Translations under genes and position numbers: made by a program
Shown: piece by piece, positions 1-64,000 of the stretch
How the letters are laid out: each line of letters starts with the position of its first letter
Numbering within the stretch: the stretch's first letter is position 1
Notes under the pieces: generated by a model
Database searches by the model: none
Told to the model about the DNA's origin: nothing
The model's input: the letters and a program-made list of their open reading frames with translations, nothing else
Source: Luteolibacter luteus
Lineage (GTDB): Bacteria; Verrucomicrobiota; Verrucomicrobiia; Verrucomicrobiales; Akkermansiaceae
Direction of reading: 5' to 3'
DNA length: 64,000 nucleotides
Assembly: GCF_012913485.1 (NCBI RefSeq)
Contig: NZ_CP051774.1
Span: 1,240,001 to 1,304,000 of the forward strand

Positions 1-1287
1 AAAGGCCAGCAGGTGTGGACCGGCTGCGATGATGCCGAGTGGCTCTCCAAGGGCATCCACAAGACCTATCAAGAGGAGAACCTGCGCTACTCCCAGACCG
101 CGCCCCTCACAATGTACGAGGAGGCGAATACCAAGACCAACTTGCCAGCCCAGATCGACCTCTATGCGAGCGAGGGCGATGCTTACAAATTCCTCTTTGT
201 CAGCAAGGGCGGCGGCTCGGCGAACAAGACCTTCCTCTATCAGGAGACGAAGGCGCTGCTGAATCCGAAGCGGCTGAAGGAATTCTGTGTCGAGAAGATG
301 CGTTCGCTCGGCACCGCGGCCTGCCCGCCCTATCATCTCGCGATCGTGATCGGCGGCACCTCCGCTGAGACCTGTCTGAAGACGGTGAAGCTGGCTTCCA
401 CACGTTACTACGATGCGCTGCCGACTTCCGGCAACGAGCATGGCCGCGCTTTCCGCGACCTGGAGCTGGAGAAAGAGCTGTTAGAGGCGGCGAGGAACAT
501 CGGTATCGGCGCGCAGTTCGGCGGGAAGTATTTCGCGCTCGATGTGCGGGTGGTGCGCCTGCCGCGTCACGGTGCATCCTGTCCAGTGGGCATCGGTGTT
601 TCCTGCTCCGCGGATCGCCAGGCGAAGGCGAAGATCACGAAGGATGGGATCTTCCTGGAGAAACTGGAGAAGAACCCCGGACGCTTCATCCCGGAGAAGT
701 ATCGCGACTGGAAGTTCAAGGGCGTGGAGATCGATCTCGACCAAGGGATGGAGAAGACGCTTGCGACCCTGAGCAAGTATCCGGTGACGACGGCGGTCTC
801 GCTGAGCGGCACGATCATTGTCGCGCGCGACATCGCCCACGCGAAGATCAAGGAGCGGCTGGATGAAACGGGCGAGCTGCCCGCTTACATCAAGGATTAT
901 CCCGTGTATTACGCAGGTCCGGCAAAGACTCCGGCCGGCTATCCGTCCGGATCCTTCGGCCCGACGACCGCAGGCCGCATGGACTCTTACGTGGATCTCT
1001 TCCAAAGCCACGGCGGTTCACGCGTGATGCTGGCGAAGGGCAACCGCTCCCAAGCAGTGACGGATGCCTGCAAGGCTCACGGGGGCTTCTATCTCGGCTC
1101 TGCCGGTGGGCCCGCCGCGCTGCTCGCGAAGGAGCATATCAAGAGCCAGGAAGTGGTGGAGTATCCGGAACTCGGGATGGAAGCGGTATGGAAAATCCGC
1201 GTGGAGAATTTCCCGGCCTTCATTCTGGTGGACGACAAGGGCAACGACTTCTTCAAGAAGATCAACGAGTGCCCGGTGTGCGTGTGA
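1..1287 (+). CDS. fumA: Class I (iron-sulfur) fumarate hydratase, 5' truncated by window edge
   Basis: This enzyme interconverts fumarate and malate in the TCA cycle using a [4Fe-4S] cluster. The open frame runs in from base 1 (KGQQVWTG...), so the gene starts before the window. About 428 residues are present of the roughly 540-550 usual for the family, and about 120 N-terminal residues are missing. The visible part matches E. coli FumA/FumB along its length: [27 protein letters not shown] (cluster Cys equivalent to C224), GVSCSADR (C318 equivalent), [13 protein letters not shown] and the C-terminal ELGMEA.W. block. The N-terminal cluster Cys lies outside the window. It ends convergent with an OmpA-like gene, with a hairpin between. 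A separate class II fumarase lies at 6956-8332. Confidence 0.95.
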
Positions 1288-1318
1288 GTGTAAGCGGCAG
1301 GTCCTGATTTGCGAAGGC

Positions 1319-1348
1319 GACGTATAGGAGGGCAAAGACCTATACGTC
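1319..1348. terminator. Hairpin between convergent genes
   Basis: A perfect 10-bp inverted repeat (GACGTATAGG / CCTATACGTC) encloses a 10-base loop. It lies exactly between the convergent stops of the fumarase and OmpA-like genes. There is no long T-run on either side, so it may be a weak bidirectional terminator or an mRNA 3'-end stabiliser. Confidence 0.55.
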
Positions 1349-1361
1349 CCCTAAGTCACGA

Positions 1362-2852
1362 TCAGCGGGCCAGGCCGGGCTCCTCGATCCGGAAGATTGC
1401 CACGCGGCGGTCCATGCTTCTCATGGCCTCCGGCGCGGTGGGAGGATGACGGGCTTCCGAGGCACCGAAGCCAACGGGAATCACACGCTCGGCCTCAAGG
1501 CCATTGCGCACGAGTTCGCGTGCGATCGCTTCAGCGCGTTGCTGAGAAAGGATCTGATTTTCCTCAAAGGTGCCTTCCGCAGACGCGTGACCTTCGATCA
1601 CGAATCGAATTCCTGCGAAATCATTGTCCTTCATGGCTGCCGATAGAATGCGGGCCATCTCATAGGAATGGGCATCCGCAAATTGGGTCGAACCGCGCTG
1701 GAAGGTGATATCGTTCGTGCTGATCATGCTCTTCTCGCTGACCGGGTAGGAAAGGACCCGGGCATCGCCGCCGCGGTATTCCTGGGGCAAGACCGCGAGA
1801 TCCGCTTCATCGGGGGTGTACAGGCGGTTCGCCTCGGCAGGCGTGTAGATGGAGACGTAGCCAAGTGCGGCATTCGCCAGCAGCACCGAAGGGATCGAAG
1901 TGCGCGAGTGAAAATGGACATAGCGGCGACCGGAATGGAGGAAGCGCGGCGATTCATCCGAGGGAACCAATCCCACAACGTCATCGTCCCCTCGATCCCG
2001 GAAGAACTTCGGAAGCTTGCGATCAGGGGCCAACTGGCCGCGCAAGCGATCACGCAAGTAAGCTTCGGTCTCCGCGCGCATTTCATCCGGAACTCCATCT
2101 CCGGAGTGTAGTGCTTCATCGGCAAGCTCGGCTCCTCGTTGTTGCTCCACACGGGACACCGGTCCATCGGCGGCAAGGATGCCATCGATGATGGCACGAG
2201 CTTCCGCGGGTTGCTTGATCTCAAGCTTGCTGAGGCGGACGGACTCTTCGGCAGCGGTGACTGCTTCTCGGACCGCGGTTTCCTTTTCAAAGTTGGTCGG
2301 TTCCGGTGCAACGGGAGGAGGCGTCGCCTGTTTGGCACGATCTGATGCTGTGGCAGGCCGTGAAGCGGGGTTCGCCTTGTCCATGTTTCCATCCTGGACT
2401 TCGGCGGCACGCGGGTCCGCTTTTACCGACCGGTCGGTTTTGCGGCTCGCATCGGGAGAAGCTCGGTTCATGTCGGAGTCGTCCACTCGGCGGGAATCGT
2501 TGCCCGCCGCTTGGGAGCTGTCGTTGACCTTCCCCGAATTCGGATTGGCTTTGCCGCTGTTGTCCTCGACCGGAATGGCATCGCCTTCGGTCTCGCGGGA
2601 ATTGTTGTTAGCTTGCTTGCCATCGTCGAGCACGCGGCGCGAATCCTTGCCAGCGGCCTCTGAAGAATCCTTCACAGGCTGCGCCTCGGGGCTGGCTTTT
2701 GCGGAGTCATCTTTGAGCGGCTTTGAATCGGGATTGGCTGGTTCTTCCGCCATGGCGACAGGCATTGCGGCAGCGCACACGAGCAGGCAGGAAATCATGG
2801 CTCCCCGGCGGGCCATGCCAGGCAGGAGAGAGGAAATTTGCTTCGCCTTCAT
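1362..2852 (-). CDS. Secreted OmpA-family (peptidoglycan-associated) protein with repeat-rich linker
   Basis: About 496 residues from the chosen ATG at 2852. ATGs at 2894, 2870 and 2816 are also possible, and none has a clear ribosome binding site. A signal peptide ends near AMPVAMA. Next comes a long hydrophilic Asn/Asp/Ser-rich linker with imperfect internal repeats (DSSEAAGKDSRRV and DSSQAAGNDSRRV), then a helical segment. The C-terminal OmpA domain has FVIEGHASAEGTFEENQ, LSQQRAEAIARELV and DRRVAIFRI, the usual peptidoglycan-binding signatures. It probably anchors the outer membrane to the wall. The low-complexity linker suggests a flexible spacer across the periplasm. No specific partner gene is adjacent. 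Confidence 0.8.
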   Translation of the reverse strand: MKAKQISSLLPGMARRGAMISCLLVCAAAMPVAMAEEPANPDSKPLKDDSAKASPEAQPVKDSSEAAGKDSRRVLDDGKQANNNSRETEGDAIPVEDNSGKANPNSGKVNDSSQAAGNDSRRVDDSDMNRASPDASRKTDRSVKADPRAAEVQDGNMDKANPASRPATASDRAKQATPPPVAPEPTNFEKETAVREAVTAAEESVRLSKLEIKQPAEARAIIDGILAADGPVSRVEQQRGAELADEALHSGDGVPDEMRAETEAYLRDRLRGQLAPDRKLPKFFRDRGDDDVVGLVPSDESPRFLHSGRRYVHFHSRTSIPSVLLANAALGYVSIYTPAEANRLYTPDEADLAVLPQEYRGGDARVLSYPVSEKSMISTNDITFQRGSTQFADAHSYEMARILSAAMKDNDFAGIRFVIEGHASAEGTFEENQILSQQRAEAIARELVRNGLEAERVIPVGFGASEARHPPTAPEAMRSMDRRVAIFRIEEPGLAR

Positions 2853-2994
2853 ACGAAGGTTTCTGCTCATCCCATGCCGAAGCAAAAACGGCATAAGCCT
2901 CTGATTCTACGATCAAATCGAATACATCCGGAGCCAAGTGCCGTGCAACATCGCTCGTTCGCGAGTGCACTTTGCAGGACTGATCGGTTCCGAA

Positions 2995-3558
2995 TCACCC
3001 TTGAGACTCCGGACGAACGATCGCTTCTATCTTCTTCTCCTTGTAAGTTTCCCTACTGAGATCGCAGCGAATGAAGCGATTCTGATAGTATAGAAGGATC
3101 TCCTGACATCCTTCGCAGATGATCACTGCGTGACCGTCATCCCAGCGGAGATACCAGTCCGCATGGAAGCCGCCGCAGGCGCTCTCTCCAAGCCATTCCG
3201 AATAGGTGCCGGGATCCGAGAGCAGGGTGGCCAATGCGACAGCAGCTCCGGGAGAAAGCGCGGGGTCATTTCGCTTAAAGGCATGTCCCTGCCGGATTGC
3301 CGTCGGGAGAAACAACAGCTCCGCAATCAAGCGGGGCGCATCAAAGCCCGGATGAGCCCGCCCCGAGCGGACCTCCACGGGGGCCACCGGCGGAGGAAGG
3401 AACGATGCTTCCGGAAGTTTATGGACGATCGCGCCCCGGAGGTTCCATTCCGTCGCTATGCCCACGAAAGGAAAGAAGCGGAGAAGCAGCACCAGAAGGA
3501 CGATGAGGCCCCAGTAACGCCGCAGCCAGGTGACCAAGCCGCGTATTTTCGCACTCAT
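2995..3558 (-). CDS. Hypothetical single-TM protein
   Basis: I do not recognise this 187-residue protein. The ATG at 3558 is preferred because it overlaps the stop of the upstream gene (ATGA), typical of translational coupling; a longer frame to 3627 would run deep into that neighbour. A basic N-terminus is followed by one transmembrane segment (GLIVLLVLLLRFFPFVGI, residues about 15-35). The rest looks periplasmic and has Cys residues (ESACGG, ICEGCQEI) that could form disulfides or bind a metal. It belongs to a three-gene minus-strand cluster with two DUF3828-like secreted proteins. Confidence 0.65.
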   Translation of the reverse strand: MSAKIRGLVTWLRRYWGLIVLLVLLLRFFPFVGIATEWNLRGAIVHKLPEASFLPPPVAPVEVRSGRAHPGFDAPRLIAELLFLPTAIRQGHAFKRNDPALSPGAAVALATLLSDPGTYSEWLGESACGGFHADWYLRWDDGHAVIICEGCQEILLYYQNRFIRCDLSRETYKEKKIEAIVRPESQG

Positions 3559-4124
3559 TCGTCGCCCATGGTTTCGGCTTGTTCGATGGAAGACGCAAGA
3601 TCGCGGCGGAGGCTCCAAACGGGCCATTCCTTGCTGTTAGATTCGAAAATGATGTCGTCGATCTTCCACCCCGTTTCGGTGAAATGGAGAACGAGCAAGT
3701 CGGTCCAAGTCAGATCCTCGCCGGGCAGTTTCATCTTCACCTGCATGTAGGCGCGGCGATCGGAAGCCGATGATTCACCCAGGCCCAGATACTCCACTCC
3801 TTCCGCACTATGGGTGAAGACGCGCATCCGGCCCAAAGTGAATTTTTTGGCGATGGGTTGTTTGCCCTCTGCCTTGAGTTTTGCGATCTCTTGCTGCCCC
3901 TTCTCCCAGCGGATCGCGACGGCCTTTTGTGCCTCCGAGAAGAGGGCATTCAGATCCGTGGTCAAGAGGGGCCTGACTCTTCCCATATCCTCCTGGTAGC
4001 TGAAACCGGCGACTCCCAAGGCATCGGCTTCCCCGTAGAATTTTTTCACAAGGTCGATGGGATCGGCGGCCAGACAGCGGCCGGCTGCAAGGAGCAGGAC
4101 AAGAAGGATGTGACGGAAGCGCAT
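3555..4124 (-). CDS. Secreted DUF3828-like protein
   Basis: This 189-residue protein has a signal peptide (ILLVLLLAAGRCLA). The mature N-terminus DPIDLVKKFYGEADAL and the C-terminal pattern of a tryptophan-bearing strand (TWTDLLVLHFTETGWKIDDI) are typical of small secreted NTF2-like or DUF3828-type domains. It is a clear paralogue of the next gene upstream (4134-4673), which shares the VK.FYGE.KAL start, the QKAVA..WE block and the GWRIDDI end. Function is unknown. The two paralogues and the downstream membrane protein lie head to tail and probably form one transcript. Confidence 0.7.
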   Translation of the reverse strand: MRFRHILLVLLLAAGRCLAADPIDLVKKFYGEADALGVAGFSYQEDMGRVRPLLTTDLNALFSEAQKAVAIRWEKGQQEIAKLKAEGKQPIAKKFTLGRMRVFTHSAEGVEYLGLGESSASDRRAYMQVKMKLPGEDLTWTDLLVLHFTETGWKIDDIIFESNSKEWPVWSLRRDLASSIEQAETMGDE

Positions 4125-4133
4125 GCTGAAGTT

Positions 4134-4673
4134 TCAAGGTTGGATCCCCTTTGAATCGATCCCCTGACGCAGGGAGGATCGCGGATGGCCGTCCTCGATG
4201 AAGTAGAGGATGTCATCGATCCGCCAGCCCTCCTTGGTCTGATGAAGGATCACGATGTCGAACCAGCTCACGGAGGGTTGTGATTCCTTGTCGGTCACCT
4301 TGACCGGGATGTAGGCCCTGCCGCCCGCAACGCAGGGATCACCATAGGATTCCACCTCACCGGATTCATAGATGCCGCTGAAGATGGGCGAGTCCACGAA
4401 AGGCGGCTTGTTCTCCGAGCCGGGAGAAGCGGCGCGGTGCTTGTTCTCCACTTCCCACCAAGCTGCCACCGCCTTCTGTGAGGCGGTGAACTCTTGATTC
4501 AAGGACTCCGTCAGCAGCGGTCGGAACTTGCCGATGGTCTTTTCCTCAAGGTCATGGCGGATCTCAAGCGCCTTCAATTCGCCGTAGAAACGTTTCACGG
4601 CATCAAGAGGTTCCTCCGCGAGGCACGGGGCGGCAATGATGCCGAGGACGAGCGAAGTTGCGATGGCACGCAT
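4134..4673 (-). CDS. Secreted DUF3828-like protein, paralogue of the downstream gene
   Basis: About 179 residues from the ATG at 4673, chosen because the signal peptide (MRAIATSLVLGIIAAPCLA) begins there; the longer frame to 4712 puts charged residues in front of it. The mature protein starts EEPLDAVKRFYGELKALEI, matching its neighbour, and ends with FDIVILHQTKEGWRIDDI. Only 9 bp separate it from the downstream paralogue, suggesting tandem duplication within an operon. The biological role is unknown. Confidence 0.7.
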   Translation of the reverse strand: MRAIATSLVLGIIAAPCLAEEPLDAVKRFYGELKALEIRHDLEEKTIGKFRPLLTESLNQEFTASQKAVAAWWEVENKHRAASPGSENKPPFVDSPIFSGIYESGEVESYGDPCVAGGRAYIPVKVTDKESQPSVSWFDIVILHQTKEGWRIDDILYFIEDGHPRSSLRQGIDSKGIQP

Positions 4674-4817
4674 TTCATCAGAGCAAATCATCTCCTGCCT
4701 GATTTCAAGCAAACTGCAGCCGCCACCCTACGCGATCGCGTGTGCCCAGGGTCTTGAAATTAAGGAAGTGTCCTGCATCCTTCGGGTTGCTGTTTCACCC
4801 CCAATCCCCCCTTCGCC

Positions 4818-5522
4818 ATGAAGTTCCCCCTACTTGTGGCAGCAGCGATGCTGCTTGCCCCGATTTCCGCCCTTGCGGCTCCGCCTTCCCCGGTGGGCAC
4901 TTGGGAAATCAATCTGGCCGGTGCCGACCAAGGCATCGCCTACGTCACCTTCGAGGAAGACCAGGATTTCACCGCCTATGGCGTGAGCCGCGAGTCGAAT
5001 GGCGTTTTCACGCTTTCCGGCACTTGGTCGGTGAATGAAAAGGGCGTGCTGACCGGCTCCTACACCGAGCTTATCGACGGCGAGAACGTTACCGGCTCGA
5101 TCAGCGGCAAGGTCACCGCGAAGAAACTGAGCGGAAAGATCGCCGCGACGAACGGCAACTTCAGCTTCAAGGGTGCTCCGGAAAAGGTCACCCAAGACCT
5201 GAGTGGCTCCTGGACGGGCGTCGCGGTGCTGGGCAAGACCCGCATTCCGGAAATCTATCAGATCATCGCCACGGAGATCCCCCACGTCTTTCAAGTCAGC
5301 GGCACCGGCATTCATCCGCAGGGAGGCGAGTTTACCATCAGCGGCACAGCCATCGCGGGATCCGCGGGCAAGGTGCGGATCTTCGCCTCCAGCGAGTATC
5401 CCGGCGCGGAATTCCCCGGACTCACCAATGTCGCAGGTACCGTCAATGCGAGCCGTAACAAAGGCACTCTGAAAGGCTTCGAGTCCACGGGCCAAGCGAT
5501 CAAAATTCAGCTCCGGCGCTAG
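4818..5522 (+). CDS. Secreted hypothetical beta-rich protein
   Basis: This 234-residue protein has a signal peptide (MKFPLLVAAAMLLAPISALA). The mature part is dominated by alternating polar and hydrophobic strands with repeated G-T/S-W motifs (VGTWEINL, LSGTWSVN, LSGSWTGV), which suggests two similar beta-barrel-like halves. No catalytic motif is visible and I do not recognise the family. It is transcribed divergently from the DUF3828-like cluster and ends just before a strong bidirectional hairpin terminator. Confidence 0.65.
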   Translation: MKFPLLVAAAMLLAPISALAAPPSPVGTWEINLAGADQGIAYVTFEEDQDFTAYGVSRESNGVFTLSGTWSVNEKGVLTGSYTELIDGENVTGSISGKVTAKKLSGKIAATNGNFSFKGAPEKVTQDLSGSWTGVAVLGKTRIPEIYQIIATEIPHVFQVSGTGIHPQGGEFTISGTAIAGSAGKVRIFASSEYPGAEFPGLTNVAGTVNASRNKGTLKGFESTGQAIKIQLRR

Positions 5523-5598
5523 CCGGTATCGAATCGATTGATCTCATCGGCATCTTTGGTGGATGCCATGTTTTTCCTTCCATTCCATAGAGATCACG

Positions 5599-5632
5599 AA
5601 AAGGCCCGCTGGGATCAACCAGCGGGCCTTTT
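5599..5632. terminator. Strong bidirectional Rho-independent terminator
   Basis: A perfect 14-bp stem (AAAAGGCCCGCTGG / CCAGCGGGCCTTTT) has a 6-base GATCAA loop. The stem itself supplies a U-tract in both directions. It sits between the convergent genes ending at 5522 (plus) and 5662 (minus). Confidence 0.9.
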
Positions 5633-5661
5633 GAAATCAAATCCTTTGAAAAGAGCGACAC

Positions 5662-6747
5662 TTACTCTTCGTCGTCCGGTGGCAGAGGCTCGCCGTCGTC
5701 CTTGGTGGAGCCGTTCTTGATGCCGAACTCCACCTCGCTGAGGTACTCATTACCCTCGGCGCGATTTTTGTTCTTCTTATCAAACATCTTCTGCACCTGA
5801 GACTCCTTCAACTTGCTGCCCACGGTGAGTCGGAACTCGTCGAAGCTAAGATCTCCTGAGCGATCGCCATCAATTCCGCTCCCGTCTGCCAAGAGGAAGG
5901 CCCGTGGCTTCGACGGGGCAAGGAACTTGCGGCCACCGAGAGACTTGGCGTATTCCGTCAAATCCACGTCACCCGATGCATCATAGTCCATGTACGCCCA
6001 GCGGTGCGCAGCGATCACCCACGCTTGGCGAGCTGCCTGCTTGCGGGCATATTCTTCAAACGTGATAAGCTTGTCGGCATCGGTATCCAGCAAACGGAAT
6101 CTCCGGGCCCAAACATCATTGCGGCCGCTGCCATCACCAGCCGTCGTCGTCACCGTGATGGAATTCGAGTTTGTGGACTCGCCGCCGGCAGCCGAGAAGG
6201 CCGTCACGACGTAGATATAGGGCGTCTCGCCGGTGAGCCCGGAGTCGGTAAATACGGTGGTAGGAGCGTCCACCTCGCCTACTTCATCGCCATCGCGGTA
6301 GATGATGTAGGACTCGGCGCCGGTGACCGAGTTCCACTGAATGGTCGCGGTCGTTCCGGTGACTTTCACCTGACGAAGATTTGAGGGCGCGCCGGGCGTC
6401 GCGACTGGAGTGGCGGTAGCTTCGTTCGAGGGATTCGAAACAATGGTGCCTGCCGAATCGGAATACCATCTCACCACATACTTGTAGGTGATTCCGGTGG
6501 TCGCGGTGGTATCGGTGAAGCTCAGGCCCGTGACCTGGCCTGCGGTTGTCAGCGGAGTGCCGAATTCGCCGCCGACATTGACGGCGCGGTAGACATGGTA
6601 GCCAAGCGGGGTGACACCTGTCGGAGCAACCCACTCAAGCTTTACGTCGCCATCGGAAATCGCTGTGGCCGTGAGATTGGTAGGAGTATTCTGCGCCGAG
6701 GCAGTGACGGCCGAGATCAGCAGGAATAAAAAAGCGAGAAGACGCAT
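5662..6747 (-). CDS. Secreted protein with two fibronectin type III domains and EF-hands
   Basis: This 361-residue protein has a signal peptide ending TASAQ. Residues about 20-110 and 118-200 are two FN3 domains, shown by TPTNLTATAISDGDVKLEW, PLGYHVYRA, APSNLRQVKVTG and SYIIYRDG. The C-terminal half carries calcium-binding EF-hand loops: DTDADKLITFEE, DYDASGDVDLTE and DGDRSGDLSFDE, plus a degenerate fourth loop (DKKNKNRAEGNE). The tail is acidic. The most likely role is extracellular or cell-surface calcium-dependent adhesion. No enzymatic domain is seen. Confidence 0.85.
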   Translation of the reverse strand: MRLLAFLFLLISAVTASAQNTPTNLTATAISDGDVKLEWVAPTGVTPLGYHVYRAVNVGGEFGTPLTTAGQVTGLSFTDTTATTGITYKYVVRWYSDSAGTIVSNPSNEATATPVATPGAPSNLRQVKVTGTTATIQWNSVTGAESYIIYRDGDEVGEVDAPTTVFTDSGLTGETPYIYVVTAFSAAGGESTNSNSITVTTTAGDGSGRNDVWARRFRLLDTDADKLITFEEYARKQAARQAWVIAAHRWAYMDYDASGDVDLTEYAKSLGGRKFLAPSKPRAFLLADGSGIDGDRSGDLSFDEFRLTVGSKLKESQVQKMFDKKNKNRAEGNEYLSEVEFGIKNGSTKDDGEPLPPDDEE

Positions 6748-6955
6748 ATCTGGAAGGGCAAATGGTGGGGTCTCTTCAGCGGACTCCCGGCACCCTGCGG
6801 CGGGTCAGTCCCGCCATCAAGTCATGTTTCATCCCGGAAGGTCTCCCTCTGAAAACCACCGAACGGCGGATTTGTGTCTCAATTTTTTCGATCATGACGC
6901 GGGAAAGCTCTATTTCAGGCCGTGATTTCCCGGCGGGACCTGCTTTGTTTCAACC

Positions 6956-8332
6956 ATGAACGAGACCCGGACCGAACGCGACTCGATGGGTGAAATGCAG
7001 GTACCGACGGAGGCGCTCTACGGGGCATCCACTGCCCGTGCGGTGGAAAATTTCCCCATTTCCGGGACACCCCTGCCACCGCGGTTCCTCCACTCCTACG
7101 GCCTGATCAAGAAGGCGGCGGCGGAGACCAACGCGGAACTGGGTCTCCTCGATTCCGGGCTGGCGGAGAGCATCGCGGCGGCGGCGGCGGAAATTGCAGC
7201 CGGCAAGCACGACGCCCAATTCCCCGTGGACATCTATCAGACGGGCTCCGGGACCTCCACAAACATGAATGTGAACGAGGTGATCTCCACCCTCTGCGCA
7301 CGGTCCGGGGCGAAGGCCCACCCGAATGACCACGTCAATCTGGGGCAATCCTCAAACGATACCTTCCCCACCGCCATCCATCTTTCCACGGCTCTCGCCC
7401 TCCAAGAGGAACTCATCCCGGCGCTGGACCAACTCGCTGTCTCGCTCGAGCAGAAGGCTGAGGAATTTCACCCGATCTTGAAAATCGGACGGACTCATTT
7501 GATGGATGCCACGCCGGTGCGGCTCGGCCAGGAATTCGGCGGCTGGGCGAAACAGGTGCGGCTGGCCTCGTCCCGGGCACACAAGGCGCTAAAGGCACTC
7601 CATGAACTGCCCCTCGGTGGCACTGCAGTGGGCACCGGACTGAACGCCCACCCGGACTTCGCGCCAAGGACCATTGCCCGGTTGTCGGAGTTCACCGGCA
7701 TCGAATTCAAGGAGGCGTCGAACCACTTCGAGGCCCAATCGTCCAAGGACGCCTGCGTGGAGGTGCATGGCCAGCTTTCCAGCATCGCAATCTCCCTTCA
7801 CAAGATCGCTTCCGACCTTCGCCTGCTCGGGTCCGGCCCGCGCTGCGGGATCGGGGAGATCCGCCTTCCCTCGACCCAACCCGGGTCCTCGATCATGCCG
7901 GGCAAGGTGAACCCGGTCATCCCGGAAGCCGTCACCATGGTGGCCGCCCGGGTGGCAGGAAACCAAACCACGGTCACCTGGTGCGGAGCCGGAGGATTCC
8001 TGGAACTGAACGTCTCAATGCCGCTGCTGGCAGCCTGCCTGCTGGAATCGATCTCGCTGCTCGCCAATGCCACGAAGGTGCTGGGAACGAAGTGCATCGA
8101 TGGCATCGTGGCGAATACCAAGCGATGCGAGGAACTGATCGAGTATTCCCTTTCAATGGTTACCTCGCTGGTGCCGAAGATCGGCTACGATAAGGCGGCG
8201 GCGATCGCCAAGGAATCGGTCGCCAGCGGCCGCACCGTGAGGGAACTATGCAGCGAGCGGCTGGGAGAACTTGGCATTAGCGCGGAGGAACTCGCCGAGG
8301 CACTCGACCCGGCAAAGATGGCGGGAGAGTGA
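6956..8332 (+). CDS. fumC: Class II fumarate hydratase
   Basis: This is the metal-independent fumarase of the aspartase/fumarase superfamily. At 458 residues it is full length for FumC. Visible family markers are DSMGEMQVP, TGSGTSTNMNVNEV, NLGQSSNDTFPTA, GRTHLMDATPVRLGQEF and the signature GSSIMPGKVNP, whose serine is the catalytic base on a flexible loop. No iron-sulfur cysteines are required, so it can work under oxidative or iron-poor conditions where the class I enzyme at 1-1287 would fail. The intergenic region upstream is about 200 bp and presumably carries its promoter. Confidence 0.97.
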   Translation: MNETRTERDSMGEMQVPTEALYGASTARAVENFPISGTPLPPRFLHSYGLIKKAAAETNAELGLLDSGLAESIAAAAAEIAAGKHDAQFPVDIYQTGSGTSTNMNVNEVISTLCARSGAKAHPNDHVNLGQSSNDTFPTAIHLSTALALQEELIPALDQLAVSLEQKAEEFHPILKIGRTHLMDATPVRLGQEFGGWAKQVRLASSRAHKALKALHELPLGGTAVGTGLNAHPDFAPRTIARLSEFTGIEFKEASNHFEAQSSKDACVEVHGQLSSIAISLHKIASDLRLLGSGPRCGIGEIRLPSTQPGSSIMPGKVNPVIPEAVTMVAARVAGNQTTVTWCGAGGFLELNVSMPLLAACLLESISLLANATKVLGTKCIDGIVANTKRCEELIEYSLSMVTSLVPKIGYDKAAAIAKESVASGRTVRELCSERLGELGISAEELAEALDPAKMAGE

Positions 8333-8348
8333 GATCCTCCCGGTCTCC

Positions 8349-9179
8349 TTAGCGGCTGACGAACTTCCTCATCAGACGTTCTTGGATCGGACGCAGCACG
8401 ATCGGGATCCAGCGTCCCAGGAACCAGAGGAGCTTGGCATTCGCCGGGAAAACCACCGTCCGCTTTCCCTTCGAAACGCCCGCGAGGTAATGGCGGGCAG
8501 CTTCGTCCGGGCTCATCATGGGAGCCGGCAAATCGTCGATCACTTCCTTCACGTTCGCCCCGACCACGCGATCCTGGCTGAAAATGTTGGAGTTCACGTA
8601 GCCGGGGCAGACCACGGTCACCTTCACTCCGTATGCCTTCGCTTCAGCGGCCAAGGAATGACTCATGCCGATCACCGCTTTCTTGGCAGTCGTGTAAGCG
8701 GCGGCGGTGGCGTAGCCGGTGACTCCGGCCACCGAGCCGGTACTGATGATGTGCCCCCTACCCTGCTTCACCATCACCGGATAGACCTGCATGACGCCGT
8801 TCAGCACGCCCATCAAATTGATATCGAGCAGCCATTTCCAGCGTTCGAAGGGCACCTTGTGGGCTTCACCCAGCAAGGTCACACCGGCATTGTTGAAGAG
8901 ATAGTCGAGCGTGCCGCTGGAGACAACGCACTCCTCCACCCAGCGGCCGTAGTCCGCGCGGTCGGTAACATTGAGCACCCGGGGCACCAAGGTGCCGGGT
9001 CCCCCGCTGACTTCAGCCGCCAACACATCGAGGCCCGCGGCATTCATGTCCGCGGCATGGACCTTTGCCCCGGAAGCGACCAGATGATGTGCAAGCGACC
9101 TGCCGATGCCCGATCCGGCTCCGGTGAGAAGCACGGTCTTGCCATCAAAGGCCTTGCGGATGGAAGGGGCGAGGCTCAT
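8349..9179 (-). CDS. Short-chain dehydrogenase/reductase
   Basis: A classical SDR of 276 residues. It has the NAD(P)-binding glycine motif TGAGSGIG (residues about 20-27), NNAGV, a catalytic Ser in STGSVAG and the YxxxK pair in YTTAKKAV. The start overlaps the stop of the upstream SDR gene as ATGA, so the two are translationally coupled. It is the last gene of a probable AraC-FadL-SDR-SDR operon. The substrate is unknown; lipid or fatty-acyl substrates are suggested only by the FadL-like neighbour. Confidence 0.9.
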   Translation of the reverse strand: MSLAPSIRKAFDGKTVLLTGAGSGIGRSLAHHLVASGAKVHAADMNAAGLDVLAAEVSGGPGTLVPRVLNVTDRADYGRWVEECVVSSGTLDYLFNNAGVTLLGEAHKVPFERWKWLLDINLMGVLNGVMQVYPVMVKQGRGHIISTGSVAGVTGYATAAAYTTAKKAVIGMSHSLAAEAKAYGVKVTVVCPGYVNSNIFSQDRVVGANVKEVIDDLPAPMMSPDEAARHYLAGVSKGKRTVVFPANAKLLWFLGRWIPIVLRPIQERLMRKFVSR

Positions 9180-9997
9180 GCCGAGAGTTCACGGAAACGT
9201 TTGACCATGCGGGCGTGGATGCCATCCACCAGACCGGGGAAGCGCGGCGCGACCCATGCGAGCAACTTCGCATAGCGCGGGAAGACGAGTTCATCCTTCC
9301 CTGCCTTTATCCCCTTGAGAATCGCCTCGGCCGCTTCAGAAGGCTCGATCATCTTGAAGCCCATCTCATCGATCTGCTTCAAGGTATTGTCGGGATTCGA
9401 ACGCCGGTAGATCGCGGAGCGATAGATGCCGGTGCGGACATAGCCAGGGCTGACCAGATGCACGGAAACTCCCTGTCCCGGCGCCTCGTGGCGCAGCGTG
9501 CGGAAGAGTCCTAACAGCCCCGCCTTCATGGTCGCATAAGGCACCGAGGTGGGATAGCCCGCGTAGCCCGCGAGCGAGGAAACCATGACAATCCGCCCGC
9601 GCCGGGCTTTCGCCATCACTTCATAGAAGGCCTGCGTCCACTGGACGTAGCTCAGAAGGTCTGTGCGATAAATCAGATCCCAGTCCTCGGGCTGGATGTC
9701 CTTCACCTCCCCGAAAATCGAAACCGCAGCAGCAAGGTAGAGTTCATCCAGACGGACTTCCTTCGTGAATTTCTCCAAGAAGCTGCCGCAACCCTCGATA
9801 TCGGAGAGATCAAGCGCGCGGACTTCCGCCTGGCCACCCGCGGCACGGATCTCATCCGCCAGAACATCCAGCTTCTCCGTGGAACGTGCGACGAGCCACA
9901 AGCGATGCCCCGGCACGCCAAGCTGGCGTGCCAGTTCCATTCCGATCCCCGAACTCGCGCCGGTGATCAGGATCTCCTTCACCGCGGGCGAGTTCAT
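9176..9997 (-). CDS. Short-chain dehydrogenase/reductase with altered NAG motif
   Basis: About 273 residues from the ATG at 9997, which shares its A with the stop of the upstream FadL-like gene (TAATG). The glycine motif TGASSGIG, a catalytic Ser (MVSSLAGY) and YATMK are present. The usual NNAG motif is replaced by YLAAAVSIF, a departure from the classical family. It is only moderately similar to the downstream SDR, so probably not a recent duplicate. Overlapping starts and stops show an operon FadL-SDR-SDR. Substrate unknown. Confidence 0.88.
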   Translation of the reverse strand: MNSPAVKEILITGASSGIGMELARQLGVPGHRLWLVARSTEKLDVLADEIRAAGGQAEVRALDLSDIEGCGSFLEKFTKEVRLDELYLAAAVSIFGEVKDIQPEDWDLIYRTDLLSYVQWTQAFYEVMAKARRGRIVMVSSLAGYAGYPTSVPYATMKAGLLGLFRTLRHEAPGQGVSVHLVSPGYVRTGIYRSAIYRRSNPDNTLKQIDEMGFKMIEPSEAAEAILKGIKAGKDELVFPRYAKLLAWVAPRFPGLVDGIHARMVKRFRELSA

Positions 9998-11181
9998 TAG
10001 AAGCGATAGTTGCAGGAAAGGCTTACCGAATGGTGACGCGACTCGTATTTGCCATTCGCAGTCTGGCCTGCGGCGGTCGGGAGCGCACCATTCACGTCGC
10101 GATTCGAGTAGCCGAACTGATAGGCGATGAACCAGCCCCAGTTGTCGCACTTGCGACCGAAGCCGGCATTGAACCAGTGGCGGTCCGCATCGGAGACCGC
10201 GGGGTTGAAGAAGGTGTCGGGCTGGGCGTTGCTATTGTAGTCGTAGCCCACCGCGAACTGGTAGCCGTTCTCCATGGTGTAGCTCACGCCCGCCTCATAG
10301 ATGAACATCGACTTCCAGTGGAAGGGTACGCCGGTGGCACCGCCGGGCAGCGCGGAAGAGCGCAGCCAAAGGGCATTCAGCGAATCCCAATCAAGCCATT
10401 CAACGTTTGCCTCAAGATTCCAACCCGGAGCGGGCTTGAAGGAGTAGCCGCCGGCCAAGCGCATCGGCGTTACGAAATCGATTTCGCCCGGCCCGGAGCC
10501 AAGGATGTTCGAGTAAACCTTTCCATCCAAGTCCAGCGAAGTGCTGCTGGTCGCGGTGAAGCCGAAGGAGTGTTGCTCGTGCGGTTTCCAAAGGACCGAC
10601 ACGGCACCGGCCACCGTGGTGCCATCGCCTTCGAAACGGAGGAAATCAAAAGGTGCCACGCCAAGGCCCTGCTCCAAGGTAAGATCGGCATAGTCCGCCG
10701 AACCGGAAACGCCAACCGAGAGGGTCTCGGTCAGGTCATAAGCCAGCGCGACCGAAGCGCGCGCGTAGGCGAGGCGAGCCTCCGTCACCACCGTGCGGAA
10801 GGGTGAACCGTGGCCCCACTCATTTCCCATCCCGAAGGGACTGGTCAGCGCAAAGCCCCAGGCAAGGTCATCATAGATCGGCTGGCCGAAATAGATGCTC
10901 GGTGCCGCCTGCCACTCGGACTTCGATTCGAACGAGCCCGCTCCGGTGGTCACCTTGTTCCCGAGATTGATCGAGTAAACGTTGATCTCGGCCTCCGCCT
11001 CTTCCAGCTGGGTCAGGCCAGCCGGGTTATAGTGCACCGCGGCGGCGGTATCCGCCGTGGCGATAAAGGCATTGCCCTTCGCGGTGGCGAAAGCGTCCTG
11101 ATTCGGAAGGTAGTAGCCCGCCGCGCCGGCCAAGCCGGGAAGAGCGAGGGTGATTGCGAAGGGGAGTGCGCGGCTTTTCAT
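9997..11181 (-). CDS. FadL-like outer-membrane long-chain hydrophobic-compound channel
   Basis: About 394 residues from the ATG at 11181, chosen because a clean signal peptide follows (MKSRALPFAITLALPGLAGA). The mature N-terminus GYYLPNQDAFATAKGNAF and the NPAGL motif are diagnostic of the FadL/TodX family, whose N-terminal hatch plugs a 14-strand barrel. The C-terminus ends in aromatic SLSCNYRF, a typical outer-membrane beta-signal. It would take up long-chain fatty acids or similar hydrophobic molecules. It is cotranscribed with two SDR genes and preceded by an AraC-type regulator. Confidence 0.85.
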   Translation of the reverse strand: MKSRALPFAITLALPGLAGAAGYYLPNQDAFATAKGNAFIATADTAAAVHYNPAGLTQLEEAEAEINVYSINLGNKVTTGAGSFESKSEWQAAPSIYFGQPIYDDLAWGFALTSPFGMGNEWGHGSPFRTVVTEARLAYARASVALAYDLTETLSVGVSGSADYADLTLEQGLGVAPFDFLRFEGDGTTVAGAVSVLWKPHEQHSFGFTATSSTSLDLDGKVYSNILGSGPGEIDFVTPMRLAGGYSFKPAPGWNLEANVEWLDWDSLNALWLRSSALPGGATGVPFHWKSMFIYEAGVSYTMENGYQFAVGYDYNSNAQPDTFFNPAVSDADRHWFNAGFGRKCDNWGWFIAYQFGYSNRDVNGALPTAAGQTANGKYESRHHSVSLSCNYRF

Positions 11182-11296
11182 TCGGGTGAACAGCGGAATT
11201 TGAAAACGGGTGCTGATATTTAATCTAAATGAATTTGTCAGTTTGAAAAAATGGCCCTCGCTCCTTAAAATGAACGGGACCTGATTCAAACAATAC

Positions 11297-11689
11297 TCAC
11301 TCCAAGCGCTGATTCCGTGCGGCATCCTGCCGCCGCTGGAAATCGGTGGGGCTTACCTCATAGAAATTCTGGAATTCCCGGCTGAAGTCCTTGGTCGAGG
11401 GAAAGCCCAACTCGCTGGCCGCCTCCTTGATCGGAAGGCCCTCCATGAGGAGCTGGCGCGCCTGCACCATGCGTTCCCGGCGCAGCCAGTCCTTCGGGCT
11501 GATGCCCAGCGAATCATTGAAGGTGCGGTGAAACTGCCTGTCCGAGACATGGAAGACAGCGCACATCTTACTGACTTTGAATCCGGTTTCCCGGGCGATG
11601 GGGCCGAGTGGCATCGGCTCCGGCTCACGCGGGCGGATCGCCACCACCCGCCCGTTGCGGTAAGCAATTTGAAGTTCTGGTCGTTTCAT
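11297..11689 (-). CDS. AraC-family transcriptional regulator (DNA-binding domain only)
   Basis: At 130 residues this is little more than the double helix-turn-helix domain. The second HTH is recognisable in IKEAASELGFPSTKDFSREFQNFY (residues about 91-115), followed by SPTDFQRR. There is no N-terminal sensor domain; the first 30 residues are basic and proline-rich. It lies 115 bp upstream of the FadL-like gene in the same direction and is the obvious candidate regulator of the FadL-SDR-SDR genes. Confidence 0.85.
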   Translation of the reverse strand: MKRPELQIAYRNGRVVAIRPREPEPMPLGPIARETGFKVSKMCAVFHVSDRQFHRTFNDSLGISPKDWLRRERMVQARQLLMEGLPIKEAASELGFPSTKDFSREFQNFYEVSPTDFQRRQDAARNQRLE

Positions 11690-11772
11690 CTTGGGTTCGA
11701 TGAGGATAATCTAACGGGGGGTAGATTGCGTCCTCCGCATGGAAGACGGCGGACACTAGAAGAAAACGAAGG

Positions 11773-12813
11773 TCAGAGAAGTCCCAAAGCTGACGAAATC
11801 AACAGATCGTCGTCGAAAAGCCACCGGGAAACATCCGATCCCGATGACATCTCCGCCGCTGCGCCGCCGGGCTTCACCTGGATGGTCAGGGTTTCCGAGC
11901 GCAAGCGGGTGACGGAAGCCCCGAGGTCATAGATGCCCATCAATGCGGCCAGCACCGGGATCGCCTCCTCGCCACCGCGGTCGCTCACGCCGAGCAGACC
12001 GGCGAGAAGCCGCGGGAAGGGATCATTCGACGACTTGAGGATGCTGCTGTCCCCATCCCTGCTGCTTTCGAGAGATTCGGCCGGCAGCGCGCTCACGAAG
12101 GCCGCGACCCGGTCTTCCAGCGTGGCTCCGGTGAAGCCAGCCTTGAGCAAGATCTCCAATTGGGACGCCAGCTGCTTCTGGTTCTCATGCACCTTCCGCC
12201 AGGAGTCGACACCAGCTTCGATGGCACCGGTCCGACCGCCGGCCGCAGCACCGAAGGCACCAAGCCGGACGAAGGAAGCGACCGCTTCCGCCGCGTGTTT
12301 CCCGGGCAGGCCGGAGACCACCGGCACGAGCGCAAAGGCGCCAAGTCTCGCGGAATAGATCACATTTCCCAGCGCCTGAAGCTTCGCTCCCATCAGGTGA
12401 CTCAGATCCCGCTTCACGATGAAGAACTCCATCGCCCGGCGTAGCGTGACCTCGAGCTCGCTGACTTCCCAAGGCTTCGTGATGTAACGGTAAATCCCTC
12501 CCTTGTTCACCGAACCGATGGCGGCATCCAGATCCGAATAGGCGGTGGAAAGGATCTTCACGACGTCCGGATACTGGTCGGCGATCTTCGAGAGGAAGCC
12601 CACGCCGGTCTCATTCGGCATGCGCTGGTCGGTCACGATGATACCGATCTCCGCCGCATGAGCCCGGAAGATGGAAAGCGCTTCTACACCATCCGAAGCC
12701 TCAAGAATACGGAAGGTCTCGCCATAGAGCCGGCGGAAGTACTTTCGCGTCTTCTCTTCGTCGTCCACGAAGAGCACGGCATAGCGCTGGTAGTCGTAGT
12801 TAAGGTCGCTCAT
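11773..12813 (-). CDS. Response regulator, PhcQ-position protein
   Basis: 346 residues. The N-terminal receiver domain (about 10-130) has the acidic pair D17-D18, phospho-acceptor D62 (VTDQRMP), a Thr/Ser in LSTAYSD and K113 (ITKPWE). The C-terminal 200 residues are mostly helical and have no DNA-binding HTH or GGDEF/EAL motif that I can see, so output is probably by protein interaction. The start overlaps the stop of the hybrid kinase gene (ATGA). In the Ralstonia phcBSRQ operon the last gene, phcQ, also encodes a receiver-domain protein without an obvious DNA-binding domain. The homology is an inference. Confidence 0.8.
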   Translation of the reverse strand: MSDLNYDYQRYAVLFVDDEEKTRKYFRRLYGETFRILEASDGVEALSIFRAHAAEIGIIVTDQRMPNETGVGFLSKIADQYPDVVKILSTAYSDLDAAIGSVNKGGIYRYITKPWEVSELEVTLRRAMEFFIVKRDLSHLMGAKLQALGNVIYSARLGAFALVPVVSGLPGKHAAEAVASFVRLGAFGAAAGGRTGAIEAGVDSWRKVHENQKQLASQLEILLKAGFTGATLEDRVAAFVSALPAESLESSRDGDSSILKSSNDPFPRLLAGLLGVSDRGGEEAIPVLAALMGIYDLGASVTRLRSETLTIQVKPGGAAAEMSSGSDVSRWLFDDDLLISSALGLL

Positions 12814-15533
12814 GGTAGGGAGTCGCTGGGGTCGGAGTCGATGGATTCCTCCTCTTGCTCCCAGTCGGCGTCAGGGTCGGGAGGAGGAAAGAAGATGGTG
12901 AAGCAAGTGAACTCGCCGGGGCGGGTGTCCACTTCGATGTGGGCGCGGTGGCGTCCGAGGATCTGGTGGGTGATGCTCAAGCCGAGCCCCATTCCCTTGC
13001 CAACGTCTTTCGAGGTGAAGAAAGGATCGTAAATCTTGCCGAGGATTTCCTTGGGGATGCCCGCGCCATTGTCCCAGATGGTGACTTCCCAGCCGCCGGC
13101 AGCCGGACGAAGTCCCACGTCGATGCGGCCGGGATCCCCTTCCTTCTCGGCAATCCTCTGTTGGATCGCATCGATCGCATTCTGGAAAAGGTTTACGAAG
13201 ACCTGCACCAGCTGGTTGCCATTGCCGGTGATCAGGGCCTTTTCGGGACCCTTCAGATTGAAGGCGACCTTGTCGCCGAGCTGGTGGCTCACAAGCCTGC
13301 GCGAGCGCTCGACCACGTCGGCGAGGTCCGCCTCGCCACCGACACGGTTGTCATCGCGGGTGAACTGGCGGAGATCCGCCACGATCTGGGCGACGCGTTC
13401 GACGCCCTCGCTGATGTCGCCGACGATCTCGTCGTAGTCCTCGTGATCGTCTGCCGGCAAGGAGCGGCGGAATGAGCGCAAGGCATGCAGGCCGGCGCGG
13501 GCGTAGTTGAGGGGATTGTTGATCTCGTGGATAATGCCCGCGCTCATCTGGCCGAGGCCGGACAGCTTCTCGTTGCGGACTAGCAGCACCTCGTTCTCCT
13601 TGAGCTTTTCCATTGCGGCACCCAGCTCGCGATTGAGATCGGCCAACTCGCGGCGGATGGCTGCCATGACAAGCTGGTTACGCAAGCGCAAGACCAACTC
13701 CGTGCCGGAGAAAGGTTTCGTCAGGAAATCGCTGGCACCCGCCTCAAGGGCATGGAGCTTGGTCTGCTCGTCCGCCCGGGCAGTAAGCATGATGACGGGC
13801 ATCTCACGGGTAGAGTGATGGCTGCGGATCGCTCGGCAGACCTCCACGCCATCCATTTCCGGCATCATGTGATCGATCAATGCCAGCACCGGCAGGTGCT
13901 GCTTTGCGAGAGCCAAGGCTTCGGCCCCATCGCGAGCTTCAATCACCTCGACATCCTCGAGCTGCATCACGAGGTAACGGCGCATGTCCGGCTCGTCATC
14001 CGCCACCAGCACCAGCGGTCGGCTGCCGGAACCCGGACGCCCGACGCCCCGGGCCACCACGGTCGTCTCCGCATAGTCGGCAGGACGTGCGACGGAAAGC
14101 GCTGCCCGGCGGTGCAGTTCCTCGATATGTTTTCCGGAAGCCTCGACTTCCTCTTCCTCCGCGACGGGGGCCAGCAAGGCCACTCCGGCCCTCTCCACGG
14201 GGAACTCTACTTTGAATTTGGTGCCCACGCCCACCACGCTCTCCGCATTGATGGTGCCGCCCATGGTATCCACGAGGCTCCGCACCAGAGCGAGACCGAT
14301 GCCTGCGCCCTGGAACTTGCGGGTCGAGGAGGAATCCACCTGCCAGAAGCGTTCGAAAATCCGGGGAAGAACATCGGTGGAGATACCCACCCCCGTATCG
14401 GAAACCGAAAGCGCCAGCATGTCTCCTGTGAGGACACCATCGACATCGATGCGGCCGCCGGAAGGCGTGAACTTGATCGCGTTGATCGTGAGGTTCAGCA
14501 GCATCTTCTCGATCTTGTCCCGATCGAGCATTAGCGGGCCGTCCACACCAGTGAGCTTCCAGTCGAGAGCGACGCCATCCTGATCAGCCAGATGCCGCAT
14601 CGAGTGCATCAGGCCGTCCAACATATCCTTCAGATTGGTCGGCTGGAGCTTGAGATCGGCGTGCCCGGTGTCGAAACGCACGAGATCGAGCAAGTCATCG
14701 ATCAGCTTCAGCAGGCGCAAGCCGTTGTGCTCGGTCATGGCCAGCATGTCGCGGACATCCTTCTGCGGGCTTGCCCTGAACTTGTCGGCGAGGCGCTCGG
14801 TCAGGCCGATCATCACGGTGAGCGGCGTGCGCAACTCGTGGCTGATGTTTGCGAAGAAGCGGGTCTTGGCCTCATCCAGCTCGCTCAGCTGCCGGTTCTG
14901 GACCTCAAGCTGCTCGCGTGCGTCTTCCACCTCCTTGCGCAGGGCGAACTCGCGGAAACGCAGGCGCTCGTAGAAATAGCTGCCTGCCAACACGAAGACG
15001 CTGGTGACGAAGAGGAAGTAGGCGTTGTTAAAAAACAGGCGGTGCTCGGCGTGCCCGGGCGCAAGCGCCACGCTGGCAAAATAGGTGCCGATGCACAGGA
15101 TGATCATCCCCACCGAGTTCCAGAAGGACCAGCGGAGCAGGAGGGACAAGCCGAGGAAAACAAGATTCAGGCCGGCGTAGTAGACGGAGTTCCCGCCACC
15201 GGTCTCCATGATCATCCAACAGATCCCGAGGGTCGGAAGCAGGGGGATGCCCTGGGCAATCCAGTTTCGCGATTTTTCGCGGCTCAGGTATGCCAGCGCC
15301 CAGAAGATCCCGCAGAGCAGGAAGGTCGTGATCGCCCGGATGAAAAGGAAGTGCCACGCCTTCTCCGGGAACACCATCCAGTCCAGAGTCGTCCCGGCGA
15401 GCATGAACAATGCCGCCAAGGCCGCCGCGCGGCGGGCGTTATCCACCGAAACGCCGTGCTCGTATCGTTCGAACGCGTGCTTCAGTTCGGCCTCATCAGC
15501 CGCGGGAAAGGAAACTGACGCGGCTTCAGCCAT
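12810..15533 (-). CDS. Membrane hybrid histidine kinase with a second kinase module (PhcS-PhcR-like fusion)
   Basis: 907 residues. Residues about 35-190 hold six predicted TM helices without a large periplasmic sensor. A first kinase module follows: HisKA with H232 (ISHELRTP) and an HATPase with N-box, DTGVGIS and GAGIGLAL. A receiver domain (about 507-620) has D512/D513, phospho-acceptor D554 (LIDHMMPEMDG) and K606 (TKPFS). A second kinase module has H669 (GIIHEINNPLNYAR) and an HATPase (NAIDAI, DNGAGIP, GMGLGLS). This looks like a 6-TM kinase joined to a receiver-kinase, the architectures of PhcS and PhcR respectively. The gene overlaps the methyltransferase upstream by 8 bp and the response regulator downstream by 4 bp. 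Confidence 0.9.
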   Translation of the reverse strand: MAEAASVSFPAADEAELKHAFERYEHGVSVDNARRAAALAALFMLAGTTLDWMVFPEKAWHFLFIRAITTFLLCGIFWALAYLSREKSRNWIAQGIPLLPTLGICWMIMETGGGNSVYYAGLNLVFLGLSLLLRWSFWNSVGMIILCIGTYFASVALAPGHAEHRLFFNNAYFLFVTSVFVLAGSYFYERLRFREFALRKEVEDAREQLEVQNRQLSELDEAKTRFFANISHELRTPLTVMIGLTERLADKFRASPQKDVRDMLAMTEHNGLRLLKLIDDLLDLVRFDTGHADLKLQPTNLKDMLDGLMHSMRHLADQDGVALDWKLTGVDGPLMLDRDKIEKMLLNLTINAIKFTPSGGRIDVDGVLTGDMLALSVSDTGVGISTDVLPRIFERFWQVDSSSTRKFQGAGIGLALVRSLVDTMGGTINAESVVGVGTKFKVEFPVERAGVALLAPVAEEEEVEASGKHIEELHRRAALSVARPADYAETTVVARGVGRPGSGSRPLVLVADDEPDMRRYLVMQLEDVEVIEARDGAEALALAKQHLPVLALIDHMMPEMDGVEVCRAIRSHHSTREMPVIMLTARADEQTKLHALEAGASDFLTKPFSGTELVLRLRNQLVMAAIRRELADLNRELGAAMEKLKENEVLLVRNEKLSGLGQMSAGIIHEINNPLNYARAGLHALRSFRRSLPADDHEDYDEIVGDISEGVERVAQIVADLRQFTRDDNRVGGEADLADVVERSRRLVSHQLGDKVAFNLKGPEKALITGNGNQLVQVFVNLFQNAIDAIQQRIAEKEGDPGRIDVGLRPAAGGWEVTIWDNGAGIPKEILGKIYDPFFTSKDVGKGMGLGLSITHQILGRHRAHIEVDTRPGEFTCFTIFFPPPDPDADWEQEEESIDSDPSDSLP

Positions 15534-17043
15534 TGGCCATTTCGATTTCCAGGAAGAGGTTCACCCCGGTGGAGTCCGCCTTGACGTCCACCCGCTTCAC
15601 GGGCGCGCCGACGGGCACGAGATCCAACATCTCCTCCTTGCCGCGGTAAATCAGGTTCCACTCCATCAGATACTCCATCCAGGCCTTGCGCGGATTGCTA
15701 TCGGCCACGTTCGTCACCACCACCAATCCGCCCGGCTTGGCGATCGAGCAGAAGAATTCCACCAGCCGCTTGCCCACCCGCTGCGAGAGATAGTCGAAAA
15801 GACCCGCGCAATAGACGACGTCGTAGTTACCCAGTTCCGGATCGCCACCCGGCTGCACCGCCGCCTTCAGGATCTGGTGGACGGACCGCGGGATGAATCT
15901 CATCTGGGTATTCCGGGCCATGCCCATGCGTGCCTTGTCCAAACGCTCGCGGGTGTATTCCAAGGTCTCCGGATTGAAGTCCAGAAGGTCGAATTCCATC
16001 AGGTCGCTGGAGTCGTGATCCTTCAGGAAACGGAGTACTTCCTCTGCGGGGCCGCAACCGAGGTTGAAAGCCCGCGCCCGGCCGCGACCGAAGCGGCGGC
16101 TCGACTCGCGGTCGAGCATGTCCACCAGATAGTCGATACGGTTCCGGTGAGCCACCACGGGCTCGGTGTTGAGCATTGCATAGTTGAGAAGCTTCGCGAA
16201 CGAGGATGCACCTTCGTACGGATCTCTCAACATCATGTTTACCATTTCGTAGTCACCGGCATATCCCAGCGGCTTCGTGTAGGTGCGGTAAAGGAACGGC
16301 GAACAGAGGACGATGGGATGCAACTCCCGCCGGATATAGGATTTGTGAGAGGGCATTTCCTCCTCCGAAATCTCGCCGGCCACATCCTCGAAGCTCTCCA
16401 TCGCCGGGATCACTTCCTCGATGACCTTCTTCTGGATGTTAGAAAAGATCTCACGCTCCAGGTCGTCCCGACGGCGGGTAGCCGTCGAGCGGATGCCCAC
16501 ATCGATGCCGCCCATCCAGTGCTGCACGCCGGTAAGGGTGCTGGACATGTCCGCCACGGAAATCTTGAAGGCGTCCTGAACCTTGTTAGCCGCCTTCCAG
16601 TCCGACATGAACCCGGCGAACTGGCTTCCCAGATCCGCCTCGCCGGTGACGCCCGAAAGAAAGTCCACCTCCTGCCAGCCGTCTTCCAGGCTCGCCTCGC
16701 AGACCAAGACCAAGCCCGTGTTGAGCAGATTGCTCACCACCGCTTTGCCGCGGTAGATCAGGCGCTTGTTTGCGAGGATCCGGAAATCCGAGAGCACCTC
16801 GGAAAGCTGGAGGATGCTATAAGGATTGTAGACCTCGAAAACGACGGAGTATCGGGTCAACCGGAGCAGGTTTGCCTGAACCTCCATTCCCTGGCTGTTC
16901 CGGCACTTGATGACGCTTTGCGACTGGTCGGGGAGAATCTCCATCAGCAATAGTTTTTCTTGGAGCGCACGACACCCGAAATCGGACATACGGGCAAGCC
17001 AATGTCGCAAACCTGCAAATCTTGCAGGGTCATAATCGGACAC
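15526..17043 (-). CDS. SAM-dependent methyltransferase with N-terminal PilZ-like region (PhcB-like)
   Basis: 505 residues. Residues about 35-130 form a beta-rich PilZ-like region (RLTRYSVVFEVYNPYS, RGKAVVSNLLNTGLVL). A helical linker follows. The C-terminal class I methyltransferase has motif I AFNLGCGPAEEV (about 325-335), an acidic strand end DLLDFNPETLEYTR and YDVVYCAGLFDYLS. The conserved KPLGYAGDYEMVNMM block precedes the Rossmann fold. Proteins with this block are commonly named 3-hydroxypalmitate methyl ester biosynthesis proteins after Ralstonia PhcB. It overlaps the hybrid kinase gene by 8 bp. The PhcB assignment is from motif memory plus operon context; the actual methyl acceptor is unproven. 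Confidence 0.75.
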   Translation of the reverse strand: MSDYDPARFAGLRHWLARMSDFGCRALQEKLLLMEILPDQSQSVIKCRNSQGMEVQANLLRLTRYSVVFEVYNPYSILQLSEVLSDFRILANKRLIYRGKAVVSNLLNTGLVLVCEASLEDGWQEVDFLSGVTGEADLGSQFAGFMSDWKAANKVQDAFKISVADMSSTLTGVQHWMGGIDVGIRSTATRRRDDLEREIFSNIQKKVIEEVIPAMESFEDVAGEISEEEMPSHKSYIRRELHPIVLCSPFLYRTYTKPLGYAGDYEMVNMMLRDPYEGASSFAKLLNYAMLNTEPVVAHRNRIDYLVDMLDRESSRRFGRGRARAFNLGCGPAEEVLRFLKDHDSSDLMEFDLLDFNPETLEYTRERLDKARMGMARNTQMRFIPRSVHQILKAAVQPGGDPELGNYDVVYCAGLFDYLSQRVGKRLVEFFCSIAKPGGLVVVTNVADSNPRKAWMEYLMEWNLIYRGKEEMLDLVPVGAPVKRVDVKADSTGVNLFLEIEMANG

Positions 17044-17494
17044 TAAAAAAATCCATCATGACCTGCCGATAGACATCGCGCTTGAATTCAGGGAGCCACT
17101 CAAGGTCGAACTCTTCCGGCATAATCCAGCGATAGGCACCGAATTCGCGCGGCCGCTGGTTCACGTTTACCTCCGGCGCGTCATCCTTCAGCAGGCAATG
17201 GTAGTAGGTCTGCTCCTGGCCATGGCAGCCGTGCTTGCGCATCTTCTTCACCCGCACATCTTCCGGATAGAGATAGCGGTACCCCGCCCGACACCCCAAC
17301 ACCTCATAGTGCTGCGGGAGCAGGCCCACTTCTTCCCTCACCTCCCGGAAAAGAGCCTGTTCCAGACTCTCCCCGTCATCCACTCCGCCTTGGGGAAATT
17401 GCCATGCACCGGGAATGGTCCAGCGCTCGCAGATGAGCAATTGCCCCTGCGGCTTGACCATGACGGCAGCGACATTCGGCCGGAAACGAACCAC
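17030..17494 (-). CDS. rppH: Nudix hydrolase, RppH-like (RNA 5'-pyrophosphohydrolase)
   Basis: 154 residues, close to the usual size of RppH. The N-terminus FRPNVAAVMVKPQGQLLICER and W.FPQGG are typical of the RppH/Ap4A pyrophosphohydrolase group. The complete Nudix box is GGVDDGESLEQALFREVREEVGL, quoted here from its 23-residue span at about 35-57 as G(x5)E(x7)REVxEEVGL. It would remove pyrophosphate from 5' triphosphate RNA to start mRNA decay, or cleave dinucleoside polyphosphates. Its stop overlaps the methyltransferase start region by 14 bp, so it may be the first gene of the signalling operon. Confidence 0.88.
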   Translation of the reverse strand: MVRFRPNVAAVMVKPQGQLLICERWTIPGAWQFPQGGVDDGESLEQALFREVREEVGLLPQHYEVLGCRAGYRYLYPEDVRVKKMRKHGCHGQEQTYYHCLLKDDAPEVNVNQRPREFGAYRWIMPEEFDLEWLPEFKRDVYRQVMMDFFSVRL

Positions 17495-17601
17495 GCCCGA
17501 ATTTTAGCGCGAATCGGCGCGTATGCTCAATCCTTAACTTACCCGAAATATCGCGCGGATTCTCGCCAAATGCATGAGCCGTGCTCACACTGCCCGCCAC
17601 G

Positions 17602-18189
17602 ATGAAAAAGACCGCTCTGCTCCTGCTCCTCACCGGCATGGTGCTCTCCCTTCCCACCGACGTTCACGCCCAAGGCAACAATAACAACGGGCAAAACCAG
17701 AATCAGAACCAAGACAACAAAAAGGACGACGACGAGGAAGAGGAGGAGTCGAACGCCGAGGAGACGGAAAGCGCCAAGCGTTTCTGGCAGGCTACCCTGC
17801 CTTCCGGAAACTACATGGCCGCCCTCGACCACATCTCCTCGATCAGCATGCATGAGTATGTCCTCGATGGCCAATTGCTGGTAAATGAAATGGTCGTAGA
17901 CACAGGCGGCCGCTCGCTTGCCCGTTTCTATCATGTCGCCTCCGTGACCGAAGCCGCCGGATCCAACACCGCCACGCGGATCGCCGAGCGGGGACGCCAA
18001 CTCATCGACCAAGCCGGCGAACGTGTCGGGACCAACGTTCATAATCTGGCCCAGAAGAACTACCCGACCACTAGCCATGCCGGCATGGTGGAATACCGCG
18101 TCCTGAACCTGAACGACCTGAAAGCCCTCTACAAGAGCCTGCAATCCGCTTGGGAAACGAACCGCGGCAAGACGATCACCATCCGATAA
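17602..18189 (+). CDS. Secreted acidic hypothetical protein
   Basis: About 195 residues from the ATG at 17602, where the signal peptide MKKTALLLLLTGMVLSL begins; the frame opens at 17581. The mature N-terminus is a low-complexity Asn/Gln stretch followed by an acidic DDDEEEEE tract. The remaining 125 residues form a compact-looking domain I do not recognise, with LPSGNYMAALDHISSISMHEY and EYRVLNLNDLKALY. It is divergent from the Nudix gene and ends at a good terminator. Confidence 0.65.
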   Translation: MKKTALLLLLTGMVLSLPTDVHAQGNNNNGQNQNQNQDNKKDDDEEEEESNAEETESAKRFWQATLPSGNYMAALDHISSISMHEYVLDGQLLVNEMVVDTGGRSLARFYHVASVTEAAGSNTATRIAERGRQLIDQAGERVGTNVHNLAQKNYPTTSHAGMVEYRVLNLNDLKALYKSLQSAWETNRGKTITIR

Positions 18190-18226
18190 AGGGTTCCGGG
18201 CCTAGCCCAAGCTGCTTCCACAGAGT

Positions 18227-18257
18227 CGCCTGTCCCGATCCGGGGCGGGCGATTTTT
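18227..18257 (+). terminator. Rho-independent terminator
   Basis: A 10-bp stem with two G-U pairs (CGCCTGTCCC / GGGGCGGGCG), a 5-base loop and a TTTTT run at 18253-18257. It lies 38 bp after the acidic secreted protein gene. Confidence 0.8.
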
Positions 18258-18267
18258 CGTTGGGAAG

Positions 18268-19818
18268 CTACTCCTTCTTCTCCTCGTCCTTGCCGCGCAA
18301 GGCATCGAAGAGCCCTCCGACTTCCCGCACGACTCCTTCCGCCTCCTTCAGGGTGTCGCGTCCTTTGTCGATCAGATCGGTGCCCTCCTTGATCAGCCCG
18401 GGCGCGTTTTTGAGATGGGCCTGGAGATCCTCGCCAACGACCTGCTGGGTGAACTTCAGCACCTTTTCGCCCGTCTCCGGAAGGATCTCGATCATACGCA
18501 TGCCGGCCGCCTCGATCAGGCGGGCGGTAAGGTCCTCCTCTGGCTTGTCCACGGTGCCGGTGATGTGCAGATCGGTCCAAAGGAGGCCTCTCTCACCCGG
18601 GCTGAAAACCGAAGTCTCCGCACCCGGGATCTTCGCGAGAACGCCGGGGACCAGACCGAGACGGAATCGGCCATCCAGCCGCTCCTGCTTGTCCACGCGC
18701 AGGGCACCCTCCAGCCGCACCAGCCCCTCGCTCGCGAGGACGAGATTACGGAGGGTGAGCGCCCCATCCTCCCATTCGAAGTCCGCCTTCGCATCCTGCA
18801 GGGTCAAGCGCCGGAACCGGCTGGTATCCGCGTAGGCGGAGAGGGCATCCAGAAGCGGCAGCGCGGTCAGCATCCCGTCCGTCAGGTTAAGATGGCCACT
18901 TACCGCCGGTTTATCGTTTCGTTTATCGACGCTGAATTCCGCATCCACGTTTCCGGCGAGGCGCTGCTTCCAGTCCTCCGGCAGAATCTCGGCACAGCTC
19001 ACATCGCGGAGGTATCCATTGAAGGCATATCCTTTCCCTTTCGCCGACATCTCCCCCGAGAGATCCAGCCGACCGCTTTCATAAACTTGGAAATCCGCAT
19101 CCGTCAGGAATACCGTATCTTCCTGATACCTCAGGCGAGCCCGCCCGAGTTGCATCGGAGGAGCCCATTTCCACGGCATTTGCACCACTCCGTCCGACCC
19201 CTCGGCCCGATAGCTTCCCTTCGCGCCGTCCGGGGTCAAGCGCCAGAAGGTTCCCAGAATACCGATGGTCCCGCTCTTCGTCAGGACACTCAGGGAGGAC
19301 CGGTCGAACTCCACCTGGCGGAGTTCCACCTCGTGAGGGACCAAGGAGTCATACCATTTTTTCGCCTTGGGCCGAGCAGTATCCTCTCCAGTGGACGGGA
19401 GGTCTTTGACCCGCTCCGCCGCCGTGGTGTCGATTTCAATTTCGATGCGCTTGGCGCGGGCATCATCCACCTGCCAGACGTCTTTCCACCAGCCGCCGAG
19501 CCCGATTTCGACCTGCAGACCCTCGGCATCGATCGATCTTACCAATCCCTCGCCACTGGCCTGAAAGCCGGTGGTGTCCATCCGGGTCCCGCTCCACTGG
19601 AAGGGACCAAACTCGCTCTTCACGCGCAGTTCCTTGTCCGCCGAGGCGGCCAGCATGTGCCGGAAGCTTTCCCCGTGCAGCCAACTGCGGAGCCAGAGGT
19701 AGCCGCCCCCCATCGCCACCACGCCAAAAATCAGAGCCGCCACGATGCCACGCACCCACCAGCGGGAAATCCCTTTTGCTTCACCCGTTCCGGCCCGCCT
19801 CCGTTGTCTCCGGCTCAT
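18268..19818 (-). CDS. AsmA-like inner-membrane-anchored periplasmic protein
   Basis: About 516 residues from the ATG at 19818 (an alternative ATG lies at 19848). A basic N-terminus (MSRRQRRR) precedes a single TM segment (GIVAALIFGVVAMGGGYLWL). The remainder is a long periplasmic region of repeated beta-strand motifs with AsmA/DUF748 character (HLNLTDGMLTALPLLDAL, LRNLVLASEGLVRLEGAL, GRFRLGLVPGVLAKIPG). Such proteins are linked to outer-membrane lipid transport and assembly. Divergently transcribed from sufT with about 75 bp between start codons. Confidence 0.7.
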   Translation of the reverse strand: MSRRQRRRAGTGEAKGISRWWVRGIVAALIFGVVAMGGGYLWLRSWLHGESFRHMLAASADKELRVKSEFGPFQWSGTRMDTTGFQASGEGLVRSIDAEGLQVEIGLGGWWKDVWQVDDARAKRIEIEIDTTAAERVKDLPSTGEDTARPKAKKWYDSLVPHEVELRQVEFDRSSLSVLTKSGTIGILGTFWRLTPDGAKGSYRAEGSDGVVQMPWKWAPPMQLGRARLRYQEDTVFLTDADFQVYESGRLDLSGEMSAKGKGYAFNGYLRDVSCAEILPEDWKQRLAGNVDAEFSVDKRNDKPAVSGHLNLTDGMLTALPLLDALSAYADTSRFRRLTLQDAKADFEWEDGALTLRNLVLASEGLVRLEGALRVDKQERLDGRFRLGLVPGVLAKIPGAETSVFSPGERGLLWTDLHITGTVDKPEEDLTARLIEAAGMRMIEILPETGEKVLKFTQQVVGEDLQAHLKNAPGLIKEGTDLIDKGRDTLKEAEGVVREVGGLFDALRGKDEEKKE

Positions 19819-19892
19819 GGGGGAAAGCTGCCGTCTTTCCGGTGACACGGCAAGCCGCTTGCACCGCCCGGGGCCGCCGCTACACTGCCCGC

Positions 19893-20438
19893 ATGCACGA
19901 GGAAATCGCCCTGGCCCGCGAAGTGGAAGCCATCCAGATCCCCAGCGGGGACACCATCACCCTGCCCATGGGCACGCCGGTCTTCATCACCCAGCGCTTG
20001 GGCGGCACCTACACGGTGGCCACCTCCGCGGGTCTGGCCCGGATTTCCTCGAAGGATGCGGACGCCTTGGGAGTGGATCTCGAAAAGGAGAAGGAAAAAC
20101 AGGCCGAGGCCATCCGCCTGAAGGACGCCCCGCTGGAAGAACAGGTCTGGGCCCAGCTCAAGAGCGTCTACGACCCCGAAATCCCGGTGGACATCGTGAA
20201 CCTGGGTCTTGTTTACGACTGCGGGATCGAGGAGCAAGACGGCAAGAAGGTGGTCGCGATCAAGATGACCCTCACCGCCCCCGGCTGCGGCATGGGCCCG
20301 GTGATCGCCGCCGATGCCCAAGCCAAGATCATGACCATTGAAGGCATCGATGACGCCAAGGTCGAACTCGTCTGGGATCCCGCTTGGAATCAGGATATGA
20401 TTTCCGAGGAAGGAAAGATGAAGCTGGGGATGATCTAA
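19893..20438 (+). CDS. sufT: Fe-S cluster assembly protein SufT (MIP18/DUF59 family)
   Basis: About 181 residues from the ATG at 19893. The N-terminal domain, residues about 8-65 (VEAIQIPSGDTITLPMGTPV, LGGTYTVATS), is the SufT-specific extension. The C-terminal MIP18/DUF59 domain has SVYDPEIPVDIVNLGLVYD and a conserved Cys in TAPGCGMGPVI. SufT acts in maturation of Fe-S proteins with the SUF machinery. The rest of the suf genes are not in the window. The chosen start gives the canonical family N-terminus; the longer frame to 19776 overlaps the divergent AsmA-like gene. Confidence 0.92.
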   Translation: MHEEIALAREVEAIQIPSGDTITLPMGTPVFITQRLGGTYTVATSAGLARISSKDADALGVDLEKEKEKQAEAIRLKDAPLEEQVWAQLKSVYDPEIPVDIVNLGLVYDCGIEEQDGKKVVAIKMTLTAPGCGMGPVIAADAQAKIMTIEGIDDAKVELVWDPAWNQDMISEEGKMKLGMI

Positions 20439-20469
20439 CGGGTGCACGGAGCCATTCCATCGCCGCGGA

Positions 20470-20793
20470 ATGAAGATCCCGAAACCACTGGTGAAGCCGC
20501 TCAAGATCTTGGGCGGCTTCTTTGCGATCGTCACACTGGGATGTCTCGTTGACCGAGTCTGGTGCCTCCGTCATCTGGGAGGAGAGAGTTTTCTGGAGAA
20601 GGCCGACGAGATCCAAGAGCTCTCAACCATCCGATCAACCGGCTACATCGGAACCTCCGGAAGCAGGGCCTACCTTGAGTCCTGGAAAGCAGGCCGACCG
20701 GGATGCATCGTTTACTGGACCGAATTGAAGAATCTCCCGCCAGATCTGGTCGAGAGACTCCGCAGAGGCGAGGACCCGTGGAAATCCCGCTGA
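20470..20793 (+). CDS. Small single-TM hypothetical protein
   Basis: 107 residues with one predicted TM helix near the N-terminus (ILGGFFAIVTLGCLV) after a basic start. The remainder is soluble with no motif I recognise. It starts 31 bp after sufT in the same direction and could share its transcript. Codon use looks host-like. Confidence 0.5.
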   Translation: MKIPKPLVKPLKILGGFFAIVTLGCLVDRVWCLRHLGGESFLEKADEIQELSTIRSTGYIGTSGSRAYLESWKAGRPGCIVYWTELKNLPPDLVERLRRGEDPWKSR

Positions 20794-20815
20794 GTCCGGT
20801 TTACGAGGGGCAGCT

Positions 20816-23293
20816 CTAGGCTTCTACCTTTCTCCCCTCTTTCGCGTCGATATCGACGGGAGCCCACTCGATTTCCACATCACGGAAGTCCTTCGGAGCA
20901 CGGGCCCGGTAGCGACCATCTTCGCCACGCGTGGCGGTGGTCTCCTGTCCATCGATCACCACGTTCAGCTCCGGATCGGCGCTGCCAATCCCACAGAAAG
21001 TCAGATTCACGGCGTCATAACCCGGCGACCAAGTTCCCTGCCACTCGCGGCTCAGGCGGATTTTCCCTTCACCGCCTTCGAGTTGGATCACGGAATCCCG
21101 GAAGACGCCGTCCTTCCACAACTCGCCATCGCCCTCATCTTCATACCAAGCGCTGGTCTCGCTCCCATCCTTCCACCAAGCGCGCAGTTCCGGCTCGGGA
21201 TGGGGAATCTGCCCCACCCACTGCTGGAGCGGCCAATGCGGGATGACCGCGCCGGCGCGGACAAAAACGGGGATCCGGTCGATGGGGCACTCGATCCAGA
21301 TATCCGTGGCAACCGCCTTCGGGCGTGAGTCGTCGTGATAGGCGAACCACTCGCTGCGGGGCAGGTAAAGGAAACGGCCTTCCTCTCCCTCCGCCATGAT
21401 GGGGACCACGTAAAGATGATCGCCGAAATAGAACTCCGCGCTGCGCCAGTAAGCATCCGGGTTCTGGTGATCGACGAGCGGTAGCGAGCGCAACATCGGC
21501 GTGCCATCCTTCACGTACTGGCGGAAAGCCGTGTAGATCGTCGGGAGAAGACGATAGCGCATCTCGATCGCCCGCTTCACCCAATCCGTCGTGTCCTCGC
21601 CGAAGGACCAGGGCTCTTGCTCGCCGTGGTCCCCGGATGAATGCGTGCGGAAGAAGGGATGGAACACCGCCAATTGTACCCAGCGGAGGTAAAGCTCCGG
21701 CGAAGGTGTCTCGATAAAGCCGCCGATGTCCGAACCGATGAAGGACATTCCGGAAGTGGCGAGCCGCTGGCATTGCGTGTTCGCCATGTTGAGATGCTCC
21801 CAGGAGGCCACGTTGTCTCCGGTCCAGCCGCAGGCGAAGCGCTGCGTACCGGCATAGGCGGAGCGCGTGATCGAGAAAGGCCGCCTGCCCTTGCCGAAGC
21901 GTCGCAGGCCCTCCTTGGTCGCGCGGATCATCTGCATGCCATAGATGTTATGCGCCTTGCGGTGCGAACAAGGGTGCCCGTCGTAGTCGTGGCGGACATC
22001 ATGCGGAAAGGTCCCCTCTTCAAAGACCGCCGGCTCGTTCATGTCATTCCAGATCCCATGCACGCCGGTCTCGCCAATCAGTGCGTGGAACTGGTCCGCC
22101 CACCAGTGGCGTACCTCGGGCCGGGTGAAATCCGGGAAGTGGCAGAGACCCGGCCATACCGAACCCTTCATCAGGTTCCCGTCCTGGCGACGACAGAAGT
22201 AACCCTTCTCGATCCCCTCCACCCAGACCGGATACAAGGGATCGATCTTCAGGCCCGGGTCGATGATTGCCACGGTTTTGAATCCCTCCTGCTCAAGTTC
22301 CTGCACCATCTTCTTCGGTGAAGGAAAGCGCTCCGCATCCCAGGTGAAGCAGCGGTAGCCATCCATGTAGTCGATATCGAGGTAGATGGCATCACAGGGA
22401 ATCTTCCGGTCCCGGAAACCGCGTGCGATATTCCGCACCGCAGCCTCCGGGTAGTAGCTCCACTTGCACTGATGATAGCCCAGTGCCCACAGCGGCGGCA
22501 TTTCCGGCAGGCCGGTAAGCTGCGTGTAGCGCCGCACCACATCCAGCGGCGTATTCCCGTGGATGAAGTAGTAGTTCATCTCCCCGCCTTGGGCGGAGAA
22601 GGTAGTGACATTTGGTTTCTCGCTGCCGAAGTCGAATCCGGTGCGGAAGGTATTATCGAAAAAGATCCCGTAAGAGCGCCCCCGGCAGAGACTCAGGTAA
22701 AAGGGCACGTTCTTATACAAGGGATCCGTCTCCGGCCCGTAGGCATAGGTATCGCTACCCCAAAGCTGGAAACGGCGGCCGCGCAGGTTCAGGTCGCAGG
22801 ACTTGTCACCCAGACCATAGAAGTATTCCCCGTTCTGGCAGACCTTGCTCATCTTTACGATCTCGCCGCCGAACTGCTTGTTGTCCTCCCAATGGTAACC
22901 CTTGTCGTCCTGGCAGAGTATCTTCCCGCTGACCGTGTCGGTAATGGTGACCTTCAAACCCTGCCGTGCGATCCGCACGGACAAATGTCCCGTCTTCAAC
23001 GCATAGCCGTCCGCGAACTCGATCAGTTCGTGATCCGGCAACTCCGGCCGAAATGCCGGGTCGACGGCGTAGGAGAAGTCATCCTCGAAACGCCCTTCCG
23101 GCGAAAAACGGAAGCGCACGATGCCCTCCGCTACCAAGCGCAACTGCATCAGCACCCCGTTGTCGGTGAGGAACTCGAAGACTCCCTCGGCCGAGTGCCT
23201 CAACTCCCGGATCGAGGCCGGGAAGAAGTCCACTACCGCCGCAGCGGCCTGGTGCTTCTCCATGTAATTGCCGGAAAACTCTTCGGAAGCCAT
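20816..23293 (-). CDS. Glycoside hydrolase family 31 alpha-glucosidase/alpha-xylosidase
   Basis: About 825 residues from the ATG at 23293. There is no signal peptide, so it probably acts in the cytoplasm. GH31 hallmarks are the N-terminal beta-sandwich, the barrel segment DAIYLDIDYMDGYRCFTWD, the nucleophile D417 in GIWNDMNEP and the acid/base D493 in CGWTGDNVASWEHL. C-terminal domains follow (IPVFVRAGAVIP). It hydrolyses terminal non-reducing alpha-glycosidic bonds, most likely maltose or starch fragments. It is divergent from the glycosyltransferase and GH57 genes, making a small alpha-glucan metabolism cluster. Confidence 0.93.
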   Translation of the reverse strand: MASEEFSGNYMEKHQAAAAVVDFFPASIRELRHSAEGVFEFLTDNGVLMQLRLVAEGIVRFRFSPEGRFEDDFSYAVDPAFRPELPDHELIEFADGYALKTGHLSVRIARQGLKVTITDTVSGKILCQDDKGYHWEDNKQFGGEIVKMSKVCQNGEYFYGLGDKSCDLNLRGRRFQLWGSDTYAYGPETDPLYKNVPFYLSLCRGRSYGIFFDNTFRTGFDFGSEKPNVTTFSAQGGEMNYYFIHGNTPLDVVRRYTQLTGLPEMPPLWALGYHQCKWSYYPEAAVRNIARGFRDRKIPCDAIYLDIDYMDGYRCFTWDAERFPSPKKMVQELEQEGFKTVAIIDPGLKIDPLYPVWVEGIEKGYFCRRQDGNLMKGSVWPGLCHFPDFTRPEVRHWWADQFHALIGETGVHGIWNDMNEPAVFEEGTFPHDVRHDYDGHPCSHRKAHNIYGMQMIRATKEGLRRFGKGRRPFSITRSAYAGTQRFACGWTGDNVASWEHLNMANTQCQRLATSGMSFIGSDIGGFIETPSPELYLRWVQLAVFHPFFRTHSSGDHGEQEPWSFGEDTTDWVKRAIEMRYRLLPTIYTAFRQYVKDGTPMLRSLPLVDHQNPDAYWRSAEFYFGDHLYVVPIMAEGEEGRFLYLPRSEWFAYHDDSRPKAVATDIWIECPIDRIPVFVRAGAVIPHWPLQQWVGQIPHPEPELRAWWKDGSETSAWYEDEGDGELWKDGVFRDSVIQLEGGEGKIRLSREWQGTWSPGYDAVNLTFCGIGSADPELNVVIDGQETTATRGEDGRYRARAPKDFRDVEIEWAPVDIDAKEGRKVEA

Positions 23294-23685
23294 GGGTGGG
23301 AATGAGAATCGGGGTCTGCGCGGCGAGCATAACACCTTAGCCAGCATCGTGCCAAGCCGGACCGCGACCCCGTCTTTCGGAGCAAGGCCCTCCGCCTCAG
23401 CCTCGGGCCACGGAACCCAAGTGGCGGCATGCGGTCGAAAACCCGGTCTTGTAATACGAAAGCACTCGTACTTCGAGCCAGAGGGTCAAAATCAGACACG
23501 ACTTTCGAAAGAGGCTATTCGCCTTGATTTTATCAATTCCCGCGTAGCGTTCCGATGCTTGCGTGGCGAAGGTGGCACCGTGTAACCACGTAATTTCCCT
23601 CGACATTGGCCCGCCCATTGCTCAGGGACAAACAGGGTCCCGGGAGTGCCTGAAAATCAATCCCTGAACGGCTCTTATTCAGATC
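23294..23685. other. Intergenic region between divergent alpha-glucan genes
   Basis: About 390 bp without a convincing gene. It separates the GH31 gene (minus) from the glycosyltransferase gene (plus), so promoters for both should lie here. The middle part (about 23440-23580) is more AT-rich than its surroundings. I see no RNA gene, repeat or riboswitch I can support. Confidence 0.4.
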
Positions 23686-24993
23686 ATGAATCGCATTCGC
23701 GTGCTTAAACTAGGCTGGGAGTTCCCCCCCTTGATCAATGGCGGACTCGGGATTGCCTGCCTTGGTCTTTCGCAAGCTCTCTCGAAGCACGTGGATCTCC
23801 GGGTGATCGTCCCCAGGGCCGATCCTTCAACTCACTTCGACGGCTTCAGCCTGACAGGATTGAACAACCTGAGGGTGGAAGACCTCCAGACCGTAGAGGG
23901 CAAGTATCGCTACGAAAGCTTTGCGCAGATCGAACGGGTCCCCATCCAGCTCGACCCCTACGACACGACTGAAACGACAGTTGAAAACATCCGCATGGAA
24001 CCGGGTGGGGAGATCCGCTTTTCCCAGACCACACGGAACCAGCTGGAACAGTTCAAGATGGGTGAACTCTACGGCGGTGACCTCGGCACCAAGGTGATCG
24101 AGTTTTCCAAGATCGCCGCGAAGCTGGCGCTGCAGACTGAATTTGATGTCGTGCACGCGCATGATTGGATGACCTTCCTTGCAGGCGTGGAGGTCAAGAA
24201 AGCAACCGGCAAGCCGCTGGTTCTCCATGTCCACGCATCACAGTACGACCGTGCTGGCGCGGATGCCCGCGGATGGATCTACGACATCGAGAAATATGGA
24301 ATGGAGCAGGCGGATGCGGTGATCCCCGTGAGCCGCTACACCGGCCAGGTATGCTCCGGCCACTATGGCATCGACCCCGCGAAGCTTCATCCCGTGCACA
24401 ATGGCGCCGAGCCCGTGCATGTTTTCACCACCAAGAAGAAGTTTCCCGAAAAGCTGGTCCTCTTCCTCGGCCGCCTGACTGCCCAGAAAGGCCCCGAGTT
24501 CTTCCTTGAGATCGCCTCAAAGGTCCTGGCGGTGAACAAGAATGTCCGCTTCGTGATGGCAGGTACCGGCGAGCGACTGAAGCCACTCATCGAAAGCGGA
24601 GCTTTCCGTGGCCTGGGCGGCTACTTCCACTTCACCGGCTTCCTGAACAAAGAGAAGGTCAACGAGCTGCTCTCGATGACCGACATCTACTGCATGCCTT
24701 CTGTCTCGGAGCCATTCGGCCTCTCGGCACTCGAAGCGGCGCAGTTCGGCATCCCCGCCGTGATTTCAAAGCAGTCCGGCGTGGCCGAGGTTCTCAAGGG
24801 CGCACTGAAGGCGGACTTCTGGGACGTCGATCTGATGGCCAAGCACATCATCGACCTTCTGGAAGATGAAGAGCTGTGCCAGCGCGTCATCAAGCAGGCC
24901 GAGCAAGACATCGAGGCCTCCACATGGGATGCAGCCGCGGAAAAGGTGGTGGCCATCTATCGCGACCTCGTTCGCGAGCCTGCTACCGTGTAA
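23686..24993 (+). CDS. GT4 glycosyltransferase, glycogen synthase-like
   Basis: 435 residues with GT-B fold signatures. The N-terminal Rossmann domain begins VLKLGWEFPPLINGGLGIA, the glycine-rich acceptor-side motif seen in glycogen and starch synthases. The C-terminal domain has LFLGRLTAQKGPEFFLEIA and the E-x7-E nucleotide-sugar motif in SEPFGLSALEAA. It most likely transfers glucose from a nucleotide sugar to an alpha-glucan. Only about 90 bp separate it from the GH57 gene downstream, and such pairs are typically involved in alpha-glucan synthesis and remodelling. Confidence 0.85.
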   Translation: MNRIRVLKLGWEFPPLINGGLGIACLGLSQALSKHVDLRVIVPRADPSTHFDGFSLTGLNNLRVEDLQTVEGKYRYESFAQIERVPIQLDPYDTTETTVENIRMEPGGEIRFSQTTRNQLEQFKMGELYGGDLGTKVIEFSKIAAKLALQTEFDVVHAHDWMTFLAGVEVKKATGKPLVLHVHASQYDRAGADARGWIYDIEKYGMEQADAVIPVSRYTGQVCSGHYGIDPAKLHPVHNGAEPVHVFTTKKKFPEKLVLFLGRLTAQKGPEFFLEIASKVLAVNKNVRFVMAGTGERLKPLIESGAFRGLGGYFHFTGFLNKEKVNELLSMTDIYCMPSVSEPFGLSALEAAQFGIPAVISKQSGVAEVLKGALKADFWDVDLMAKHIIDLLEDEELCQRVIKQAEQDIEASTWDAAAEKVVAIYRDLVREPATV

Positions 24994-25086
24994 CGCCCCT
25001 GAATCCTTTTTCCGGAGCGCGACAGATCGATTCTTTCAATACCCTGCGAAATTGGTCTGAATCGTGTTCTCCCCTCTGCCGAGCCC

Positions 25087-26316
25087 ATGCCCGACGTCTG
25101 CCTCTACTTCCAGGTCCACCAGCCGAACCGGCTGATCCCCTACGATTTCTTCCGCATCGGTGAACACGCCTTCTATGAGGATGACGGCCTGAATGGCGAG
25201 GTGCTCTCGAAGGTGGCGGAAAAGTGCTACCTGCCCGCGAACGCTCTTTTTCAAAAGGCCATCAAGGAGACCAAGGGGCGCTTCCGCATGGCGCTGTCGA
25301 TCAGCGGCACGGTGATCGAACAGATGGCCTACCACCGGCCGGATGTGCTGAAGTCCTTCCAAGACCTGGTCGCCACCGGAAATGTCGAATTGCTGGCGGA
25401 GACCTACTATCACTCCTTGGCGATCCTTCACTCGAAGAAGGAATTCGAGCGGCAGGTCGAGAGGCATCTCGATATCCTCGAAGACACCTTCCATGTCCGT
25501 CCCCGCGTTTTCCGGAACACCGAGCTGATCTACAACAACGCCATCGCCGCGCAGACGGAGACGATGGGTTTCGACGGGATCCTGGCTGAAGGTGTTCCCT
25601 GGGTGCTCAACGGCCAATCACCGAATTACCTCTACCGAGCTCCGCACGTTTCCCAACTGAAGACCATCCTTCGCAACGACGGGCTCTCCGATGATCTCGG
25701 CTTCCGCTTTTCCGACCAGAGTTGGAGCGAGTGGCCCCTCACGCCGGAGAAATTCGCCGGCTGGATGAAGAAAGCACCGGGGGACGTGGTGAATCTCTTC
25801 CTCGATTACGAGACCATCGGTGAACACCAGTGGAAGGATACAGGCATCTTCGACTTCTGGGAGAAGCTGCCCGAAGCGGTGTTGGATCAGGACATCAAGT
25901 GGATCACTCCCAGCGAAGTCGTGGATCTCTTCCGGGCCTCGAAGGAATATGATTGCCACTGGCCGACCTCATGGGCCGATGCCGAACGCGACCTCAGCGC
26001 GTGGACAGGCAATGTGATGCAGCAGGAAGCCATCGCGAAGATCCACCGACTGGAAGAAGAAGTTCTCGCGGCGAAGGATCCGGACCTCACCCATGTGTGG
26101 GCGAAAATGCAGACCTCGGACCACTTTTACTGGATGTCGACCAAGGGCGGGACGGATGGGAATGTGCATCAGTACTTCTCACCTTATGGGAGCGCCTACG
26201 ACGGGTATATCTACTTCATGAATGCCCTCGCCGACCTGCAGATCCGGCTGAAGCGGATTCGTGAAGCGAAGCACCTCCCCACGCCCGAGCCGACACCGGC
26301 GGACGAGGTGGTCTGA
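25087..26316 (+). CDS. Glycoside hydrolase family 57 (alpha-amylase or 4-alpha-glucanotransferase type)
   Basis: 409 residues. It begins with the GH57 conserved region 1 (VCLYFQVHQPNRL). Other conserved regions visible are AETYYHSLAIL, RNTELIYNN (its Glu is the family nucleophile position) and LDYETIGEH. No signal peptide, so it is intracellular. Whether it hydrolyses or transfers alpha-1,4-glucan cannot be told from sequence. It is downstream of the GT4 glycogen-synthase-like gene and convergent with uvrC. Confidence 0.9.
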   Translation: MPDVCLYFQVHQPNRLIPYDFFRIGEHAFYEDDGLNGEVLSKVAEKCYLPANALFQKAIKETKGRFRMALSISGTVIEQMAYHRPDVLKSFQDLVATGNVELLAETYYHSLAILHSKKEFERQVERHLDILEDTFHVRPRVFRNTELIYNNAIAAQTETMGFDGILAEGVPWVLNGQSPNYLYRAPHVSQLKTILRNDGLSDDLGFRFSDQSWSEWPLTPEKFAGWMKKAPGDVVNLFLDYETIGEHQWKDTGIFDFWEKLPEAVLDQDIKWITPSEVVDLFRASKEYDCHWPTSWADAERDLSAWTGNVMQQEAIAKIHRLEEEVLAAKDPDLTHVWAKMQTSDHFYWMSTKGGTDGNVHQYFSPYGSAYDGYIYFMNALADLQIRLKRIREAKHLPTPEPTPADEVV

Positions 26317-26406
26317 TGGGAGACCCCGCAGCTCGTGCTCTTCGTTTCTCCGGGACGAAGAGTTCGACTCCATCCCGCCCCTCTTGGGACTGCCCCTGCT
26401 TCGTTC

Positions 26407-27954
26407 TCACCCCAGCCACTCCAGTATCGCCTCCGCGGACTTCTCGGAAATCCCCGGCAAGGCCGCGATCTCCTTGGCGCTCGCTTTGCGGATCCGGTCC
26501 ACGCTTCCGAATTTTGCAAGCAGCGCCTGCTTCTTCTTCGGCGATACCGCGGGACAATCATCCAGCAAGCTCTCCTTCATCCGGCGGCGATAGAGCAGCG
26601 CGTTATAGCCGTTTGCAAACCGGTGTGCTTCATCGCGGATGCGCTGCAGGAGCTTCAGGGCGCCACGGTCATGCGGGATCAACAAGGGATCACTCTCGCC
26701 GGGAAAGAACACTTCTTCCCGCTGTTTCGCCAGACCGATCACCGGCAGATCAAAGAGACCGAGGTTTCTCAGTTCCCTCACCGCCATCGAAAGCTGCCCC
26801 TTCCCGCCGTCCACAATCACCAGATCGGGCAGCACAATCTTCGCCCGGCCTTCCTTCGCCAGCCTTCGCTGCCTTTCCAGGGGATCTTCCTGCGAATACT
26901 CATCATCCGGATTCGCCTGAGAGTTCTCCCCTAGAATCCGGGAATAACGCCGGCGGATGACCTCCGCCATCGAGGCGAAGTCATCCTGTCCCTCCACGGT
27001 ACGGATGCGGTAGCGCCGGTAGTTCTGGTTGTCCGGCTTGCCATCGGTGAAGCGCACCATCGATGCCACGATGTGGTTCGATGAAACGTTCGAAATATCG
27101 AAGCACTCCATCACCCGGGGCGGACCTTCCAGCCCCAAGGCCTCGCCCAGATCCGCGAGATCCTCGGTCGGTTTCACCGTGGTCGGCACGCCGCGCCCGC
27201 GGGTGAACTGCCGGGTCGGATTCAGGGTCTTCTTGAGATTATCCAGGACGTCGCGCAGCAAGGCCGCCTTTTCGAAATCGAGCCGCTCCGCCGCCTTCGC
27301 CATGTCCGCCTCCAGATCGCTGAAGATTTCACGGCGCCCCTTCCCTTCGAGCACCGCGCAGGCCTCATCAATCCGCCTCAGGTAGTCCTCACGGGTGATT
27401 CGGAAAATGCAGGGGGCGGAGCAATTCCGGATGATGTCCGCATTGCAGTGCCGGTAATCGTTCTCGCCGGGGTTCAGCGGGCGGCAGGCCCGCAGGCCGA
27501 ACTTCCGGTTCAGCCAGGAAATCGTAGCCCGCAGGGCTCCGGAATGGGCGAAGGGCCCGAAATACCGAGCCCCGTCGTCCTTCTTCATCCGGGTCAGGAC
27601 AAATCGCGGCCAAGGCTCGGAGGGCTGGATCTTTACCAGCAGGAAGCGCTTGTCGTCCCGGAAAGCGACATTGTAGCGCGGCCGGTAGTCCTTGATGAGC
27701 TTGCCTTCCAGTAGCAGGGCCTCCGCCTCGTTCCTGACCAAGTGGAATTCGAAATCGACAATCGTGTCGATCAAGGCCCGGGTCTTCAGGTCAGCCCGGG
27801 TTTTCCGGGAGGCGAGGAAATACGAGGACAGGCGCTTCCGTAGATCCCGCGCCTTGCCGACGTAAATAATCGAGCCGAGACGGTCCTTCATGAGGTACAC
27901 CCCGGGCTGATGAGGCACCGTCCTGAGTTTTTCCTTCAATCCCGCCGCAGCCAC
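26407..27954 (-). CDS. uvrC: Excinuclease ABC subunit C, short form
   Basis: Nucleotide-excision repair nuclease. A GTG at 27954 gives about 515 residues starting VAAAGLKEKLRTVPHQPGVY; the open frame extends to 28107 but that part is not family-like. Features: GIY-YIG domain (PGVYLMKD, IIYVGKARDLRKRL), an Fe-S-type cysteine set (C157, C170, C178, C182), UVR motif near 215-240, RNase H-like endonuclease (MECFDISNVSSNHIV, VIVDGGKGQL) and C-terminal HhH (PGISEKSAEAILEWL). Only about 43 residues separate the UVR motif from ECFDIS, against about 150 in E. coli UvrC. The central linker is therefore much reduced. Confidence 0.92.
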   Translation of the reverse strand: MAAAGLKEKLRTVPHQPGVYLMKDRLGSIIYVGKARDLRKRLSSYFLASRKTRADLKTRALIDTIVDFEFHLVRNEAEALLLEGKLIKDYRPRYNVAFRDDKRFLLVKIQPSEPWPRFVLTRMKKDDGARYFGPFAHSGALRATISWLNRKFGLRACRPLNPGENDYRHCNADIIRNCSAPCIFRITREDYLRRIDEACAVLEGKGRREIFSDLEADMAKAAERLDFEKAALLRDVLDNLKKTLNPTRQFTRGRGVPTTVKPTEDLADLGEALGLEGPPRVMECFDISNVSSNHIVASMVRFTDGKPDNQNYRRYRIRTVEGQDDFASMAEVIRRRYSRILGENSQANPDDEYSQEDPLERQRRLAKEGRAKIVLPDLVIVDGGKGQLSMAVRELRNLGLFDLPVIGLAKQREEVFFPGESDPLLIPHDRGALKLLQRIRDEAHRFANGYNALLYRRRMKESLLDDCPAVSPKKKQALLAKFGSVDRIRKASAKEIAALPGISEKSAEAILEWLG

Positions 27955-28093
27955 ACCCCGAATGGATATCCAGAGCAGCCCGACCGCAAGCGGAGAGGTA
28001 CAGGCAGAAAGCCGGGGGATCCGGCGATTTCCCCATCCGAGCCCCCCGGGCTTGCTTCGGCGGGGTAGGCCGCTAAGCTCCCGGCACTTTCCG

Positions 28094-28918
28094 ATGACGT
28101 GGCGCACGATTTTTCCCTTGGGGGCAGCCTTCCTGCCGGCCCTTGCGATGGCTCAGGAGACGCCCGCACCCGCGAAGCAGGAGGTGGACCTCATGCACCT
28201 TTTCGAGGCGGGTGGGGTCATGATGCCCGCCTTGGCAGTACTTTCCGTCATCACGGTCGTGCTGATCCTGCTTTATTTCCTGCTCCTCCGCCGGAATGCC
28301 GTGGTGAGCGACCGCTTCATGAATAACGCCGAGGCCCTGATCCGGAGGAATGACTTCCTAGGCCTGATCGGCTACTGCCACCGGCGGAACGAATCGATGG
28401 CCAGAATCACCCAGCGCGCGCTGGAATTCATGACCAAGAACAGCGGCGCGACCTTCGCCGAGGTCCGGGATGTGGCTGAGGCCGAAGGTTCCCGCCAAGC
28501 CAGCCTGCTGACCACCCGTGTGGCTTACCTTGCGGACATCGGCGCCATCGCCCCCATGGTTGGCCTGCTGGGCACCGTGATCGGGATGATCAAGTCCTTC
28601 ATTCAGGTCTCCGACGGCGGCTTCCAAGGTGCCCGCCAGATGGCGTTTGCCGGCGGGGTTTCCGAGGCTCTGATCGCCACTGCGGCAGGTCTCGGCATCG
28701 CGCTCCCCGCTCTGGTTTTCTACGCCTTCTTCCGCGGTAAGGTGCAAAAGCTGATCTCGGATCTGGAGGGTGCCTCCACCCACTTGATCGCCATCCTCCG
28801 CGCCCAAGTGGACCGCCACGCAGCCCCACAGCCCGGCCCGGCCCGCCGCCGTGACGAATACCAGACTCCTGTTCCTTCCCATCTGACCGAGGATCGTCCG
28901 GATCTCCACGGTATCTGA
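28094..28918 (+). CDS. MotA/TolQ/ExbB-type proton channel subunit
   Basis: About 274 residues from the ATG at 28094; the frame is open from 27962 but a signal-like hydrophobic start follows only this Met. Three TM regions are visible: VMMPALAVLSVITVVLILLY, the ADIGAIAPMVGLLGTVIGMI segment and ATAAGLGIALPALVFYAFF. These match the ExbB/TolQ family. Together with the ExbD/TolR gene 11 bp downstream it should form an inner-membrane motor using the proton gradient. The N-terminal extension ending AMAQETPAPA is a cleavable-looking leader seen in some ExbB subfamilies. Confidence 0.9.
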   Translation: MTWRTIFPLGAAFLPALAMAQETPAPAKQEVDLMHLFEAGGVMMPALAVLSVITVVLILLYFLLLRRNAVVSDRFMNNAEALIRRNDFLGLIGYCHRRNESMARITQRALEFMTKNSGATFAEVRDVAEAEGSRQASLLTTRVAYLADIGAIAPMVGLLGTVIGMIKSFIQVSDGGFQGARQMAFAGGVSEALIATAAGLGIALPALVFYAFFRGKVQKLISDLEGASTHLIAILRAQVDRHAAPQPGPARRRDEYQTPVPSHLTEDRPDLHGI

Positions 28919-28929
28919 GCTGAGCGCTG

Positions 28930-29346
28930 ATGAAATTCCGCAATCACAAGCTGCCCCCGGCGGAGCTGCAACTGGCACCCATGCTAGACGTGGTGTTCCA
29001 GCTGCTGATTTTCTTCTTGGTCAGCTTCGAGTTCCAGCGTTCGGAAATGGACATGAAGGTCTCCGTTCCCAGTGCGCAGGAGGGGGCGGATAACGAGCGT
29101 GCCCGGGGCGAAATCATCGTGAATGTCCGGGAGAATGGCGAGGTGGTGGTGGAAAACCAGACCATGACCCAAACGCAGCTCCGCGAGAAGCTGACCGCAA
29201 TCGCCAAGCAGCACGAAAACCAGCCGATCCGCCTCCGCGGCGACGCGAACTGCAAGTATCAGACGATCGTCGAGGTCATCGATACCTGCCAGAAGGCCGG
29301 AATCTGGAACATTTCCTTTGCGACCCAGCGGCCTTCGGCAAAATAA
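28930..29346 (+). CDS. ExbD/TolR-family biopolymer transport protein
   Basis: 138 residues with a single N-terminal TM helix (MLDVVFQLLIFFLVSFEF) preceded by the conserved APMLD, whose Asp is the family's proton-translocating residue. The periplasmic domain contains IIVNVRENGEVVVENQ and PIRLRGDANCKYQTIVEVID, as in ExbD. It partners with the ExbB-like subunit encoded immediately upstream. The downstream TPR protein suggests either a Tol-Pal-like or a TonB-like system. Confidence 0.92.
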   Translation: MKFRNHKLPPAELQLAPMLDVVFQLLIFFLVSFEFQRSEMDMKVSVPSAQEGADNERARGEIIVNVRENGEVVVENQTMTQTQLREKLTAIAKQHENQPIRLRGDANCKYQTIVEVIDTCQKAGIWNISFATQRPSAK

Positions 29347-29441
29347 GCCACGGATCGCCCTTCCGGTGACGCTTTCCCCGGAATTCCACGTTTAAACCGC
29401 GCCTTGGCAAAACCCGGCCATTACGCGACACTCCGCCTGTT

Positions 29442-31829
29442 GTGAAGATCCGTGCTTTCCTTTGCCTTGCCGCCGCCGGCTCCCTGCTTGCCCAGGAAGC
29501 CCCGCCACGAGCGGAACCGGTCGATCCGGCCCTCCAGGCAGATCCCGGCGAGGACTGGTATCAACACGGTCGGAATCTCTTCGAGTCGGCCAAGAACGCC
29601 TCGAACCCGGATCAGAAATTCGAGCTCTATGCCCGTGCGATCGATGTCCTGACCCGCTACCTCGGGCAGTACTCGAATCACGCGAATTCCGATGCGGCCT
29701 ATTGGTATCTCGGTGAGAGCTACTATGCCTCCGGTCGCATCGACGACGCGAAGCGCTGCTTCAACAATCTGGTGAACCGCCGGAACAAGGGACGCTACGC
29801 GAGCGCCGCCGCGAACCGCCTGGCGGTCGATCACTATCAGAACCGCCAATATGCGCTGGCCGCCCCCCTCTTCGAAAAGATGGCGGAGCTGGCGGATGTG
29901 CCGGAACACCGCTACCGGGGCTTCTACTTCGCTGCCGTGGCTTACGAGGCCCAAGGCCGCACCCGGGAGGCCACCGACTACTATCGCAAGCTGCTCGAGC
30001 AAGAAGGTGGTAATCCTTTCATCCACCAGAGCCAAGCCGGTCTCGGGCGCTTGCTCGCCCGCGCGCAGAAGCTCGATGAAGCCCTGCCCCTGCTCGACAA
30101 GGCGGTGATGTCCCGCAGCACTCCCGAAGTCCGCGGCCCCGCCGCCGTGGAAGCCGGAATGGTGGCCGCGAAGATGGGCCAGCCTGATCTTTCCGACAAG
30201 TATCTGGGGATCGTGCTGAACACGGCAGGCATGGAGAAATACCGGCCGGACGCGCAGTATGCGATGATGGCGTCACGCTTTGACCGGAAGGACTACAAGG
30301 GCGTCACTGAAGTCTTCCGCCGTAGTGCCGAAAAGGGGGAGGGCGAACAGGAAGCACTGCGATTGATGCTGGCCGCCAAGTCCTACATGGCTTTGAACAA
30401 GAATGTCGAAGCACTCGAGCTCTTCCGCGAGGTGGAGAAGCTGATGCTTCCTAACAACATCCACGCCTTCGAAGCGAATTACCTTCGCCTGATGTGCTTC
30501 TACCGCATCGAGGGACGCCATGTCCCGGAGCAGGTGGATGCCTTCCTCGATCTCTATCAGAAAAACCGCCCGCGCGATCCCAAGATCCACACCGCCCTTC
30601 TCATGAAGGCGGAAACCCTGATGGATGCCAAGAAGGCGCAGGAAGCCGCAAAGGTCTACAACGAGATCGATGCCTCGGTGATCTCCGCGGAGAACCGCCG
30701 CGGTCTGTTCTTCAAGCGAGCCTGCGCACTGCTCACCGCCGGCGACTCGCAAGGGGCGATGCAATCCTTCAGCGACTTCATCAAGAGCTATCCCGATGAT
30801 CCACGCATCCCCGAGGCTCTGATGCAGCGGGCGCAGGCCTACACGAACAGCGGGGACTTGGGCAAGGCAGTGGCCGACTACGATCAGATCATCGCCCGGG
30901 AAACCAAGGACGAGTACAAGGCCCTCGCCTATCTGGAGTCCGCCGATCTCGCCAAGCAGCAGGGCAACCTCCAAGACATGGTTACCCGCTACCAGACCTT
31001 CCTCCAGAAGGTCCCCGGCGCGAGCAAGCCGCGACAAGCCAAGGCGAACTACTGGCTGGCGTGGGGCCTGATGAAGTCGAATTCCGTGAAGGAAGCCCTG
31101 CCCTTTGCCGAAGCGGCTCGGAATCTCGATCCAAAGATTTACGGCAAGAACGCCAGCGTGCTCGTCACGATGGGCAACTGGAGCCTTCAGAATCCGGATG
31201 CGACCTGTGACGGCATTGATCGCGGGATCAAAGAGGACTATGCCGACCAACTTCCCGACCAGCTCATCGACTGGGCTGCCCAGCAGGCTTACAACGCCGA
31301 GCGCTACAGCCAAGCGTCCCGTTTCTACAAGTTGATCGTGGAAGAGGACGATCCGCGGGTGACTCCAAAGGAATCCTGGCGCTATCTCGGCAAGGCCCTG
31401 CTGAAGGACGGCAAGGCTCAAGAGGCCCTCGGTCCGATCGACAACGCCCTGGCCGTGGAGGACAATCTTTTCTGGAAGAGCGATGGCCTGCTGGACAAGG
31501 CGAAGGCACTCCTTGATCTGGACCGCCTGGATGAAGCCGCAACCATCGCCGGCCAATGCCAGGATCTCAAACCTCAAGGTCGCGTGAACTCCGAGGTCCG
31601 TCTCGTGATCGGCGATATCTGGATGAAGCGGAATGACCCCGCAAAGGCAGCCGCGGAGTATACTCCAGTGGTGGTGCTGATGCTGGACGACAATGACAAG
31701 GTCCTCAAGCCACTCGCCTACTCAAAGCTCATCAAGGCGCTCGATGCCAAGGGCGACAAGGCAGAGGCGGAGAAATACCGCGGGGAACTGCAGCAGAAGT
31801 ATCCCGATTGGCAGCCTCCCAAAGGTTAG
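29442..31829 (+). CDS. Secreted tetratricopeptide-repeat protein
   Basis: 795 residues starting at GTG 29442, where a signal peptide (MKIRAFLCLAAAGSLLAQ) begins. The whole mature protein is made of TPR-like helical pairs (YWYLGESYYASGRIDDAKRC, ALMQRAQAYTNSGDLGKAV, SWRYLGKALLKDGKAQEAL). It follows exbB and exbD in the same direction, and periplasmic TPR proteins of this kind (YbgF/CpoB or larger) often accompany Tol/Exb motors and coordinate envelope or wall functions. It ends before a terminator. Confidence 0.85.
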   Translation: MKIRAFLCLAAAGSLLAQEAPPRAEPVDPALQADPGEDWYQHGRNLFESAKNASNPDQKFELYARAIDVLTRYLGQYSNHANSDAAYWYLGESYYASGRIDDAKRCFNNLVNRRNKGRYASAAANRLAVDHYQNRQYALAAPLFEKMAELADVPEHRYRGFYFAAVAYEAQGRTREATDYYRKLLEQEGGNPFIHQSQAGLGRLLARAQKLDEALPLLDKAVMSRSTPEVRGPAAVEAGMVAAKMGQPDLSDKYLGIVLNTAGMEKYRPDAQYAMMASRFDRKDYKGVTEVFRRSAEKGEGEQEALRLMLAAKSYMALNKNVEALELFREVEKLMLPNNIHAFEANYLRLMCFYRIEGRHVPEQVDAFLDLYQKNRPRDPKIHTALLMKAETLMDAKKAQEAAKVYNEIDASVISAENRRGLFFKRACALLTAGDSQGAMQSFSDFIKSYPDDPRIPEALMQRAQAYTNSGDLGKAVADYDQIIARETKDEYKALAYLESADLAKQQGNLQDMVTRYQTFLQKVPGASKPRQAKANYWLAWGLMKSNSVKEALPFAEAARNLDPKIYGKNASVLVTMGNWSLQNPDATCDGIDRGIKEDYADQLPDQLIDWAAQQAYNAERYSQASRFYKLIVEEDDPRVTPKESWRYLGKALLKDGKAQEALGPIDNALAVEDNLFWKSDGLLDKAKALLDLDRLDEAATIAGQCQDLKPQGRVNSEVRLVIGDIWMKRNDPAKAAAEYTPVVVLMLDDNDKVLKPLAYSKLIKALDAKGDKAEAEKYRGELQQKYPDWQPPKG

Positions 31830-31885
31830 CGGCGAGGCCCCGAACAAACGGGCCCGCCGCACTCCTGTTGGACAACTTGAAACGG

Positions 31886-31922
31886 AAGCCCTGCTATCCC
31901 TGGTGGATCGCAGGGCTTTTTT
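31886..31922 (+). terminator. Rho-independent terminator
   Basis: A 9-bp perfect stem (AAGCCCTGC / GCAGGGCTT), a 15-base loop and a run of six T (31917-31922). It is placed about 55 bp after the TPR gene and closes the exbB-exbD-TPR operon. Confidence 0.85.
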
Positions 31923-32083
31923 GTTAGATTGGGATTGGCTCCCCTTTCGAGGCGATTGCTCCGCACCAGCATCTTCCCCGGGCAGGCACGAATCCCCGGG
32001 ATGGCTTGATTCGTCCTGCTTTCAGCTTGTCAGTTAGAACCGATCATCCATGGTGTAAGAGAACCAAACCCCTTTCCATCCTC

Positions 32084-34144
32084 GTGCAGAAATTCCTGAC
32101 CGACCACGGCATCGGAACCTCCCTGACCTTCGGTGTCCTCGGACTTGCCGCCGCCGTTATCTTGATCCGGATGGTCCTCGCCGCACCCGCAGGGAATTCC
32201 CGCATGGAGGAAATCGCCAAGGCCGTGCAAGATGGTGCCAAGGCCTATCTCCACCGGCAACTCGTCACCATCAGCGTGATTGCCGTGGTGCTTCTCATCG
32301 CGATCTTCTGGCTTCGAGATTGGCAGACCGCGCTGGGATTCATTATCGGCGCGGTTTGCTCGCTAGCAGCCGGGTATATCGGGATGATGGTCGCGGTCCG
32401 GGCGAATGTGCGCACTGCCGAAGGGGCGTCGAAAAGCTACCATACGGCCATGCGGGTGGCCTTCAACGGAGGAGCGGTCACCGGCTTGTTGGTTGTCGCG
32501 CTCGGGCTCCTTTCAGTGGGCATTTTCTTCCTCTTCATTCGCGAGATATCCGGAAGCCCGCGGGCAGCGGTGGATTCGCTGGTGGGTCTCGCCCTCGGGA
32601 GTTCGCTCATCAGCGTCTTCGCCCGGCTCGGGGGAGGCATTTATACCAAGGCGGCCGATGTCGGTGCCGATCTGGTCGGCAAGATCGAACAGAATCTTCA
32701 AGAGGACGATCCTCGCAATCCGGCGACCATCGCCGACAACGTGGGAGACAATGTCGGCGACTGCGCGGGCATGGCAGCGGATGTCTTTGAAACCTACGCT
32801 GTCAGCCTGATCGGCGGTGTCTTGGTCGGCTACCTGACCTCGGCCACGGACAGCATGCAGCCTCTGGTCTACCCCTTCCTGATCTGCGGCATCTCGATCC
32901 TCGGTGCACTGCTCGGGATCCTTTTCGTGAACATCGCAAGGATCGGGGCGACTCCGGCATTGGTAGGCGGCGTCGCGATCAGCGGCATTGTCTCTTCCGT
33001 GTTACTCTGGCCGCTGACCCACACTCTCTTCCCTCAGGCGGTGGAATTCGCAGGCAAGGCAGTCGGCGCCGGACAACTCTATCACTGCGTGCTGGTCGGC
33101 ATTGGCCTGACCTTCGCCACGGTCATCATCACGAACTACTTCACTTCCACCGCGCACCAACCCGTGCGGCGCCTAGCCAGAGCCTGCGAAACCGGGCACG
33201 CGACCAATATCATCGCGGGCATCAGCACCGGCCACCACGCCACCGTACTGCCGGTGCTCTGCATCGTCGGCTCCATCTGGTATACTCATTCGGAAGCCGG
33301 TCTCTACGGCATCGCCATCGCAGTGGTCAGCATGCTGAGCCTTTCCGGCATCATCATCTCTCTGGATGCCTTCGGTCCGATCACGGACAACGCCGGCGGC
33401 ATCGCCGTGATGAGCGACCTCGATCCCCAAGTGCGAGAGGTCACCGACAAGCTCGATGCAGTGGGCAATACGATGAAGGCCGTGACCAAGGGTTACGCCA
33501 TCGCCTCCGCAGGCCTCGCCGCCATGGTGCTCTTCGGCTCCTATGTGGAGGAACTCAAAGTCCACCTCGAGCAAGACTTCACCTTCGACCTGATGGATCC
33601 GCGCGTGATCATCGGCCTCTTCATCGGCGGGCTGCTCCCCTTCTCTTTCACCGCCTACGCGATGGATGCGGTGGGCAGCGCAGCCGGGGCGGTGGTGAAG
33701 GAGGTGCGGCGGCAGATCACCGCCTTTCCGGGCATCCTGGATGGCACCCATACGCCGGAATACGGGCAGTGCGTGGATATCGTGACGAAGGCGGCGCTCC
33801 GCCAAATGATCCTGCCCGCACTCCTGCCGCTGATCTTCGTCATCGTGGTGGCCAAGATCCCGGCCCTCGGGCCCATCGCCCTGGGCGGCCTGCTCGTCGG
33901 CACCATCGTCACCGGCCTCTTCATCGGCATTGCCATGACCTCTTCAGGCGGCGCGTGGGACAACGCAAAGAAGTATATCGAAGACGGCAACCACGGCGGG
34001 AAAGGAACGATCGCCCACCGGGCCAGTGTCACCGGAGATACCGTCGGAGATCCTTACAAGGATACCGCCGGTCCGGCCGTGAATCCGATGATCAAGGTGG
34101 TCAATATCCTGGCCATCCTGGTGATCCCCATTCTCTTCCGATAA
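32084..34144 (+). CDS. hppA: K+-independent H+-translocating membrane pyrophosphatase
   Basis: About 686 residues from GTG 32084; the frame is open from 32006 but that extension is hydrophilic. It hydrolyses pyrophosphate and pumps ions. Pyrophosphate-site motifs are present: DVGADLVGKIEQ, DDPRNPATIADNVGDNVGD and DNAKKYIEDG near the C-terminus. GNTMKAVTKGYAIASAG has Lys at the position that is Ala in K+-dependent enzymes, which places it in the K+-independent, proton-pumping class. Many TM helices run throughout. It would recycle the energy of biosynthetic pyrophosphate. Confidence 0.95.
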   Translation: MQKFLTDHGIGTSLTFGVLGLAAAVILIRMVLAAPAGNSRMEEIAKAVQDGAKAYLHRQLVTISVIAVVLLIAIFWLRDWQTALGFIIGAVCSLAAGYIGMMVAVRANVRTAEGASKSYHTAMRVAFNGGAVTGLLVVALGLLSVGIFFLFIREISGSPRAAVDSLVGLALGSSLISVFARLGGGIYTKAADVGADLVGKIEQNLQEDDPRNPATIADNVGDNVGDCAGMAADVFETYAVSLIGGVLVGYLTSATDSMQPLVYPFLICGISILGALLGILFVNIARIGATPALVGGVAISGIVSSVLLWPLTHTLFPQAVEFAGKAVGAGQLYHCVLVGIGLTFATVIITNYFTSTAHQPVRRLARACETGHATNIIAGISTGHHATVLPVLCIVGSIWYTHSEAGLYGIAIAVVSMLSLSGIIISLDAFGPITDNAGGIAVMSDLDPQVREVTDKLDAVGNTMKAVTKGYAIASAGLAAMVLFGSYVEELKVHLEQDFTFDLMDPRVIIGLFIGGLLPFSFTAYAMDAVGSAAGAVVKEVRRQITAFPGILDGTHTPEYGQCVDIVTKAALRQMILPALLPLIFVIVVAKIPALGPIALGGLLVGTIVTGLFIGIAMTSSGGAWDNAKKYIEDGNHGGKGTIAHRASVTGDTVGDPYKDTAGPAVNPMIKVVNILAILVIPILFR

Positions 34145-34303
34145 GCCGCTCCGCCGGAGAGGCCGGGCATATCTTTCAAGGAGGCCCCAAGATGACACGG
34201 GAAGCCCAGTAAGGCTGGCAGATGGGAAAATCTCCCATGACAATCTGCGCCATGTCCCTTGCATCCGCGCTACTCATGGGCTTTCTTCAAGGTTCTCAAG
34301 CAA

Positions 34304-34732
34304 ATGTCGTCCCGCTCCGTCGCCGTTGAACAAACCTCCCGCGCCCGATCTCTCCATGACAAGCGGCCCTTCAATGTTGCGGTCTTTTTCGCGGTGATCC
34401 ACTATCTTTGTCTCATCGCCTTCCTGACCTGTGCGGTGATCCTTGTCCTGAATCCCGTGGAGGGATCGGTGATGATCCTCATCGCCTCGTTGGTCGGCTG
34501 CCTGTTCTCCTGGCTGGTCTCGTTCTTCAAGCGACGCTCGGCACGCTGCCCGCTCTGCAAGGGCTCACCCCTGCTGGACACCGGAGCGGTAAAACACACC
34601 AAGGCTTTCCGTCTGCCGCCTCTCAATCACGGCAACACTGCGGTCCTCGGGATCCTCTTCCTGCAGCGCTTCCGCTGCATGTATTGCGGCACGCCCTTTG
34701 ACATGCTGAAGAAGTCCTCCCAACATCGCTGA
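34304..34732 (+). CDS. Two-TM protein with C-terminal zinc-ribbon-like cysteines
   Basis: About 142 residues from the ATG at 34304 (frame open from 34259). Two hydrophobic helices (FAVIHYLCLIAFLTCAVILVL and MILIASLVGCLFSWLVSFF) are followed by a cytoplasmic tail with CPLCKGSPLL and CMYCGTPFDM. The two CxxC pairs about 45 residues apart fit one zinc-binding site. I do not recognise the family. It stands alone after hppA. Confidence 0.6.
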   Translation: MSSRSVAVEQTSRARSLHDKRPFNVAVFFAVIHYLCLIAFLTCAVILVLNPVEGSVMILIASLVGCLFSWLVSFFKRRSARCPLCKGSPLLDTGAVKHTKAFRLPPLNHGNTAVLGILFLQRFRCMYCGTPFDMLKKSSQHR

Positions 34733-34834
34733 GATCTTCTCGGGAATGCGGAACGCCGGTCCCGAAGAAGGAATCCTCGTTGCAGGAGTTCAGCAACGCG
34801 GGAGCCAGCGTCCAAAAAAAGCACCGGGAACCTC

Positions 34835-36448
34835 TCACTGCCTTGCTTCGGCAGCAGTGATGAAATCCACGATCGGCTTGGGGTCGGGGAGGCTATGCGG
34901 ATGATGTTTGCCACCGGCCTTGCGGATCACCTCGATCTTCCCGCCGAGTTCCTTGTAGCGTTTTTCAACGAGATCGATGTTCTCCGCCACCGGAACAACT
35001 TCATCTGAATCGCCGATTACCGCAAGGACCGGGATTCCCGCCTTCGCCAAGGGGGCCAGCTGATCCACCGGGTTCTTGGAATAAGCCATCGCCTCTGCCT
35101 CGCTCAATCCATAGGCCTGCAAGCAGCGCTTCCAGTCCTCCGGGCTACCCGGCCCCACGCCCTTCCCACCGGGCCAGCTCTTGAAATCGCAAACCGGGGC
35201 ATCGACATAGAGTGCGGTCACCCGCTCCGGGTTCAGCGCGGCCCAGTTGAATGCGAAGAGCCCGCCGCGGCTGAAGCCTTCCAGCGTGACCTTTTTCGAG
35301 AGCCCCTGCGCCCCCACCAGTTGATCGTAGAGCGCATCCATGTGCCTCATCGCCACGGGAGCACCGTACATGTTCTGCACATCGATGTAGGCCACATGGT
35401 AGCCGCGCGCGAGCAACTCAAGGTCAGCCTGCGGCTCATGCCCGAAGAACTCGGTGCGCCAGATCCATGGATTTCCCTTGGCTGGCTGCTTGGGGCGCAC
35501 CAGCAGCGCGTCACGTTCATCCACCTTGAAGTCCAGACGCTCATAACCCGACCACTCGGAAATCCGTGCTTCGTCCACAATGCGGTATTCCTGCCACAGC
35601 TTCGCGGCCTCGCGCTTGGCTTCGGCTACCGGCAGGCCTTCGGGAACCCCGGGTCGCGAGTGCTTCGTTTCGCTCAGCCAAGCGTCCCGCAGGACTTGGG
35701 CACGGCGATAGAGTACCGGATACGCGGCAGCGTTGGCGAAAGGCAACGCCTTCCGTTCGAGAAGGGGTAGCAAGTCCTCCCCGATTTCATCCGCAATGAA
35801 GCGATGTCCCTCCGTGCCCGGATGCACGCCATCCGCGGCGTAAATGAAACCCGGATTCGCCACCCTCGCGCTCGCAACCGCGGCCTTTAGACCGGGACGG
35901 ATGTCGATCACTTTCCAACCCTTGGCCTCGTTCGATTTCAGCCAAGCCGCCTGGGCATCCAAAACCCCGTCGTAACTTGAAGGATCCGGAATATTCTTAT
36001 CCGGATTAAAGAGCGGTGGGGTGACAAAAACGATCTGCGCCCGGGCCCCTTCCACCTTCTCCTTCAGGAGCGTCATGCCTTTCTTGTAGGCGTCCATCCT
36101 TCCTTCATCCAGAGGCTGGTAAATCCCATCGTTCATCCCGTAGCAGGCGATCACCAGATCGGGGTGCAAGGCATCAAGCACCCGGTCCAAGCGCTGATGG
36201 ATGCAGGGCCGCACGAACTGCCCGCCTGCATGACCGGGCTCCGACAGGCCGGAGGTGGTCTCACTGCCAAGGCCGACATTGATGATCTCGCCTTCGGCAT
36301 AAAAATTGTCATGCCTCAGCTGCGATTCCACCCATGCTGCCCAGCGGCCATCGTAGGTAATGCTGTCTCCCAGAAAAACCACGGTTGGCCCCGACCCTTT
36401 TGCCAAAGGACTCAGACAGAATAGCACCATGCAGAGGAGACGGGTCAT
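34835..36448 (-). CDS. Secreted two-domain esterase: SGNH hydrolase plus alpha/beta-hydrolase
   Basis: About 537 residues from the ATG at 36448, where the signal peptide MTRLLCMVLFCLSPLAKG begins. Domain 1 (about 20-230) is SGNH: GDSITYDG carries the Ser, GSETTSG, YGMNDG carries the Asn, and DGVHPGTEGH carries the Asp/His. Domain 2 (about 280-535) is an alpha/beta-hydrolase with nucleophile elbow EGFSRGG, an acid in VIGDSDEVVP and a His in GGKHHPHSLPD. Two esterase domains in one secreted protein suggest polysaccharide de-acetylation, a common Verrucomicrobiota lifestyle; the substrate is inferred. Confidence 0.85.
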   Translation of the reverse strand: MTRLLCMVLFCLSPLAKGSGPTVVFLGDSITYDGRWAAWVESQLRHDNFYAEGEIINVGLGSETTSGLSEPGHAGGQFVRPCIHQRLDRVLDALHPDLVIACYGMNDGIYQPLDEGRMDAYKKGMTLLKEKVEGARAQIVFVTPPLFNPDKNIPDPSSYDGVLDAQAAWLKSNEAKGWKVIDIRPGLKAAVASARVANPGFIYAADGVHPGTEGHRFIADEIGEDLLPLLERKALPFANAAAYPVLYRRAQVLRDAWLSETKHSRPGVPEGLPVAEAKREAAKLWQEYRIVDEARISEWSGYERLDFKVDERDALLVRPKQPAKGNPWIWRTEFFGHEPQADLELLARGYHVAYIDVQNMYGAPVAMRHMDALYDQLVGAQGLSKKVTLEGFSRGGLFAFNWAALNPERVTALYVDAPVCDFKSWPGGKGVGPGSPEDWKRCLQAYGLSEAEAMAYSKNPVDQLAPLAKAGIPVLAVIGDSDEVVPVAENIDLVEKRYKELGGKIEVIRKAGGKHHPHSLPDPKPIVDFITAAEARQ

Positions 36449-36691
36449 GCGGCCATCAGAACGCCCAGCCGGCCAGCGATCTAGCAAGAAACACCGGCAC
36501 CCGAAATGGGTGACATTTCCGGTGGATTTCACCGGCCGGACGTCGCAGCCCGCCAAGGGGCCTATCCTCCCTGCGCTCTTTTCGCTTTCCCCCCCTCCTC
36601 CATGGGTTACAAAACCCCCGAGCATCCGTGACGACTTATCTTCGATTTGAAGGGCAGCCGCCACCCTTGCTGGACCAAAAGATTGAACAAT

Positions 36692-36773
36692 GCCGGGATG
36701 GCGGAATTGGTAGACGCACCTGATTTAGGTTCAGGCACCGCAAGGCGTGCAGGTTCGAGTCCTGTTCCCGGCA
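36692..36773 (+). tRNA. tRNA-Leu (anticodon UAG)
   Basis: The 82-base gene folds into a complete class II cloverleaf. The acceptor stem GCCGGGA pairs with TCCCGGC and the discriminator is A. The D-arm contains TTGGTAGACGC. The anticodon stem CCTGA/TCAGG holds loop TTTAGGT, with anticodon TAG at its centre. A variable arm is present, and GGTTCGAGTCC is the T-arm. CCA is not encoded. The phage-like element begins immediately downstream, so its 3' end is a candidate integration site. Confidence 0.97.
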
Positions 36774-36857
36774 CTTGATTTATCAAGGATCTCTCATCGT
36801 TGTTCCGATTGTGATCCGATAAAGCGAAGGTCTCTAACACACTTTAGGAGAGACTCT

Positions 36858-37187
36858 TCAACCCCACTTCGCGGTCTTCTTCGAGTGGCAAGAGTGGCAC
36901 AGCGGCTGATGGTTTGCAGGGTCATACTTGAGCCCTCCCATGCTCATCGGTCGCACGTGGTCGGTGTGGCTAGCAGGAGCCACAGCACCGGGCGGACCGA
37001 ACGCGGCTGAGGACTCCTCTCCCTCTCTCCACACTCTCACCTTGTCACAGTAACAGATCGGATTTCGTGCAAGGTAGCGCCGCGAGTAGGCTGCCCAAGC
37101 ATGGTCATAAGTCCTTTGATTTCTTATCTTAGTGAATGATTTGCCTTTATTGATAGCCCTGCGGAACCGTGTATTATGCAACGTCAT
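36858..37187 (-). CDS. Phage HNH endonuclease
   Basis: 109 residues with a small HNH module: HTDHVRPMSMGG, NHQPLCHSCHSKKT, plus an upstream Cys pair (NPICYCDKVRV). HNH proteins beside the terminase genes help cos-site cleavage in HK97-like phages. This one lies left of terS but on the opposite strand. The 190-bp spacer to terS contains a homopolymeric G run near 37226 and could hold a cos site; that is inference. Confidence 0.82.
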   Translation of the reverse strand: MTLHNTRFRRAINKGKSFTKIRNQRTYDHAWAAYSRRYLARNPICYCDKVRVWREGEESSAAFGPPGAVAPASHTDHVRPMSMGGLKYDPANHQPLCHSCHSKKTAKWG

Positions 37188-37380
37188 GAGGTTAAGATAA
37201 GTTAAACACTAAGGTATCCTAAGGGGTGGGGGGGGGTCGAATTTCCCCGATCCCCCTTTCAGGAGAGCGCGCCCAACCCAATTTAATCGCTCTGTGAGTT
37301 TTGAGGGGGGTGGGGTCAACGGGGCGAAAATACGGTCAACCGATTTTTTTTCGGAGATTCTAACCGGCACATTCGGCGCG

Positions 37381-37830
37381 ATGGGAGCGCGCGGAACGAA
37401 GCCGAAAGAGAACCTTGCCAGCATGGCCGGGGCGCTTTCGCCGTTGGTACAAAAGGCCCCGGATGGGATTCGCGGAGGAAATGGCGCGAAGAAGGAGTAT
37501 GAGCGGCTTGCGAGGGAACTCGCGAAGCTGGGACACCTTACCGACCTGAACCGCCAGATCCTTGTGGAGTATGTCGAGGCTCGCGAGCTGGCGGACATGG
37601 CGCTCGATGAGCTGCATGACCTCGGGGTGACCTTGGAGAATTCCGAGAGCGGCAACCGCTACATGAACCCGGCAATGACGGTGCTCTCGATGGCCAATGC
37701 CTCGATGGAGCGCGCGGCCAAGGCGCTGGGCATGACTCCCCTCGCCCTGCAGTCGATCAAGAACGTGAAAACTCCAGCCCGTGAAAAGAAAGAAGACGGC
37801 CCCAGCGGCTTCCTCACCGGCGGCGGTTGA
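37381..37830 (+). CDS. Terminase small subunit (P27-like)
   Basis: About 149 residues from the ATG at 37381, giving the family-like start MGARGTKPKENLA; the longer frame to 37294 is less like the family. The helical sequence EYERLARELAKLGHLTDLNRQILVEYVEA and the C-terminal motif MERAAKALGMTPLALQSI are typical of P27-type small terminases, which recognise phage DNA for packaging. The 3' end overlaps terL by 50 bp. Confidence 0.85.
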   Translation: MGARGTKPKENLASMAGALSPLVQKAPDGIRGGNGAKKEYERLARELAKLGHLTDLNRQILVEYVEARELADMALDELHDLGVTLENSESGNRYMNPAMTVLSMANASMERAAKALGMTPLALQSIKNVKTPAREKKEDGPSGFLTGGG

Positions 37831-39508
37831 GCACGCTGCGATCGACTACGCGCGGGAGGTGGTGGCCGGGGACCGGCTGGCTTGCCGGTGGGTCAAGCTG
37901 GCATGCGAGCGCTTCCTCCGCGACCTCGAGCGGAAAGACATCCGCTTCGATGTGGCCGCCGCGGATCGGGCGATCGCCTTCATCCAGGCGTTCCGGCACT
38001 ACAAGGGCCAATGGGCCGGGCAGCGGATGACGCTCGAGGCGTGGCAGAAGTTCGTGATCGGAAACATCTTCGGTTGGAAGTGGGTCGATAGCGGTCTGCG
38101 GCGCTTCAAGTATGCGCACATCGAGGTGCCCCGGAAGAACGGCAAGACCCTGCTCGCCGCTGGTATCTCGCTCTACATGCTCTGTGCCGATGGCGAGGGC
38201 GGGGCCGAGGTCTACAACGCGGCCACGAAGAAGGATCAGGCGATGATCCTTCACCGCGACGCCCGGGTCCTGATCGAGAAAAGCAAGGATCCCGATTTCA
38301 AGGCGGCCTTCGATATCCGGAAGAACCCGCCGATCATCGAGTATGGCGCCGCGGATTCCTTCATGAAGCCCTTGGGCCGGGACACTGAGGGCGACACCAC
38401 CGACGGCCTGAACCCGCATGCCGTGATTGCCGATGAGACGCACGCCTGGACGACTCCCGGCTTCTGGAACGTGCTGAACTCCGCACTAGGTGCGCGGTCG
38501 CAGCCGCTCTTCCTCATGATCACCACGGCGGGCCACAATATGGATTCCGTGGGCCGGTCGCACTCCCTCATCGTCCAGCGGATCCTAAAGGGCGAGGACG
38601 GCGGCGAGGGTGATGACTACTTCGGCATCATCTTCACGATCGATGAAGGCGACAACATTGAGGACCCGATCACCTGGGCGAAGGCAAACCCGCTTTATGG
38701 CGTCACGGTCGATGAAAAGAAGTTCCGGTCCCAGCTCGCGCTGGCCAAGGCGGATCCGGCGATCAATCGGGAGCTCAAAACGAAATGGCTGAACATCTGG
38801 ATCAACCAGGCATCGCTCTGGCTCGACTCCGACAAGTGGAGCAAATGCCGGCTCGATTTCGACAAGCGGAAGCTCGAAGGCCTGCGTTGCTATGGAGGGC
38901 TCGACCTCGCCATCACCCGCGACCTTTCGTCGCTTGTGTGGGTGTTTCCGCCACAGGATTGGCTCGAGCGCTGGACCTTACTCGCGCATTTCTGGTGCCC
39001 GGCGGAGGACATCATCACCCGATCGAAGCGGGACAAGGTGCCCTATCAGACCTGGGCGGAGCGGGGCTTCATCACTCCGACGCCGGGAGAGGTCATGGAC
39101 TTCGGTTACATCAAGTCCCAGATCGAGCATGACTGCCGGCTCTACGACGTGCGGGCCGTCGGCTACGACAAGACCTATGCCGCTTCGATCGTTAATCCGC
39201 TCGTGGAGGAGGGCGTGAACATGATGAGCTTCTCCCAGGGCATCATGACCATCTCACCCTTCGCCAAGGAGCTCGAGCGGCTGGTGATCGAGGAAACGAA
39301 GCTGAACCACTTCGGTCACCCGGTCCTTGCGTGGAATGCCGGCAATGTCGTCGTGAAGACCGACGCCAACGGCAACATAAAGCCGGACAAGAGCAAATCG
39401 GAGGAGCGCATTGACGGCATTATTGCCGCGATAATGGGACTTGGTGTCGCTATTGAGGAGGAATACGGGGGGTCACTAGCAGGGGACTGGCATTGCACAG
39501 TAGTCTAA
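37781..39508 (+). CDS. Terminase large subunit
   Basis: 575 residues, full length for an HK97-like TerL, the packaging motor ATPase and nuclease. The Walker A variant VPRKNGKT is at about 116-123, and Walker B VIADE at about 215-219 is followed by THAW. The C-terminal nuclease begins at YGGLDLAITRDLSSLV. The stop is 3 bp from the convergent stop of the nuclease-NACHT gene, so the insertion abuts the end of terL. The last residues (LAGDWHCTVV) may have been altered by the insertion. Confidence 0.95.
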   Translation: MKRKKTAPAASSPAAVEHAAIDYAREVVAGDRLACRWVKLACERFLRDLERKDIRFDVAAADRAIAFIQAFRHYKGQWAGQRMTLEAWQKFVIGNIFGWKWVDSGLRRFKYAHIEVPRKNGKTLLAAGISLYMLCADGEGGAEVYNAATKKDQAMILHRDARVLIEKSKDPDFKAAFDIRKNPPIIEYGAADSFMKPLGRDTEGDTTDGLNPHAVIADETHAWTTPGFWNVLNSALGARSQPLFLMITTAGHNMDSVGRSHSLIVQRILKGEDGGEGDDYFGIIFTIDEGDNIEDPITWAKANPLYGVTVDEKKFRSQLALAKADPAINRELKTKWLNIWINQASLWLDSDKWSKCRLDFDKRKLEGLRCYGGLDLAITRDLSSLVWVFPPQDWLERWTLLAHFWCPAEDIITRSKRDKVPYQTWAERGFITPTPGEVMDFGYIKSQIEHDCRLYDVRAVGYDKTYAASIVNPLVEEGVNMMSFSQGIMTISPFAKELERLVIEETKLNHFGHPVLAWNAGNVVVKTDANGNIKPDKSKSEERIDGIIAAIMGLGVAIEEEYGGSLAGDWHCTVV

Positions 39509-39511
39509 CTA

Positions 39512-41896
39512 CTAGGCCTCAACCTCAACATCCACCTCGGATATCGCTTCAACGAGCTTGCCGCCTCTGGCCTCCAGGAGGATTGAACGGAACTCTTTGA
39601 GCAATTCCTTCCGATGGTGTGCGACATATGGCTCTAGATATTCGCAGATGTCGTCTGCGATCCCTTTGGTAACCTTTGAAGTGATCCTTGCCTTTGAAGT
39701 TGCAAACGAACCCATGTATAGCGCGATTAAGAGCCGAGGATCTTTTACCTTTTTCGCTTTGATGCTTCCAAAGGCGGCCTCTAAATTCCCTGCTTCGATT
39801 AGCCCAACAGTTACCCAAAAATGATATACTTCGCTCTGATCACAGCCATTCTCCGCCTTTGAAAGCAGATGCTTAATGATTTCCGAAGCAACAGCATCTC
39901 GCCCCATCAAGTAATTTACCAAAAACTCATTCAAGGGATACTTCGCATCAGAAGAACTCTCATTGAGATTCCCTGCCAACGTTTGACAAACCCAATGCAG
40001 GACTTCGACACGGTCGGGAATGTCAACAAAGTAGCACGCCTGCGAGGCCAAGCCAACTGTAACGGCAGCACAAAACTTTTCTCCTGCTGTAACCAGCTTA
40101 GAATCAACCGCAGTAGAGAGCAGCCCGTCACTATCATCTGGATTCGATCCAAAATAAAACACGATCACCCTCCTCCACCATTCGTCACCCATATATGGCA
40201 GGATTACCATCGAGTCCTTAATAGCACATCCCGCAAAGTATTCTTGGAGCAAGAGATGCCTGAATTCGATGCCCTTCTCCCCAATCCGTAGCAGGCCGGA
40301 GCGATGAACCAACTCCTCAAGCAGAACGTCGATCTTTTCTCCCGAATCGGTAAGCTTCTCCAATCGTTGTCGCAGGTAGCCTTCACATTCCTCCTCCGGA
40401 ATTGAAGTCAAACCTTGCGAATGCATGTAGAGTGCCAGGTCACCGAGCAACCGGTGCTTTAGGGGTCCTTCAAACTGCTGGCTAAAGCCTTTTTTACTAT
40501 CCCAGCGACCCAACATGATCTCGCAGAATTTCGCAAACAGTTCGGTAATATTGGCCGGGATGTCTTTTCGCTGCGCATCCGCTGTTGCGGTCATGATCGT
40601 CACTAGCAACGGATTTATTTCGATCCCGTGAATCTGATTGAGCTGCCTTAAGACCTCGGCGGTCTTCTCCACCGGAATGACTTTATTCTTTGCGGCTATG
40701 TTGAGCAGTTTCTGAGCTTCCTTGATCTCCAGAGGGAGCACATTCCACTCTTCAAATGACGATAGAAAAGGACATCTTCCGATGAATGAATGCGGTCGAG
40801 TAGTCAGCACAATCTTACATTTCGGAAAATCCGCGTGAAACTTGGCAACCTTTGCAGAGAGCAGCTGCTTTTGCGAATCGCTGGATGCTTCATCCAACGC
40901 GTCGATTAGTAGAAGAACATTTCCTTCATTTAGGTCGCTTTGCGTGAAACCGGCGTCACGCATGCTCTTATTAATTTTTGAAGTGGTAGCCGCGGCCATC
41001 TCTAAGATTGATGCATCATCCGCAACAATAGATGTGGAACGCATTATAACTGGCACCAGCGACCCGTGCCCTCCGACCGTCCTTTTACTTTCGATCTCTG
41101 CGAGCCTGCGAAGAAGGGTCGACTTGCCGAACCCGCCATCCCCCTTAATAAGCAAAAGTTGCTTTCTCCTAGAAAGTATTGCGACACCAGAAATCTCCTC
41201 GAAATCTGGTTTCTGGGTTAGTTTACCATGTGATTTCTCGTGCTTAATGAAGGTTCTGCATAATCTCAAGTTGGCATACCCCTCCTCACTCACCGCAGAG
41301 GTCAACTCAAGATCTGCCAAGATATTTACCAGTGAGAGCTCGTCTTTTGAAGCATCAAGTTCCTCGTAAAGGGCTACCAGGTAGGGATTTCGCTTGGCCG
41401 AGATCCCGACCCAGTATTCGGGATAAAGAGCATCAACGTCATTGATGATCTCATGGTGATCCATAAACCGCAAATTGACCTCCTTTACCTCTTGAGCAAT
41501 ATACTTTCGAGCCGCCTGGTTAATCTTCCCGCTGGCACATAAAATCCCAACACTCGGCTTACTCTTAACCTTTGTTTTCGTATTAACCACGCTTGTGTTC
41601 ATCACCATCTTCATCTGGGTGACGGCATTGAGCAGGTTCTTCGAAGCGTCAGAAGCCATATTGAGATTACCCGTTTTGGTCTGAACAGCGTAAATCATTT
41701 CGACGCCCATTTTATCCACCGTCGTGAAGTAGCAGTCCTTCCCTTCCTCATCATTGCCGCACATTTCCTCTCCATGAACAAAGCCTTTGCGAAGAAACAA
41801 AGGTCGAATCAGCTGATCGCGAAAATCATCCTCGGACAATTCACGAAGTGCCGCTTCCTTCTGAGAGAGGGGTATCAAATCAGGCGAGTTAGTCAT
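39512..41896 (-). CDS. Nuclease-NACHT STAND ATPase, probable anti-phage defence protein
   Basis: About 794 residues from the ATG at 41896. Residues about 20-165 resemble an Mrr-like PD-(D/E)xK nuclease: D54 in GKDCYF and Q72xK74 in AVQTKTG. A NACHT-type ATPase follows, with Walker A GDGGFGKST (252-260) and Walker B LLLIDALDE (328-336). Then comes a winged-helix or helical region (HRLLGDLALYMHS, FRHLLLQEYFAGCAI) and a helical C-terminus. It is visibly more AT-rich than the phage genes and on the opposite strand between terL and portal. Nuclease-NACHT and Avs proteins sense phage proteins and degrade DNA. Its specific trigger is unknown. Confidence 0.85.
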   Translation of the reverse strand: MTNSPDLIPLSQKEAALRELSEDDFRDQLIRPLFLRKGFVHGEEMCGNDEEGKDCYFTTVDKMGVEMIYAVQTKTGNLNMASDASKNLLNAVTQMKMVMNTSVVNTKTKVKSKPSVGILCASGKINQAARKYIAQEVKEVNLRFMDHHEIINDVDALYPEYWVGISAKRNPYLVALYEELDASKDELSLVNILADLELTSAVSEEGYANLRLCRTFIKHEKSHGKLTQKPDFEEISGVAILSRRKQLLLIKGDGGFGKSTLLRRLAEIESKRTVGGHGSLVPVIMRSTSIVADDASILEMAAATTSKINKSMRDAGFTQSDLNEGNVLLLIDALDEASSDSQKQLLSAKVAKFHADFPKCKIVLTTRPHSFIGRCPFLSSFEEWNVLPLEIKEAQKLLNIAAKNKVIPVEKTAEVLRQLNQIHGIEINPLLVTIMTATADAQRKDIPANITELFAKFCEIMLGRWDSKKGFSQQFEGPLKHRLLGDLALYMHSQGLTSIPEEECEGYLRQRLEKLTDSGEKIDVLLEELVHRSGLLRIGEKGIEFRHLLLQEYFAGCAIKDSMVILPYMGDEWWRRVIVFYFGSNPDDSDGLLSTAVDSKLVTAGEKFCAAVTVGLASQACYFVDIPDRVEVLHWVCQTLAGNLNESSSDAKYPLNEFLVNYLMGRDAVASEIIKHLLSKAENGCDQSEVYHFWVTVGLIEAGNLEAAFGSIKAKKVKDPRLLIALYMGSFATSKARITSKVTKGIADDICEYLEPYVAHHRKELLKEFRSILLEARGGKLVEAISEVDVEVEA

Positions 41897-42063
41897 CGAA
41901 CTATCCGACGTATATAACAGCGACCTCTGTTGCCAATACAAATATCAGGATGATCCGGACTGCTGAATCAGTCGAATCACGCTCCGTCTGCCTCGAATAG
42001 GAGTTCATTCTTTGGCGACCTCGGAAGGTGATCCGGAGATTCGACGAGGCCCGGGAGGCGATC

Positions 42064-43317
42064 ATGGCTTCCGCAAACACTCCTGCCGTGCCGGTGGAGA
42101 GTGGATCCGAATCGGCTCCTGAGGCTGGCACCTTGGGGATGGGATCGGACTGGCGGAGAATGTGGGGGAACGACGATGCATCCAGCGCGGCGGACCGACT
42201 CGCGGCCGTCTATGGCTGCGTGGCGGTCATTGCGTCCTCGATCGCGGCGATGCCCTTGCAGCTCTTCCGCCAGAATGGGGAGACCCGGGAAAGGGAAACC
42301 ACGCACCGGCTTGCCGGGCTGCTCGGCGATGCCCCGAATGAGGCGATGACTTGGCCGCAGTTGCGCGAGGCCCTGCTCTACCAGGTGATCCTCCGCGGAA
42401 ACTCTCACTCCCGCCAATTTTGGAGCGGGGGCTTTGTCCGCGAGATGTTTCCCCTGCCCCTCGGATCGGTTGCCACCTCGCTCACCGATGCTAGGAGGGT
42501 CGCCTACGACGTCGGGACCAATCAATTTAAGGTTCCCGAAGGCCGTTTCTACCGGCCCGACATCGCCCATTTCAAAGCCCTCACCGGCGACGGCATCGAG
42601 GGCATCAACCCGATCAAGCATTGCCGCCTTTCCACGGCCGCCGGCGTTGCCCTGGCGCGCTACGGCAAGACCTCGGCGGAGAGCGGCCAGCCTCTTCGGG
42701 GCATCATCACCGCGCAAACCGTCTTCAAAAACACCGATCAGGCGAAACAGGTGCGAAGCCGATGGGGTGAGGCTTACCGTGATTCGGTGAGCGGCGACGG
42801 CATCGCCATCTTCGAAGGCGGCGACATGAAGTTCCACCAGGTGACGATGAGTATGCGCGATGCGCAGTTCATCGAAAACATGGAATTCACGGTCGCGGAG
42901 ATCTGCCGGATCTTCAACGTGCCGCCGCACAAAATCCAGAAGCTCGACCGGGCCACGTTCAACAACATCGAGCACCTGTCCCGGGAGTTCTACGTTGCCA
43001 CCTTGGTTCCGTGGATCACGCGCATTGAGGCGACCTTGAACCAGTGCCTGCTCACCGAGGGCGACCGCCGTGCCGGGCTTTATCTCCGCCACAATGCCGA
43101 CGGCTTGCTTCGCGGTGACCTGCAGAGCCGCTCCGAGGCCATGAAGAATCAGATTTCCTCTGGGCTGATGACGCCCAACGAGGGCCGGGCCTTGGAGGAT
43201 CGCCCGCCCCTTCCCGGGGGCGACCAGCTCCTTTTCCCGATCAACCATGTGCCCTTGGAGAAGCTCGGAGCAGAGAGCCAAGAGCCCGGAGCCAAACCGA
43301 AAGAACCAAAGCCATGA
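42064..43317 (+). CDS. HK97-family portal protein
   Basis: About 417 residues from the ATG at 42064 (a GTG at 42028 is also possible). Family landmarks are AVYGCVAVIASSIAAMPLQLFR, the YRPDIAHFKALTGDGIEGINPI segment, FIENMEFTVAEICRIFNVPPHKI and SRSEAMKNQISSGLMTPNEGRALEDRPPLPGGD. It forms the dodecameric DNA entry ring of the capsid. Its stop overlaps the protease start (ATGA). In an uninterrupted phage it would follow terL directly; here 2.5 kb of inserted DNA separates them. Confidence 0.95.
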   Translation: MASANTPAVPVESGSESAPEAGTLGMGSDWRRMWGNDDASSAADRLAAVYGCVAVIASSIAAMPLQLFRQNGETRERETTHRLAGLLGDAPNEAMTWPQLREALLYQVILRGNSHSRQFWSGGFVREMFPLPLGSVATSLTDARRVAYDVGTNQFKVPEGRFYRPDIAHFKALTGDGIEGINPIKHCRLSTAAGVALARYGKTSAESGQPLRGIITAQTVFKNTDQAKQVRSRWGEAYRDSVSGDGIAIFEGGDMKFHQVTMSMRDAQFIENMEFTVAEICRIFNVPPHKIQKLDRATFNNIEHLSREFYVATLVPWITRIEATLNQCLLTEGDRRAGLYLRHNADGLLRGDLQSRSEAMKNQISSGLMTPNEGRALEDRPPLPGGDQLLFPINHVPLEKLGAESQEPGAKPKEPKP

Positions 43318-44144
43318 AACGCCCCATCCTCTTTGACCAAAACGCGATCCTCGCCACGCTCGAGGGCCGCAAACTCACGAAGAAGCAGAGGGCTTCCCGT
43401 CCTGACAACGTGCTTCCGTCCTTCGAAAACGTCGCCGCGGCCAAGGGCAAGAAATCCGCGCGGATGTATCTCTACGACGCGGTTTCCTACTGGACCGGCA
43501 ATGATGCACGGACCTTTCAGCGGATGCTTTCCGACAGCGACGCCGAAGAGATCCACCTTCACATCAACTCCCCGGGTGGATCCGTCTTCGAAGGCGTTGC
43601 CATTTTCAACCTGCTGGCGGACCATAATGCCGACGTGATCGTTCACATCGACGGCATCGCCGCCTCGATTGCCAGCGTCATCGCCCTCGCCGGCGACACG
43701 GTGAACATCGCCGAGAATGGCATGGTCATGATCCACAATCCCAGCGTGTTTGCCTGGGGAGATTCGGACGTCATGCGGAAACAGGCCGAGGTCCTCGACC
43801 AGATCAAAGCGGCCATCCTCAATACCTACGAGAGCCGTACCAAGCTCGGCCGTGACGCGCTTTCCGCTGCCATGGATGAAGAGACCTGGTATTCCGCCGA
43901 CGAGGCCATCTCCGCGGGCTTTGCCGCTGCCAAATTCTCTCCGCCGAAGGCCAGGGCCCTCTGGCTCCCCGAGGACTACGAGCTCCCCGATACCGCCGCG
44001 ATGCTCGCCAAGCCAAAGGAAGAGGAAGAGGAAGAGGGCGAAGAGCCCCCGCCAGCACCGGAACCCGAGCACCGAGGAACGGTGGAAGACGTCGCCGCCG
44101 CCGCCGATCTCATCGCCAAGATCCGCCTGTCCCATGGACTCTGA
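43314..44144 (+). CDS. ClpP-like prohead protease (S14/S49 fold)
   Basis: 276 residues. It carries the ClpP-type catalytic layout: IHLHINSPGGSVFEGVAI, nucleophile Ser in HIDGIAASIASVIALAG and His in MVMIHNPS. It cleaves the scaffold and the capsid delta domain during head maturation. The C-terminal 60 residues are acidic and proline-rich (EEEEEGEEPPPAPEPE) and could act as scaffold. It is translationally coupled to the portal gene and overlaps the next small gene. Confidence 0.93.
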   Translation: MKRPILFDQNAILATLEGRKLTKKQRASRPDNVLPSFENVAAAKGKKSARMYLYDAVSYWTGNDARTFQRMLSDSDAEEIHLHINSPGGSVFEGVAIFNLLADHNADVIVHIDGIAASIASVIALAGDTVNIAENGMVMIHNPSVFAWGDSDVMRKQAEVLDQIKAAILNTYESRTKLGRDALSAAMDEETWYSADEAISAGFAAAKFSPPKARALWLPEDYELPDTAAMLAKPKEEEEEEGEEPPPAPEPEHRGTVEDVAAAADLIAKIRLSHGL

Positions 44145-44280
44145 TCAGCTCGCCGAACTGCTCGAGGAGGTGCGCAATCTCACTGCCGCCATCGTGGACC
44201 ATGCGGAGGCTCTCCGCGACAACACCGCTGCGATCCGGGAGAAAGCCGAAGGTGGCGGTGAAGAATCCACCATGGACTGA
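44134..44280 (+). CDS. Small phage coiled-coil protein
   Basis: 48 residues in a frame different from the protease, starting 11 bp before that gene ends and ending with a TGATG overlap to the head-tail joining gene. The sequence (LAELLEEVRNLTAAIVDHAEAL) is one continuous amphipathic helix with heptad-like spacing. Coupling on both sides supports it as a real gene. Function unknown. Confidence 0.6.
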   Translation: MDSDQLAELLEEVRNLTAAIVDHAEALRDNTAAIREKAEGGGEESTMD

Positions 44281-44645
44281 TGAATCCGGGACTCCTCAAC
44301 CAGCGCATCCGCTTCGAGCGGCAGACCACTTCCGCGGACGAGACGGGCCAACCCATCGAATCATGGCTGAAGCTCGGAGGGTGCGCAGCCCGCCGCAAGC
44401 CGGTCACCTCGCGCGCGCGCACCGAGCAGGTCATTGCCGATCGGGACACCGAGCGGCGCACCATGGTTTTCCAGATGCGCTCGCGGCCGTTCTGCTCCCT
44501 CTACAAGGAGGGTGATCGCTTGGTCGAGCTGAAGCGGACCGACTTTCCCGAGACTGTATGGAAGGTCATTGGATGGGCGGAGATCGAGGGGACCAACGGC
44601 ATGTATGTCGAGGTCACTACTGAACAATCTGGTAGCCGTCATTAG
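44280..44645 (+). CDS. Phage head-tail joining protein
   Basis: 121 residues of the head-tail joining family: MNPGLLNQRIRFERQTT, GQPIESWLKLG and the terminal strand pattern WKVIGWAEIEGTNGMYVEVTT. It closes the head-tail interface in HK97-like siphophages. In most such phages this gene follows the capsid and connector genes. Here it precedes the capsid, with the SLATT gene between. Confidence 0.85.
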   Translation: MNPGLLNQRIRFERQTTSADETGQPIESWLKLGGCAARRKPVTSRARTEQVIADRDTERRTMVFQMRSRPFCSLYKEGDRLVELKRTDFPETVWKVIGWAEIEGTNGMYVEVTTEQSGSRH

Positions 44646-44724
44646 TGAAGGGAGAACTTATGCGAGGCTGTAGCGATCTTTCTAAATAGACAGGATTGCG
44701 GATAACTGCTCACCTGCCGACGTG

Positions 44725-45279
44725 ATGGCCCAAGACTCAGAGGATGTTGAATTACTCATGACGGATTGGTTCCGTCGTTGCCGAGAGAGCCAAAAGGCGC
44801 ACTATGAATACGGATCAAAACTTGAAAGTCGGCACTTTTGGTTCGGAATACCTGCAATCATTCTTTCAACTGCCGTAGGTGCATCTTTCTTTAAAGATGG
44901 GGTTGATGCGCAAATTCGGTTGGGGCTCGGCTTACTCAGCATGGCTTCTGCCGTTGTAGCAGCGCTCCAGACGTTTCTAAATCTCTCGGACCGCGCTGCT
45001 AAACACAAAGCATCGGGCGCATCTTATGGCGCGATCCGGAGAGCCCTTGAGCTGCTAAAGACTCTCCCCCCCGCAGACGGGGACAAAATGAGGCAAGCAT
45101 TGGAAGACATCAAAGGAAGGATGGACGATCTGGCAGCCTCTGCGCCGGCTATCCCCTCAAAATTCAAGGACAAGATCGACAAAGGGTTGAAGGGAAGGAT
45201 TCACAACCGAATTTTCAGACTTATACCTCGTGCCGTAGAGTCGGAACTGAATTCCAACGGAGATTCGCCCGACAAATAG
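44725..45279 (+). CDS. SLATT-domain two-TM protein, probable defence effector
   Basis: About 184 residues (a GTG lies at 44722). The SLATT (SMODS and SLOG-associating two-TM) layout is clear. An amphipathic N-terminal helix (WFRRCRESQKAHYEYGSKLE) is followed by TM1 (FGIPAIILSTAVGASFF) and TM2 (LGLGLLSMASAVVAALQTFL). The hallmark stretch is LNLSDRAAKHKASGASYGAIRRALE. SLATT proteins are predicted pore-forming effectors of nucleotide-second-messenger immunity, but no cyclase or SLOG partner is visible nearby. It is more AT-rich than flanking phage genes and interrupts the head genes, indicating recent insertion. Confidence 0.85.
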   Translation: MAQDSEDVELLMTDWFRRCRESQKAHYEYGSKLESRHFWFGIPAIILSTAVGASFFKDGVDAQIRLGLGLLSMASAVVAALQTFLNLSDRAAKHKASGASYGAIRRALELLKTLPPADGDKMRQALEDIKGRMDDLAASAPAIPSKFKDKIDKGLKGRIHNRIFRLIPRAVESELNSNGDSPDK

Positions 45280-45368
45280 TCAACATCCTCGTTACCGTAG
45301 GTGCTGAATGAGCTGAATGCGACCATCGACTCATTCCAAAATTGCGCTCCAGTCCCGAATTTCGGGAT

Positions 45369-46658
45369 ATGGATCGCAACGACATCCTTCGCTCGATTGA
45401 GAATCACAAGTCCGGCCTCGCACCGCTGCTGAGTGCTTACGAAGACTTGGTCAACTCCACCAAAGGCAAGGGAGAGGGCGGCAAGGACCGTGCTTTCACT
45501 GCCGAGGAATTCACGAAGCACGCGAATCTCGGAACCGAGATCAACGTGCTTAACCAAGCCATCGCGACCGACCGCGCGATGCTCAAGGCCCTGAACCTGT
45601 CGGAGGCCGAAGACGACGACACCGCCGACAAGCTCGGCCTGTCTGATCGTTCCAGGCTTCCGCATGCTTCGGACGAATATCTGGAGAACTTCCTCAACTT
45701 CAGCCAAGGCGGATTCACGGCGCAGGGCATCGATCCAAGCCGCTTCAAGAACCTCACCACGGTATCTCCGTCCACCGGTGGAGTTCTGATCCCCACCACG
45801 ATCGAAACCTCGATCTTGATGGAGGCAGCGGCGCTTTGCCCATTGCTTCGGATCTCTGCGGTGGAAATGACGTCTTCCCTCAAGGACCAGATTCCCTTTA
45901 TCGGGGAAATCGGCGTCATGGGTCCCCGCAAAGAGGCTGAAGCCTACACGCTCAACGAGCCTGCACTCTCGAGCAAGCAGATCGACATCTTCAACTACGG
46001 AGGCTTTTTTCCCGTCTCCCAAGAGCTTATGGAAGATGCCTCGCAACTGCAGAGTGCCTTCCGCGAAGTGTGGGGCCGCTCTTACGCCCAGACCATCGAG
46101 GAATACGGCTGGAAGGGCACGAGTGGACAGACGGCGTTCTTCAACCAAGCCGGAAGCGGTATCACCATCACCCTCGCCGGCCGCGTATGCCCTGGTATCC
46201 GAACCATGAACAGCACGGTGGTCCCGGTGGTCACCTTCGGTGCCGCCGCGGCTGTCAGCTCCGATGACTTCATCAAGCTCAAGCAGGCGGTGGTTCCGGA
46301 GGCCCGCAGCGGTGGCGTCTATGTGATCAGCTCCGACGCCGAAACGAAAGCGCTGCTGTTGAAGGACACGACCGGCCGCCCGCTCTGGCAGCCCAATCTC
46401 ATCGTCGGTCAGCCCTCGATGATCAATGGCTCTCCCTACGAAGTCTCCAGCCGCCTTGACACCGTGGGCACCGGCAACAACACCGCTTTCTTCGGTAACT
46501 TCAAGCAGGCTCACAAGATCGCCATTCGGAAAGGCCTCGTCGTTAAGACGAGTTCTCACTTCCTCTTCGGCAACGGCATGATTGCCGTCGCAGGCGACTG
46601 CCGCTGGGGTGCCGGAATCAAATACAACGGCTACATCGCCCGCGGCAATCAGGCCTAA
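45369..46658 (+). CDS. HK97-family major capsid protein
   Basis: About 429 residues from the ATG at 45369. The N-terminal 110 residues are charged and helical (ENHKSGLAPLLSAYEDLV) and resemble the cleavable delta domain. The mature coat domain then follows: GGVLIPTTIETSILMEAAALCPLLRI, AYTLNEPALSSKQIDIFNYG, SQELMEDASQLQSAFREVW and the C-terminal GDCRWGAGIKYNGYIARGNQ. It pairs with the ClpP-like protease upstream. Confidence 0.93.
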   Translation: MDRNDILRSIENHKSGLAPLLSAYEDLVNSTKGKGEGGKDRAFTAEEFTKHANLGTEINVLNQAIATDRAMLKALNLSEAEDDDTADKLGLSDRSRLPHASDEYLENFLNFSQGGFTAQGIDPSRFKNLTTVSPSTGGVLIPTTIETSILMEAAALCPLLRISAVEMTSSLKDQIPFIGEIGVMGPRKEAEAYTLNEPALSSKQIDIFNYGGFFPVSQELMEDASQLQSAFREVWGRSYAQTIEEYGWKGTSGQTAFFNQAGSGITITLAGRVCPGIRTMNSTVVPVVTFGAAAAVSSDDFIKLKQAVVPEARSGGVYVISSDAETKALLLKDTTGRPLWQPNLIVGQPSMINGSPYEVSSRLDTVGTGNNTAFFGNFKQAHKIAIRKGLVVKTSSHFLFGNGMIAVAGDCRWGAGIKYNGYIARGNQA

Positions 46659-46731
46659 TCGCTACCCTTCCAAGTACGACACGCACACCAGGGCCGGCCG
46701 GGAAACCGGTCGGCCCTTCTCCATTCAAGAT

Positions 46732-47145
46732 ATGACCAACAAACAAATCATCGATCGGCTGAGAGAAGCCGGCCACGAAGTCACCGGAAGCCCGAACCGG
46801 GCTACGCTCGAAGCGCTCGCCGCTGAAAAGGGTGTGAATCTTGAGGATCATTCTAACAGCGGGAATGAGAAGCCCCCGGTGGAAGAGAAGCCCCCGGTGG
46901 AAGAGAAGCCCCCGGTGGAAGAGAAGCCCCCGGTGGAAGAGAAGCCCCCGGTGGAAGAGAAGCCCCCGGTGGAAGAGAAGCCCCCGGTGGAAGAAAGTGT
47001 CCGCCCTCCACAGGAAACCGATGGCGACCTTGAACGGAACCGCCTGGTGACGCCGTCAATGGCCGTCGCTGCCATGTGTGGTGATGGGTCGGCACCAGTG
47101 TTCCCGGATGCCGGCGGCCAACCTGAAGAGCAGACCCCTGAGTGA
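46732..47145 (+). CDS. Phage structural protein with SAP-like N-terminus and (EKPPVE)7 repeat
   Basis: About 137 residues from the ATG at 46732. Residues 1-35 (MTNKQIIDRLREAGHEVTG, PNRATLEALAAEKGV) resemble the short SAP/HeH-like helical motif seen in small proteins beside phage capsid genes. Residues 46-87 are seven perfect EKPPVE repeats encoded by an 18-bp tandem array. The C-terminus is hydrophilic (DAGGQPEEQTPE). Its stop is 1 bp before the next start. It could be a capsid-surface or connector-associated protein; the exact role is unknown. Confidence 0.65.
   Translation: MTNKQIIDRLREAGHEVTGSPNRATLEALAAEKGVNLEDHSNSGNEKPPVEEKPPVEEKPPVEEKPPVEEKPPVEEKPPVEEKPPVEESVRPPQETDGDLERNRLVTPSMAVAAMCGDGSAPVFPDAGGQPEEQTPE
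46867..46992 (+). repeat. Seven perfect 18-bp tandem repeats, in-frame
   Basis: The unit GAGAAGCCCCCGGTGGAA is repeated seven times without a mismatch and encodes EKPPVE each time. The lack of third-position drift points to recent slippage expansion or gene conversion. Copy number is likely variable between strains. It keeps the reading frame. Confidence 0.97.
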
Positions 47146-47146
47146 G

Positions 47147-47680
47147 ATGGCCAAGCCTGTTATTCCCCTGACCGCGGCCAAGTCGCACTTACGGGTTGAG
47201 CACGACTTCGATGACGAGTTGATCGAGCTCCTCCTTGATGCGGCGATTGACCGCACCTTGCAGGAGATCGGCCTTGCCGGTGTCCTCGAGAGGGAGCACG
47301 AGACGGCGACGCCACTGGCTGAATTCGCGCTTATGTATCCGGTCGAGTCGATCATCCGCGTTGAGAAGAAGGACGCGGCAGGGGCATGGCAGCCGATTCC
47401 GGAAAGCGAGTATACCCTCTCCGGCACCCGAGACGAGTTGCAGCGGATCGAGCTTTCCCACCTCGCCGGGCACGTTTCCGGGAGCTGCTACAAGGTCACC
47501 TGGAATGCGGGCTTCGGAGAGAAGCTTCCCGCCTGGTTCAAGGTGGCCTGCTTCTTCCTCCTTGGGCACTACTACGAGAACCGGAGCTCGGTCCTGATCG
47601 GGCAAGGCGTCTCGGCGGTAGAGGTTCCGATGGGCTTCCTTCACCTCTGCAAGCCCCATCGCCGCTGGTTCTTCGCCTGA
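47147..47680 (+). CDS. Head-tail connector (gp6-like)
   Basis: About 177 residues from the ATG at 47147. The family start VIPLTAAKSHLRVEHDFDDELIELLLDAAI is that of phage gp6-like connector proteins, followed by YPVESIIRVE and a C-terminal helical region with AWFKVACFFLLGHYYENR. It forms the adaptor ring beneath the portal. Its stop overlaps the next start as TGATG. Confidence 0.85.
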   Translation: MAKPVIPLTAAKSHLRVEHDFDDELIELLLDAAIDRTLQEIGLAGVLEREHETATPLAEFALMYPVESIIRVEKKDAAGAWQPIPESEYTLSGTRDELQRIELSHLAGHVSGSCYKVTWNAGFGEKLPAWFKVACFFLLGHYYENRSSVLIGQGVSAVEVPMGFLHLCKPHRRWFFA

Positions 47681-48144
47681 TGGCCACCCAGATCAAAGTC
47701 GAGGGATTCAAGGAGCTTCGGGCGCGGGCCGCGAAGCTCGATGCCCGCTTGCAAAAGAAGGTCTACGGCGCCGCCGTGCGGGCGGGCGGCAAGATCCTCG
47801 TCGATGCGGCGAAAGAGAAAGTGCCGGTGCGCACCGGATCGTTACGAAAGTCCCTTGTTCATCGTGCCAGCTCCAAGCCTTCGAAGGGTCTCTTCGGCGT
47901 GAAGGTCACAATCCGAGGGGCATTGAAGGCGAGCGGCCGGGTGGCCCATCGAGGGGGAAACAAGGGGAAGCCTTATTATCCAGATGCGGTGGAGCGATAT
48001 TATCGGTTCCAAGAACTCGGGACGAAGTTTCATCCGGCAAAGCCCTTCTTGAAGCCGGCCTTGCAGGGTCGTTCGGATGCCGTTCTGAAAGCCGTGAGAG
48101 AGGCGTTGGAGGAAGGGATCGAGCGGCAGGCAAAAGGGCTGTGA
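47680..48144 (+). CDS. HK97 gp10-like minor tail/connector protein
   Basis: 154 residues starting in a TGATG overlap with the connector gene. The typical gp10 sequence is KVEGFKELRARAAKLDARL, AGGKILVDAAKEKVPVRTGSLRKSL and YYRFQELGTKFHPAKPFLKPAL. It joins the head and tail in siphophages. It is followed 39 bp later by the tail terminator gene. Confidence 0.88.
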   Translation: MATQIKVEGFKELRARAAKLDARLQKKVYGAAVRAGGKILVDAAKEKVPVRTGSLRKSLVHRASSKPSKGLFGVKVTIRGALKASGRVAHRGGNKGKPYYPDAVERYYRFQELGTKFHPAKPFLKPALQGRSDAVLKAVREALEEGIERQAKGL

Positions 48145-48183
48145 GATAGGAAATTCGAGAATTGATTGAGCACATAGATTGAA

Positions 48184-48591
48184 ATGGATTCGATTGAATT
48201 ATTGAAATGGTTTGTTGCCACGGTGAATGCCGAGGGCACGCTGCACGAACTGAAGGGCAAGATCTTTCCGGATGTAGCGCAGGAAGGGACCGACAATCCC
48301 TGCCTTGTCTATCAGCTTGTGAGCTCCGTTGGAGAGCCGACGGTCGACGAAGGCCCGGCGAGGGATGGAACCTTGGCCTATCAAATCCGGATCTACGGGC
48401 CGTCCCGTAAGTCGGCCAACGGCCTGCGCGAAGCCTTCCGCCAGAAGTTCGAGGGCATGGAGCCGGTGGCGATCGGCGGAGGGCAAATCATCGAGGGAAG
48501 CGCCTGGGGTGAGTTGGCCGATACCTTCGACCCAGGCACGAAGGACTATGGGGCGCTCGGTGTGATCGAGTTCCATCTGAGGAAACGCTAG
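48184..48591 (+). CDS. Tail terminator-like protein (DUF3168 type)
   Basis: 135 residues. The pattern is that of DUF3168/tail-completion proteins: a helical N-terminus (IELLKWFVATV), IFPDVAQEGTDNPCLVYQLVS, DGTLAYQIRIYG, LREAFRQKFEG and a final strand GALGVIEFHLRKR. The position between gp10 and the tail tube supports it. It is the last gene before a 465-bp segment with no clear coding function. Confidence 0.78.
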   Translation: MDSIELLKWFVATVNAEGTLHELKGKIFPDVAQEGTDNPCLVYQLVSSVGEPTVDEGPARDGTLAYQIRIYGPSRKSANGLREAFRQKFEGMEPVAIGGGQIIEGSAWGELADTFDPGTKDYGALGVIEFHLRKR

Positions 48592-49056
48592 GGATTCCCC
48601 CACCGTCATGAGTTGGCGAAGGAACCCCCACTCGCCGGGGGAGGTAAATCAAGAGGTCTTCAGTCAATTCTAATCCAGCAGAACTCCCGGGGCTCACTCG
48701 GCCCCGAACTCAAGCAGTGAAGCTGAAATGTCCACGATTGGGGAAGGGTGGTGCTGGTCACCACGCTGCCGTCTATGGATGGCTTGAAATGTACGATGAA
48801 ACTGTGAGATGGATAAACAAGCGTCCACTCCGGCAAAAGGGAGGAGGGAACTCCTTCTCCGATACTGCATAGTTGAGGGCCTTCCCGCAAGATGGGTTGG
48901 TCAGACATGTAGCGAAACCTGTTTCGGCTTCGTTCTGTCAATAGACCTGCGATCGAAGCCCATGTCCACAGTTCATTTCGAAATTCACATTCGCACCTTG
49001 TGAATGAATCGAACGGGGCGCGCCGATCGTAGGCGCTTCCATCGGCCTTTGACACG
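48592..49056. other. Unexplained 465-bp interruption between tail terminator and tail tube genes
   Basis: No convincing gene. A minus-strand open frame spans about 48660-49271 but runs into the tail tube gene, and its sequence resembles no family. A 64-codon plus-strand frame at 48809-49003 also looks unsupported. Composition is lower in GC than the flanking structural genes. These two genes are normally adjacent in siphophages. The segment may be a remnant of another cargo insertion. Confidence 0.5.
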
Positions 49057-49929
49057 GTGCGAGGCGTGAAAGGCAATTGCACCAAGCTTGAGCGATACAA
49101 CGGAGTCACCTGGGATCGCGTCGCGTCCCGCGTTTCGATGAGCGGCCCCAGCCTCTCCCGCGAAACCGTCGAGGAAGACCTCACCATCGATTGCGCGCCG
49201 GGAGGCGGCAACGACTTCAAGAAGAAGAGCCCGGGCACCAAGGAGATCGGGGACATCTCGGTCGAGATCAAATGGAACCCCGTCTATCCTGCAGGCGTGC
49301 ACCAGGTTCTCCGCGCCACCGGTGCGGGCGTCATCACCGTGGGTGGCAATGCCTTGGTGACGATCACCGCCGCGGGCATGACCGGTTCCCCGCTCGGCCT
49401 GAACGTTCCGGTCACTCCTGGAGCTCCGGCCGCGTGGATCGAGCAGATCCGCAGCTATCTCCGCAACCATGCCGGTGCCGCGAATGTCCGCGCGATCTGG
49501 GATGTCCAGGGTGACGGCGTCTTTCTCGAGCTCAAGAAGAAGGATCCGGCCGCGAATGACCTCACGGCGAACATCGCCATTGCGACCGGGACCGCCACCG
49601 GCATCACCGCCGCGCCGGCTTCGGTCATCATCATTGCCGGCGTGGCCGGCAATGAGAACGACGAGAATCATCACCTCTTCATCGACGACTTCGAGAGCGA
49701 GACGGCCACCTTCTGGCGGATCGTCCATCCGAACGATCTTGGCACCGGCGTCATGGTCCATGCCACCGTCAAGGAGATCGGAGAACCCGAGTATACCCCC
49801 AACGAGACGGTGAAGCGCACGATCGGGATCGAGCCGACCGGCGAGTATTACAAGGAGGGCAACCAGATTGCCGCCGAGGTCCTGCCCGCGGGAATCGCCG
49901 CCCCGGAAGACTACTACGGACACCATTGA
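49057..49929 (+). CDS. Major tail tube protein with inserted surface domain
   Basis: 290 residues from GTG 49057; an in-frame stop at 49030 limits the upstream extension. Residues about 1-85 (VKGNCTKLERYNGVTW, SGPSLSRETVEEDLT, DISVEIKWNPVYPAGVHQVLR) and about 200-275 (HHLFIDDFESETATFWRI, ATVKEIGEP, TIGIEPTGEY) together make a siphophage tail tube fold. Between them, residues about 88-198 are an extra domain with NALVTITAAGMTGSPLGLNV and AANDLTANIAIATGTATGI. This repeated-type beta domain is known from other phage virion proteins. It would decorate the outside of the tail. Confidence 0.82.
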   Translation: MRGVKGNCTKLERYNGVTWDRVASRVSMSGPSLSRETVEEDLTIDCAPGGGNDFKKKSPGTKEIGDISVEIKWNPVYPAGVHQVLRATGAGVITVGGNALVTITAAGMTGSPLGLNVPVTPGAPAAWIEQIRSYLRNHAGAANVRAIWDVQGDGVFLELKKKDPAANDLTANIAIATGTATGITAAPASVIIIAGVAGNENDENHHLFIDDFESETATFWRIVHPNDLGTGVMVHATVKEIGEPEYTPNETVKRTIGIEPTGEYYKEGNQIAAEVLPAGIAAPEDYYGHH

Positions 49930-50023
49930 TTCGCGCGCGGGTTTTAGGGTTTTTTCCCGCGCATGACAGGACGGTCGCTCCGTAGTGGGGCGGCCGTTTC
50001 TGTTAGTAAGCGTGGAGAAATGC

Positions 50024-50053
50024 ATGCGGGCCGGAGGCTCCGCGGTCCCGGGG
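50024..50053 (+). repeat. Dispersed 30-bp intergenic repeat, copy A
   Basis: ATGCGGGCCGGAGGCTCCGC followed by GGTCCCGGGG. It is nearly identical to copies at 59921-59950 and 60529-60558, with one or two substitutions. It lies in the spacer between the tail tube and chaperone genes. Confidence 0.85.
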
Positions 50054-50121
50054 ATGAACGGGGCGAATTGATGGTTCACGGAGAGGCTTGGCGGGCCTGT
50101 CCGCTTTACCGTTCGGGGGTC

Positions 50122-50373
50122 ATGCAAAAACTGAAACTCACGCCAAAGCAGATCCGGGAACTTCAGGAGAAGCACCAGATCAAGAACCTGCTCAACCCGG
50201 GTGACGACGCGCCGAAGATGGCGACCGTTGATTTCCTCACGGACATCACCTTTGAAGGTTCGAGGAAGTGGGATAGCCCACCGAGCAAGGAGCAGGTCGA
50301 AGAGTTCGACGTCGGTGAGATGCTGACGGCAACCAAGGACTTCTTCGGCGGAGACTCCTCGGGAAACGCCTGA
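50122..50373 (+). CDS. Tail assembly chaperone G-like protein
   Basis: 83 residues from the ATG at 50122 (MQKLKLTPKQIRELQEKHQI...). It is small, acidic and located between the tail tube and the tail-tip genes, as lambda gpG and its analogues are. The frame ends two codons after a GGGAAAC heptamer at 50361-50367, where -1 slippage continues into the T frame. A longer frame from 49963 covers copy A of the intergenic repeat and is not believed. Confidence 0.8.
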   Translation: MQKLKLTPKQIRELQEKHQIKNLLNPGDDAPKMATVDFLTDITFEGSRKWDSPPSKEQVEEFDVGEMLTATKDFFGGDSSGNA

Positions 50374-50693
50374 CGGAGCTCTGGGCGCGTCTCCACGTCG
50401 CCACCGGGCTCCGCAGGGAGGAATTCGAGGATCTTGACCTCGGAGATAGCGAGCTGCTCTTGCGCGAGGTAGAAGCGCGGGAGCGGCGTTCTTACGTCCC
50501 GTGGTGCGACCTCTACGCCCTGCTTTGCAATCTGCTGGCCGGCGGCAAGCGGACGTGGAAGCGGGAAGATTTCCTGCCGGATGAGGGGGAAACAAAAGCG
50601 CCGCCTGCGGAGATGCAAGCGGCGCTGCAGAAGTACGAAGCAGAGGTGGCGCGGAAGCGGGAGGAATACCGGAATCGGAAGAGTGCCAAGTGA
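50122..50693 (+). CDS. Tail assembly chaperone GT-like fusion by programmed -1 frameshift
   Basis: The G frame reads TCG-GGA-AAC and the -1 frame continues CGC-CTG-ACG from 50367 to a stop at 50693, adding about 108 residues for a total near 190. The slippery heptamer G-GGA-AAC is a canonical X-XXY-YYZ site in phase with the zero frame. It lies immediately before the G stop, the same arrangement as lambda G/GT. The T region (TELWARLHVATGLRREEFED, LEVEARERRSYVPWCDLY) is charged and helical. The T frame has no good independent start. GT recruits tail tube monomers to the tape measure. Confidence 0.8.
50361..50367 (+). promoter_or_regulatory. Programmed -1 frameshift slippery site GGGAAAC
   Basis: The heptamer is in the correct phase (G GGA AAC) for tandem -1 slippage of the P- and A-site tRNAs. 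The zero frame ends at 50373 and the -1 frame stays open for 109 more codons. GC-rich sequence downstream could form a stimulatory structure. Confidence 0.85.
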
Positions 50694-50742
50694 TCGGTGA
50701 CCAGTGATCCGTGGGAGAGCCAATCTGCGGGCTTCCGCAATC

Positions 50743-52551
50743 TTACCAGGCAGCAAGTGTGACCCGCACCCAGGTGTTCGCCGCCGTACACACGTAGAAG
50801 TGGGTCGCATCCCATGCGATGTCTCCGGCGATGCCGGTTGAGGTTGCCGTGGCAGGAACCGCCGGGGAAGCGATCCGCAAGCCTCCCGTTGAAACCAACT
50901 GCGTTGAGGTCACCGAGACACGGTCCGTGCCTCCGATGCGGAAGCGAACTTGCGTCGCCGGTGAGTTGACGATCGTGCCGGCCCCATCGTCCAAGAGGGC
51001 ATAGTTCGATGCGGAGGGTGCCGCGGCATTGGACCCGAAGTAGAGAAGCGTATTCCCGAAGGACTGGGACAGCATCACCCGGCTACTGCCGCTGCCAAGG
51101 TTCACCGATCCGGTTCCGGACGGGAGCAGGTGAGCCGACTGATTGGTTCCGCCCGCCTGCAAGGTGAGCGCCCCGGTGCCAGTGATGGATCCCGTAGAGC
51201 TGCCGGTTCCACCCAGGGTGACCGGCCTCGCGGCGGTTTGCCGGAAGATCGCGGCGGCGGTGGTGGCCATCGTCGCATAGCGGGCATCGGTCGGATGGAC
51301 CTTGTCCCCGTAAAGCGCGAGATTATCGGCATCCGCATCGAGGCCCCCGAAATCGATATAGAAGTTGCAGCCCCAGGCATTCCAGTTTGCCGAGAAGCTG
51401 CTGTTGATGGTCGCACGGTCGGCCGCGAAGCTGCCCTGCGTCACGCCACCCGAGAAGAAGTTGTTGCGAGGCAGGACCGAGCCGAGCCCGATGATGGCGT
51501 TGGGCTCCGCCGCCCGCCAAGAGTTGATCAAGGCTTGCGTGTTGCTGCTCACACTCGCTGCGGTCCCGGTCGCGCTGGCGGCATCATTGGTGCCCCCCAT
51601 GATGAACACATAGGTCGGCTTCCCCGGCACCGGCACGATCTGCGACGCGGGGGTGGAGGCCATCGTGGCCATCGTCTTTCCGCCGATGGGAAAGAATGCC
51701 ACGCTGGCCCCGAGGTCCTTGGCCAGCCGGGCGGTGAGTGTCTTATCGTGTGTCGTGGCTCCAGTGCCGAGCTGGATGGAATCTCCCCCGATGTAAAGCG
51801 CCGGCGAATTGTCCGGGGTGACGCCATGAGTCGCGATGATCTCGTTAATTTCGCCCTCGGGCATCGACCGGTTGAAGACATAGAGCGCCTTGATCGGTGG
51901 GATTGCCCCTCCACTTCCCGCAGCGTTCGAGAAGAGACGGTTCAGCGTACCAGTGCCGGCCGTGAAGGCTGGTCCGGTATGAGCCGTCCCATTGACGACG
52001 GTCTTCACTTCCGTGCTACTTCCGCTGACAGCCCAAGCGCTATAGCCCGCCGTCCGGGTGAGAGGTGGTGGAGCGTAGGCGGTGGGGTTCGAGTAGGTTG
52101 TGTTGAAAGCCCCGAATTGCACCACCGGGCCGCTCGGGATCTCGAAGAAATAGCCGTTGTTCGACCACTGCTCCACCGTGCGGTTGGTGGCCAAGATCGC
52201 GATGACGGTGAACGATCGATAGTTCACACTTAGCCCCCCGGTGATGTCGTAGGATCCGCCGAGCTTCAGCTCCGCTCCGCGGCTGGTATAGGTCGCCCGC
52301 TTGGCATTGTCGCTTTGGGTGAGATCCTTGCCATTCCCCGTCAGATCGGTCCAGAGGGTGATGAGGTTGGATGAGCGGTTGGTCGATTCGCTGTCCCACG
52401 CCGCGGCGCAACCCTGCCGCTTGTAGTTGACGGGAACCCGGGTGGCGACATCGGTCATGTTCGCCATCCGCGAGGAAGGCGCAACCGGAGGAGGATCGGC
52501 ATGCAGCAAGGAGCCGAGGCCGAACAACAGTGTCAGTAGCAGTGTTCTCAT
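50743..52551 (-). CDS. Tail fibre/receptor-binding protein with SGNH hydrolase domain and leader peptide
   Basis: 602 residues. It starts with a signal-peptide-like sequence (MRTLLLTLLFGLGSLLHA). Residues about 45-235 form a concanavalin-like beta domain. An SGNH esterase domain follows: GGDSIQLG carries the Ser, MGGTNDAA carries the Asn, and DKVHPTDARY carries Asp and His. The C-terminal 170 residues are glycine/serine/threonine-rich (GGTGSSTGSITGTGALTL) and end with GDIAWDATHFYVCTAANTWVRVTL, a motif common at phage tail fibre ends. It likely deacetylates or cleaves a surface glycan. The secretion leader is odd for a virion protein. Confidence 0.8.
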   Translation of the reverse strand: MRTLLLTLLFGLGSLLHADPPPVAPSSRMANMTDVATRVPVNYKRQGCAAAWDSESTNRSSNLITLWTDLTGNGKDLTQSDNAKRATYTSRGAELKLGGSYDITGGLSVNYRSFTVIAILATNRTVEQWSNNGYFFEIPSGPVVQFGAFNTTYSNPTAYAPPPLTRTAGYSAWAVSGSSTEVKTVVNGTAHTGPAFTAGTGTLNRLFSNAAGSGGAIPPIKALYVFNRSMPEGEINEIIATHGVTPDNSPALYIGGDSIQLGTGATTHDKTLTARLAKDLGASVAFFPIGGKTMATMASTPASQIVPVPGKPTYVFIMGGTNDAASATGTAASVSSNTQALINSWRAAEPNAIIGLGSVLPRNNFFSGGVTQGSFAADRATINSSFSANWNAWGCNFYIDFGGLDADADNLALYGDKVHPTDARYATMATTAAAIFRQTAARPVTLGGTGSSTGSITGTGALTLQAGGTNQSAHLLPSGTGSVNLGSGSSRVMLSQSFGNTLLYFGSNAAAPSASNYALLDDGAGTIVNSPATQVRFRIGGTDRVSVTSTQLVSTGGLRIASPAVPATATSTGIAGDIAWDATHFYVCTAANTWVRVTLAAW

Positions 52552-52557
52552 AAAGGA

Positions 52558-53289
52558 TCAGGTGGGGAGGTCGTAAACGAAGAGCTTTTCGTTGCCGGGT
52601 GCGCCATCGATGCCGATGCCCTGGTATCGACCTTGGTCAAAGTTCCAGCCGACGACATGCATGATGCCATCGGGATCGGCGGCGAGTCCGCCGCGCTGGG
52701 TATTGGCTTCGAGATCGACCACAAGCCCCTCAAGGCCGAGGTTCGCGAGCACCTGCTGGCGTTGCGGGCCGTTCAATGCCTGAGGGATGGTCATGACGAC
52801 CGGCACGGAATCCAGGTAGGTCCATGCGACCGGCGGAGGGTCGATGCCCTCGCTGCCGCTCTGGGGATCGATCACCTGAAGCTCGCTCGAGAGGTAGACG
52901 TTTTCCTGCCCGTCAGTGGCCACGTGGCGAACAATCAGCCGATAGGTTCCCGGAAGGATTGCGGCCTCGTTCACCGTGAAGGAAGCCTCAAGCAGTTGCT
53001 TGCTGCCCCCGCCCCAATTGCCGGAGGTGAAGGTGTCGTCGCAGTCGCCTGCAACGAAGGTTTTCCGCATCAAAGAATCGTCGAGCGCGAGAGCCGTGAG
53101 CTTCTTCACCTCGACGATGATCTCGCCTACATCCGCGGCGAGCAGGAAGGCCCCGCCATCGGCCAGGGCCAGCTGGAACTTTACCGAGGATCCTCGCCAG
53201 TAGAATGGCCGCTGTTCGGTGGTGGCATCGCGGACGGTGCGTGAGGCATCGCGGCTCTCGCAAAGCAGGCGGACGACGGCGGATGGCAT
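52558..53289 (-). CDS. Tail-tip-associated hypothetical protein
   Basis: 243 residues. The N-terminal 150 residues are beta-rich (PFYWRGSSVKFQLAL, GTYRLIVRHVATDG). Then comes a helix-containing region with MTIPQALNGPQRQQVLANLGLEGLV, which resembles the fibre-attachment sequences of phage minor tail proteins, and a C-terminus (GIMHVVGWNFDQGRYQGIGI). It lies 6 bp upstream of the fibre gene, so both are probably cotranscribed. The leader carries the conserved box shared with two other tail genes. Confidence 0.65.
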   Translation of the reverse strand: MPSAVVRLLCESRDASRTVRDATTEQRPFYWRGSSVKFQLALADGGAFLLAADVGEIIVEVKKLTALALDDSLMRKTFVAGDCDDTFTSGNWGGGSKQLLEASFTVNEAAILPGTYRLIVRHVATDGQENVYLSSELQVIDPQSGSEGIDPPPVAWTYLDSVPVVMTIPQALNGPQRQQVLANLGLEGLVVDLEANTQRGGLAADPDGIMHVVGWNFDQGRYQGIGIDGAPGNEKLFVYDLPT

Positions 53290-53314
53290 GGGGCCATCTT
53301 GGAGAGCTGAGGCA

Positions 53315-53346
53315 AGAGCGGAGAGATGGCGGGATGAGGATTGAGG
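53315..53346 (-). promoter_or_regulatory. Conserved tail-gene leader box, copy 1
   Basis: On the minus strand the core CATCTCTCCGCTCT lies 25 bases before the ATG at 53289. The same core is found 25 and 26 bases before the gpJ-like and tape measure starts. Adjacent CCCGCC and AATCC elements are also shared. Role unknown: a late promoter, an operator or a translational element. Confidence 0.65.
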
Positions 53347-53424
53347 ACGTTCGCGGGCGACTAGGAAAAATTAGTAGGCACTCGCTGGTTGCAAAAATGC
53401 GGCATTGAGTAATTTAGATCGCTT

Positions 53425-53769
53425 ATGCCAGCACTGAAGTACGCCTCGATGGGTGAGCTGCAGGAAGCTATTTCAAAGCGCCGACTCATCCGATTCCTTC
53501 ACAAGGCCGCGGACAAGACGGCGGTTTCCCTCGTCGCCGAGCCGCACTGCATCGACCATGCTCCCCGGACAGGAGCATTGGTTCTCCTTGCGTGGATGAG
53601 GAGCGAGGACGGAGGCGAAGACCCCGGGTGGAAGACCATCCGCTTTTGTGAGATCCGGGATCTTATGATCCTCCCAGAACCGTTTGTCCGGCGACCCTTC
53701 CCGGAGTTTGCGGCACGGTGTTTCGATCCCTCTTTAGCCCTGCGAAAGAGGCCTTCGAGACCGGCTTAA
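53425..53769 (+). CDS. Small WYL-like protein, paralogue 1
   Basis: 114 residues. It shares with the next gene the layout of a helix (MGELQEAISKRRLIRF), VAEPHCIDHAPRTGALVLLAWMR, a PGWKTIRF strand and a proline-rich C-terminus. The strand order and the EPH...TG...W.R pattern resemble the WYL ligand-binding fold without a DNA-binding domain. It is on the plus strand inside the minus-strand tail module, so it is probably cargo with its own promoter. Confidence 0.55.
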   Translation: MPALKYASMGELQEAISKRRLIRFLHKAADKTAVSLVAEPHCIDHAPRTGALVLLAWMRSEDGGEDPGWKTIRFCEIRDLMILPEPFVRRPFPEFAARCFDPSLALRKRPSRPA

Positions 53770-53823
53770 TTTTGTAGGAGATCGTCTCTTGACGTCGCGG
53801 AAAAATGGATATTTTCCGGAATT

Positions 53824-54114
53824 ATGGCACTGCACAAAAATGCATTGATGGCCGACCTTCGGGGGGCGATCCGCCATTACCGCGTGATCCGCTTTACCTA
53901 CGAGGGCCGGAAGTATGAAGCCGAACCCCATGAACTGGGGCGGAACCCGGTCACAGGCACCTACGAAGTCCGAACGTGGGTGAGAAAGGGACCCGACGAT
54001 GATCTCCCGGGATGGAAGACATTCCACTACTGGAAGATGCGGGCGCTCGACGTGATGCCGGACCGCTTCCTGCCCCGCGTCGCCAAGCCCCAAACCTTGG
54101 AATTTGCAGGGTAA
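53824..54114 (+). CDS. Small WYL-like protein, paralogue 2
   Basis: 96 residues starting MALHKNALMADLRGAIRHYRVIRFTYEG. YEAEPHELGRNPVTGTYEVRTWVR and LPGWKTFHYWKMRALDVMPDRF match paralogue 1 throughout, so the pair arose by duplication. EPHELG, with a following aromatic strand, is reminiscent of the WYL core. No HTH is present. Only 54 bp separate it from paralogue 1. It may be a small ligand-binding regulator; function unproven. Confidence 0.6.
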   Translation: MALHKNALMADLRGAIRHYRVIRFTYEGRKYEAEPHELGRNPVTGTYEVRTWVRKGPDDDLPGWKTFHYWKMRALDVMPDRFLPRVAKPQTLEFAG

Positions 54115-54166
54115 GTACTGGAGAATGGAATGGGGAGCGGTGCGGGGGCGCGCCGCTCCTCTTTTC

Positions 54167-56299
54167 TCACGAGACCACGTAGGACCACGGCGATCCGCCG
54201 TTGTAGGTATCACGGCCAAAGGCTGTGGCCACATAAGTGCCGCGGGGATCGGCAGGCCCTTCGCCGACCTCTTCCTTGTAAGCCACCGGGAATCCCGCGC
54301 CGTCAAAGAGCTCATAGACGAGGCTGTAGGCGATCAGGCGATCCGGATTCGAAGGGTTCTCGTAGCGGTTGTTGAGCTCATTCCAAAGGTAGCTCAGATT
54401 CGGGAAGGTCCCCGCGGAGGCCACACCGTGGAGCGTGTCGCCCGGTTCAACCGGGATCGGGCAGGCATCGAGCTGGGATGCCGCGGAGTTCAGGCCGTTG
54501 CTGTAGTAGGCAATCAGCGTGAATTCCACCGAACGCGAGACGAAGGTCCAGCCCGCTTGCGTGGCCGTGATCGATAGCATCCCCTCTTCCTCCCCGGCAT
54601 CGATGTCCGCGGTATCGGTGTGTGTGGTGGTTTCCGGCGAGCCCGCATTGTCCCAGGTGATCGTCACCGTCACCTTCGCGCGGACGAAATCGAGCGAGGC
54701 TTCTTCGATGTCCGGATCATTCCAATGGACTTCGAAGTCGGCGGTGTAAGTCTCCCCCGAGGCGGCGAACTGGACCTCGTTGTAGCAGCCATCGGGCGGC
54801 GAGAAATCGCCCCCGCCGCCGGTTGGATCCGCGATGCCATTGATGCCCGCTTTTTCATCGGTGGCTGGATTCCACGCGAAGAAGTCGGCCGTGTATTGCA
54901 CCAGGTCGAGCCGCGTCCCCAGGACCTTCCCCGCCTTGCCATCGCGGATCGCGAAGCCGAAGACGTCCACCTCGAAGAGCTCCGCCTCCATCCCGATGTC
55001 CGGAGCGGACCAAGTGACCAAGCTGCCCGGCTTCGCACGGAGGCCGCGGAGATCGAGTTCCACCGAGAAGCGCTTCCGCGCACGCGCGCGTAGCAACTCG
55101 ATCTTGGCGATGCGCTGGGCCATCGTGTGGGAGATCGTCAAAGGCAGATCGATATCGAGCCACCAGGGACCGCCCTCCGCGATGATCGCCGTTTCCAGCC
55201 GCCGTTGCGGATAGGCGCGCGGCTGCCAGGTCTCGATGTCCACGCAGGATCCGCGGACGGCATTCGGCAAGGAACGGTCGGGCGGATCGTAGAGCACCTT
55301 GTAGCTATCGAGCGCACGGTCTTCCGTCAGATCAACCGGCGTCCCGGCCGTCGGTGCGCCCGCCTGGATGATCCACTTTCCGGAGGCATAGCGGATCACC
55401 CCGGCCATCGAGCGGGCGAGCAGGTCGAGAACTTCCCGGTGCTGCATGTCGCCGGTGATCACCCCGTGGCACTCGTAGCGCTTCTCCGAGCCGCCATCCT
55501 TCAAGACCACATCCTGATCGCAGATGTTCGCCGCAAGCTCGAGCGCCGGGCCATCGAGGGCGCTCCACTCGAAGCCCATGATCTCGGTGAGGTAGTAGGC
55601 TGCACAAAGGGCCGGGTTCGCGGTGTAGCCGGTGACGTCGGTGCGCGGGTCGTAGATCGACTTGCAGCCCTTCACGATCGCCGCAAACTCGGGGGTCTCG
55701 CCTTCGAAGTGGTAAGCGAATTGGCGGGTGATGGCGTAGATGGCCGCAATGCCCTTGAACCGATCGGTGCTTTCGATGATCGCGGGATCGAGCGACACCG
55801 GAGAGACGAAGGGCCGGGTGTCGATTGCGTTGACCATCGCCTGCCCGATGTTCTGCGTGCTGGTCCCGGTGAAGACCTGGACAAGGACCGCCTTGCCATA
55901 CTTCCCGGAGACGCGCCCAAGGTTCGGGGCGGTGCGGCGGAAGACCAGTTGCTTGTCGAGGAGCCAGACGGATTCGATGGCCTCGACCTCATGTCCGGCG
56001 AGGGCGACGACGAAGTGAGTGCCGAACTTCTTGCGGTTGTGGGCAAAGACGAGCGGCCCGGCAACCCGGCAGCGGCCGAAGACGATCCTGCGGTGCGTGA
56101 GTGCCTGGCGGAAGTTCCGGAAAGCATTGCGCTGGATGTCCTGCATGCGGGCCGCGGCGGCGGCCTTGCGCTGCTCCCGGGCGGAGCTGAGGGAGGACGC
56201 GATGGAAAAGGCGGCGAGGCCGAGGCGGATGACCGTGGTCAGGGTTGAGGTGGTGAGGAAGGAAACGGCTCCTGCGATCAGTGCTCCGATGGCGCCCAT
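54167..56299 (-). CDS. gpJ-like tail tip/host-specificity protein
   Basis: About 710 residues from the ATG at 56299; the longer frame to 56578 covers the terminator and a neighbouring gene. A hydrophobic N-terminus (MGAIGALIAGAVSFL, RLGLAAFSIASSL) is typical of this family. Next come PRIVFGRCRVAGP-like and GHEVEAIESVWLLDKQLVF segments, then AYYLTEIMGFEWSALDG and VLDLLARSMAGVIRYASGKW, the phage tail hub signature of lambda gpJ and GTA megatron proteins. The C-terminal FN3-like beta region would carry receptor specificity. It is shorter than lambda gpJ (1132 residues). Confidence 0.85.
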   Translation of the reverse strand: MGAIGALIAGAVSFLTTSTLTTVIRLGLAAFSIASSLSSAREQRKAAAAARMQDIQRNAFRNFRQALTHRRIVFGRCRVAGPLVFAHNRKKFGTHFVVALAGHEVEAIESVWLLDKQLVFRRTAPNLGRVSGKYGKAVLVQVFTGTSTQNIGQAMVNAIDTRPFVSPVSLDPAIIESTDRFKGIAAIYAITRQFAYHFEGETPEFAAIVKGCKSIYDPRTDVTGYTANPALCAAYYLTEIMGFEWSALDGPALELAANICDQDVVLKDGGSEKRYECHGVITGDMQHREVLDLLARSMAGVIRYASGKWIIQAGAPTAGTPVDLTEDRALDSYKVLYDPPDRSLPNAVRGSCVDIETWQPRAYPQRRLETAIIAEGGPWWLDIDLPLTISHTMAQRIAKIELLRARARKRFSVELDLRGLRAKPGSLVTWSAPDIGMEAELFEVDVFGFAIRDGKAGKVLGTRLDLVQYTADFFAWNPATDEKAGINGIADPTGGGGDFSPPDGCYNEVQFAASGETYTADFEVHWNDPDIEEASLDFVRAKVTVTITWDNAGSPETTTHTDTADIDAGEEEGMLSITATQAGWTFVSRSVEFTLIAYYSNGLNSAASQLDACPIPVEPGDTLHGVASAGTFPNLSYLWNELNNRYENPSNPDRLIAYSLVYELFDGAGFPVAYKEEVGEGPADPRGTYVATAFGRDTYNGGSPWSYVVS

Positions 56300-56324
56300 G
56301 GGGGGAGCGTGGAGCAGAGGGCGA

Positions 56325-56355
56325 AGAGCAGAGAGATGGAGGGGGCGGGATTGGG
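56325..56355 (-). promoter_or_regulatory. Conserved tail-gene leader box, copy 2
   Basis: The minus-strand sequence CCCAATCCCGCCCCC then TCCATCTCTCTGCTCT ends 25 bases before the gpJ-like ATG at 56299. It is almost identical to the box before the tape measure gene at 62065-62095. Confidence 0.7.
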
Positions 56356-56394
56356 GGTATTGGGAGTTCGACGGTCGACGGATTGGATGTGCAA

Positions 56395-56424
56395 AAAAGC
56401 GGCGGCTCACACCCGTGAGCCGCC
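56395..56424 (-). terminator. Rho-independent terminator (minus strand)
   Basis: A perfect 10-bp stem (GGCGGCTCAC / GTGAGCCGCC) with an ACCC loop. It is followed on the minus strand by GCTTTTTTGC. It terminates the glycine-zipper gene just before the gpJ-like gene leader. Confidence 0.85.
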
Positions 56425-56457
56425 TATGTTCTGCGCAAAGTAGGTTCTTCTGGAAAG

Positions 56458-56967
56458 TCAGATGCCGTCCTTGTCGGCATCGCCGGGGAGCTTGGCTTCG
56501 ACGCGATGCCAAGCGGCCTTGGTGGCGTGACGGGCCTTGTCCCAGGTGAGGCGAGATTTTCCTTTCACGTTCTCCCACTCCGACTTCACGGAATCTTCGG
56601 ACTCGTCCCAGGTCCGCCGGTAGCGGGAGGGGCCTTCATAGCCCAGTTGATAAGCGGGACGGTAATCGTCGTCGTAGGTGTAATCCTTCTCCGCGTACAC
56701 TGCGCGCGGGTGGTTCTCACGCCAGTAAGCGTCCTCGACCGTAGGGTCCATGCGTTCCGCGATCCCTTTACCTGCTGCTGCGCCAGCGATTCCCCCGACC
56801 ACTGCCCCAACGGCAGCGCCGACTGGTCCAGCTACGGAACCGATGGCCCCGCCCGCGGCAGCACCTGCTGTGGTGCCGGCGCCGACGCCCACGGGATGGC
56901 TGCCGGGTTCGCCGGTGATTGGATCTTCGTTGCGGGCTTCTCTGGTGGCTTCGTCCTTCGATTTCAT
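56458..56967 (-). CDS. Glycine-zipper stress-type protein
   Basis: 169 residues from the ATG at 56967 (MKSKDEATREARNEDPITGE). Residues about 30-70 are a glycine-zipper hydrophobic segment (GTTAGAAAGGAIGSVAGPVG, VGGIAGAAAGKGIAERMDP). The rest is charged with repeated tryptophans (YRRTWDESEDSVKSEWENV, RLTWDKARHATKAAW). Proteins of this type accumulate under osmotic or general stress and often pair with DUF892 proteins, as here, where a DUF892 gene lies divergently 260 bp away. It is host-like cargo inside the phage tail module. Confidence 0.75.
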   Translation of the reverse strand: MKSKDEATREARNEDPITGEPGSHPVGVGAGTTAGAAAGGAIGSVAGPVGAAVGAVVGGIAGAAAGKGIAERMDPTVEDAYWRENHPRAVYAEKDYTYDDDYRPAYQLGYEGPSRYRRTWDESEDSVKSEWENVKGKSRLTWDKARHATKAAWHRVEAKLPGDADKDGI

Positions 56968-57227
56968 AATGGGTTGGCGTTTTCGTGCCAGGGTTCCTTC
57001 GCAAGGTCGGTGCCAGCGAGAAAATCCCGCCAATTCCGGCCTTTCTGAAACCGCCTCCGAAGTTCTGCGAAGGCAAAGTGCGTCGTGCCTTTGCAAGTTG
57101 CCAAAGTCCGAAATCAAAGGGTCAGCGGACGACCGGTGCGGAGCCCTTGAAAAATCGGGGATTAATCGGTCGCGGGTGGCGGGCACGAGACTTGCAATGG
57201 AAGCGGCGTAACCACCCCACAATTACC

Positions 57228-57734
57228 ATGGCTAAACTGACATCACTTCAAGTTCTGCTAACTCAAGAAATCAAGGATCTCTACAATGCCGAAACGCAGC
57301 TGGTGAAAGCGCTGCCGAAGATGGCGAAGGCGGCGTCGAATCCCGACCTGCAGGCCGGTTTCAAGTCGCACCTCGAGGAAACCAAGGGTCACGTGGAGCG
57401 ACTGGAAAAGGTCGCGGAGATTCTCGGAGTGACGCCCAAGGGCAAAGTCTGCAAGGCCATGAAAGGCTTAGTGGAAGAAGGCTCCGAGGCCATCGAAGAG
57501 GAGGGGGATCCCAACATCAAGGATCTCGCGCTCATCGGAGCGGCGCAGCGTGTGGAGCACTACGAAATCGCCGGCTACGGAACTGCCCGCGCTTTGGCCG
57601 AGGCACTACAGCTGGAGGAGGTGGTGGCGCTGCTTCAAGAGACGCTGGATGAAGAAAGCACCTGCGATGCGACGCTTACGGACCTTTCTGCCACGATCAT
57701 CGGGGAGGTGGGAGACCTCGTCCCCGACGCTTGA
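57228..57734 (+). CDS. DUF892 (YciE/YciF-like) ferritin-like protein
   Basis: 168 residues from the ATG at 57228. Four-helix ferritin-like sequence: LLTQEIKDLYNAETQLVKALPKM, FKSHLEETKGHVERLEKV, GAAQRVEHYEIAGYGTARAL and LLQETLDEESTCDATLT. The Glu and His residues at metal-site positions (E...E..H and E..H) are present. YciE/YciF proteins are induced by stress and stationary phase, but their activity is not settled. It is divergent from the glycine-zipper gene, sharing a 260-bp promoter region. Confidence 0.88.
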   Translation: MAKLTSLQVLLTQEIKDLYNAETQLVKALPKMAKAASNPDLQAGFKSHLEETKGHVERLEKVAEILGVTPKGKVCKAMKGLVEEGSEAIEEEGDPNIKDLALIGAAQRVEHYEIAGYGTARALAEALQLEEVVALLQETLDEESTCDATLTDLSATIIGEVGDLVPDA

Positions 57735-57850
57735 AATCACTTCCGGCATTGCTCGTGCCGCGCGCTGTTTCCACCGAACGGATGAGATGCGCGGCCCGAG
57801 CAAAGCTCAAATGCTTTCGTGGTCCTGAGATTGGCATCGTGAGAGAACAA

Positions 57851-57880
57851 GGCGGTCCGCTGTTCGCGGGCCGCCTTTTT
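57851..57880 (+). terminator. Rho-independent terminator
   Basis: A 10-bp stem with one G-U pair (GGCGGTCCGC / GCGGGCCGCC), loop TGTTC, followed by TTTTT. It lies 116 bp after the DUF892 stop. Confidence 0.85.
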
Positions 57881-58095
57881 GGTGGATTCGCTCTATCCAG
57901 CTAACAGCCCGCGGGGGAGTGCAACACTGCGTACTTCGGGAGCTGATGCCCACCCTATCCACACTGGAGGTGACCGGGGATCCGAGGGTTGGGAGTGGGG
58001 GTTCGAGGCATTCGGGCCGCAATCATCAAGCGGACGGCACCGGTACATGGTGTATTCTTTGTTAAATGCTTCGTTCCAGATAATCTGCTGCCCGC

Positions 58096-58122
58096 TGTCA
58101 CAAAACGGCGCCTTGAATCGTC
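58096..58122 (+). promoter_or_regulatory. Candidate ECF41-type promoter (TGTCACA-N16-CGTC)
   Basis: TGTCACA at 58096-58102 is followed by exactly 16 bases and CGTC at 58119-58122. This matches the published consensus of ECF41 sigma factors. The gene directly downstream is of the carboxymuconolactone decarboxylase family, the usual ECF41 target class, and the gene after it encodes an ECF41-type sigma factor. The predicted transcription start would lie only about 5 bases before the ATG at 58134. Confidence 0.8.
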
Positions 58123-58133
58123 CGAAAGGATGT

Positions 58134-58598
58134 ATGAACCAAAACAGCACTGCCCTCGCCCGTCTCGACCCTTGGAAAGCCGCTCCGGAGGTCTTCAAGG
58201 CTGCATTAGCCCTCGAAAATGCCGTAAAAGGCTTCGGAATCGCTCCAAAGCTTCTTGAGATCATCAAGCTTCGTGCCTCTCAAATCAACGGCTGCGCTCA
58301 CTGCATCAACATACATTTTAACGATGCGGTCAAAGCTGGAGAGTCTCTCCAGCGACTGAATCTCCTGCCCGTCTGGAGGGAAACGCCCCATCTTTATACG
58401 GATGCCGAGCGGGCTGTATTGCGTTGGACCGAGTCCCTCACCAAGCTACCTAGCAACCATGTGAGCGACGAAGATTACTTGGAAATCAGTTCACATTTCG
58501 ATGAAGCAGAAGTGGCCCGTATTACGCTCGCTATCGCAACCATCAATGCCTGGAATCGGTTCGGTACCGCCTTTCTCCCGGCCATTCCTGCCGCCTGA
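58134..58598 (+). CDS. Carboxymuconolactone decarboxylase/AhpD-family protein
   Basis: 154 residues from the ATG at 58134, preceded by AAAGGA. The AhpD-like core has LEIIKLRASQINGCAHCINIH, where the CxxC and following His form the peroxidatic or thiol-redox centre. Flanking markers are LDPWKAAPEVFKAALALENAV and LPVWRETPHLYTDAERAVLRW. Such proteins may act on peroxides or lactones. Standing upstream of an ECF41 gene and behind an ECF41 promoter, it is the predicted target of that sigma factor. Confidence 0.92.
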   Translation: MNQNSTALARLDPWKAAPEVFKAALALENAVKGFGIAPKLLEIIKLRASQINGCAHCINIHFNDAVKAGESLQRLNLLPVWRETPHLYTDAERAVLRWTESLTKLPSNHVSDEDYLEISSHFDEAEVARITLAIATINAWNRFGTAFLPAIPAA

Positions 58599-58648
58599 TC
58601 TTCGTGTTCTAGGTCCTTCTCGAGGTCGCATCACGACTGCCGCCATCC

Positions 58649-59488
58649 ATGTCCTCTGCCAACGATTACCGTCCGCTTCTTTTCGGTATCGCTTACCGCA
58701 TGCTTGGACGAGTCACCGAAGCGGAGGACATGGTCCAGGAAGCATATCTCCGCTTTCACCTGCAACCGGAGGGCAGCATCGGACTCCCAAAAGCCTGGCT
58801 CACAAAAGCCGTAACCCGTCTCTGTATCGACCAGTTGCGATCCGCCCGCCGCCAGCGTGAAGAATACGTCGGCCCCTGGCTCCCGGAACCGCTCGTCGAG
58901 GAGAATTCTACCGACCTTGCCGATACATTGAGCACTGCATTCATGCTCATGCTCGAAAAGCTTTCTCCAGTCGACCGTGCTGTTTTCCTTCTACGAGAGG
59001 CGTTCGGCCACGACTATCCGGCAATTTCCGAAATCACCGGACGTTCCGAGGCCGCTTGTCGTCAGATCGTCTGCCGAGCCAAGGAAAGGCTTGGCCGAGA
59101 GGCTAACAAGCAATCCACTGCAACTGAGGAAGCCGAGCGACTGGTAAAAGAATTTCTTGCCGCCGCCCAATCGGGAGAACTTGCCCAACTACTCGCTCTC
59201 CTCACCGAGGATGCCATACTATACAGCGATGGCGGAGGGAGGGTTCGCGCAGCGCTTCTCCCCATCTATGGTCCGGACAGGATCGGCCGCCTGTTCATGG
59301 GCATGCGACGCTTGAGCACGGAAGGCAGCCCGCCTCCGCGCTTCGTAAAGATCAACGGAAGTCCAGGCGTTGTAACCTGCCACGGGGAACAGGGTATCAG
59401 CGTCATGACATTCGCTTTCGAAGGAAACCGAGTGAAGGCCGTCTATATAGTTCGAAATCCCGACAAGCTTACCGGTATCATACCTTAA
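58649..59488 (+). CDS. ECF41-family RNA polymerase sigma factor with SnoaL-like C-terminus
   Basis: 279 residues. Region 2 (RPLLFGIAYRMLGRVTEAEDMVQEAYLR) and region 4 (LSPVDRAVFLLREAFGHDYPAISEITGRSEAACRQIVCRAKERL) are ECF-type. Residues about 165-279 are the SnoaL-like extension typical of ECF41, which regulates activity in place of an anti-sigma factor. The ending IVRNPDKL matches the NPDKL motif of ECF41 proteins. Cotranscribed with or just downstream of the AhpD-like gene. Its 3' end overlaps the convergent peptidase gene by 11 bp, so the cargo is tightly fitted against a phage gene. Confidence 0.93.
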   Translation: MSSANDYRPLLFGIAYRMLGRVTEAEDMVQEAYLRFHLQPEGSIGLPKAWLTKAVTRLCIDQLRSARRQREEYVGPWLPEPLVEENSTDLADTLSTAFMLMLEKLSPVDRAVFLLREAFGHDYPAISEITGRSEAACRQIVCRAKERLGREANKQSTATEEAERLVKEFLAAAQSGELAQLLALLTEDAILYSDGGGRVRAALLPIYGPDRIGRLFMGMRRLSTEGSPPPRFVKINGSPGVVTCHGEQGISVMTFAFEGNRVKAVYIVRNPDKLTGIIP

Positions 59489-59900
59489 GGCGAATATACT
59501 CCGGACGTCTCAACCCACCACAACTGTGCCCCGCTTGGATGTAGAGCAGCCCAGTGGCGTTGGCAGGCTGGGCGACGATTTTCTCGCCGTCCCAGATGCC
59601 GGGGTGATGAAGATTCGTGAGGATGATGTCCCCCACTTCGAAGGGCTCACCGGGCTTGATCTTCTGCCAGCCTTCACGCTGGAGCGCCCAAACGATGGCA
59701 TCGTTGGTCGAGCTGGGCACCCACTTTTCGCGGCCTGATTCCTCGCTGGTGTAGGTATCGCGAAGGGTCTCGGTGTGGCTCTGGCCGCTGATGAGATCCG
59801 CCCACATGGCGACGAAGATGATGCAGTCCCAGTGGCCGACGAGGTAGTGGCGGTTGAAGGATTCCTGCAGGTAGGCGTCGAGTTTTTCGGCGAGGGTCAT
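59478..59900 (-). CDS. Tail-associated NlpC/P60-like (DUF6950-type) protein
   Basis: 140 residues. MTLAEKLDAYLQESFNRHYLVGHWDCIIFVAMWADL places a Cys at the catalytic position of NlpC/P60-type peptidases. FEVGDIILTNLHHPGIWDGEKIVA contains the His-bearing strand. The position between hub-like and gpJ-like genes is that of the tail cell-wall peptidase in siphophages and gene transfer agents. It would open the peptidoglycan for DNA entry. The active-site Asn/Asp is not obvious, so activity is uncertain. Confidence 0.78.
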   Translation of the reverse strand: MTLAEKLDAYLQESFNRHYLVGHWDCIIFVAMWADLISGQSHTETLRDTYTSEESGREKWVPSSTNDAIVWALQREGWQKIKPGEPFEVGDIILTNLHHPGIWDGEKIVAQPANATGLLYIQAGHSCGGLRRPEYIRLKV

Positions 59901-59920
59901 GGATAGAAGAGTTGAAAGGC

Positions 59921-59950
59921 ATGCGGGCCAGAGGCTCCGCGGTCCCGGGG
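59921..59950 (+). repeat. Dispersed 30-bp intergenic repeat, copy B
   Basis: ATGCGGGCCAGAGGCTCCGC followed by GGTCCCGGGG. It occupies most of the 51-bp spacer between hub-like and peptidase genes, 20 bases before the peptidase ATG. Confidence 0.85.
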
Positions 59951-59951
59951 G

Positions 59952-60506
59952 CTAGAGGCGGACTTTCTTGTCTTGGAGAGAGGGCACGAAGCGGAGGGAG
60001 GTGTCCCCGGGAAAGAGGGACTGCTGGTCAGCGTCGGTGTAGAGCAGGCCCCAGGAATCGCGGAGGCGGGCGAGCTCGTTGGCGAGGGTGAGGGTGAAGC
60101 TCGAGCCATTCGGGCCGGGCTGGCGGTCGAGCTCGAGCGTGTCCATCGTGCCGCGGAAGAGCAGCTCGACACCGAGCAACTCGCTGGAATCGCCATCGAG
60201 GAGGGCGAGGTAGATCTCCGCGGCCCGGCGCTTGTAGATGATGCTCGCGGCATCGGTGAGGGCATGGCCCGGGATGCCATGAAGCTTGAGCTCCACGGTA
60301 CCGGCGCGGATCTCCGAGTATTCCTCGATCGCGCCCACCTCCCCGAAGTAACCGAGACCGTGCCAGGTGTGGCCGTCCCACTCGAGCGGACCTTGGCCGG
60401 ACCAGCCGCGGAAGGGATCGCCGGCGAAGTCGAGCCACACGAGGAGACTCGGGGTTACCGAATCCGCTTCGATGGCGGCGAGGAACTCGGGGCTTAGGTC
60501 GCGCAT
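59952..60506 (-). CDS. Tail hub-like protein
   Basis: 184 residues from the ATG at 60506 (MRDLSPEFLAAIEADSVTPSLLVWLDFAG). A beta-rich sequence with LEWDGHTWHGLGYFGEV, IRAGTVELKLHGIP, RAAEIYLALLDGD and LLFRGTMDTLELDRQPG. This is the pattern of small phage baseplate or hub proteins encoded before the NlpC/P60 gene (DUF2163-like position in GTA-type clusters). The longer open frame to 61115 overlaps the next gene and is a shadow. Family assignment rests mainly on gene order. Confidence 0.65.
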   Translation of the reverse strand: MRDLSPEFLAAIEADSVTPSLLVWLDFAGDPFRGWSGQGPLEWDGHTWHGLGYFGEVGAIEEYSEIRAGTVELKLHGIPGHALTDAASIIYKRRAAEIYLALLDGDSSELLGVELLFRGTMDTLELDRQPGPNGSSFTLTLANELARLRDSWGLLYTDADQQSLFPGDTSLRFVPSLQDKKVRL

Positions 60507-60528
60507 GGGAAAGTGTGAGGAAGAAAGG

Positions 60529-60558
60529 ATGCGGGCCAGAGGCTCCGCGCTCCCGGGG
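60529..60558 (+). repeat. Dispersed 30-bp intergenic repeat, copy C
   Basis: ATGCGGGCCAGAGGCTCCGC followed by GCTCCCGGGG. It is in the 61-bp spacer between the distal-tail-like and hub-like genes, 22 bases before the hub-like ATG. Confidence 0.85.
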
Positions 60559-60567
60559 GAAGGGTCG

Positions 60568-61194
60568 TCAGTCGCGGAGGATCTCTTGCACGCCGGTGAG
60601 GCGGAAGGAGTGGGGGCGGTTGAGGTCCGCGGCGGAGATGTCCCAGCTGGGGAGCTCGCTGGTGAAACGGAAGATGCCCTTGGCGGGGCGGAGAACGATC
60701 GGGGTGCCGGTGGTGACCGGGCGCATGAGCTTGGGCCAGAGGTCGAGCGTGGCGGTGCCATCGGCAGCGGAGCCGACGGTCTCGCGAACCTTGGAAAGCT
60801 GGTCGCCGATCTGGACCCAATCGCCCGCGCGGAGCTGGGTGGCGACATTCGGAAGCCAGCCCGAGGTGGCGAGGGTCCGACTCCCCGCGGGCGTGTTCGC
60901 CGCGGCGACGGGAAGGCCTGTACCTTTTCCGAGCGGGCGGGACGCGGCGGGATCGTGCATCCGGAAAGTGCCGAGCGGTCCCTCGAGGCGGAGGAAAAAC
61001 GCCATCGCCTCCTGTGCGTCACGGCGGCCCATGCGCTGGATGTCCATGGTGAAGGACCAGCGTTCCACCCTGCCCCGCTGCACCTGCACGTGACCGCTGA
61101 AAGGACTCTCGGCAATACCGTGATTCATCTCCGAGGTCCAAGAGAGCTTGGTGACCCGGAGAAGAGCGGCGGGGATGTCGATGGGGAAAGGCAT
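60568..61194 (-). CDS. Distal tail (Dit)-like protein
   Basis: 208 residues with beta-rich character: VTKLSWTSEMNHGIAESPF, HVQVQRGRVERWSFTMDI, EAMAFFLRLEGPLGTFRMHDP, GDWVQIGDQLSKV and PHSFRLTGVQEILRD. The GTFRMHDP segment and the position between tape measure and hub suggest the ring that joins tail tube to tip. The ATG is one base after the tape measure stop, so the genes are coupled. Confidence 0.68.
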   Translation of the reverse strand: MPFPIDIPAALLRVTKLSWTSEMNHGIAESPFSGHVQVQRGRVERWSFTMDIQRMGRRDAQEAMAFFLRLEGPLGTFRMHDPAASRPLGKGTGLPVAAANTPAGSRTLATSGWLPNVATQLRAGDWVQIGDQLSKVRETVGSAADGTATLDLWPKLMRPVTTGTPIVLRPAKGIFRFTSELPSWDISAADLNRPHSFRLTGVQEILRD

Positions 61195-61195
61195 G

Positions 61196-62038
61196 TTACT
61201 GGCCGTATGCGCCGGCGTAGCGACCGCCCTGGGCGATCAGGCGGGGGATGGAGTCGATGATGTCGCGCTTCAGCATCGGGAGGATCTCGGCGAGCTCTTC
61301 CTTGCTGACGCCGGGCATGAGGGTGATGGGCGTGGAAACGAGGATGTCCCCGCGGCGGCTGCGGTCCGCGGCTTTCTTCACCCGGGTGTGATCGATCACC
61401 GTCTCTTGCGGGTGGATCATCGCGAGGCGACCGCCGCGGCCGTCGAGGCCACCGGCGCGCGGGCCATTGCCGGTATAGCCGCCGCCTTCGAAGGATCCGA
61501 AGCCGCCGACGATGCTGCCGAAGATCGAGCCGATGCCAGAGAACAAGCTGCCACCCCCTGCCCCGCTGCCGCTGATTCCCATGATGCCCTGCAGGAGTCC
61601 ATTGAAGGCATTCTTCAGTGCGGCACTGGCGAGCTCGGCAATGATGCTACGGACGAGGTCCGAGAAGTTCAGCTTGCCGGTTTTCACGAACTCATCGAAG
61701 GCACGCCCAACGTGTTTCATGGCGGAGGTCCAAGTGGATTTTACCTTAATCGCGCCTTCCTGGATGGACTTGGTGAACTCGTTGAAACGGGTCTGCGTGG
61801 ATCCTCCCATGCTGCTGGCGAAAGAGGAGCTGAAGCGGCTGACAACATCGATGCCCGGTGCGGGGTAGGCCCCGAGGTCTGTGCCGCCCAGAAGAGAGCC
61901 AACGCTGGTCATGCCCGAAAGGGTCTTCGAGAAGCGGTCCGCGCGCTTCCCAATGTCCTTAGTGAAGCTATTGAACTGGGTGCCAAAGGATGCGGTTTCG
62001 AGTGCCATGCCAACCTGAAGCGTGCCGAGGAGTGCCAT
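61196..62038 (-). CDS. Short tail tape measure protein
   Basis: 280 residues. The C-terminal half is that of a tape measure: AFDEFVKTGKLNFSDLVRSI, LKNAFNGLLQGIMG, the glycine-rich GSIFGSIVGGFGSFEGGGYT and LAMIHPQETVIDH. The N-terminal 120 residues are helical. At about 0.15 nm per residue it predicts a tail of roughly 42 nm, short for a siphophage but like gene transfer agent tails. First gene of the minus-strand tail-tip operon; the conserved leader box lies 26 bases upstream. Confidence 0.85.
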   Translation of the reverse strand: MALLGTLQVGMALETASFGTQFNSFTKDIGKRADRFSKTLSGMTSVGSLLGGTDLGAYPAPGIDVVSRFSSSFASSMGGSTQTRFNEFTKSIQEGAIKVKSTWTSAMKHVGRAFDEFVKTGKLNFSDLVRSIIAELASAALKNAFNGLLQGIMGISGSGAGGGSLFSGIGSIFGSIVGGFGSFEGGGYTGNGPRAGGLDGRGGRLAMIHPQETVIDHTRVKKAADRSRRGDILVSTPITLMPGVSKEELAEILPMLKRDIIDSIPRLIAQGGRYAGAYGQ

Positions 62039-62064
62039 GGGGCCGAGCGTGGGGCGCTGAGCCT

Positions 62065-62095
62065 AGAGCGGAGAGATTGAGGGGGCGGGATTGGG
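62065..62095 (-). promoter_or_regulatory. Conserved tail-gene leader box, copy 3
   Basis: The minus-strand sequence CCCAATCCCGCCCCC then TCAATCTCTCCGCTCT ends 26 bases before the tape measure ATG at 62038. It matches the boxes at 56325-56355 and 53315-53346. Confidence 0.7.
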
Positions 62096-62127
62096 CGCGT
62101 TCGGGGGACGGGCAGCGCCTACAAACA

Positions 62128-62160
62128 AACGCCCCGGTGGGGAGAAGCCACCGGGGCGTT
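62128..62160. terminator. Strong 13-bp hairpin upstream of the tape measure gene
   Basis: A perfect stem AACGCCCCGGTGG / CCACCGGGGCGTT with a 7-base loop. On the minus strand it is followed by GTTTGTTTG. It could stop transcripts entering the tail operon from the right, or mark the end of the tail block. Confidence 0.7.
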
Positions 62161-62529
62161 CGCTGCTAATGTCACACCATGGCGCGACGACCATGACCCT
62201 AGCATATCCGGAGCCAACAGACAAGGTCCGGAGGTTTGACGGCCGGATTGCAGCCTGTTAGTCTTCGCGTGGGTTAGCCGCAGGAGCTGCGAGCGTTCTG
62301 CAGCTGTTGTGGCGCTGATCCCACCCCGGTGCCGCGGACCCCTGCAGGGGGGCCTAAAGGGGTTCGCGGCGCCTCTCCCTCCGGTCCAGCAGGTAGGAGG
62401 AATAATTCCCGGATGTGGGACCCTTGCGGGACCCCTTTTTTGTGCTCTAACTTCGGTGCGCCATTCGATGAGGCCGGCGAGCGGGCGAAGATGCTCGCGC
62501 GGCTGCTGTGAGCAACCCAGCATGGTCGC
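62161..62529. other. Non-coding stretch between tail module and SRAP gene
   Basis: About 370 bp without a supported gene. An AGGAGG at about 62396 precedes a 31-codon frame (ATG 62413 to about 62511), but it resembles nothing and the spacing is long. The region should contain the SRAP promoter and may contain the right junction of the tail-module inversion. Confidence 0.4.
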
Positions 62530-63180
62530 ATGTGCACGGCCTACAAGATCGGCAACGTGGAGCGCTTCGACGTGGATTGGCTGGTGGCCGATGCCTTCGA
62601 GGCGGCGATGGCCGATGAGGAGATGTATCAGATCATCCGGCCCACGCTGAGGGCACCGGTGGCGATGGCCGACGGGAAGATCCGGATCATGGCGTGGGGC
62701 TTTCGCCGGCCGGTGCCAGGCGGAAAGACGAAGCAGCTGTGGCGAACCATCGTGAACTCCCGCGAGGACAAGCTCCAAGGCGGGACTTGGGGAAAAGCCT
62801 TTCGCGAGCGACGCTGCCTGATTCCTGCGGCGTCCTTCTTCGAATGGGTGGAAGGGCCCGATAAGAAGGCGATGCCGCTGGAGTTTACCCGCCCGGGCGG
62901 GCAAGGCCTGTGGATCGCAGGAATTTGGGAAGAGGACAAGGAGCGCGGGCAATGCTTCTCGATGATCACCACCGAACCGACCGCAGCAATTCAACCGGTG
63001 CATGACCGAATGCCGGCGGTGCTGGCGAGCGATCAGCTACGGCCCTTCATGAATTTCGAACTGAACGAATTCGGACCCTCAGCGGTGCCGCTAGTTTGGA
63101 AGGAGACCGAGAATTTCCTGAAGCGGAAGCCGGAGAAGCCCATGCCACCCAAGGGGCCCGTGCAGGGAGAGCTGTTCTGA
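62530..63180 (+). CDS. SOS response-associated peptidase (SRAP/HMCES/YedK family)
   Basis: 216 residues. After Met removal the N-terminus is Cys2 (MCTAYKI), the residue that forms a thiazolidine crosslink with abasic sites in single-stranded DNA. Other SRAP markers are IMAWGFRRP, NSREDKL, RRCLIPAASFFEW (its Glu is catalytic), AGIWEE, MITTEPTA and VHDRMPAVL (His). It shields abasic lesions during replication. Many phages and mobile elements carry SRAP genes. It is the first plus-strand gene after the inverted tail block. Confidence 0.93.
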   Translation: MCTAYKIGNVERFDVDWLVADAFEAAMADEEMYQIIRPTLRAPVAMADGKIRIMAWGFRRPVPGGKTKQLWRTIVNSREDKLQGGTWGKAFRERRCLIPAASFFEWVEGPDKKAMPLEFTRPGGQGLWIAGIWEEDKERGQCFSMITTEPTAAIQPVHDRMPAVLASDQLRPFMNFELNEFGPSAVPLVWKETENFLKRKPEKPMPPKGPVQGELF

Positions 63181-63188
63181 AAGAAGGA

Positions 63189-63824
63189 TCATTGTCCCGG
63201 CCCCATGCCGTGGCGTTTCCTTAGCTCCTCAACGACATCAATTTTCTTTCGCGAGCGCTTCTTTGCTGGCTTGGGAGGGGCCGGGGCAAAGAACCGCTGA
63301 AGGTGTTCCATGTAAGCTTGAGCCTCCTCCGGGGTGCGTTGCGGTGGCGGTGGAGGATCTGCTTTTCCATCTTGGCGAGGACCCTCCCAGGGCTCGCGGC
63401 TGGGAATGCGTCCCTCACGCCAAAAGACAGTACCGCTGTAAACCACCATGATCTTCTTGCTCAACAGATCGCAGCCGTAGATGTCGAGAATCCAACATCG
63501 GTCGCCGGGCTTCCAACCGGGCAGGCGATTGCACTGCCAGCGGCGCAGATGGATCGGCGCCGGGTTTCGGTCCTCCATTTCGCTGGGAAAATAGAACTCG
63601 AGCATGTCGGCCCCGTCGGGCCCAAGGCCCCGAGTGAGGATGCAATAGTCGGCTTGGTGCCAGATACGTTCCCTCAGCCAATTCCCGGAGTATAGAAGGC
63701 GGAGGTGCCCTTTGTGGCAATCAAGCCAGCATTCCCGGTTATCCATCCAAAAGCCGGGATAGTCCCAGTAGGAAGAGCCAATGACGCGGTGGCCATCATT
63801 CACCACAAGCGGAGGTACTGACAT
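63189..63824 (-). CDS. Hypothetical protein with basic C-terminus
   Basis: About 211 residues from the ATG at 63824 (MSVPPLVVND), 5 bp after the upstream stop. Rich in Trp, Tyr and Cys (YWDYPGFWMDNRECWLDCHKG, RWQCNRLPGWKPGDRCWI), followed by a proline-rich spacer and a lysine/arginine-rich tail (KPAKKRSRKKIDVVEELRKRHG). I do not recognise the family. The basic tail could bind nucleic acid. Convergent with SRAP, with the stops 8 bp apart. Confidence 0.55.
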   Translation of the reverse strand: MSVPPLVVNDGHRVIGSSYWDYPGFWMDNRECWLDCHKGHLRLLYSGNWLRERIWHQADYCILTRGLGPDGADMLEFYFPSEMEDRNPAPIHLRRWQCNRLPGWKPGDRCWILDIYGCDLLSKKIMVVYSGTVFWREGRIPSREPWEGPRQDGKADPPPPPQRTPEEAQAYMEHLQRFFAPAPPKPAKKRSRKKIDVVEELRKRHGMGPGQ

Positions 63825-63829
63825 GACCG

Positions 63830-64000
63830 TCACGCGATGCGTTTCCAAACCTGGCACTCACCCTTGGTGAAGGGAACGGCGGGATGCTGGGTGCGCTCAA
63901 AGAGCCAGACGGGACACGCACCGTCAAAGGTGGCAGGATCGAAGGGATCCGGGGCAGTGGCCTGGTAACGCTGAAGAGCGGTTCGTCCCCACCATTCCTC
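63830..64000 (-). CDS. Hypothetical protein, C-terminal fragment at window edge
   Basis: An open minus-strand frame enters from the right edge and ends at a TGA at 63830-63832. The visible 56 residues (...RTALQRYQATAPDPFDPA... ending GECQVWKRIA) belong to a protein truncated by the window. Only 5 bp separate it from the next gene, suggesting an operon. The family cannot be told from this fragment. Confidence 0.5.
   Translation of the reverse strand, partial: EEWWGRTALQRYQATAPDPFDPATFDGACPVWLFERTQHPAVPFTKGECQVWKRIA

Follow-up and report, generated by a model that had tools for sequence, protein, structure and literature searches.

Does a three-gene operon of the verrucomicrobial bacterium Luteolibacter luteus encode a quorum-sensing system of the Phc type and, if it does, how is its 907-residue receptor related to the separate PhcS and PhcR proteins of Ralstonia and Cupriavidus? 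The operon lies in a 64,000-nucleotide stretch of contig NZ_CP051774.1 (the window), which belongs to a single-contig genome of 6.41 Mb with two exact copies of the EUB338-III probe target, in keeping with a verrucomicrobial origin, and the initial annotation had read it as a PhcB-type methyltransferase, a fusion of PhcS with PhcR, and a PhcQ-like receiver protein. According to excerpts of a survey within Proteobacteria, phc is restricted to Betaproteobacteria (PMC10653808), and our search of open-licence papers turned up neither Phc in Verrucomicrobiota nor the long receptor nor a link to a PKS. Judged by its sequence, the Phc-type operon of Verrucomicrobiota, with its double-kinase receptor, is a variant of the known quorum-sensing system. 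Such a homologous circuit is a concrete candidate autoinducer system for this phylum and can be studied in organisms other than plant pathogens. Its receptor represents a form into which a second kinase-receiver pair is built, and the operons of relatives that include a PKS gene offer a way into the chemistry of the signal.

Genes of the operon and their Phc counterparts

The three reading frames predicted by the initial annotation are all present on the minus strand, at the positions it gave, in the ORF list of the window, and the kinase gene does overlap both of its neighbours, the methyltransferase gene by 8 nt and the receiver gene by 4 nt (Table 1). Transcription runs from a NUDIX gene through the methyltransferase, the 907-residue kinase, the receiver protein, an AraC-type gene and fadL to two SDR genes, with gaps from the preferred starts of 85, -8, -4, 83 and 115 nt, after which SDR 1 overlaps fadL by about 1 nt and SDR 2 overlaps SDR 1 by 4 nt. 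The start of fadL was placed at the ATG before a signal-like sequence, following the related locus L026, and that of SDR 1 at the ATG of the MNSPAV sequence. A methyltransferase of 505 residues, starting at GTG 17043 (15526-17043), had been proposed; the reading frame stands, while its length is probably 472 residues from ATG 16944, a start favoured by in-frame stops within the preceding 33 codons in L026 and L027 and kept at probable rather than certain because tblastn similarity extends further upstream in L028. With the ATG start the gene is clear of the NUDIX gene, at the 85 nt gap given above. A scan of the window for promoters and terminators did no better than the same scan on shuffled sequence.

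Table 1. Genes of the operon and its surroundings in the window, in order of transcription.
Feature	Position	Strand	Remark
NUDIX gene	17030-17494	-	upstream of methyltransferase
PhcB-type SAM-dependent methyltransferase, probable signal synthase	15526..16944	-	472 aa from ATG 16944
PhcS-type receptor kinase, 907 aa	12810..15533	-	PhcS sensor and kinase profiles, Pfam
PhcQ-like receiver protein, 346 aa	11773..12813	-	PhcQ profile, Pfam receiver
Stand-alone AraC-type DNA-binding protein, 130 aa, candidate transcriptional output	11297..11689	-	HTH_18
FadL/TodX outer-membrane transporter, hydrophobic compounds	9997..11181	-	PF03349, 123.7 bits
SDR oxidoreductase 1, FabG-like	9176..9997	-	PF00106
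SDR oxidoreductase 2	8349..9179	-	PF00106

As reference loci we used the best 80 of at least 576 relatives of a Paraburkholderia query protein, all of them from Betaproteobacteria; the set is without any Ralstonia solanacearum sequence, and a few of its loci have a gene in two pieces. B, S and Q are present in 80 of the 80, R in 59, a short receiver instead of R in 17 and neither in 4, the gene order being B-S-R-Q in 59/80 and B-S-Q, with or without the short receiver, in 21/80. Profiles were built from 26 of these loci (21 for R). The reference methyltransferase occurs once in each of the 14 genomes searched for it, and since Cupriavidus is reported in sections of two papers to carry phcBSRQ (PMC2842291, PMC2864759), this single betaproteobacterial copy was taken as phcB.

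Against the PhcB profile from 26 betaproteobacterial proteins the window methyltransferase scores 434.7 bits over positions 7-461 of 463, which bears out its assignment to the PhcB type, and its gene is single-copy in its own genome (E 2.9e-204). Three outgroup methyltransferases reach 40-83 bits with the same profile, which lists none of 20 shuffled versions of the window protein, and the window protein joins PhcB in one tree with the outgroup apart, not an unrelated clade. A generic methyltransferase that happens to stand beside a generic hybrid kinase was rejected on these scores (40-83 versus 435 bits) and on the PhcS sensor profile, which matches nowhere else in the genome. The window protein is 37-40% identical to 15 PhcB proteins, and its substrate may therefore differ. 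Solved structures gave no convincing match to the PhcB family, and 0 of 57 pattern matches in viral contigs were confirmed as PhcB relatives. Our impressions of the ends of these proteins are of a putative PilZ-like N-terminus in PhcB and a putative decayed kinase at the C-terminus of PhcQ.

The receptor carries the six-TM sensor, two kinases and receiver that the initial annotation had described: a sensor at about residues 1-215 (Pfam MASE8, 31.4 bits with a cut-off of 26.2), a first HisKA/HATPase kinase, HK1, at about 216-450, a receiver at about 501-630 and a second HisKA/HATPase kinase, HK2, at about 641-890, with intact catalytic motifs in HK1, HK2 and the internal receiver, whose predicted phosphorylation sites are H232, H669 and D554, respectively. 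Its sensor matches the PhcS sensor profile with 102.7 bits; Pfam lists MASE8 for this sensor and not for the two betaproteobacterial PhcS proteins scanned. Residues D51, R66, M107, S116 and Y151 are identical in 28 of 28 sensor rows, 8 from Betaproteobacteria and 20 from Verrucomicrobiota.

The third protein is a receiver protein lacking a DNA-binding domain, as expected, Pfam finding only the receiver, with phosphoacceptor D62, and no match in the C-terminal region. It scores 139.5 bits with the PhcQ profile (positions 8-180 of 330, its remaining part being unmatched) and 116.8 bits with the PhcR profile in the receiver part only, and it adjoins the receptor gene, as a PhcQ receiver protein adjoins S. 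Ralstonia PhcQ is reported in an excerpt of one paper to bind PhcA (PMC13320629), which makes a partner-binding role plausible for the third protein. A separate PhcR receiver-kinase gene is absent from the window operon, and R is absent too from 21 of the betaproteobacterial loci that make up the best 80 of at least 576 relatives. Profile matches thus place homologues of phcB, phcS and phcQ in a genome outside the known hosts, as had been claimed.

Compared with PhcBSRQ of Ralstonia and Cupriavidus (3-OH PAME / 3-OH MAME), the operon has homologous B, S-sensor, S-kinase and Q, in the same order and with overlapping genes; it differs in the extra kinase and receiver inside S, in the want of a separate R, in the modest identity of B given above and in its surroundings, with an AraC-type neighbour and FadL-SDR-SDR or, in relatives, PKS neighbours; the regulator PhcA of those systems is of the LysR type. 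The B-S-receiver-Q variant of Paraburkholderia and its kin (L046-L064) is likewise without a full PhcR, a short receiver standing in its place in 17 of the 18 loci L047-L064 and in L046, but its S is short and free of the inserted block. The Lqs and Cqs systems (LqsA-LqsS-LqsR; CqsA-CqsS) also employ six-TM kinases for small lipid-like signals; their synthase is a PLP-dependent enzyme and not a methyltransferase. Lqs and Phc are treated as different in genes and signal in a passage of PMC10653808.

Conserved neighbourhood and a model for signalling

The methyltransferase search was positive in 22 of 387 Verrucomicrobiota genomes, the window's own included. Leaving out G015, which matches weakly and in part, and G234, where the methyltransferase has no kinase next to it, 20 genomes carry the operon, again with the window counted, and the recurrence in the phylum that a search for synteny was expected to reveal is therefore found. 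Found in 20 of 387 genomes, as such or in close variants, the gene triplet goes far beyond a chance arrangement. A PhcQ-like receiver gene follows the receptor in 18 of the 20 (it is absent in L035 and L037), an AraC-type gene lies directly downstream of the receiver gene in six (the window and L026-L030), and in L044 a receiver is fused in front of the methyltransferase. Pairs of methyltransferases from Verrucomicrobiota go down to about 30% identity; the depth in Pseudomonadota is shallower, where 7 of 398 genomes have the methyltransferase (E up to 1e-25) and these copies share 54-69% identity with the query from P. graminis.

Two kinds of neighbour are consistent with the fatty-acid link that the initial annotation had supposed for related operons. 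FadL is encoded near 7 of the 20 operons (window, L026, L027, L029, L030, L034, L039) in the stretches of 8.5-20 kb around them, and is the sole copy of its genome in four cases; it is missing from the stretch examined in the other 13, and from the entire genome in 4 of the 20 (G251, G190, G286, G336). The window genome has three FadL copies, one of them beside the operon, and with three copies in 6.41 Mb the chance of one falling within 10 kb on either side is about 1%, a figure for this genome, related genomes not being independent. An SDR pair lies beside 3 of the 20 operons, the fadL-SDR-SDR set of the window recurring in L026 and L030. The second neighbour is a type I PKS directly upstream of the methyltransferase in 6 of the 20 operons (L034, L036-L040). 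Five of these (L034, L036, L038, L039, L040) have the Pfam domain order KS-AT-DH-ER-KR-ACP and end 17-60 nt before the methyltransferase ORF; simple motif patterns missed ER in all six PKSs and DH in two of them, L034 and L036, although Pfam has matches to DH and ER there. The sixth, in L037, is a FAAL-ACP-KS-AT-cMT-KR-ACP protein that overlaps the methyltransferase ORF by 29 nt and is without DH and ER domains, so composed that it could yield a 3-hydroxyacyl chain. This is a weak clue, because the KR has His at the expected tyrosine and the AT motif reads GQSIG, which make a 3-oxo product or a dead domain just as possible. The PKS and FadL neighbours both fit a fatty-acid-like ester as the product and, in some relatives, the PKS of the operon may build the backbone of the signal.

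We propose a model for the operon as a Phc-type signalling circuit that most reasonably fits these observations, and put its probability at about two in three. The PhcB-like enzyme would convert an acyl acid, which may be a 3-hydroxy acid, into a diffusible methyl ester, which the six-TM domain of the long receptor would sense in the membrane, presumably as a function of cell density. HK1 and the internal receiver may act as an extra phospho-switch that sets the activity of HK2, and HK2 would then pass phosphate to the PhcQ-like protein at D62. The PhcQ-like protein is predicted to act on gene expression through a DNA-binding partner, for which the adjacent AraC-type protein, in place of PhcA, is a candidate. 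FadL may transport the lipid signal through the outer membrane, and the SDR pair may adjust how oxidized its acyl chain is. The model builds on sequence homology, mapped domains, intact motifs and a conserved neighbourhood. The Phc signal is described as a volatile lipid in an excerpt of PMC2842291. Several points count against the model: the failure to isolate 3-OH PAME itself from Cupriavidus metallidurans despite its genes, as part of one paper relates (PMC2864759), the 37-40% identity to PhcB, a window operon free of a PKS, the 13 operons with no FadL nearby and the 17 with no SDR pair, the want of FadL and PKS beside the Pseudomonadota loci compared below, the weakness of the L037 clue, the MASE8 name that Pfam did not list for the two betaproteobacterial PhcS proteins, and the absent PhcR.

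Homologous parts may have been put to other chemistry, the methyltransferase acting on a polyketide or some other carboxylic acid within a Phc-like circuit whose signal is not a 3-hydroxy fatty acid methyl ester. The reducing PKS upstream in five operons, the different PKS in the sixth and the low identity to PhcB all speak for this, as does the comparison with 84 Pseudomonadota loci (81 from Betaproteobacteria and 3 others), near which no such PKS was found by tblastn at E 1e-8; the same search found no FadL there. Since the window lineage itself has no PKS beside its operon, and the sensor keeps its invariant residues, we hold this reading to be unlikely for the operon at hand. The FadL and SDR neighbours would equally suit the uptake and use of fatty acids, as expected if the operon were no cell-cell signalling system at all and instead a self-contained sensor of lipid or membrane state, in which the methyltransferase modifies an internal lipid or protein; full-length homology and a gene order in common with a known quorum-sensing operon, together with the overlap of the synthase and receptor genes, make this improbable.

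Origin of the two kinases in the receptor

The long receptor is not peculiar to this genome, since 18 of the 20 operons in the phylum encode the order sensor-HK1-receiver-HK2. In one further operon, L035, these parts are spread over two genes of 485 and 395 aa, with the split between HK1 and receiver, and another, L043, has a short sensor-HK2 receptor as in Betaproteobacteria. The PhcS sensor profile matches exactly these 20 receptors among the 286 ORFs of 21 loci, and a single site in the window genome with E up to 10. The HK1, receiver and HK2 motifs are conserved in the 18 long receptors and in split L035, of which the first receiver motif fell outside the ORF examined.

With the PhcS kinase profile, made from 26 betaproteobacterial PhcS proteins, HK2 of the window receptor scores 140 bits versus 47 for HK1, and HK2 is ahead in 18 of 18 long receptors. 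The essential autophosphorylated histidine of PhcS is given as H230 in an excerpt of PMC11960443; the H-box histidine of betaproteobacterial S, at about position 230, aligns with that of HK2 (HEINNP), which we infer to be its equivalent. The internal receiver scores 33.5 bits with the PhcR profile and 19.8 with PhcQ, and the receiver-HK2 part together reaches 63.9 bits with PhcR, below the 116.8 of the separate third protein. By these matches the receptor is a PhcS with an extra kinase-receiver block inserted between sensor and output kinase, and it is read as such, rather than as a PhcS-PhcR fusion, because of the kinase scores of HK2 and HK1 and because the third protein outscores the internal receiver with PhcR. 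The insert precedes HK2 in the window receptor, so that the PhcS kinase is not joined directly to the sensor; such a direct junction is found in L043, from the same phylum.

A kinase tree was computed with 15 of 19 HK1 rows (without L034, L039, L040 and L044, whose HK1 has the same H-box with T for S), 9 of 26 PhcS and 7 of 21 PhcR. The HK1 rows group together, though support is modest (72/99), the betaproteobacterial PhcS kinases are nested among the HK2 rows (99/95 with L036 and L038), and the PhcR kinases attach to the HK1 side (93/92) by a very long branch that carries a long-branch warning. The fusion that the initial annotation had proposed, its N-terminal half being PhcS and its C-terminal receiver-kinase PhcR, fits the domain string on paper and the point at which L035 is split, and the position of the PhcR kinases could reflect a remote link between PhcR and the insert, but with HK2 as the PhcS-type kinase by profile and tree, the PhcR kinases placed elsewhere and the third protein as the better PhcR match, we regard it as highly improbable.

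Evolutionary history of the operon

A methyltransferase tree rooted on two shorter relatives (with L029 standing in for G215, L044 trimmed of its receiver and L022 omitted) brings together the 17 Pseudomonadota rows, 14 from Betaproteobacteria plus L149-L151, which are Pseudomonadota counted with them (100/100), and places them inside the Verrucomicrobiota rows, next to the lineage of L034, L036, L038, L039 and L040 (99/97). A tree holding all Verrucomicrobiota rows together is not rejected (AU p 0.174). The trees lend no support to a recent transfer into the window lineage from Betaproteobacteria, since the Pseudomonadota form one clade (100/100) and the window groups with its own family.

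A concatenated tree of 35 rows and 913 columns likewise joins Pseudomonadota to the lineage of L034, L036, L038, L039 and L040 (100/99). One clade of all short receptors, those of Pseudomonadota and L043, is rejected in it by a difference of 67 log units (AU p 2.9e-13), and the joint placement of the two long rows L043 and L044 is unsure in this tree. Since the short receptors are not one clade, the inserted block, if it was gained once, has been lost at least once and, given that single origin, the loss would lie in Pseudomonadota or in L043, depending on the root.

Verrucomicrobiota are not proven to be the source of Phc, given the AU p of 0.174 and a sampling made up of Verrucomicrobiota, the 398 Pseudomonadota genomes and the best 80 of at least 576 relatives, those 80 being from Betaproteobacteria. 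We nevertheless offer a tentative scenario, possible rather than probable, in which Phc is not of betaproteobacterial origin. The long double-kinase receptor of Verrucomicrobiota would be ancestral, with a type I PKS making the acyl chain of the PhcB methyl ester in some lineages, and the form in Ralstonia and Cupriavidus would be a stripped-down transfer that lacks the kinase-receiver block and the PKS and uses ordinary fatty acid synthesis. The comparison suggests that the short form of PhcS and the variability of PhcR may be particular to certain lineages, which agrees with the phenotype of a Ralstonia phcR deletion, which an excerpt of PMC8578825 reports as largely unchanged.

Methyltransferase relatives, fusions and the upstream neighbour

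In L023, L024 and L025, three genomes of the same genus, the methyltransferase has a further relative, a shorter one that aligns over the C-terminal half at about 30% identity; L023 and L024 were used solely as the outgroup. The receiver domain fused to the methyltransferase in L044, a locus of the window's phylum, reads as if phospho-control would act on signal synthesis itself. Among the fetched loci, the NUDIX gene preceding the methyltransferase in the window recurs at that position only in L026 and L027.

Coordinates of accessory features
Locus	Position	Feature
window	17030-17494	gene for an RppH-like NUDIX hydrolase, immediately preceding the methyltransferase
L044	2089-4146	PhcB-type methyltransferase, 685 aa, N-terminal receiver domain
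L149 (Pseudomonadota)	4784-8203	1139-residue open frame containing PhcB relative, extending far upstream of matched part; either a fusion or an open frame due to chance
L046 (Paraburkholderia graminis)	14986-19361	plasmid-borne B-S-receiver-Q cluster
L034	13740-17321	three receiver proteins in a row, after the receptor
L039	13204-16697	same
L040	12878-16399	same

Plasmid-borne cluster and receiver triplets

The plasmid that carries the Paraburkholderia cluster is typed as conjugative and is a possible vehicle for transfer; a gene set including pelD- and pelF-type polysaccharide genes, which lies ~1 kb from the cluster, is a possible target. The receiver triplets may offer a clue to the origin of PhcR and PhcQ; in L039, the second and third receiver proteins have weak C-terminal kinase-like matches.
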